From IMG/VR virus record IMGVR_UViG_3300048918_000265, positions 1 to 20,816 of that record: a stretch of 20,816 nucleotides of DNA, one strand, 5' to 3'. Below are positions 1 to 20,816 of this stretch, one piece after another (positions within the stretch are counted from its first letter, which is position 1; the number at the start of each line of letters is the position of its first letter). Both the position numbers and the translations under genes were made by a program. This DNA comes from a virus. The notes below the pieces were generated by a model. It made no database searches. It saw only the letters and a program-made list of their open reading frames with translations, and was not told the origin of the DNA.

Positions 1-879
1 CCGTCGGTGGACCTCGACGACATCGAGTACGTGATGGACGATGCCGAGCGGCTGATCATCACGCAGTGGCGGATCGCGGGCGCGACGCTGGTCAGCATCC
101 CGGCATTCGCGGACGTGTCCATCACCCTCGACCCGCTCCCCGCCGAACCTGTAGGCGCGCCGGAACCTGCCCTCATGGACGCCATGTGGGCATCGGCCGC
201 GCCCGAACAGCTGCCCCCGGCCGACTGGTTCCAGCGGCCGGACGTCGACCAGCTCACCCCGCTCACCATCACCGACACGGGCCGCGTCTTCGGGCACATC
301 GCAGGCTGGTCGACCTGCCACGTCGGGATGCCCGGCTGCGTCACCCCGCCGTCGTCGCCCACGGGCTACACGTACTTCCACGTGGCCGAGCAGCGCACCC
401 AGGACGGCTCCGTACTGCCCGTAGGGACGCTCGTAGCCGGACCCCGGCACGCCGACGCCCAACTCGCCTTCCGCGCCGCGCAGGAGCACTACGACGACCC
501 CAGCGCAGCCGTCGCCCGCGTCGTCGCAGGCGAGGACGAGCACGGCATCTGGGTCGCCGGCTGGCTGCTCCCCGGCGCCACACCGGAGGCCCTGGACGTG
601 TTCCGGTCGTCGCCCGTCTCCGGCGACTGGCGACGTGTGGGCGGCGCGCTGGAGCTGATCGGCGTGTGCAGCGTGAACACGCCCGGGTTCCCGGTGCCGC
701 GTGCGCGGGTGCACTTCGCGGCGGGCGCTCAGCGGGCCCTGATCGGCTCGTTCGGCATCACGCCCGTAGCCGGGAGCCTGGAGGAGGCGAAGACGTCGGA
801 GTCGTTCGTACTGACGGTTCCGGATGGTGATCTGGCTCGTGCCCGGTGGGCGTGGGCCGCAGCGACGACGGAGGACTGA
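1..879 (+). CDS. Capsid maturation protease, C-terminal part (5' end cut by window)
   Basis: The frame is open to the left edge, so the true start lies outside; residue numbers here count from the GTG at base 7. Residues about 21-40 contain ATLVSIPAFADVSI, which matches the closing motif of S78/U35-type prohead protease domains (ATLV.IPAF..A.I). The canonical protease domain would therefore mostly lie upstream. Residues about 90-240 form a second region common in actinophage proteases: GHIAGW with His97, TCHVG with His105, YFHVAE with His125 and SPVSGDWR with Ser205. This could be a second protease-like fold; that is inference. The role is cleavage of scaffold and capsid N-termini during prohead maturation. 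The stop is followed one base later by the next gene. Confidence in the family is good because position just before the capsid genes and motifs agree. Confidence 0.82.
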   Translation, partial: PSVDLDDIEYVMDDAERLIITQWRIAGATLVSIPAFADVSITLDPLPAEPVGAPEPALMDAMWASAAPEQLPPADWFQRPDVDQLTPLTITDTGRVFGHIAGWSTCHVGMPGCVTPPSSPTGYTYFHVAEQRTQDGSVLPVGTLVAGPRHADAQLAFRAAQEHYDDPSAAVARVVAGEDEHGIWVAGWLLPGATPEALDVFRSSPVSGDWRRVGGALELIGVCSVNTPGFPVPRARVHFAAGAQRALIGSFGITPVAGSLEEAKTSESFVLTVPDGDLARARWAWAAATTED

Positions 880-880
880 C

Positions 881-1051
881 ATGGGATGCAACTGCGGTGG
901 TGCGAAGACCCTGACCGACTACAAGGTCACCTATCGGGGTGGCGGCGAGGACTTCGTCACCCATGAGGACGGCGGCCTGGTGAAGGTCCGGCAGCTTCTC
1001 GCCAAGTCCCCGAAGGGCGGCACCTACCAGGCTGTCGCCCGCAAGGCGTAA
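881..1051 (+). CDS. Small CxCGG head-region protein (56 aa)
   Basis: ATG at 881, one base after the protease stop, encodes 56 residues starting MGCNCGG. A lysine-bearing segment (KTLTDYKVTYRGGG) and a C-terminal helical, basic stretch (VRQLLAKSPKGG) follow. Small proteins beginning with a C-x-CGG motif are recurrent just before the capsid gene in actinophages, and I recall them being grouped in a DUF family; the function is unknown. The two N-terminal cysteines could bind metal or form a disulfide, which is inference. The GAGGA within the end of the protease gene can serve as ribosome binding site. It is tightly coupled to the protease gene and followed by a hairpin, so it closes the upstream transcription block. 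Confidence 0.75.
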   Translation: MGCNCGGAKTLTDYKVTYRGGGEDFVTHEDGGLVKVRQLLAKSPKGGTYQAVARKA

Positions 1052-1063
1052 CACACCGAGCAG

Positions 1064-1089
1064 CCGGGCGCCTATTACAAGGCGCCCGG
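1064..1089 (+). terminator. Hairpin, 9-bp perfect stem, before capsid gene
   Basis: CCGGGCGCC at 1064-1072 pairs exactly with GGCGCCCGG at 1081-1089 around an 8-base loop. The sequence after it is TTCGCGG, so the U-tract is poor. It may be an attenuator or an mRNA processing/stability element that separates the protease block from the capsid gene. The remaining 90 bases before the capsid start show no promoter I would defend, apart from a lone TACCCT at 1096-1101. Confidence 0.5.
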
Positions 1090-1182
1090 TTCGCGGTACC
1101 CTGACCACAGCTTCGACGCTGGCGGTGGGCCGGTCGACGCAGACGAGTTGTTGTCGTTCTGCCGACCGGAAGGAGACCCGCC

Positions 1183-2943
1183 ATGGCAGAGCAGACCCCG
1201 GAGACCCCCGAGCCCAACGAGCCGGCCTCCTTCGACATCACCAACGCCACCGACGAGCAGCTGCTCGCCGAGTACGGGCGCGTCCGCACTGCCGGAGCCG
1301 AGCTGTCCGCCCAGACGGACGCCGACCCGAACGAGCTCTCCGGCCTCGCCACGCAGCTCCAGGAGCTGTCCGCCGCGATCGCCGAGCGGAAGACCCGCGC
1401 CGAAGCCACGCAGGCCGCCCGCGACGCGTTCTCCAACGCGCCCGAGCTCACCATCCCGGCACAGGTCATCCCGGCCCCAGCCGTCGAGACCCCGGCCGAG
1501 GAGCCCGTCGTGGAGACGCCGCCCGCACAGGTCCCGTCCGTCTCCCAGATGGCCGCCCAGACCGTGATGCCCCAGACGCCCCCGACCGCCGAGCCCCGGC
1601 GCGACAAGGTGTACCTCCGCTTCAGCTCCGACGCCGCTGGCGTCATGGGCAAGAACGTCGGCGAGGACACCGACTCCCACGCCCTCACCGAGGCCAGCCA
1701 GAAGCTGTTCCGCCAGTTCGGAACCGCCCGCCCCGGTAGCCCCGGCGTTAAGGCCGACCGCGCCCTCGGCCAGTTCGTCCGCGAGCGCGAGCACCGCATC
1801 ACCGGCGACCGCAACACCGACGCCCGCCTCATCAAGGAAGTCCGCGACCCCCGGCGCCTCGACGGCGGCAGCCTCATGAAGGCCTGGGAGAACAGCGTCA
1901 CCCAGTCCAACAGCCTCACCGCTGCGGCTGGCTGGTGCGCCCCGTCGGAGATCCGCTACGACCTGTGCTCCCTGTGGGAGCGGGACGGGTTCATCGACCT
2001 GCCCACCATGGGCGCCCCTCGCGGTGGTGTGCAGTACTCGAAGGACTACCTGTGGCGCCAGATCATGGACGCCGGCCTCACCAGCTTCACGAAGCTGACC
2101 GAGGCGCAGGTCATCGCGGACACCCCGAAGAACTGCACCGAGCTGCCGTGCCCGACGTTCACCGAGCGGCGCATGGACGTGGCCGCCACCTGCATCACCG
2201 GAAGCTTCCTCCAGGACGTCGGCTATCCGGAGAACGTGTCCAACCTCGTCGACGGCCTCCTCCTCAAGCACGAGGTGGAGATCAACCGCGACATCATCTC
2301 CCAGATCGTCACCCAGGCCGGTGCGGCCGTCGTGATCCCCGGCCAGGGCGCCGCGGCTTCCGGTTTCTCGCCGGACACGTCGGCCGTCGCGTCGATCCTC
2401 GCGGCCGTCGACATCGCCGCGATCGACATGCGGTACCGCGAGCGGATGGGCTTCAACCGGGTCCTGGAGATCGTGCTGCCGCAGTGGATCGTCGCGCAGT
2501 GGCGTGCGGATATCTCGCGCCGGAACGGCTACCACACGGACCCGTTCGCGGCCGCGACCACGGCGGAGATCGCCCGTTGGTTCTCGGTCCGGAACATCCG
2601 CCCGCAGTTCGTCCGTGACTGGCAGGACGCGCAGTCCGGCCTTGCGACGGGCCCCGGTGACATCACCGCCCCGATCACGCCGATCCAGGCCCTTCCGTCC
2701 ACGGTGAACTTCCTGATCTACCCGGCCGGCGCGATCGTGCTGCTCCGCGAGGACGTCGTCACGCTCACCAACGTGTACGACTCCACGAACCTGAAGCAGA
2801 ACCTCTTCACGGCCCTCTTCACGGAGGAGGGCTACGCGCCCATCTACCCGTGCGGCGAGGTCAAGATGTACACCGCCCAGGCCTGCCCGTCCGGTGTGAC
2901 CGCGCGCCAGGAGTACACGTCGTGCGCCGTCCCGGCTGCGTGA
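1183..2943 (+). CDS. Major capsid protein with fused scaffold-like N-terminal domain
   Basis: ATG at 1183 is preceded by GGAAGGAG at 1168-1175, a strong SD at good spacing. The product has 586 residues. Residues 1 to about 135 are rich in Ala, Glu and Pro with predicted helix, as in a scaffold or delta domain. A basic segment (PRRDKVYLRF) follows near residue 138. The HK97-type shell domain probably starts near residue 245 (AAGWCAPSEIRYDLC) and runs to the end, with the FTALFTEEGYAPIYPCGE region near the C-terminus. This Cys-containing core is typical of Streptomyces phage capsid proteins. About 586 residues is long for a capsid subunit, which supports a cleaved N-terminal scaffold processed by the protease upstream. 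Eight cysteines all lie in the shell part. A strong terminator follows. Confidence 0.88.
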   Translation: MAEQTPETPEPNEPASFDITNATDEQLLAEYGRVRTAGAELSAQTDADPNELSGLATQLQELSAAIAERKTRAEATQAARDAFSNAPELTIPAQVIPAPAVETPAEEPVVETPPAQVPSVSQMAAQTVMPQTPPTAEPRRDKVYLRFSSDAAGVMGKNVGEDTDSHALTEASQKLFRQFGTARPGSPGVKADRALGQFVREREHRITGDRNTDARLIKEVRDPRRLDGGSLMKAWENSVTQSNSLTAAAGWCAPSEIRYDLCSLWERDGFIDLPTMGAPRGGVQYSKDYLWRQIMDAGLTSFTKLTEAQVIADTPKNCTELPCPTFTERRMDVAATCITGSFLQDVGYPENVSNLVDGLLLKHEVEINRDIISQIVTQAGAAVVIPGQGAAASGFSPDTSAVASILAAVDIAAIDMRYRERMGFNRVLEIVLPQWIVAQWRADISRRNGYHTDPFAAATTAEIARWFSVRNIRPQFVRDWQDAQSGLATGPGDITAPITPIQALPSTVNFLIYPAGAIVLLREDVVTLTNVYDSTNLKQNLFTALFTEEGYAPIYPCGEVKMYTAQACPSGVTARQEYTSCAVPAA

Positions 2944-2958
2944 CCTACCCCGTGATCC

Positions 2959-2998
2959 GGGCCGCCCGCTCAACCGTCGTCCGGGCGGGCGGCCCTTT
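2959..2998 (+). terminator. Rho-independent terminator after major capsid gene
   Basis: GGGCCGCCCG at 2959-2968 pairs with CGGGCGGCCC at 2986-2995 (extendable by one C-G pair) and is followed by TTT at 2996-2998. It lies 16 bases after the capsid stop and just before the very strong SD of the next gene. It probably lowers read-through so that capsid mRNA exceeds that of downstream genes. Confidence 0.8.
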
Positions 2999-3018
2999 GA
3001 TTGAAGGGAGGTGACGAC

Positions 3019-3885
3019 ATGGCAGTGATCATCCCGAGCGGAGCGGAGATCCCCACCCCGGCACCGGGCAGCCGCCGGTACGGCGTGTTCGATGCAGCTG
3101 TACGCGGGCAGCTCGACCCCAGGTATGTGGCTTCCGGGGTCCAGTTCTATCCGGAGGACTGCGGCGTCGGCGTCCTCACGTACGACCCCACCTGTGCCCC
3201 ACCGCACGCCGAGAAGGTGTTCGATGACACGGGGGTCGAGTTCGTTGAGGCCAACCCGTACTGGCTGTACGCCTCGTACCAGTGCGGCACGGTCGGCACG
3301 TCCGCCGACGACGCGCGGCGCCGTGTACAGAAGCGGTACAACGCCGGTGCCCAGCATGCCGTCGAGAGCACCATGTGGACCGGCAGTGGCATCACTGGCG
3401 TACCGGCCCTCACGACCGCAGGCGCCACCACCATCGTTCCCGGCGCTCCCGGGGCCGGGGCGGCCGTAGCGGCTGCGGAGCAGGCGTTCTGGGACCTCCA
3501 CGGCTATGCGGGCGTCCTGCACGTCAACACTGCCGCCTACGCCGCGCTCGCCTACGCGCAGATGATGACCCGCGCTGGCGGAGCCGGCACCTACCGGACG
3601 CCGCTCGGCACGGCCCTGTCGTTCGGCGCCGGATACGGAGTAACCGGGCCCGCCGGAGTAGCTCCCGCGACTGGGTTCACGTGGGCGTTCATCACGCCGC
3701 AGACCTACATCCTGGCCACGGAAGTCCGGCAGCCGGATCCCATCCAGACGCTGGACCGGCAGGCGAACCAGTGGAAGGCGCTCGCCGAGACCGTGTACCT
3801 GCACACGTGGGTGTGCGGTGACGTGGTCGCCGTGCAGATCCCGCTGGCTGCTCCGGGCGTCTCGACAGTGAGCCTCCCGGCATGA
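3019..3885 (+). CDS. Second capsid-like protein (HK97-fold-like, possible pentamer or minor capsid subunit)
   Basis: ATG at 3019 is chosen over the in-frame TTG at 3001 because AAGGGAGGTGA sits directly upstream. The 288-residue product has parts that look like an HK97 fold: a long helix at residues 98-118 (ARRRVQKRYNAGAQHAVEST) followed by MWTGSG, like a spine helix ending in a glycine turn. Further on are HVNTAAYAALAYAQMM at 168-183, PLGTALSFGAGYGV at 195-208, FITPQTYILATEV at 224-236 and WVCGDVVAVQIPL at 264-276, like the P- and A-domain strands of capsid proteins. Some actinophages do encode separate hexamer and pentamer capsid proteins; assignment here is inference. It has four cysteines. 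Alternatives are a head decoration or connector protein. The stop overlaps the next start (ATGA). Confidence 0.55.
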   Translation: MAVIIPSGAEIPTPAPGSRRYGVFDAAVRGQLDPRYVASGVQFYPEDCGVGVLTYDPTCAPPHAEKVFDDTGVEFVEANPYWLYASYQCGTVGTSADDARRRVQKRYNAGAQHAVESTMWTGSGITGVPALTTAGATTIVPGAPGAGAAVAAAEQAFWDLHGYAGVLHVNTAAYAALAYAQMMTRAGGAGTYRTPLGTALSFGAGYGVTGPAGVAPATGFTWAFITPQTYILATEVRQPDPIQTLDRQANQWKALAETVYLHTWVCGDVVAVQIPLAAPGVSTVSLPA

Positions 3886-4097
3886 GCCGTGCTGATTGGG
3901 TGACCGTGATCCCGGAGCCCGGCAGGACCCAGAAGACCGCGATTGCCCTCCTGGCGGTCGCTGACGATCCGGCTGACGTACAGACCCAGCGTGGCGGGAC
4001 CGAGTTCCTCGTCGCCCCGTACGTCGCCGACCGGTACAACAACGTGCCCGAGCCGACCCCTCGGCCGCGGCGCCGCGCGAAGAAGGAGGAGCAGTAA
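3882..4097 (+). CDS. Small head/neck protein, 71 aa, unknown function
   Basis: ATG at 3882 overlaps the previous stop (ATGA), so translation is probably coupled. The protein has a compact N-terminal part with beta-like segments (WVTVIPEP, TAIALLAVAD, EFLVAPYVADRY) and a Pro/Arg/Lys-rich tail (PRPRRRAKKEEQ). I do not recognise a named family. Small beta-domain proteins are common between capsid and neck genes of siphoviruses and may be stoppers or head accessory proteins. The codons for the KKEE tail contain AAGGAGGA at 4083-4090, which is the SD of the major tail gene that follows, so the tail sequence is constrained by two functions. Confidence 0.7.
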   Translation: MSRADWVTVIPEPGRTQKTAIALLAVADDPADVQTQRGGTEFLVAPYVADRYNNVPEPTPRPRRRAKKEEQ

Positions 4098-4804
4098 TGT
4101 CTGTCGAATGCGTCAAGCTGTCGCGCGGCAAGAGGATGCGCATCACGAAGCTGAACGAGTGCGGCACGGTCGTCAACGGCCCGAACTCGACGCTGACCGC
4201 TGAGGCCCTGGTCACGGGAACGTTCACCCCGAACTACGCCGACGCCCAGGAGATCTCGATCCTCAACGCCAACGGCGACGAGTGCATCTCCGACCGGTCG
4301 GCCGTGTCGCTCCGCTGGATCGACATCTCGCTGAACGTGTGCACGTGGGACCCGACGATGATCTCCCTGATCACCGGCGACCCGCTCGTCCTCGACAACG
4401 CCACGCCCACCCCGAACATGGTCGGCTGGTCCATCGACACCGACCTCACGGGCAGCGCGAATTTCGGCCTGGAGATCTGGTCCGGGATCGCCGGCCAGTC
4501 CTGCGACCCGGCCGGGAACACGAAGTACCAGTACTGGCTGCTGCCATGGGTGAAGGACGCCCAGTGGGGCGAGTGGCTGCCGGCGCAGAACGACGGCATC
4601 ACGGCCACGTGGACGGCGCGTGCGGTGGTGGGCGGCAACTGGGGTGTCGGCCCGTACGACGACGTGCTGCGGGATGCTGTGACGCCGGCAACGCTGACGG
4701 CGCTGACGACGCCGATCGGTGACACGGAGGTGCTGCGGTCTGTCACGACGTCGGCGCCGCTGCCGACGGCCGTGTGTGGCGCGACGGTACTGCCGGTTCC
4801 GTAA
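4097..4804 (+). CDS. Major tail (tube) protein
   Basis: ATG at 4097 shares one base with the previous stop (TAATG) and has AAGGAGGA 6 bases upstream. The 235-residue product contains WSIDTDLTGSANFGLEIWSG and YQYWLLPWVKDAQWGEW, which I recognise as features of tail tube proteins of actinophages; such proteins polymerise into hexameric rings around the tape measure. It has six cysteines (VEC, NEC, DEC, NVC, SC, VC). The gene precedes the adaptor and terminator genes, whereas in most siphoviruses the tube gene follows them. A 13-bp hairpin after the gene fits a highly expressed structural gene. The alternative, a head decoration protein, is less likely given the FGLEIW/YWLLPW pattern. Confidence 0.72.
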   Translation: MSVECVKLSRGKRMRITKLNECGTVVNGPNSTLTAEALVTGTFTPNYADAQEISILNANGDECISDRSAVSLRWIDISLNVCTWDPTMISLITGDPLVLDNATPTPNMVGWSIDTDLTGSANFGLEIWSGIAGQSCDPAGNTKYQYWLLPWVKDAQWGEWLPAQNDGITATWTARAVVGGNWGVGPYDDVLRDAVTPATLTALTTPIGDTEVLRSVTTSAPLPTAVCGATVLPVP

Positions 4805-4811
4805 CTGGGCT

Positions 4812-4845
4812 GGGGTCCTGGTCGACGGCTCCCGACCAGGACCCC
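4812..4845 (+). terminator. 13-bp perfect hairpin after major tail gene
   Basis: GGGGTCCTGGTCG at 4812-4824 pairs perfectly with CGACCAGGACCCC at 4833-4845 around an 8-base loop, 8 bases after the major tail stop. No U-tract follows (CTACCGAGG), so it may be a weak terminator or a 3' mRNA stabiliser. Confidence 0.65.
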
Positions 4846-4866
4846 CTACCGAGGTAAGGGACGCTC

Positions 4867-5334
4867 ATGTCTCTCGCTCCGTACTCTGAGCGGTACTGGT
4901 TCGCCGACGAGTCGCTCGCCGTCGGGCAGATGGCGCACGTCTTCCCCCGATTCTCCAACATCCACGCGGCACTGTTCCAGGACCAGGCAGGCACGATTCC
5001 CCTGCCGAACCCGCTCCCGACGGACGCGTCCGGGTTCCTGACGTTCTTCGTGGAGAACGGCGACTATTGGGTGTACGTCAACGGTCAGGCGTTCTACGTG
5101 ATCGTCGACCTCGACCCGAACCTCACGCACGTCTGGCCCAGCACGTTCCGATGGGAGCAGACAGCCCCAGCCACGACGTGGGTGATCGCGCACGGCCTGA
5201 ACTCGAAGCCTGCCGTAATCACCCTGGGCACGGCAGACGAGATCATTTTCGGCGACGTGGCGTATCAGGACGACGACAACCTCACCATCACTTTCGGCGC
5301 CCCCGTGGCGGGCGTCGCCTACCTGCGGAGGTAG
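4867..5334 (+). CDS. Fibre-type structural protein, two beta domains (155 aa)
   Basis: ATG at 4867 has AAGGGA upstream in the short gap after the hairpin. Residues about 15-80 hold a domain seen in phage fibre and appendage proteins: LFQDQAGTIPLPNPLPTDA, then GFLTFFVENGDYWVYVNG, that is a D-x-aGt...lpNPl.tDa.G...F...G.Y pattern. Residues about 95-155 match another common fibre module (WVIAHGLNSKP, then LTITFGAPVAGVAYL). No enzyme motif is visible. Its position just behind the capsid and major tail genes leaves open whether it decorates the head, the tail shaft or the tip. It is the first of three adjacent fibre-like genes. Confidence 0.6.
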   Translation: MSLAPYSERYWFADESLAVGQMAHVFPRFSNIHAALFQDQAGTIPLPNPLPTDASGFLTFFVENGDYWVYVNGQAFYVIVDLDPNLTHVWPSTFRWEQTAPATTWVIAHGLNSKPAVITLGTADEIIFGDVAYQDDDNLTITFGAPVAGVAYLRR

Positions 5335-5336
5335 CC

Positions 5337-5687
5337 GTGCCCGGAGTGCAGTTCTTCAACGACATCGATCTGAACGGCTTCAAGAACACCGAGATGGCCC
5401 CCGGCGTTGCCGGAACTGACGGGGTCAACGTCAACCAGCTCACCGCAGCCGTCGCTGCCGTGGCCGCGCAGGGCTTCGCGCAGGACGTTGGCGACGGAGC
5501 CGCCCTCACCTACAACGTCGTCCACAACTTCGCGACCCTCGACGTCATGGTGCAGGTCTTCGAGAAGGCCACCAACCACAACGTCATGGTCGATGTGCGC
5601 CGCGTCGACACCAACACTGTGCAGGTTGGCTTCGGCCTGGCGCCCGCGCTGAACTCGTACCGCGTCCTGGTGATCCCGGTCCCGTGA
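5337..5687 (+). CDS. Fibre-type structural protein, single beta domain (116 aa)
   Basis: GTG at 5337 is supported by GGAGG at 5327-5331, which overlaps the previous stop codon. The N-terminus (VQFFNDIDLNGFKNTEMAPG) resembles fibre segments of the form F...DlNg.kI.n...g. After a short helix (LTAAVAAVAAQGFAQ), residues about 55-116 form a module with NVVHNFATLDVMVQVFE and VGFGLAPALNSYRVLVIP. The pattern H-N-x-x-T-x-D-V-x-V-x-V followed by V.F...P....YRV.V is frequent at the C-termini of phage appendage proteins. The next gene overlaps by GTGA. Whether it forms head or tail fibres cannot be decided here. Confidence 0.62.
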   Translation: MPGVQFFNDIDLNGFKNTEMAPGVAGTDGVNVNQLTAAVAAVAAQGFAQDVGDGAALTYNVVHNFATLDVMVQVFEKATNHNVMVDVRRVDTNTVQVGFGLAPALNSYRVLVIPVP

Positions 5688-6358
5688 CCAGCAACCGCAT
5701 GGCCCACCTCCTCCGCCTGTTGGGCCGTACGACAGCGCCCAGCGCCCCGGCGGAGGGGGAAGTCTGGTACGACTCCGTCGGAGACCGCGTGCAGGCCTCC
5801 GACGGCCAGTCGGGGCAGCCGCTCACCGTCGGCCCGGAGGGCAACCTGCCCGTCATCCGCTCCACGGCATGGCACGGGCTGCCTGCGTACGGCGCCACCG
5901 GAACAGCGAACGTCCCGGTCAACCAGATGTTCGCGCTGCCGTTCTGGCCTGGACGCACCTGCACCATCACCGCAGTCGCAGCCAACGTGACCCTGGCACT
6001 CGTCGGCGGAAACCTCCGCTTCGGCCTGTACGCCTCCGACGGCATCCTCCCGACGACGCTCGTCGCCGACTACGGCACCGTCGGCGCCGGCGTGACGGGA
6101 ATCCGCTCGATCACCGGACTGTCCACAGCCGTCCGGCCGGTCCTCTACTACCTGGTCATCGGCCGGCAGGGCGGCGTCGTGAACTTGGGCCTTACCACCA
6201 GGGTCACGTGGGACCCGATCGTCTCCGAGACGACACCGACGATCACCGGGGCCCTGAACAGCTACATCCAGACCGGGATCAGCGGCAGCCTGCCTGCCAC
6301 GTTCGGAACCCCCGCTGGCTTGGACACTGCCCCCGCTATCTCTGTGCAGCTCACCTAG
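5684..6358 (+). CDS. Minor tail / fibre protein with jelly-roll-like C-terminus (224 aa)
   Basis: GTG at 5684 overlaps the previous stop (GTGA); an ATG 15 bases further in is an alternative. Residues about 20-45 carry APAEGEVWYDSVGDRVQASD, the G-x-x-WYD...d.r...dG anchor module of many actinophage minor tail proteins. The rest (residues about 60-224) is beta-rich with a jelly-roll look: FALPFWPGRTCTITAVAANV, RFGLYASDGILPTTLV, YYLVIGRQGG. The same kind of domain recurs in the protein at 12807, so the two may be distant paralogues placed on opposite sides of the tape measure gene. Probable role is surface or carbohydrate binding, inferred only. Confidence 0.62.
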   Translation: MTSNRMAHLLRLLGRTTAPSAPAEGEVWYDSVGDRVQASDGQSGQPLTVGPEGNLPVIRSTAWHGLPAYGATGTANVPVNQMFALPFWPGRTCTITAVAANVTLALVGGNLRFGLYASDGILPTTLVADYGTVGAGVTGIRSITGLSTAVRPVLYYLVIGRQGGVVNLGLTTRVTWDPIVSETTPTITGALNSYIQTGISGSLPATFGTPAGLDTAPAISVQLT

Positions 6359-6369
6359 GGACGACGATC

Positions 6370-7206
6370 ATGCCCGTTATCGACTTCGGCGTCGGCGCCA
6401 CGGCCGATCCGCCCGGCCCGTGCCAGTGGCCCATCGACACCACGTGCTGCCCGGACTGGGCGACGTACGACCCGGAGGTGCAGCAGCGGGCCACGACGCT
6501 TGCTGTCGCGATCCTCGACGGCCTCACCGGAAGGCAGTTCGCGCAGTGCGCCGTGAACTACCGGCCGTGCGGCCCGAAGTGCACGGGCGGCTCCGGGTAC
6601 ATGACGTGGCCGGTCGGAACGCCCGGCGTGGCCGCTGGTGGTGGCCCGTGGATGATCCCGTACGTCGACGCCGGCGTGTGGCGGAACTGCGGCTGCACCG
6701 GCGGCTGCACCTGCGCAGCAAGCTGCGAGACCCCGTTCCCGACATCCGTCGCTTCGGTCACTTCGGTCGCTATTGACGGGATCGAGCTCAACCCGGCGGC
6801 CTACCGGCTGGACTCGTGGCGTGGGATCCCGCGACTGGTGCGCGTGGACGGCGAGTGCTGGCCGCAGTGCCAGGACATGAACGTCAACGCCGGTGAGATC
6901 GGTTCGTTCGTCATCACCTACCAGCCGGGCCGGCCGCTTCCCGTGGCCGGGCAGATCGCCGCTGGCGAGTTCGCCTGCGAGATCGCGAAGGCCTGTGTGG
7001 GCGCCGACTGCGCGCTGCCGCAGCAGATGGCTTCCCTGTCTCGCAACGGCGTGGACATCGAGGTTGTCGACCCCACCACAGTCGCCGAGGAAGGCCTGAC
7101 AGGCCTGCCGAACGTGGATCTGTGGATCAGGTCGATTAACCCGGCTCGCCGCGCCCAGCGGTCGCGTGTGGCCTCGGTGGACACGTACCGGGGGCGGTTC
7201 TCGTGA
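6370..7206 (+). CDS. Head-to-tail adaptor, cysteine-rich (278 aa)
   Basis: ATG at 6370 is preceded by a weak AGGGACGA. The C-terminal half (VRVDGECWPQC, GSFVITYQPGRPLP, AAGEFACEIAKAC, EGLTGLPNVDLWIRSINP) has the helix-and-strand pattern I associate with gp6/gp15-type adaptors that dock on the portal. Sixteen cysteines occur in 278 residues (18, 26, 27, 60, 67, 71, 107, 109, 113, 115, 119, 163, 167, 203, 209, 214), with a tight cluster C-x-C-x3-C-x-C-x3-C at 107-119. This is far denser than in neighbouring proteins and suggests disulfides or a metal site formed in the virion. The GTG of the next gene overlaps its stop. Confidence 0.65.
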   Translation: MPVIDFGVGATADPPGPCQWPIDTTCCPDWATYDPEVQQRATTLAVAILDGLTGRQFAQCAVNYRPCGPKCTGGSGYMTWPVGTPGVAAGGGPWMIPYVDAGVWRNCGCTGGCTCAASCETPFPTSVASVTSVAIDGIELNPAAYRLDSWRGIPRLVRVDGECWPQCQDMNVNAGEIGSFVITYQPGRPLPVAGQIAAGEFACEIAKACVGADCALPQQMASLSRNGVDIEVVDPTTVAEEGLTGLPNVDLWIRSINPARRAQRSRVASVDTYRGRFS

Positions 7207-7718
7207 CGAAGGCGATGGAGCTCGCGCAGATCCTCCTCGGCTGCCTGAACACCCAGTTGCAGGCCCCGCATCCGTACCCGGTGCCGTCGGACCGGGTGAT
7301 GCTGCGGGCCGGCGAGCAGGTCATCCCGCTTGCGTCGACGATGACGGACGAGTGCTGCACGGGCCTCGGCTACGTGCGGATCGCCAGCATCTCCGGGATC
7401 CGCGACACCACGGACCGCATGGCCGCCTCCGGATGCTTCATGTCCGAACGGCTCCTCACGCTGGAGCTCGGCGTCTACCGGTGCGTTCCCACCCCAGCCG
7501 CTGACGAGATCATCACCGCCGCCCAGTGGGACGAGTCCGCGATGAAACTGGATGCCGACTGGAAGGCCATGGAGGCCGCGATCTGCTGCGCCTTCGACGA
7601 TCCCGACAGCCTGCGGATCGGCCCTGTGGCGGTCGGCCTGTACGAACCTGTTGGCCCCGACGCGAACTGCATCGGCGGCAAAACCACTGTGAGCATCGTG
7701 ATGGAGGCGTGCTGCTGA
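7203..7718 (+). CDS. Tail terminator-like neck protein (171 aa)
   Basis: GTG at 7203 overlaps the adaptor stop (GTGA); an in-frame ATG at 7215 is an alternative start. The N-terminus is a helix (KAMELAQILLGCL). The middle has ERLLTLELGVYRCVP, then a helix (WDESAMKLDADWKAMEAAI) and a C-terminal IGGKTTVSIVMEACC, the order seen in gpU-type tail terminators (eV.v.R.vP ... D... GG..tV.v). It has ten cysteines including three CC pairs, continuing the cysteine richness of the adaptor. A head-closure stopper is the alternative. A terminator ring would cap the tail and bind the head at the end of assembly. Confidence 0.5.
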   Translation: MTKAMELAQILLGCLNTQLQAPHPYPVPSDRVMLRAGEQVIPLASTMTDECCTGLGYVRIASISGIRDTTDRMAASGCFMSERLLTLELGVYRCVPTPAADEIITAAQWDESAMKLDADWKAMEAAICCAFDDPDSLRIGPVAVGLYEPVGPDANCIGGKTTVSIVMEACC

Positions 7719-7927
7719 TGGCCGCGAAGAAGACGACCAAGATGGCCCGCGTGCGGGTGCGTACAAGCTTCGATGGGTTCCGCCAGGGCGAGGAGCACGA
7801 AGGGCCCCTGGAAGGCCCGGTGCTGGGCTGGGTGACGCTGGGGCTGATGGAGGTGATCGAGGGTGGCGAGGATCCGGCTGGATCGGGCGGCGCTGAACCG
7901 GACGTTTCGGGCGACGAGTCGGAGTGA
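7718..7927 (+). CDS. Small neck-region protein, 69 aa, acidic tail
   Basis: ATG at 7718 shares a base with the previous stop (TGATG). Residues 1-10 are basic (AAKKTTKMAR). Residues about 10-48 look like a small beta domain (VRVRTSFDGFRQGEEHEGPL, then WVTLGLMEVIEGG) found in many phage genomes near neck genes. The last 20 residues are acidic and Gly-rich. The 3' 65 bases overlap the start of the gp10-like gene in another frame, so the acidic tail and the Arg-rich N-terminus of the next protein are read from the same DNA. No function can be assigned. Confidence 0.65.
   Translation: MAAKKTTKMARVRVRTSFDGFRQGEEHEGPLEGPVLGWVTLGLMEVIEGGEDPAGSGGAEPDVSGDESE
7849..7858 (+). promoter_or_regulatory. Ten-base ribosome binding site inside upstream gene
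   Basis: GGAGGTGATC matches the complement of the 16S rRNA 3' end over ten bases. It ends 4 bases before the GTG at 7863 and fixes that start for the gp10-like gene, although the start lies 65 bases inside the previous gene. Confidence 0.7.
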
Positions 7928-8270
7928 GGGCGAGATCGCTGCCCGGCAAGTCGTGGCGCGGGCGAAGGTGCTGGCCCCCGTGGACACGGGCCGCCTCCGG
8001 GCGTCGATCCGGGTGGAACGCCGTTCCACGTTCGGGCTTCGGCAGCGCTGGACGGTCGGCTCGGACGTCGACTACGCCACGATGGTGAACGACGGCACCC
8101 GCCCGCACATCATCCGGCCGAAGCAGGCGAAGGCCCTGCGCTTCAAGGCCGGCGGGAAGACCGTGTTCGCCCGGATCGTGCACCACCCGGGAACCCGGGC
8201 ACGCCCGTTCCTCGACCGCGCCCTCGCCGATGTCGCGCGCGCACGCGGCTACAGCATCACCCAGCGATAG
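7863..8270 (+). CDS. HK97 gp10-like neck / tail completion protein
   Basis: The GTG at 7863 is set by the unusually complete SD at 7849-7858. The 135-residue product shows the family signature: helix RQVVARAKVLAPVDTGRLRAS, VDYATMVNDGTRPHII, ALRFKAGGKTVFA and HHPGTRARPFLDRALADV. This A-P-V-D-T-G-x-L-R-x-S ... G-T-x-P-H ... P-G-T...PFL pattern is typical of HK97-gp10-like proteins, which act at the head-tail joint. The family is usually 110-150 residues, so this is full length. The N-terminus overlaps the preceding gene by 65 bases. Confidence 0.85.
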   Translation: MARIRLDRAALNRTFRATSRSEGEIAARQVVARAKVLAPVDTGRLRASIRVERRSTFGLRQRWTVGSDVDYATMVNDGTRPHIIRPKQAKALRFKAGGKTVFARIVHHPGTRARPFLDRALADVARARGYSITQR

Positions 8271-8279
8271 GCTATTGCT

Positions 8280-8591
8280 ATGGACGACGACAAGACGATC
8301 GACACCGCCACTTACAAGCTGACGATCGCCGACGAGGAGTACGAGTTCGGCGAGCCCGATGCCGAGCTCTTCAAGCGGATGGTCCTCATCAAGCACATGA
8401 GCGCCGGCGGCCTCCTCACCATGGAGGCCATCACGAAGTGGCTGGCCTCGGCGGCCGGCCCCACGGTGTGGGCGCAGATCATGCAGCGGTTCCTCGACGG
8501 CGACGTGACCATCGAGCACCTGATGGAAACGCTGAAGGAGTTCGTGAAGCTGGTCAACGAAAAGCAGGTCGCCGCTACCGATGCCGAGTGA
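8280..8591 (+). CDS. Tail assembly chaperone candidate 1 (103 aa)
   Basis: ATG at 8280 follows the gp10-like stop by 9 bases and no good SD is visible. The product is acidic and mostly helical: a beta-hairpin start (YKLTIADEEYEFGEP), then helices (AELFKRMVLIKHM, MEAITKWLASAAGP, MQRFLDGDVTIEHLMETL). This, and the place directly before a second such gene and the tape measure, matches gpG-type chaperones that coat the tape measure during tail assembly. The last 11 bases overlap the next gene in the +1 frame. No X-XXY-YYZ heptamer is present to support a -1 frameshift, and the -1 frame closes at 8626. Confidence 0.65.
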   Translation: MDDDKTIDTATYKLTIADEEYEFGEPDAELFKRMVLIKHMSAGGLLTMEAITKWLASAAGPTVWAQIMQRFLDGDVTIEHLMETLKEFVKLVNEKQVAATDAE

Positions 8592-9102
8592 TTTGTCTCC
8601 TCTCGCGCGAGGGCCGGTTCCGGTAGTGATCGGGGGCCAGGCCTTCGATTTGGCGTGGCGTCCGGCAGCGGAATGGACCAGCGTGCGTGTGGAGATGGAT
8701 GTCATCCGCTTCCTGTCGGATGCCGACCGGGACACGGTCGGCCGGATGATCATTGACGGCATCGTGACACCTGACAACGTTGTCTCAGCCGCACACACCG
8801 TGCTGGAGACCGTGACCGGACGCCGCTGGTGGGAAGGCCAACAGCTGCTCCGCATGTCAACCCAGCCCGAGCTACTCGGCCGTCTGACCCTGGCCGGCGT
8901 CGACCCGTGGCAGCGCTCCGCATACGAATGGTGCGCCGCCACCTATGCCCTGTGCACGCAGAACGCCAGCGAACAGGACCGCATGCGGTTCGACTTCCAA
9001 CTCGGCCTCCCGCCCAAGGGCTACGAGGACGCGTGGGGGGACAGCGGAGGCGACGACCCCGAGGCCGTAAACCAGGCCCTGGCCGGATGGATGGGAGGGT
9101 AG
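8581..9102 (+). CDS. Tail assembly chaperone candidate 2 (173 aa)
   Basis: ATG at 8581 overlaps the previous gene by 11 bases; GCAGG lies about 14 bases upstream, a poor SD. The product begins with a strand-rich segment (VPVVIGGQAFDLAWRPAAEW) and continues with helices, a Trp-rich middle (GRRWWEGQQLL) and DPWQRSAYEWCAATYALC. It ends with a flexible acidic stretch and ALAGWMGG. Position between chaperone 1 and the tape measure supports a chaperone role. It is in the +1 frame relative to gene 8280, open back to 8548, so a +1 fusion is possible but not shown. It ends 2 bases before the tape measure start. Confidence 0.6.
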   Translation: MPSDLSPLARGPVPVVIGGQAFDLAWRPAAEWTSVRVEMDVIRFLSDADRDTVGRMIIDGIVTPDNVVSAAHTVLETVTGRRWWEGQQLLRMSTQPELLGRLTLAGVDPWQRSAYEWCAATYALCTQNASEQDRMRFDFQLGLPPKGYEDAWGDSGGDDPEAVNQALAGWMGG

Positions 9103-9104
9103 GG

Positions 9105-11882
9105 ATGGCTAATCAGGCAGAGGTCGACCTCGTCGTCACCGCCGCTGGCGCGCTGCCGGATCTGGAGCGGCAGCTGACGCACATCATCGACGCCCTGGAA
9201 GCAGGCGCCGATGAGATCGACGTGCAGGCGTCGCTGGGCGTCGCGCAGGCAGTCGACACGATGACGGCCCAGCTCGACCAGGCGATCGCCGCTGTCGACC
9301 GCACCGATCCGACGATCGACGTCGACGCGGCACTGGACCTGCGGCAATCGCTCACCAACCTGCGCGAGGACGTGGACCTCGTCGTCCGAGACGTGAACAA
9401 CGGTGTTGATCCGCTCGAACTCACTGCTGCCCTGGATTTCGCGGACTCTCTGCGGGACATCACGCGCGACGTGCAGTTCATCGTGCAGGACGTCGAACGA
9501 TCCCAGGAGATTCAGCTTCAGGTGGAGCTGGACGAGGAGCGTGTCCGGCACTTCCGGGAGCAGATCGACGCCCTGGAGGGCTCGACGAGGAACCTGAACC
9601 TGCGGGGCGGCCGGTCGCTCGGCCTGTTTGGTGCGTCTCTGGCGGGTCTCACGGTGGCTGGCGGCCAGGCCGTCAACGCGCTTGCCGCGGTGGCCGCCGC
9701 TGTGAAACAGGTCGGCCCCGCCGCGGCCGTCGCCACGTCCGGAATCCTGACGATCCAGCTGGCGACGAACACGCTCAAGCTGGCCATGGTCGGTGTCTCC
9801 GACGCGATCCAGGACGCGTTCGATCCGAGCGTGAAGCCGGAGACGCTGGCCAAGGAGATCGAGGCGCTCGCGCCGAACGCGCAGAAGTTCGTCAAACAGC
9901 TCCAGGCCATGCGCGAGCAGCTGACCGCCGTGCAGCAGAGTGTCCAGAACCGGGTGTTCGCAGGTCTCGACGCCGATCTGAAGACGTTGGGCGACACGCT
10001 CGGACCCATCGTCATCCCGGCATTGAACCGGACGGCAGACTCGCTGAATGCCATGGCGCGCAACGCTGTCGTGGCCGCGGCCCAGATGGGCAAGCAGGGA
10101 GTTCTGGGGCAAGCCCTCACGGGCGCGAACACGGCCCTAGAGACCCTGGAGAAGGCACCGGCCCGCGCGGTGCGATCCTTCAGCTTCCTTGCCGCTGCCT
10201 CATCGCCGGCGCTGAACCGGATTGCCCTGGCGGTCGACAAGGTGTCGCTGGACGTCCAGACCAAGCTTCAGCGGGCGTTCGAGTCGGGGGCCCTGGAGAA
10301 GTCGATCGATCAGGCTGTGGCGACGATTGCGCAGCTTGGCCGGGCGCTCGGTAACTTCGGGTCGGGGTTCCGCAACATCATCAACGGGATCTCGCAGAAC
10401 GGGCGCGGACTGTTCGACATCCTGGAGCAGATCTCCCAGGCGTTCGAGGATGTCACCGCAACCAAGGGGTTCCAGCAGGGTCTGAAGGCGTTGTCGGACA
10501 CGGCCAGGGTCGTTACTGCCACTGTGCTTCCGCTGCTGTCTCAGGCACTTCAGGCCCTCGGGCCGATCCTGGAGGCACTGGCCAAGCCGGTTCAGCTGCT
10601 GGTCCAGGCGCTCGGCGGCGCGCTCGGCGAGATCATCACGGCTCTCGGTCCGGTCCTCGAATCGCTGGCCACTGCCGTCGGCAAGCTGATCCCGGTCTTC
10701 ACGCCGCTGATCACGCTTCTCGGGACGCTGATCTCGTCGATCCTGCCGATCCTGATCCCCCTCTTCGACGCCTTCGGCAAGGTCTTCGAGGCAGTCGCGC
10801 CGTTCGTCAAAACGGTGGCCGACACGATCGGCCAGTTCCTGGCGCCGATCCTCCAGTCCATCGGACCAATTGTTGAGGCGTTCCTTACGCCCTTCGTGAC
10901 GCTGTACCAGACGGTGTTCCCCAAGCTGAACGAGATCCTTCTCCAGCTTCAGCCTTCGTTCGTCCAAGTCGGGGAAGCAATCGGGAGGGTCATCGAGAAG
11001 GGGGCGCCTCTGCTTCAGGCATTCATCGACTTCTCGATCGCGCTCGTTGAGAAGTTCATCCCGCCGCTTCAGCCACTCATTGACCTCCTGGTCAACCTTG
11101 CTGAGGTCGCCCTCAAGGGGCTGGCGTTCGTCCTCAACGAGATCGTGGCGCCGGCTCTTGAGATCGCTGTCGATCTCCTTAATGGCGATTACCGGGATGC
11201 GGTTCTCAAGTCTCAGAGCCTCTCGGAGAGCTTCAACGAGGCGGTGGGGAAGGCTTTCCTCGAACTGCGGAACAAGATCAATCAGGCCTTGGTCAATGCC
11301 CTGTCGTCGGTCCAGCAGTTCGTACAGAACCTGGAGCTTCAGTTCGTCCTGGCCGTCCAGCGCAAGGTGGACGAGGTGGTGCAGAAGTTCCGGGACCTGC
11401 GGGACCAGATCGGTCAGGCGCTCGCCGACCTCCCAGGCCGCATGTTCTCGATCGGCGTCGACATCATCAACGGCCTCACGGGTGGTCTGCTGTCGAAGGC
11501 AGGAAGCCTGATCAGCGCGGCCCAGAACATCGCCGACACGATCGAGTCGACGATCAGGCATGCGCTCGACACGCACTCCCCCTCGCGCGTCACCCACGCG
11601 ATTGGGCAGGACATCGTGGACGGCCTGATCAACGGCATGGCCTCCCGCATCATGCCGCTGAAGAAGACCGTCAAGGAGCTCACGGAGGCCGTCAACGGTG
11701 GCATCCGCGTGCCGACATCGGCTGGTCTCGGAACCGTGAACATCCCAGGCGCGACCGGCCAGGGAACGAGCGTGGTGAACGTGTTCCTCGACGGCAAGCT
11801 GTTCCAGCAGATCATCGACGATCGCCTCCGGACGGCCCAGAACCAGACGGCCCGGACCTACGCGATGGGAATCCGCATCTGA
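9105..11882 (+). CDS. Tape measure protein (925 aa)
   Basis: ATG at 9105 is preceded by GGGAGGGTAGGG, which overlaps the previous stop. Residues 5 to about 158 contain five degenerate 33-residue units. Residues about 168-240 form a Gly/Ala-rich hydrophobic region (SLGLFGASLAGLTVAGGQAV onward) that could insert in the host membrane. Residues about 465-670 are a long run of Leu/Pro-rich amphipathic helices of the type LGPILEALAKPVQLL. The C-terminus has THSPSRVTHAIGQDIVDGLI near residue 824, a motif typical of tape measure proteins. At 1.5 angstrom per helical residue, 925 residues would give a tail near 140 nm. The long open frame on the opposite strand (10200-11888) has no family features and is treated as a shadow. 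Confidence 0.9.
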   Translation: MANQAEVDLVVTAAGALPDLERQLTHIIDALEAGADEIDVQASLGVAQAVDTMTAQLDQAIAAVDRTDPTIDVDAALDLRQSLTNLREDVDLVVRDVNNGVDPLELTAALDFADSLRDITRDVQFIVQDVERSQEIQLQVELDEERVRHFREQIDALEGSTRNLNLRGGRSLGLFGASLAGLTVAGGQAVNALAAVAAAVKQVGPAAAVATSGILTIQLATNTLKLAMVGVSDAIQDAFDPSVKPETLAKEIEALAPNAQKFVKQLQAMREQLTAVQQSVQNRVFAGLDADLKTLGDTLGPIVIPALNRTADSLNAMARNAVVAAAQMGKQGVLGQALTGANTALETLEKAPARAVRSFSFLAAASSPALNRIALAVDKVSLDVQTKLQRAFESGALEKSIDQAVATIAQLGRALGNFGSGFRNIINGISQNGRGLFDILEQISQAFEDVTATKGFQQGLKALSDTARVVTATVLPLLSQALQALGPILEALAKPVQLLVQALGGALGEIITALGPVLESLATAVGKLIPVFTPLITLLGTLISSILPILIPLFDAFGKVFEAVAPFVKTVADTIGQFLAPILQSIGPIVEAFLTPFVTLYQTVFPKLNEILLQLQPSFVQVGEAIGRVIEKGAPLLQAFIDFSIALVEKFIPPLQPLIDLLVNLAEVALKGLAFVLNEIVAPALEIAVDLLNGDYRDAVLKSQSLSESFNEAVGKAFLELRNKINQALVNALSSVQQFVQNLELQFVLAVQRKVDEVVQKFRDLRDQIGQALADLPGRMFSIGVDIINGLTGGLLSKAGSLISAAQNIADTIESTIRHALDTHSPSRVTHAIGQDIVDGLINGMASRIMPLKKTVKELTEAVNGGIRVPTSAGLGTVNIPGATGQGTSVVNVFLDGKLFQQIIDDRLRTAQNQTARTYAMGIRI
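9117..9575 (+). repeat. Five ~33-residue repeats in tape measure N-terminus
   Basis: Units begin at residues 5, 38, 71, 104 and 136 (spacing 33, 33, 33, 32). Each has a short strand of alternating hydrophobic and acidic residues (EVDLVV, IDVQAS, IDVDAA, LELTAA, IQLQVE) followed by a roughly 20-residue helix with Leu/Val heptads. Identity between copies is low, so this is a protein-level repeat, strongest in copies 2-4. Confidence 0.6.
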
Positions 11883-12805
11883 TGGCAACCACGTACAACA
11901 TCGTGCATGCGGTCATCACGTCCGGAGCTACCGCCGACTACACCGCGAACGTGTACCGCGGGCTGTCATCCACGGGCCCGTGGACGCGGATCGGGACGAT
12001 GGACCTGATCAACGGGCCCACCGACCCGTCGCCTCCGGAAGGCTACTTCTACGACAACACCGCGCCGTTCGGCGTCAACGTCTGGTATCGGGTGCGCCAG
12101 GTCAACGCCACGACCGGCGTGGAGGCGAACTCCACGGTCCTCGGTCCGTACGTCCTGGCCGACCCTGGCACCGTCGTCATCTCCGACCCACTGCGCCCGT
12201 GGGCTGACCTGGAGTTCGCATTCTGCGGCAGCCCGACGGGGCTGATGGCCGCCGCCTGCGACCCGACGGGCCCGGAGCTGCTCTGGGGCCGGTTCGGAGA
12301 CCGACTGCGCGCCTCGGATGCTGGGCTGTTCCCCGTGCTCGACGCTGAGCGGCCGGCGGACGTGTACGCGCGGCGGAAGGACCACAGCGGCACGGGTACG
12401 TTCCTGACCAAGAGCCTGGACGCCATCGATGCTGTGTACGACCTGTTCACGGCGGGTGGCCCGTTGTACCTGCGGGCGCCTGCGGTGTACGGGCGCACGG
12501 AATTCGCGTTCCAGCCTGGCGATCTAGCCGAGGTGTTCCTGACGGATCGGATCGACCAGCGGTTCCCGGTCCGGGCCTGGAACTTCCCGTACGTCGTGGT
12601 CGACACCCCTCTCGGCAGGCAGCAAGGCACGGCGTGCGCGAACTGGTGCGCGGTGAAGGCCGCGTATCCCACCTTCGCCGACCTCACCGCTACCGGGCAC
12701 ACGTGGGGCGCGATCGCTACCGGAGAGACGGTGTGTCCCGGAACCACCGGAGATGGCTACGGATTCGGTCCCTACGGGGACGGCCCTTACGGCGACGGAG
12801 GATGA
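11882..12805 (+). CDS. Distal tail (Dit-like) protein with FN3-like N-terminus (307 aa)
   Basis: ATG at 11882 shares a base with the tape measure stop (TGATG). Residues about 5-92 look like a fibronectin type III domain (ANVYRGLSSTGPWTRIGT, VNVWYRVRQVN, STVLGPYVL). The remainder (PLRPWADLEFAFC onward, with YARRKDHSGTGTFLTKSLDA and RAWNFPYVVVDTP) occupies the place of Dit, the ring that joins the tube to the tip. The C-terminus is Gly/Tyr/Pro-rich (YGFGPYGDGPYGDGG), flexible and possibly an attachment peptide. Dit assignment rests mainly on the position directly after the tape measure. Confidence 0.6.
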   Translation: MATTYNIVHAVITSGATADYTANVYRGLSSTGPWTRIGTMDLINGPTDPSPPEGYFYDNTAPFGVNVWYRVRQVNATTGVEANSTVLGPYVLADPGTVVISDPLRPWADLEFAFCGSPTGLMAAACDPTGPELLWGRFGDRLRASDAGLFPVLDAERPADVYARRKDHSGTGTFLTKSLDAIDAVYDLFTAGGPLYLRAPAVYGRTEFAFQPGDLAEVFLTDRIDQRFPVRAWNFPYVVVDTPLGRQQGTACANWCAVKAAYPTFADLTATGHTWGAIATGETVCPGTTGDGYGFGPYGDGPYGDGG

Positions 12806-12806
12806 C

Positions 12807-13433
12807 ATGCCGCTGACCCCTATTCCTATCGGCACTACCCCTTGGGGTGCTGCCCTCAATGCCCAGATCCAGGACCTGGACGGCCGCACCATCACCCTCG
12901 AATCGGCCAACGCGACCCGCCCTGCCGACCACGCCCTGAAGGCCTGGACGTTCGACCCGGCGACCAACTTGGTCGCACAGGTACTGACCACGGGCCTGCT
13001 GGAGATGGTCAAGCTTCCCATCCGCACCGCTACGACGATCACGAACATCGTGGCCGCGATCTCTACAGCCGGATCGGGCCTGACCGCCTCCCAGAACTTG
13101 GCCGGCCTCTACAACTCGTCGGGCACGCTGCTGTCGCAGACCGCCGACCAGACGACCGCATGGGCGTCCACGGGCATGAAAACGATGGCGCTGACCGCAC
13201 CGCAGCCGGTTGCGGCGGGCAACTACTACGTGGCGTTCGTCAGCAACGGGACCACACCGCCGCAGATGCCCCGCGGGTCCTCTCTGGGGATCGGTTCGGA
13301 TCTCCTGAACATCGGTCTGACGGCGGCCACGGGCCGGTACGCCACGGCCGGCACGGTGACGACGCTGCCTGCATCCGTGACGATGGCGTCCCGCACCCTG
13401 GCGGCCCGAGCGTGGTGGGTGGCGGTCAGCTGA
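12807..13433 (+). CDS. Minor tail / fibre protein with jelly-roll-like domain (208 aa)
   Basis: ATG at 12807 has GGAGG at 12797-12801 overlapping the end of the Dit-like gene. The N-terminal 30 residues (TPIPIGTTPWGAALNAQIQD) are a short anchor helix of the P.G.tpW...lN.q form common in actinophage minor tail proteins. Residues about 60-208 are beta-rich: VKLPIRTATTITNIVAAIST, NLAGLYNSSGTLLSQ, GNYYVAFVSNG. This arrangement resembles the C-terminal domain of the protein at 5684. It is probably an adsorption or tip-decoration protein. Confidence 0.62.
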   Translation: MPLTPIPIGTTPWGAALNAQIQDLDGRTITLESANATRPADHALKAWTFDPATNLVAQVLTTGLLEMVKLPIRTATTITNIVAAISTAGSGLTASQNLAGLYNSSGTLLSQTADQTTAWASTGMKTMALTAPQPVAAGNYYVAFVSNGTTPPQMPRGSSLGIGSDLLNIGLTAATGRYATAGTVTTLPASVTMASRTLAARAWWVAVS

Positions 13434-14512
13434 TGCTCCCTTCCACACCGCTGTACCGGGACGTGCTCCCGACCCCGCATAGGCGGGTCTTCCGCATCGA
13501 CGTCACGGACATCGACGGCAACGTCCGCGCATCCGACGTGCGCCCGTTCGGCGGTGAGGTCCGGGCCTCAATGTCCCAGCGTGTGACTCGTTCAGCGGCG
13601 TTCCAGCTGGGGAACGAGTGGTACCCGACCGCGTCCAGCGACGTGCTCTCCCCGGAGGAGGCTGTGGTCCATATCAGCGCGGGCATCGCATACGGCGACG
13701 GTACGGAGGAGACGTTTCCGATCTTCACCGGACGCGTGGACACAGTCCAGCTCCAGCCTGACGGGTCGGTCCAGTTTGGTTGCTTCGATCTCGCCGCCGA
13801 CGTCATCGCCTACCCCTTTGAGCAGCCACGCACGACGACGACCGGGCAGACGCTGACTGAGATTCGCAACCTGATCCTGGAGGCTGTACCGCAGGCTGTG
13901 TTCGGTACGGATGACGTTTCCGATGCCCCGACGCCGGCACTCACCTGGGACACCGATCGTGGCCAGGCGCTCGACGACTTGGCCCAGTCACGTGGTGGCC
14001 GCTGGTACAGCCTTGGCGACGGTTCGTTCGTCGTCCGCAGCTTCGCGTACAACCCGGGGCCCATCGCCGCCACGTATACCGATGGCCCGCGGGGCATGGT
14101 CACCTCGGCAACCGTCTCCCGCACCCGCGACGGGGCGTTCAACAGCATCGTCGTGGTCTCCGAACGCACCGACGGCACCGACCCCGTACGCGTGCCCGCA
14201 CGCGTGACCGACCCGTCCAACCCGCTGTTCTTCGGCGGGAAGTACGGCAAGGTGGCGCAGGTCATCAAGGTGCAGACCCCCCTGTCGACAACGCAGGCGC
14301 AGACGCTTGCACAGACACAGCTGTCAGCGTCCTCGGCGCTGCGGGCGCAATGGGGAGTGACCATGATTCCCGACATGAGCCTGGAGCCCGGCGACACCGT
14401 CGAGTTCGGATACCGCGGACAGAGTGGGGTGCAGATCATCGACCAGATCGTCTACCCGCTCGACAACAAGCAGGCCATGCAGGTGACCGGAAGAGCTGGG
14501 GTGGACCAGTGA
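13433..14512 (+). CDS. Baseplate hub / Tal-like minor tail protein (359 aa)
   Basis: ATG at 13433 shares a base with the previous stop (TGATG). The N-terminus (LPTPHRRVFRIDVTDIDGNV) and the following G-EVRASMSQRVTRSA segment resemble the DUF5047-type proteins encoded at the tail tip of Streptomyces phages. The middle has WDTDRGQALDDLAQSRGGRW, a hub-like pattern in which a helix precedes a sheet (a.tW..g.s.l..L....g..~). The end (LEPGDTVEFGYRGQSGVQII) fits the last beta domain of gp27/Tal-type hubs. The role is a trimeric hub closing the tube. No peptidase or lysozyme motif is visible. Confidence 0.68.
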   Translation: MLPSTPLYRDVLPTPHRRVFRIDVTDIDGNVRASDVRPFGGEVRASMSQRVTRSAAFQLGNEWYPTASSDVLSPEEAVVHISAGIAYGDGTEETFPIFTGRVDTVQLQPDGSVQFGCFDLAADVIAYPFEQPRTTTTGQTLTEIRNLILEAVPQAVFGTDDVSDAPTPALTWDTDRGQALDDLAQSRGGRWYSLGDGSFVVRSFAYNPGPIAATYTDGPRGMVTSATVSRTRDGAFNSIVVVSERTDGTDPVRVPARVTDPSNPLFFGGKYGKVAQVIKVQTPLSTTQAQTLAQTQLSASSALRAQWGVTMIPDMSLEPGDTVEFGYRGQSGVQIIDQIVYPLDNKQAMQVTGRAGVDQ

Positions 14513-15093
14513 AGACGACCGACACGTACGGATTCCCGTATCCCGAGTGTGATCCGCCGCTGGTCGAGGACGCCTCACAGGCCGTCCAGATCCAGAACCT
14601 GGCGCTGGCCATTGACTCCGAAGTCACCCGCGTCGTGGCCGCGGCAGACGACGCGCTCGTCCGACCGCCGAACACCCGCGTCACGATCGCCGTCCTCCCG
14701 GTGGTGAGCACGAACAACTTGGAGACGCCGTTCTTCGACACCGCGGTCTTCACCGTGAACTGGGGATCGGGTACTCCGCTCAGCACCCAGGGCGGCATCC
14801 TGGTGCAAAAGACCGGCTGGTATCTGGCTGGCTGCCACGCGTACGTCACCTCGGCAACGGCGGCCGTGAAGCCTATGGTGCGGCTCACGGTCAACGGCAC
14901 GCCTGCGTCGTCGTGGTCGGCCCCGGCTGGCAACTACGGCGCCGGAAACAGCCGCTTGGCGGCGCTGAATGCCGTCCCGCTGTTCCTGTCGGAACAGGAC
15001 GTGCTGCGGATGGACATCAAGCACCTGGCTGGCGGCGCCCCGTCGTGGGACTTCAGGCCGCACATGTGGGCCGTGAGGATGATCGCCACATGA
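14509..15093 (+). CDS. Small tail fibre, FPYP N-terminal motif (194 aa)
   Basis: GTG at 14509 overlaps the hub stop (GTGA). The N-terminus reads YGFPYPECDPPLVEDASQAV, then IQNLALAIDSEVTRV, that is an F-P-Y-P element followed by a helix. This pattern recurs in the genes at 15830 and 16396. Residues about 60-194 form a beta domain with a TNF/C1q-like outline (VNWGSGTPLSTQGGILVQKT, GWYLAGCHAYVTS, RLTVNGTP, VLRMDIKHLAGG). Such modules bind host surface sugars or oligomerise as trimers in other phages; the specific function here is inferred. Confidence 0.65.
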   Translation: MKTTDTYGFPYPECDPPLVEDASQAVQIQNLALAIDSEVTRVVAAADDALVRPPNTRVTIAVLPVVSTNNLETPFFDTAVFTVNWGSGTPLSTQGGILVQKTGWYLAGCHAYVTSATAAVKPMVRLTVNGTPASSWSAPAGNYGAGNSRLAALNAVPLFLSEQDVLRMDIKHLAGGAPSWDFRPHMWAVRMIAT

Positions 15094-15830
15094 CGAACAT
15101 CATCCCGGGCATCATCGCCGCGCAGGGCGGCCCGTACGCGCAGATGCGGACCGGTGTGGTCGTCTCGTTCACGACCGCACAGGCGATCGTCAGCGTCGGC
15201 GGCACGACGTTCTCCGCGTCGTACCTCAAGGGCGTGACGTTCGCTGCCGGAGACCTCGTCGCCTGCCTCCAGCAAGGCGGGTCATGGCTGGTCCTCGGGG
15301 CGCTCGCCGGCGTCGGGCCAAACCTCCTGGCCGCCGCCAACCCGTCGTTCGAGCTCTCCGCTCCGGGCTCGTTCCCGGACCTGTGGGTCCAGGCGGACCT
15401 GTCCGGCACGACTGTCATCACCGTCCAGGACGACCCGTCGGCGCCGGCCGGGTCGCAGGTAGCGAGCGCAACGGGCTCCGCTCCCGGTACGCAGTCGTAC
15501 CTGTACTCCCAGCCCATCCAGGTCACCAGCGGTCAGCAGTTCGCGGTAACGGCGTATGCCGGGGGCGACTACCAGCCGTCGGACACGCAGACCGCAGACG
15601 CGGCCATCGCCGGCCTGTGGTTCGCGAATGACACGAACCTGTATCCGACGACGAGCGCCGTGGACACGGTCATCGCGGCGGCGAACGACATCGTCCAGGC
15701 GCCACCGTTCACGACCCTCGGCGGCACCGTCACGGCACCGGTGACCGGGTTCATGCGGATCGCCCTGCGGTCAACGGTGCAGGACTCGCAGGCAGTGAAG
15801 TGGGACAGCGTGATCGTAAGGAGCCTGTGA
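15090..15830 (+). CDS. Tail-tip protein with OB-fold-like N-terminus and beta-sandwich C-terminus (246 aa)
   Basis: ATG at 15090 overlaps the previous stop (ATGA). Residues about 20-75 look like an OB fold as in gp5/gpV-type spike proteins (TGVVVSFTTAQAIVSVGGTT, LKGVTFAAGDLVACLQQGGS, WLVLGALAG). Residues about 80-246 read NPSFELSAPGSFPDLWVQAD and continue through QQFAVTAYAGGDYQ to MRIALRSTVQDSQAVKWDS, a beta-sandwich of carbohydrate-binding-module type (N-sFE...g.~P..W). This combination suggests a spike or adsorption protein on the hub axis. No catalytic residues can be assigned. Confidence 0.66.
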   Translation: MTNIIPGIIAAQGGPYAQMRTGVVVSFTTAQAIVSVGGTTFSASYLKGVTFAAGDLVACLQQGGSWLVLGALAGVGPNLLAAANPSFELSAPGSFPDLWVQADLSGTTVITVQDDPSAPAGSQVASATGSAPGTQSYLYSQPIQVTSGQQFAVTAYAGGDYQPSDTQTADAAIAGLWFANDTNLYPTTSAVDTVIAAANDIVQAPPFTTLGGTVTAPVTGFMRIALRSTVQDSQAVKWDSVIVRSL

Positions 15831-16399
15831 TGACCGCGAACACCTCGAGGGGCTATCCCTTCCCAAAGTATCCGGATGCGGCTGACTTCCCTGCCCAGGA
15901 TCAGGCGCTCGCCACGGCGATCGATACGGACCTGGACACGAACCTGCGGGACCCGATCGTTCTCGCGCTGGATGAGCCGTCGGCGCGGGCCTCCCGGCCG
16001 GCGGGTACACAAGCGATCGCGAACAACACGGATGTCGCGCTCTCGTATACGACCGAGAACTACGACAACAACGGCATGATCAACCTGGCCGGTTCGGCGA
16101 CGAACGTCGTCATCCAGACGACCGGCACGTACCTAATCTCCGGATCGGCCAACGCCCAGCCCGACACCTCCGCCACGGGCGCGCTCGCGCTCGTGCTGAC
16201 GTCATCCGGCGGCGTGACGCTGAACCCGGGTGGCTCGTCCCGGGACCTCGACAACGACAAGGACACGTCGGTGTCGATCACCACGCTGCACCGCGTCACT
16301 GCCGTACCCGAGACGATCACACTCGTGGCCCGCCACAACCACGGCGCATCCCTGAACGTGTCGATCGCCCAGCTCACGGTTACGAGGATCTCGGCATGA
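15830..16399 (+). CDS. Small tail fibre, FP N-terminal motif (189 aa)
   Basis: ATG at 15830 shares a base with the previous stop (TGATG); AAGGAG lies 11 bases upstream within the preceding gene. The N-terminus RGYPFPKYPDAADFPAQDQA followed by LATAIDTDLDTNL repeats the FPYP-plus-helix pattern of the 14509 gene. From about residue 60 a C1q/TNF-like beta domain follows (NYDNNGMINLAG, VVIQTTGTYLISGSANAQPD, TITLVARHNHGASLNVSIAQ). The stop overlaps the next start (ATGA). Confidence 0.66.
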   Translation: MTANTSRGYPFPKYPDAADFPAQDQALATAIDTDLDTNLRDPIVLALDEPSARASRPAGTQAIANNTDVALSYTTENYDNNGMINLAGSATNVVIQTTGTYLISGSANAQPDTSATGALALVLTSSGGVTLNPGGSSRDLDNDKDTSVSITTLHRVTAVPETITLVARHNHGASLNVSIAQLTVTRISA

Positions 16400-17007
16400 C
16401 CGGCGTCACCCCGAACTTCACCTTCCCATACGCCCAGCCTGCCGATCCGGCCGACGTGCCGTTCTACCTCCAAGGCCTGGCCGAGGGCGTGGACACGACG
16501 CTCGCAACGCTGGAGGCCCAGGGCCGGCCGCGGTACATGGCGCAGGCCCTCGGGACCGTGCCGAACGTGATCCCCGGTACAGCGACGCTGGGAACGTTCA
16601 CCTGGCAGACCCTGGACTTCAACGTCAACTATCCGGACTTCTTCCCGGACCCGGCCGTCCTGCCGCTCACGGATGCGTCCACGACGTCGCTGACCGTGAA
16701 CCTGCCCGGGTTCTGGTTCATCTTCGGGAACGTGCAGATCCCGTCGACACCGCCCGGAAACAACGTCGACGAACTCGGCTGCGAAATCCTGATCAACGGG
16801 TCAGCGGCGCCGCAGCAGTGCCGCTCGTCAACCCACGACACGTCCACGTCCGGCGACCCGACACACCTCCTGGATGCGTCCGCGGGCGTGCTCCTGAACG
16901 GCGGTGACCGGGTGGGCCTGCGCGGCATCGCCCGGCGTTCGTCCGGTAACGCGGTGGTCACCTTCGGCCGCCGCTCGCTCCTACTCCTGAGGATGACCCA
17001 GACATGA
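16396..17007 (+). CDS. Small tail fibre, FPY N-terminal motif (203 aa)
   Basis: ATG at 16396 overlaps the previous stop (ATGA). The N-terminus PNFTFPYAQPADPADVPFYL followed by QGLAEGVDTTLATLEAQ is the third copy of the FPY-plus-helix pattern. Residues about 65-203 form a beta domain with DASTTSLTVNLPGFWFIFGN, CEILINGSAAPQQC and AGVLLNGGDRVGLRGIA, again of C1q/TNF type (GfW...g.v....). Two cysteines (CEIL, QQC) could be paired. It is the last virion gene before the holin-like gene. Confidence 0.66.
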   Translation: MTGVTPNFTFPYAQPADPADVPFYLQGLAEGVDTTLATLEAQGRPRYMAQALGTVPNVIPGTATLGTFTWQTLDFNVNYPDFFPDPAVLPLTDASTTSLTVNLPGFWFIFGNVQIPSTPPGNNVDELGCEILINGSAAPQQCRSSTHDTSTSGDPTHLLDASAGVLLNGGDRVGLRGIARRSSGNAVVTFGRRSLLLLRMTQT

Positions 17008-17225
17008 CCACATACCTTCGTGATCTTTCCGAGCGGGTCGGCGCCGCTTTCGCGTTCGGCCTGCTGGCCCAGCTCCCCCAGCAGGGCTTCGACGTCAGAC
17101 AGTGGCCGTGGGCCGACAGCCTGTCGCTCGCCGCGTCCTTCTCCGTCCTCACCCTGCTGGCCGGCATAGCGGCCCGCTACAAGGGAAGCCCGGCGACCGC
17201 GGGATTCACTGACCCGCGGAAGTAG
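17004..17225 (+). CDS. Holin-like small membrane protein (73 aa)
   Basis: ATG at 17004 overlaps the previous stop (ATGA). The protein has an N-terminal semi-hydrophobic helix (VGAAFAFGLLAQL, residues 12-24), a connecting VRQWPWADSL, and a clear membrane helix at about residues 40-58 (LSLAASFSVLTLLAGIAARY). A short tail follows (KGSPATAGFTDPRK). Length and the W-adjacent second helix fit the r1t-type holins of actinophages. No endolysin gene is beside it, which is unusual. The last 20 bases overlap the 3' end of the leftward GntR-type gene. It ends the late operon. Confidence 0.66.
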   Translation: MTTYLRDLSERVGAAFAFGLLAQLPQQGFDVRQWPWADSLSLAASFSVLTLLAGIAARYKGSPATAGFTDPRK

Positions 17226-17466
17226 GCGCCTCGGGTAGCCGGGACACGAACGTGCCGAGGCCAACCTCGGTACGGACATGGCCTTCCATTTTCAGATGGG
17301 CCATGACCTTTTGTGCAGTGGACGCTGCGACCCCGAACTCTGCGGACAGCTCAACGACAGATGGGACGCGACTGCCGACGGGGTACGTCCCGTCGGCGAT
17401 GCGTGTTTCAATCACCGCGGCGATCTGCCGCCATACAGGGCGGGTGCGGTCAAGATCGGTACTCAT
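17206..17466 (-). CDS. GntR-type winged-helix regulator, DNA-binding domain only (86 aa)
   Basis: The start is the ATG ending at 17466; longer in-frame readings to 17883 run through the divergent promoter region and are unlikely. No SD is visible, so a leaderless or short-leader mRNA is possible. The protein is almost only a winged helix of the GntR family: VWRQIAAVIETRIADGTYPV, G-S-R-V-P-S-V-V-E-L, FGVAASTAQKVMAHLKMEG and GLGTFV. No effector-binding domain follows, whereas ordinary GntR proteins have 200 or more residues. It faces away from two microprotein genes and runs into the holin gene. Two tandem CGGTAGACC sites lie 50-68 bases upstream of its start and may be its operator. Confidence 0.85.
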   Translation of the reverse strand: MSTDLDRTRPVWRQIAAVIETRIADGTYPVGSRVPSVVELSAEFGVAASTAQKVMAHLKMEGHVRTEVGLGTFVSRLPEAPTSAGQ

Positions 17467-17515
17467 TCGGATGACGCTAGGTAGCTGCGATACACCGTGC
17501 GACCGCAGTATGGTG

Positions 17516-17534
17516 CGGTAGACCCCGGTAGACC
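17516..17534. promoter_or_regulatory. Tandem CGGTAGACC repeats, candidate GntR operator
   Basis: CGGTAGACC occurs at 17516-17524 and 17526-17534, spaced exactly 10 bp, one helical turn. Each contains GGT-AG-ACC, a short palindrome with a two-base centre. They lie between the leftward GntR-type gene and the rightward microprotein genes, in a position to control both. A possible leftward -10 (CATACT, read from 17513 to 17508) lies between them and the GntR start. Confidence 0.5.
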
Positions 17535-17610
17535 ACACTGGGGTATGACAGACCCCCGCGACCGTGCGACCGGTCCGGGGGTACGGACGACACCCTCGGG
17601 AGGTCTCGTC

Positions 17611-17784
17611 ATGGCTCACGCTACCCCGCCGCCTCAGGCGAGTACAGGCATCAAGACCTCGGGCTACTGCAAGCTCGATTACGGGCACCGAGTGTGCTTC
17701 CCCGGGCCTGTGGTGGCCGATGGGGAAGAGGTCATCCCTCGCTGGTGCTTCTGCCCCTGCCACAGGACGGGGGCCTTCCGGTGA
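17611..17784 (+). CDS. Cys/His-rich microprotein (57 aa)
   Basis: ATG at 17611 has GGGAGG at 17598-17603 at ideal spacing. An in-frame ATG at 17545 would add 22 residues of low-complexity sequence and lacks an SD, so the shorter form is chosen. The protein carries GYCKLDYGHRVCF and WCFCPCH: C20, H26, C29, C46, C48, C50 and H51 are candidate zinc ligands. Similar small proteins occur in Streptomyces and its phages; their function is not known to me. The stop overlaps the GTG of the next gene, so the two are coupled. A 7-bp inverted repeat (ACCCCCG at 17552-17558, CGGGGGT at 17576-17582) lies in the leader. Confidence 0.72.
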   Translation: MAHATPPPQASTGIKTSGYCKLDYGHRVCFPGPVVADGEEVIPRWCFCPCHRTGAFR

Positions 17785-17960
17785 AGCGCTGCCAGTCCTG
17801 TGGGTACCCCATCGAAGGGGAAGCCCGGGAGATCGCACCAGAGGCGATGTCGGGCGCGAAGCCGACCGTGTACCTGCACCCAACGGCCACGGGTTGCACG
17901 GCAGCCAAAGAGGAGCGGCTCGCGACCTCGCCGCTACAGCGCCGTCTCAGGCGCATCTGA
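17781..17960 (+). CDS. Zinc-ribbon-like microprotein (59 aa)
   Basis: GTG at 17781 overlaps the previous stop (GTGA). The N-terminus MKRCQSCGYPIEG gives a C-x2-C pair (C4, C7); YLHPTATGC adds H33 and C39, a plausible zinc-ribbon ligand set. The C-terminus is basic (LQRRLRRI), which would suit nucleic acid binding. Together with the 57-aa protein it forms a two-gene unit divergent from the GntR-type gene and closed by a hairpin. No function is assigned. The size and ligand pattern could fit an inhibitor or adaptor of a host protein, but that is speculation. Confidence 0.68.
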   Translation: MKRCQSCGYPIEGEAREIAPEAMSGAKPTVYLHPTATGCTAAKEERLATSPLQRRLRRI

Positions 17961-17963
17961 ACT

Positions 17964-18003
17964 CCTGCTCGCCCGTGCCCACGGCGGGCCATGGACGAGC
18001 AGG
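17964..18003. repeat. Inverted repeat after microprotein genes
   Basis: CCTGCTCG at 17964-17971 pairs with CGAGCAGG at 17996-18003 around a 24-base loop that itself contains GCCCG...CGGGC. It lies directly upstream of the stronger hairpin at 18009-18041 and may add to termination. Confidence 0.4.
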
Positions 18004-18008
18004 GCATC

Positions 18009-18041
18009 TGCCCCCGGCCGGCTATCTCCCGGCCGGGGGCA
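18009..18041. terminator. Strong bidirectional terminator-like hairpin
   Basis: TGCCCCCGGCCGG at 18009-18021 and CCGGCCGGGGGCA at 18029-18041 form a perfect 13-bp stem with a 7-base loop. It lies between the rightward microprotein genes and the leftward XRE gene. The XRE stop codon is inside the loop, so it can serve both directions. The U-tracts are short. Confidence 0.7.
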
Positions 18042-18279
18042 TCTTCACGAGTGTTTCGAGGGCGACGTCCAGGCCGTGGGCGATGAGAACGAGGTCGGAG
18101 AAACTGGGGTCTCGTTCTCCTCGTTCGTAGCGCTGGACGCTTCGTCGTTCCTTTCCGATGCGGTCGGCTAGCTGGTCTTGCGATAAGCCTGCTTCCTTGC
18201 GGTAGCGGGCGATGTTCTCCCCGAGCTCCCTGCGCTGGTCTAGGACCCAGACGGGGAGTGGGGCTCTTCGTGTCGGCAC
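18022..18279 (-). CDS. XRE-family HTH regulator (85 aa)
   Basis: The start is taken as the GTG ending at 18279. The open frame extends to 18480, but there it would read through a 13-bp terminator-like hairpin and lacks domain features. The SD is poor, so the start is uncertain. Residues about 19-75 form a helix-turn-helix of the Cro/CI/XRE type: LGENIARYRKEAGLSQDQLA, RIGKERRSVQRYERGERDPS and FSDLVLIAHGLDVALETLV. It has no second domain, so it is Cro-sized. It may be an immunity or anti-repressor component, or control of the integrase region. The stop codon is in the loop of the bidirectional terminator. Confidence 0.8.
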   Translation of the reverse strand: MPTRRAPLPVWVLDQRRELGENIARYRKEAGLSQDQLADRIGKERRSVQRYERGERDPSFSDLVLIAHGLDVALETLVKMPPAGR

Positions 18280-18353
18280 GCCCCCAAAGGTTGGGTGCGT
18301 GATCTTGTCAGTCAGTACCCAAGTGGCCGCTTTTGCGTTGGTGCGCAACGAAA

Positions 18354-18384
18354 GGGCTCGATCCTCTCGCTGAGGATCGAGCCC
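18354..18384 (-). terminator. Leftward rho-independent terminator of integrase transcript
   Basis: GGGCTCGATCCTC at 18354-18366 pairs with GAGGATCGAGCCC at 18372-18384 (13 bp, 5-base loop). Read leftwards the stem is followed by TTTCGTTG, a short U-tract, whereas the rightward side has none. It would end leftward transcription from the integrase before the XRE gene. Confidence 0.72.
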
Positions 18385-18437
18385 GTGGCCTTCCCTGTAC
18401 CCGTCGATGCGGAAGTTCCAGCCGGTCAGAGGTACCG

Positions 18438-18459
18438 AAGCGTTCCGGAAGCGTTCCGG
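18438..18459. repeat. Tandem 11-bp repeat AAGCGTTCCGG
   Basis: AAGCGTTCCGG occurs at 18438-18448 and directly again at 18449-18459. Further TTCCG elements follow near 18472, 18483 and 18536. Repeats of this length beside a tyrosine integrase could be arm-type binding sites; this is inferred from position only. Confidence 0.45.
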
Positions 18460-18538
18460 TGGCACCCCAGATTCCGGCATCCTTCCGTACGTTCACGACG
18501 GGTCACGACAACCAAAGAAAGGCTATGAAAGACGTTCC

Positions 18539-18577
18539 GTTGCTGGTCAGCACCCATACGGACCCCTGACCAGCAAC
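18539..18577. repeat. 12-bp perfect inverted repeat downstream of integrase
   Basis: GTTGCTGGTCAG at 18539-18550 and CTGACCAGCAAC at 18566-18577 flank a 15-base spacer, 41 bases beyond the integrase stop. No U-tract follows on either strand, so it is less like a terminator than the hairpin at 18354. It could be the integrase crossover region or an mRNA end structure. Confidence 0.5.
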
Positions 18578-18617
18578 TGCCCCAAAGCGCTGTCACTTCG
18601 GTAAGCATCTCGCCAAT

Positions 18618-19859
18618 CTAGCCGCTGACCTGCGACAACTCCACCACCACGCCAGCCTGTTCCGGAATCCTTCCGCCCGACTCCGGAGATCCCGCCTGAG
18701 ACCACGCCGCCTCCAGGACATCCCGCGTCTTCTCATCCGCATCGGCGAACAGATGCGCGTACGTCCGCAACGTCGTCATCACGTCCTTGTGACCCAGACG
18801 CTTCTGCACCACCTTCGGGTTCTCCCCGCCAGCGATCAGCACCGAAGCATAGTGGTGCCGCATCTCATGCCAGTGCCGCTCACGCACCTTGGCCAGCCGG
18901 CAGATGCTCCGCAGGGCATAGCTCATCGTGCTCGACCGGATCGGGCCGCCCTCCGGCGTGGTGAAGATCAGGCCCGTGATGCCGTCGACCTGCCGCGGCG
19001 GGTACTTCTTGACGTACGCGGCGAGCAGCTCGGCAGTTCTCTTCGTGATCGGGACGACACGACGGCCGGCGTTGGTCTTCACGTCGTCGAGGTACGGGGA
19101 CTTGCCCTTCTCCACGACGATCTGGAACTCGATACGAATGGTGCGCCGGAGGAAGTCGATGTCCCCGATCCTCAACCCACGCAACTCTCCTGAACGGAGC
19201 CCGGTCGATGCGGCAACCTCGATCATCACCGCCCACCGTTCGCTGTACGCACTCGCGATGAGCTTGCCGACCTCAGCCACGTCCGGAGGGTCAACCAGCG
19301 CGTACTCCATCGCCGGGGCCTTGACGCCCTTGAACGGCGAGATGGGGATGACACGGTCGACCACGGCGAGGGTGAAGACGCTGCGCACGATGCCGGCGAT
19401 GCGGTTGGGAGAGGCGCCGGACAGCTCGTACTTGGAGCTGAGGAGTCGCTGCCACGCTGCCGCCTCGGATGGCTTGATGGACTGCATGGGCCGGTCGCCC
19501 CACTCGGGAAAGAGGTACCGGGTGAGCGTGGCCTTGTACTCGTCGCGGGTTCGGTTGATGACCCCCTGCGCGGGCAGCCACGTTTTCAGGGCGAAGTCAC
19601 GAACGGAAACACGACCGGCTTTCGGATCAATCCATGACCCGGTCTGCTTGGCCGCTTCCTGCTTGACGATCTCGGCTTCGGCCTCGGACTTCGTCCGGTG
19701 GAGTGACGTCCGCTCGCCCCCGTTGGGGTCGTCGTAGCGGGCCTGCCAGCGCTTGCCCTTGCCGTGCGCCTTTGATGCGACGAGCCCTTTGTGCTCGCCG
19801 CATTCGAGCTCGTCGGGCTTCGGCCTGGTCTTGTGCCAGCGGTCAGCGACGTACCCCAT
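18618..19859 (-). CDS. int: Tyrosine site-specific integrase (413 aa)
   Basis: The start is the ATG ending at 19859, preceded by GGGGG at SD spacing on the leftward strand. Residues about 35-70 are an arm-binding-type N-terminal domain (KRWQARYDDPNGGERTSLHR, then a helix). Residues about 85-180 are the SAM-like core-binding domain. Residues about 190-385 are the catalytic domain, with the full active set visible: R222 in STGLRSGEL, K261 in VKTNAGRR, H331 and R334 in HEMRHHYAS, H357 in LGHKDV and nucleophile Y367 in LRTYAHLF. It catalyses integration and, with a directionality factor, excision. The length fits the family and it appears intact. The 68-aa gene upstream overlaps it by 17 bases, so they form one transcript. 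Confidence 0.95.
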   Translation of the reverse strand: MGYVADRWHKTRPKPDELECGEHKGLVASKAHGKGKRWQARYDDPNGGERTSLHRTKSEAEAEIVKQEAAKQTGSWIDPKAGRVSVRDFALKTWLPAQGVINRTRDEYKATLTRYLFPEWGDRPMQSIKPSEAAAWQRLLSSKYELSGASPNRIAGIVRSVFTLAVVDRVIPISPFKGVKAPAMEYALVDPPDVAEVGKLIASAYSERWAVMIEVAASTGLRSGELRGLRIGDIDFLRRTIRIEFQIVVEKGKSPYLDDVKTNAGRRVVPITKRTAELLAAYVKKYPPRQVDGITGLIFTTPEGGPIRSSTMSYALRSICRLAKVRERHWHEMRHHYASVLIAGGENPKVVQKRLGHKDVMTTLRTYAHLFADADEKTRDVLEAAWSQAGSPESGGRIPEQAGVVVELSQVSG

Positions 19860-20049
19860 ACAGTGCCCCCAAGGCGGTTCCGGCGTCGAAGCCGGCGGCC
19901 ACGAGCGCGCACCCGGCCTGGGTGTAGAGCTCGGGGTTGTGCGCGGCCTCGGTGTTGATGACGGCGACTGGTCGGCCGTCGATTCGGCAGGTGAACGCGG
20001 CGACCTTGGTGCCGAGGTTAGCGGCTATCACTGGGCTGGATCCGGGCAT
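19843..20049 (-). CDS. Small protein in excisionase position (68 aa), unknown
   Basis: The start is the ATG ending at 20049, with GGGGGTG about 4 bases upstream on the leftward strand. The sequence (ANLGTKVAAFTCRIDGRPVA, AVINTEAAHNPELYTQAGCA, LVAAGFDAGTALGALYGVRR) suggests a beta hairpin followed by two short helices. It has no MerR-type or other helix-turn-helix that would mark a standard excisionase. It overlaps the integrase gene by 17 bases, the usual place of Xis in Streptomyces elements. A recombination directionality factor without HTH, or an unrelated regulator, are both possible. Confidence 0.62.
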   Translation of the reverse strand: MPGSSPVIAANLGTKVAAFTCRIDGRPVAVINTEAAHNPELYTQAGCALVAAGFDAGTALGALYGVRR

Positions 20050-20114
20050 CGAGCACCCCCGTGCGTAGGCAGCCCGGAGCGGTGGACTCCGGCTGTCGGG
20101 AGCATATGCCGTGT

Positions 20115-20126
20115 GACCACATGGTC
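20115..20126. promoter_or_regulatory. Short palindrome GACCA-CA-TGGTC upstream of the integrase operon
   Basis: GACCACATGGTC is palindromic except for the two central bases and lies about 65 bases upstream of the 68-aa gene, in the 122-bp gap that must hold the integrase operon promoter if that operon has its own. It could be an operator half-site pair. The leftward TTTGGC-17-TAGTGC pair in this gap is a weak promoter candidate. Confidence 0.3.
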
Positions 20127-20171
20127 GCTATCTGTATGCACTATTTGTTGAAGGTTGTACGCCAAACGTCT

Positions 20172-20579
20172 TCAAATCAGACCGTGTTGCCGCAAAACGT
20201 CCAACGCGGCCTTGGTGGCGGCCTGGATCTCGGTACCGGTGGCAGTGCCTGCCGCGCGCACCATGGCATGCGAAAGCTCGACCTCAAGCTGCTGTTCGCT
20301 GACTTGCTTCTGAACCGAGACGTCGGACCAGCCTCCCGGCGGGGCACCCCCGTCGAGGACGGCGTCGACCGCCCCGTCAGGCCAGCCGAGGGCCTTGGCA
20401 ATGGCGGGGATGGTGTACGGCATGCGCGCCTTCGGGACGGTGCCGGCTTCGGCGTTCTTCACGCTCCCGAGGCCCACGCCGGCCTGCGTGGCCAGTTCTT
20501 CTTGGGTGAGGCCGAGTGCGCGGCGTGCGCTGGCGAGGGCCTGGCCGAGCCGTGCCCACGCTTGGGGGTCGCGGTTCAT
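20172..20579 (-). CDS. XRE-family HTH regulator, candidate immunity repressor (135 aa)
   Basis: The start is the ATG ending at 20579, with AGAAGGAGAGG upstream on the leftward strand; the frame extends to 20753 but the extension has no SD and crosses the repeats. Residues about 8-72 are an XRE helix-turn-helix: LGQALASARRALGLTQEELA, QAGVGLGSVKNAEAGTVP and YTIPAIAKALGWPDGAVDAV. This variant, with a W-x-x-G-x-x-x-x-V-L-D-G-G-x-P end, is common in Streptomyces. Residues about 85-135 are helical (VQKQVSEQQLEVELSHAMV) and may dimerise. Tandem repeats upstream suggest autoregulation. It is the larger of two XRE genes here and the more likely prophage repressor, but this is not proven. Confidence 0.82.
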   Translation of the reverse strand: MNRDPQAWARLGQALASARRALGLTQEELATQAGVGLGSVKNAEAGTVPKARMPYTIPAIAKALGWPDGAVDAVLDGGAPPGGWSDVSVQKQVSEQQLEVELSHAMVRAAGTATGTEIQAATKAALDVLRQHGLI

Positions 20580-20626
20580 GGCCGCCTCTCCTTCTGTCAC
20601 TCCGTTGCGTCCTGCCCGACGCTTGC

Positions 20627-20650
20627 AGGCACCGATAGGCACCGATAGGC
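20627..20650. repeat. Tandem 10-bp repeat AGGCACCGAT in XRE promoter
   Basis: AGGCACCGAT occurs at 20627-20636 and 20637-20646, and a third partial copy AGGC begins at 20647. The 10-bp period puts the copies on one face of the helix. They lie 48 bases upstream of the XRE start. A weak leftward promoter (TTGATC from 20671, then TATCGG overlapping the repeat after 18 bp) would place them at the -10. Confidence 0.5.
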
Positions 20651-20755
20651 AACAGAGTAGACGGTGATCAACGACCGTGCGAGACGGGATCCCGCCCCCT
20701 TGGCCACGCCTTGACTTAAGCGTCGAGCAAGCGGTTGCCGATGGCCTTCCCAACC

Positions 20756-20789
20756 TTTCGTTGACTGTCAGGTTGTTTCGTTGGCTGTC
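20756..20789. promoter_or_regulatory. Two 14-bp direct repeats, candidate operators at the lysogeny switch
   Basis: TTTCGTTGACTGTC at 20756-20769 and TTTCGTTGGCTGTC at 20776-20789 differ at one base and are spaced 20 bp, two helical turns. The second covers the spacer of the rightward promoter-like element at 20773-20801. This fits repressor sites controlling rightward transcription. Confidence 0.55.
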
Positions 20790-20801
20790 GTCGACTACTG
20801 T
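20773..20801 (+). promoter_or_regulatory. Rightward sigma-70-type promoter at right edge
   Basis: TTGTTT at 20773-20778 and TACTGT at 20796-20801 are separated by 17 bp. It points out of the window, divergent from the XRE gene, as expected for an early promoter under repressor control. The downstream gene is outside the window. Confidence 0.5.
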
Positions 20802-20816
20802 CCTTCTTGTGCAGCC

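Follow-up and report, generated by a model that had tools for sequence, protein, structure and literature searches.

A predicted HK97-fold protein encoded behind the major capsid gene is a probable pentamer protein, with a putative RNA element between the two genes

The window, a 20.8-kb virus record (20,816 nucleotides), encodes side by side two proteins modelled with an HK97 fold, a 586-residue major capsid protein and a 288-residue protein that very probably forms the pentamers of the head. A hexamer/pentamer capsid pair is already known in related phages, and the pair described here is a further example; the present analysis adds predicted-structure evidence for the fold, a quantification of the pairing of the two genes and a putative RNA element in the gap between them.

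Results and discussion

Gene order of the head-tail module

The order of the module was read from the list of open reading frames (ORFs) and their phrog matches. The ORF proposed in the sequence-only reading at 3019-3885 on the + strand proved exact, with an ATG start, 288 codons for amino acids and a TGA stop, and it is preceded by a 586-residue ORF at 1183-2943, leaving an intergenic gap of 75 nt. As portal/protease-related, major tail and adaptor ORFs adjoin the capsid pair, the module is considered an ordinary head-tail module:

7-879, portal/protease-related ORF (phrog search)
1183-2943, + strand, predicted major capsid (hexamer) protein, 586 residues (phrog_777 at E 7e-104, tblastn labels, HK97 fold in the AlphaFold2 model)
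3019-3885, + strand, probable pentamer (vertex) capsid protein, 288 residues, without a delta-like N-terminal domain (phrog_779, AlphaFold2 model)
4097-4804, major tail protein (phrog_792)
5869-7206, head-tail adaptor (phrog_783)

In the last of these ORFs (445 residues) the adaptor match is limited to residues 183-441, which leaves the first 180 residues outside it. In its C-terminal stretch the ORF at 5067-5687 resembles phrog_2647 (E 1e-15), a head decoration family of phages, and the neighbouring ORF at 4867-5334 has, by eye, a similar-looking C-terminal domain.

Predicted fold of the 288-residue protein

An AlphaFold2 model, built from an alignment of 108 homologues from which the pentamer-type proteins of loci L100, L102, L130 and L075 had been removed by hand, reached a pLDDT of 94.0 and a pTM of 0.88. 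In a Foldseek search against the PDB (best E 3.0e-9) the best 50 matches listed were HK97-fold shells, comprising phage, GTA and PICI capsids as well as encapsulins. Structural alignment with VIA-align gave Z 14.2 against HK97 Head II (231 residues, 4.1 Å, model residues 15-276 on 126-383) and Z 13.4 against mature HK97 (1ohg_A, model residues 1-276 on 112-383), and in a library of viral models a FuzzBuster protein of 282 residues ranked first (TM 0.82-0.84), with known capsid proteins next. A fold unlike that of HK97 had been named beforehand as grounds for rejecting the proposal of a second capsid-type protein; the model has the HK97 fold from end to end. N-arm, E-loop region, spine helix and P and A domains follow each other in order, and the P- and A-domain order proposed from the sequence agrees with the model as well as with a structural alignment that spans residues 1-284. 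The spine-like helix described as ending in MWTGSG was recovered by DSSP on the model, with MWTGSG as residues 119-124:

3304-3390, + strand, predicted spine helix, residues 96-124, ending in MWTGSG (DSSP on the AlphaFold2 model)

Since residue 1 aligns to residue 112 of 1ohg_A, the protein appears to be a complete HK97 subunit that starts approximately where the mature HK97 chain starts. With its high confidence over the full length, the HK97 model puts the pentamer annotation found among relatives of the protein on a structural footing.

The 586-residue major capsid protein

The larger protein matches phrog_777, a major head protein family, at E 7e-104. With this protein as query, tblastn returned 836 phage records, all at less than 60% identity, and most among the 40 matches listed carry the label 'major capsid hexamer protein'. 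The AlphaFold2 model (pLDDT 84.3) shows an HK97 fold behind an N-terminal extension of 250 residues, which is laid out as a coiled coil (residues 24-84), a Pro/Glu-rich linker and a small domain, with pLDDT dips at 102-108 and 244-256:

1183-1932, + strand, N-terminal extension, residues 1-250 (secondary structure, pLDDT dips)
1933-2883, + strand, predicted HK97-fold core, residues 251-567 (VIA-align)

The core aligned to HK97 prohead I with Z 13.5 and to mature HK97 with Z 13.1 (residues 251-567 on 117-383), and many rows of the hexamer structural alignment begin at residue 251-266. By analogy with the delta domain of HK97, the N-terminal 250 residues are probably a built-in, delta-like scaffold region that is removed by a protease.

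With both proteins modelled as HK97 folds and the pair falling into phrog_777 and phrog_779, the earlier view that the window encodes two separate capsid-type proteins stands. An hhalign comparison paired residues 96-280 of the pentamer protein in order with residues 349-571 of the hexamer protein, at E 0.0049 for one comparison and with a probability of only 7%; the match fits, without proving, a possible divergence of the two from one ancestor. Conserved cysteines are found in the pentamer protein (C59 and C89) as well as in the hexamer protein (C252 and C323), and disulfides of the mature shell are a possible explanation for them.

Family membership and annotation

The 288-residue protein matches phrog_779, a family of unknown function, at E 7.2e-32 (residues 12-266 on 15-264 of 284). 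This was its sole family besides a chance-level match at E 0.2, and no connector or adaptor family was among its matches; the adaptor family phrog_783 was matched by another ORF, that at 5869-7206. Pfam holds a curated family of T4-type capsid proteins; neither the 288-residue nor the 586-residue protein matched any Pfam family at E up to 1, and a T4 gp23/gp24 sequence family was accordingly not among the matches. Sequence searches likewise found no solved structure related to either protein, and phrog_779 is absent from the accessible part of a preprint on homo-oligomer prediction.

A tblastn search with the 288-residue protein returned 116 phage records, of which 101 are Gordonia phages, and nearly all among the 60 matches listed are labelled 'hypothetical protein'. 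The GenBank label 'major capsid pentamer protein' is carried by RiverRaider gp22 and AlanGrant gp14; two proteins with this label score E 3e-108 and 2e-74 to phrog_779, a family to which all eight named-phage proteins tested belong. A comparison with actinophage pentamer proteins had been proposed from the sequence, and it turned out in favour of the proposal, with phrog_779 common to the 288-residue protein, AlanGrant gp14 and RiverRaider gp22. Identity to 12 aligned pentamer-type proteins of named phages is only 22-30%. Phages and prophages of actinobacteria widely carry the phrog_777/phrog_779 family, and in the records examined its pentamer member is mostly annotated as 'hypothetical protein' or 'unknown function'.

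Several members of the family carry additional sequence. The pentamer-type protein of Microbacterium phage SM23 (L010, 2501-3547) has collagen-like GPxG stretches in its C-terminal tail, and those of two Streptomyces prophages (L100, 9194-10912; L102, 9722-11149) contain an insertion of approximately 200-300 residues; a long ORF in L105 (8105-9580) was noted alongside. The insertion is Thr/Val-rich and beta-like and lies between segments matching residues ~60 and ~70 of the window protein, in the E-loop region. It is possibly a surface domain displayed at the capsid vertices; the sole Pfam match in the two insertions was a sub-threshold Fn3-like one in L102.

Pairing of the two capsid genes

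The pairing was assessed on 144 loci (L016-L159) gathered with the hexamer alignment alone, and the test is non-circular because no other alignment was used to gather them. A phrog_779-type gene lies downstream on the same strand in 139 of the 144 loci, and the five misses trace to contigs that were cut or to hexamer genes that are incomplete. One contig ends after the first ~80 codons of the pentamer gene (L092, a 140th case cut by the contig end), two end less than 100 nt past the hexamer gene (L038 and L064), and in the remaining two the hexamer gene is incomplete (L155 and L158). When all records were counted, including duplicates of the window's own contig, the second gene was present in 155 of 160. 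Ten loci have approximately 600-1000 nt between the hexamer and pentamer genes, which leaves room for an inserted gene (L049, L051, L058, L066, L067, L089, L091, L095, L131 and L141).

A similar picture was obtained from 297 Streptomycetaceae genomes, whose centre, G001, was picked for holding one locus and whose other members were drawn evenly. Phrog_777 matches at E below 1e-100 were obtained for 12 loci in 11 of these genomes, and a phrog_779 match follows approximately 60-110 nt downstream in all 12. The only other phrog_779 match was one fragment (E 9e-4), and the other phrog_777 matches were N-terminal stretches (E 1e-11 to 1e-3). Several phrog_779 matches in these genomes have one or two stop codons in the matched span, perhaps at its ends.

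Probable role at the capsid vertices

The 288-residue protein is placed at the pentamers because a second HK97-fold protein recalls T4 gp24 and the SaPIbov5 protein Ccm; fold, family and strict pairing point the same way, and together they make this placement very probable. In the proposed arrangement, two HK97-fold proteins with adjacent genes would build the head. The 586-residue protein would form the hexamers, with 360 subunits if T=7 or 480 if T=9, its scaffold-like extension of 250 residues probably being removed by the prohead protease, and the 288-residue protein, which is without such an extension, would form the pentamers at the 11 non-portal vertices in approximately 55 copies. In the literature searched, from which subscription journals were mostly absent, no virion proteomics or density map placing phrog_779 at the vertices was found, nor was the phrase 'capsid pentamer protein' or the combination of 'capsid pentamer' with 'mycobacteriophage'.

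Other roles for a protein of this fold have to be weighed. What has been shown is fold and gene order only, and an HK97-fold protein could sit in any capsomer, for instance as a minor subunit that is mixed into hexamers or is confined to the surroundings of the portal vertex. This appears improbable, given that strict pairing with the hexamer gene and the pentamer annotation favour an obligate icosahedral role, and that in the accessible portions of the reports on T4 gp24 and SaPIbov5 Ccm it is the pentamers that the second HK97-fold protein takes. The Ccm report, as far as accessible, also illustrates that homologues of capsid proteins can redirect assembly (PMC8569155), and the 288-residue protein might by extension be an assembly or size-determining factor that is absent from the finished virion; yet Ccm itself is described there as sitting in the pentamers of the procapsid, and every locus with a complete hexamer gene on a contig that continues also has the pentamer gene, which makes such a factor very improbable. 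Finally, encapsulins are among the best structural matches of the model (Z 14.4), as would be expected of the shell protein of a nanocompartment. HK97 capsids match equally well, however (Z 14.2-14.3, a tie within 1 Z unit), no Pfam family was matched, and the gene sits in a head module behind the hexamer gene, so that a nanocompartment shell is extremely improbable. A pentamer protein at the vertices is thus the reading that we retain.

Predicted RNA structure between the capsid genes

The 75-nt gap between the two genes is predicted to fold, and its sequence in the window scores as more structured than shuffled versions of it (z about -4). The elements are as follows:

2944-2951, + strand, C-rich arm immediately 3' of the hexamer stop codon, with the Shine-Dalgarno (SD) sequence as its predicted partner (CCT/AGG, CCC/GGG; MFE structure of 2944-3018)
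2959-2995, + strand, predicted 13-bp hairpin with an 11-nt loop at 2972-2982, GTCGTC at 2976-2981 (folding)
3004-3014, + strand, SD sequence of the pentamer gene, AAGGGAGGTGA (sequence, duplex energy)
3013-3018, + strand, GACGAC, the complement of the loop's GTCGTC, between SD and ATG (possible pseudoknot)

The sequence-only reading had noted a very strong SD sequence behind a terminator. The strength of the SD was confirmed by computation, with a duplex energy with the 16S end of -17.3 kcal/mol compared to -9.4 kcal/mol for the hexamer gene. As for the terminator, the hairpin is there (-30 kcal/mol), but the stem is followed by only three T (TTTGATTG), and since this is no T-run, the reading of 2959-2995 as a canonical terminator was dropped. 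Across loci, the eight bases after the hairpin are barely enriched in T (mean 1.42 compared to 0.99 expected; at least four T in 4 of 92 loci), and a consensus terminator scan of positions 1-6000 gave two matches where 1.4 were expected. The window alone passes the looser terminator rule of the scanner, via a shorter stem at 2976-2993. None of 4227 Rfam covariance models matched positions 2800-3200 at E up to 5. Another strong hairpin is located at 4805-4866, behind the major tail gene and before the next start; by eye it is without the arm-SD and loop-prestart pairing of the capsid gap.

For comparison across loci, the 155 records with both genes were reduced to 112 non-redundant pairs (below 85% identity, pentamer protein of at least 225 residues, named-phage loci L004-L015 set aside). 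Hairpins were compared in the 98 pairs whose gaps measure 30-150 nt, the 11 gaps above 150 nt being omitted; a first swap test drew on the 92 pairs with gaps of 40-150 nt, and a later one on the 82 whose inner hairpin has an energy of -12 kcal/mol or lower. A fold z below -2 was found for 84% of the 98 gaps, compared to 8% of stretches of the same length taken from within the pentamer gene, and a hairpin below -20 kcal/mol in 80 of 98 gaps, compared to 26/106, 29/112 and 10/112 in three control stretches.

Closer inspection centred on a clade of 26 loci, picked by hand, whose pentamer proteins are approximately 40% or more identical to that of the window. All 26 have a strong hairpin in the gap, while the inner ten bases of the stem average 40% identity and several pair types occur at each of the ten stem positions. 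These pairing counts hold by construction, since each row was folded alone, and what supports the structure independently in the clade is how it compares with shuffled sequences and with other gaps. CGTC is found in the loop, extended by two bases on either side, in 26/26 clade loci compared to 4/56 other loci, and the loop motif occurs in 2 of 44 other gaps of the same loci; hairpins with at least ten pairs and a CGTC loop also arise by chance, the loci holding 181 in all, of which 26 lie in the capsid gap. The predicted duplexes were stronger in the 26 capsid gaps than in the 44 other gaps, both for arm and SD (-13.8 compared to -8.6 kcal/mol, Mann-Whitney p 3e-7, loci not independent) and for loop and prestart bases (-11.7 compared to -5.4 kcal/mol, Mann-Whitney p 9e-10, loci again not independent).

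Swap tests, in which own partners were compared with swapped ones, gave a graded picture. For loop and prestart bases of the 26 loci, Watson-Crick runs averaged 4.92 with the own partner and 4.25 with swapped partners (z 5.0, 0/20000 permutations, relatives not independent), with covarying sets such as GTCGTC/GACGAC, GCGTC/GACGC, TCGCG/CGCGA and GTCCC/GGGAC, and by duplex energy the clade gave 10/20000. The same energy test was not significant for the 56 loci outside the clade (3800/20000), and a family-wide loop-prestart pairing, not seen in these loci, was rejected. The arm-SD swap was positive by energy for the 82 loci (0/20000), the clade (23/20000) and the 92 loci (0/20000), and not significant by contiguous Watson-Crick run in the 26 loci (z 0.9, 4108/20000). 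Arm against prestart stretch, intended as a control, was also positive by energy, probably because the prestart stretch overlaps the SD. RNAalifold on a 26-row MAFFT alignment returned no pairs, as stems differing in length and sequence are misaligned; in a closer alignment of 12 rows the stems were still shifted.

Interpretation of the RNA element

Covariation in the window's clade supports the predicted structure of the gap, which we tentatively read as a translation switch that would set the dose of the pentamer protein. The most economical account, as we infer it, is a translation-control element that hides the strong ribosome-binding site until translation of the hexamer gene ends. The conserved hairpin and short pairings to the ribosome-binding site would hold down translation of the pentamer gene, and ribosomes finishing the hexamer gene would help to start it, with the result that pentamer dose would follow hexamer dose. 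Conceivably, though short of being probable, the switch is conserved in a specific form: the CGUC loop would form a pseudoknot with bases between SD and start, the C-rich arm would mask the SD, and ribosomes ending the hexamer gene would open the structure, building the ratio of the two proteins into the mRNA. The earlier suggestion that the second protein is expressed at a separately tuned level gains support in this respect, with a translation-control structure as the better reading than a simple terminator.

Alternatively, the hairpin could be an ordinary terminator or attenuator, or a stabiliser of the mRNA 3' end, and dose could be set by partial read-through or decay and not by translation. 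Strong hairpins are indeed common behind other genes of the clade loci (below -20 kcal/mol in 21 of 44 gaps), and actinobacterial terminators may lack U-tracts. Against this stand the absence of a T-run after the stem and the finding that the loop motif, like its covariation with prestart bases, is specific to the capsid gap (26/26 compared to 2/44), and we treat this alternative, which concerns the RNA only, as a serious possibility that falls short of likelihood. The conserved folded RNA between hexamer and pentamer genes, for which the translation switch is our working interpretation, may be new; among the titles returned by a literature search on coupling, pseudoknots and capsid genes, none describes such an element.

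Comparison with known systems

A separate pentamer protein is, as far as is known, an exception among phages, with T4 as the textbook case. T4 gp24 forms 11 pentameric vertices, is approximately 20% identical to gp23 and loses a propeptide of 10 residues, according to the accessible part of the source (PMC9958956). In T4, as described there, the pentamers are made by an HK97-fold protein of their own that has diverged from the hexamer protein, and the window protein would resemble it in this; unlike gp24 with its propeptide, it is predicted to start approximately where the mature HK97 chain starts. In SaPIbov5, Ccm is a capsid-protein homologue found in pentameric capsomers (PMC8569155, accessible part), which is also the position proposed for the window protein, but Ccm belongs to a satellite and redirects the capsid of its helper, whereas the window protein is the phage's own.

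The pair in the window is of the Rosebush gp15/gp16 type, which has the same families, phrog_777 and phrog_779, and the same gene order as the window, and Rosebush-type loci, like the window, have a protease-type gene upstream and the major tail gene downstream; the record of phiAsp2 likens its own two proteins to Rosebush gp15 and gp16. The window differs from the Rosebush-type pairs of named phages in the low identity of its pentamer protein (only 22-30%). The Rosebush capsid has been resolved at 6.7 Å as T=9, with gp15 as the major capsid protein, described as possibly a novel variant of HK97; the results section of that cryo-EM paper, as far as accessible, makes no mention of gp16 (PMC7150772). 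Douge was considered as a solved relative and rejected, as the accessible part of its cryo-EM paper describes a single major capsid protein.

If the proposed switch is real, the RNA element would show how a phage fixes the hexamer-to-pentamer dose at the level of the mRNA. Translational coupling controlled by a pseudoknot is known from repY/repZ of IncI-type plasmids, where the stop codon of the first ORF likewise lies near a structure covering the second ribosome-binding site, and the bases next to the second start pair with the loop of a hairpin. The difference is that the loop in the window is predicted to pair between the SD and the start codon.
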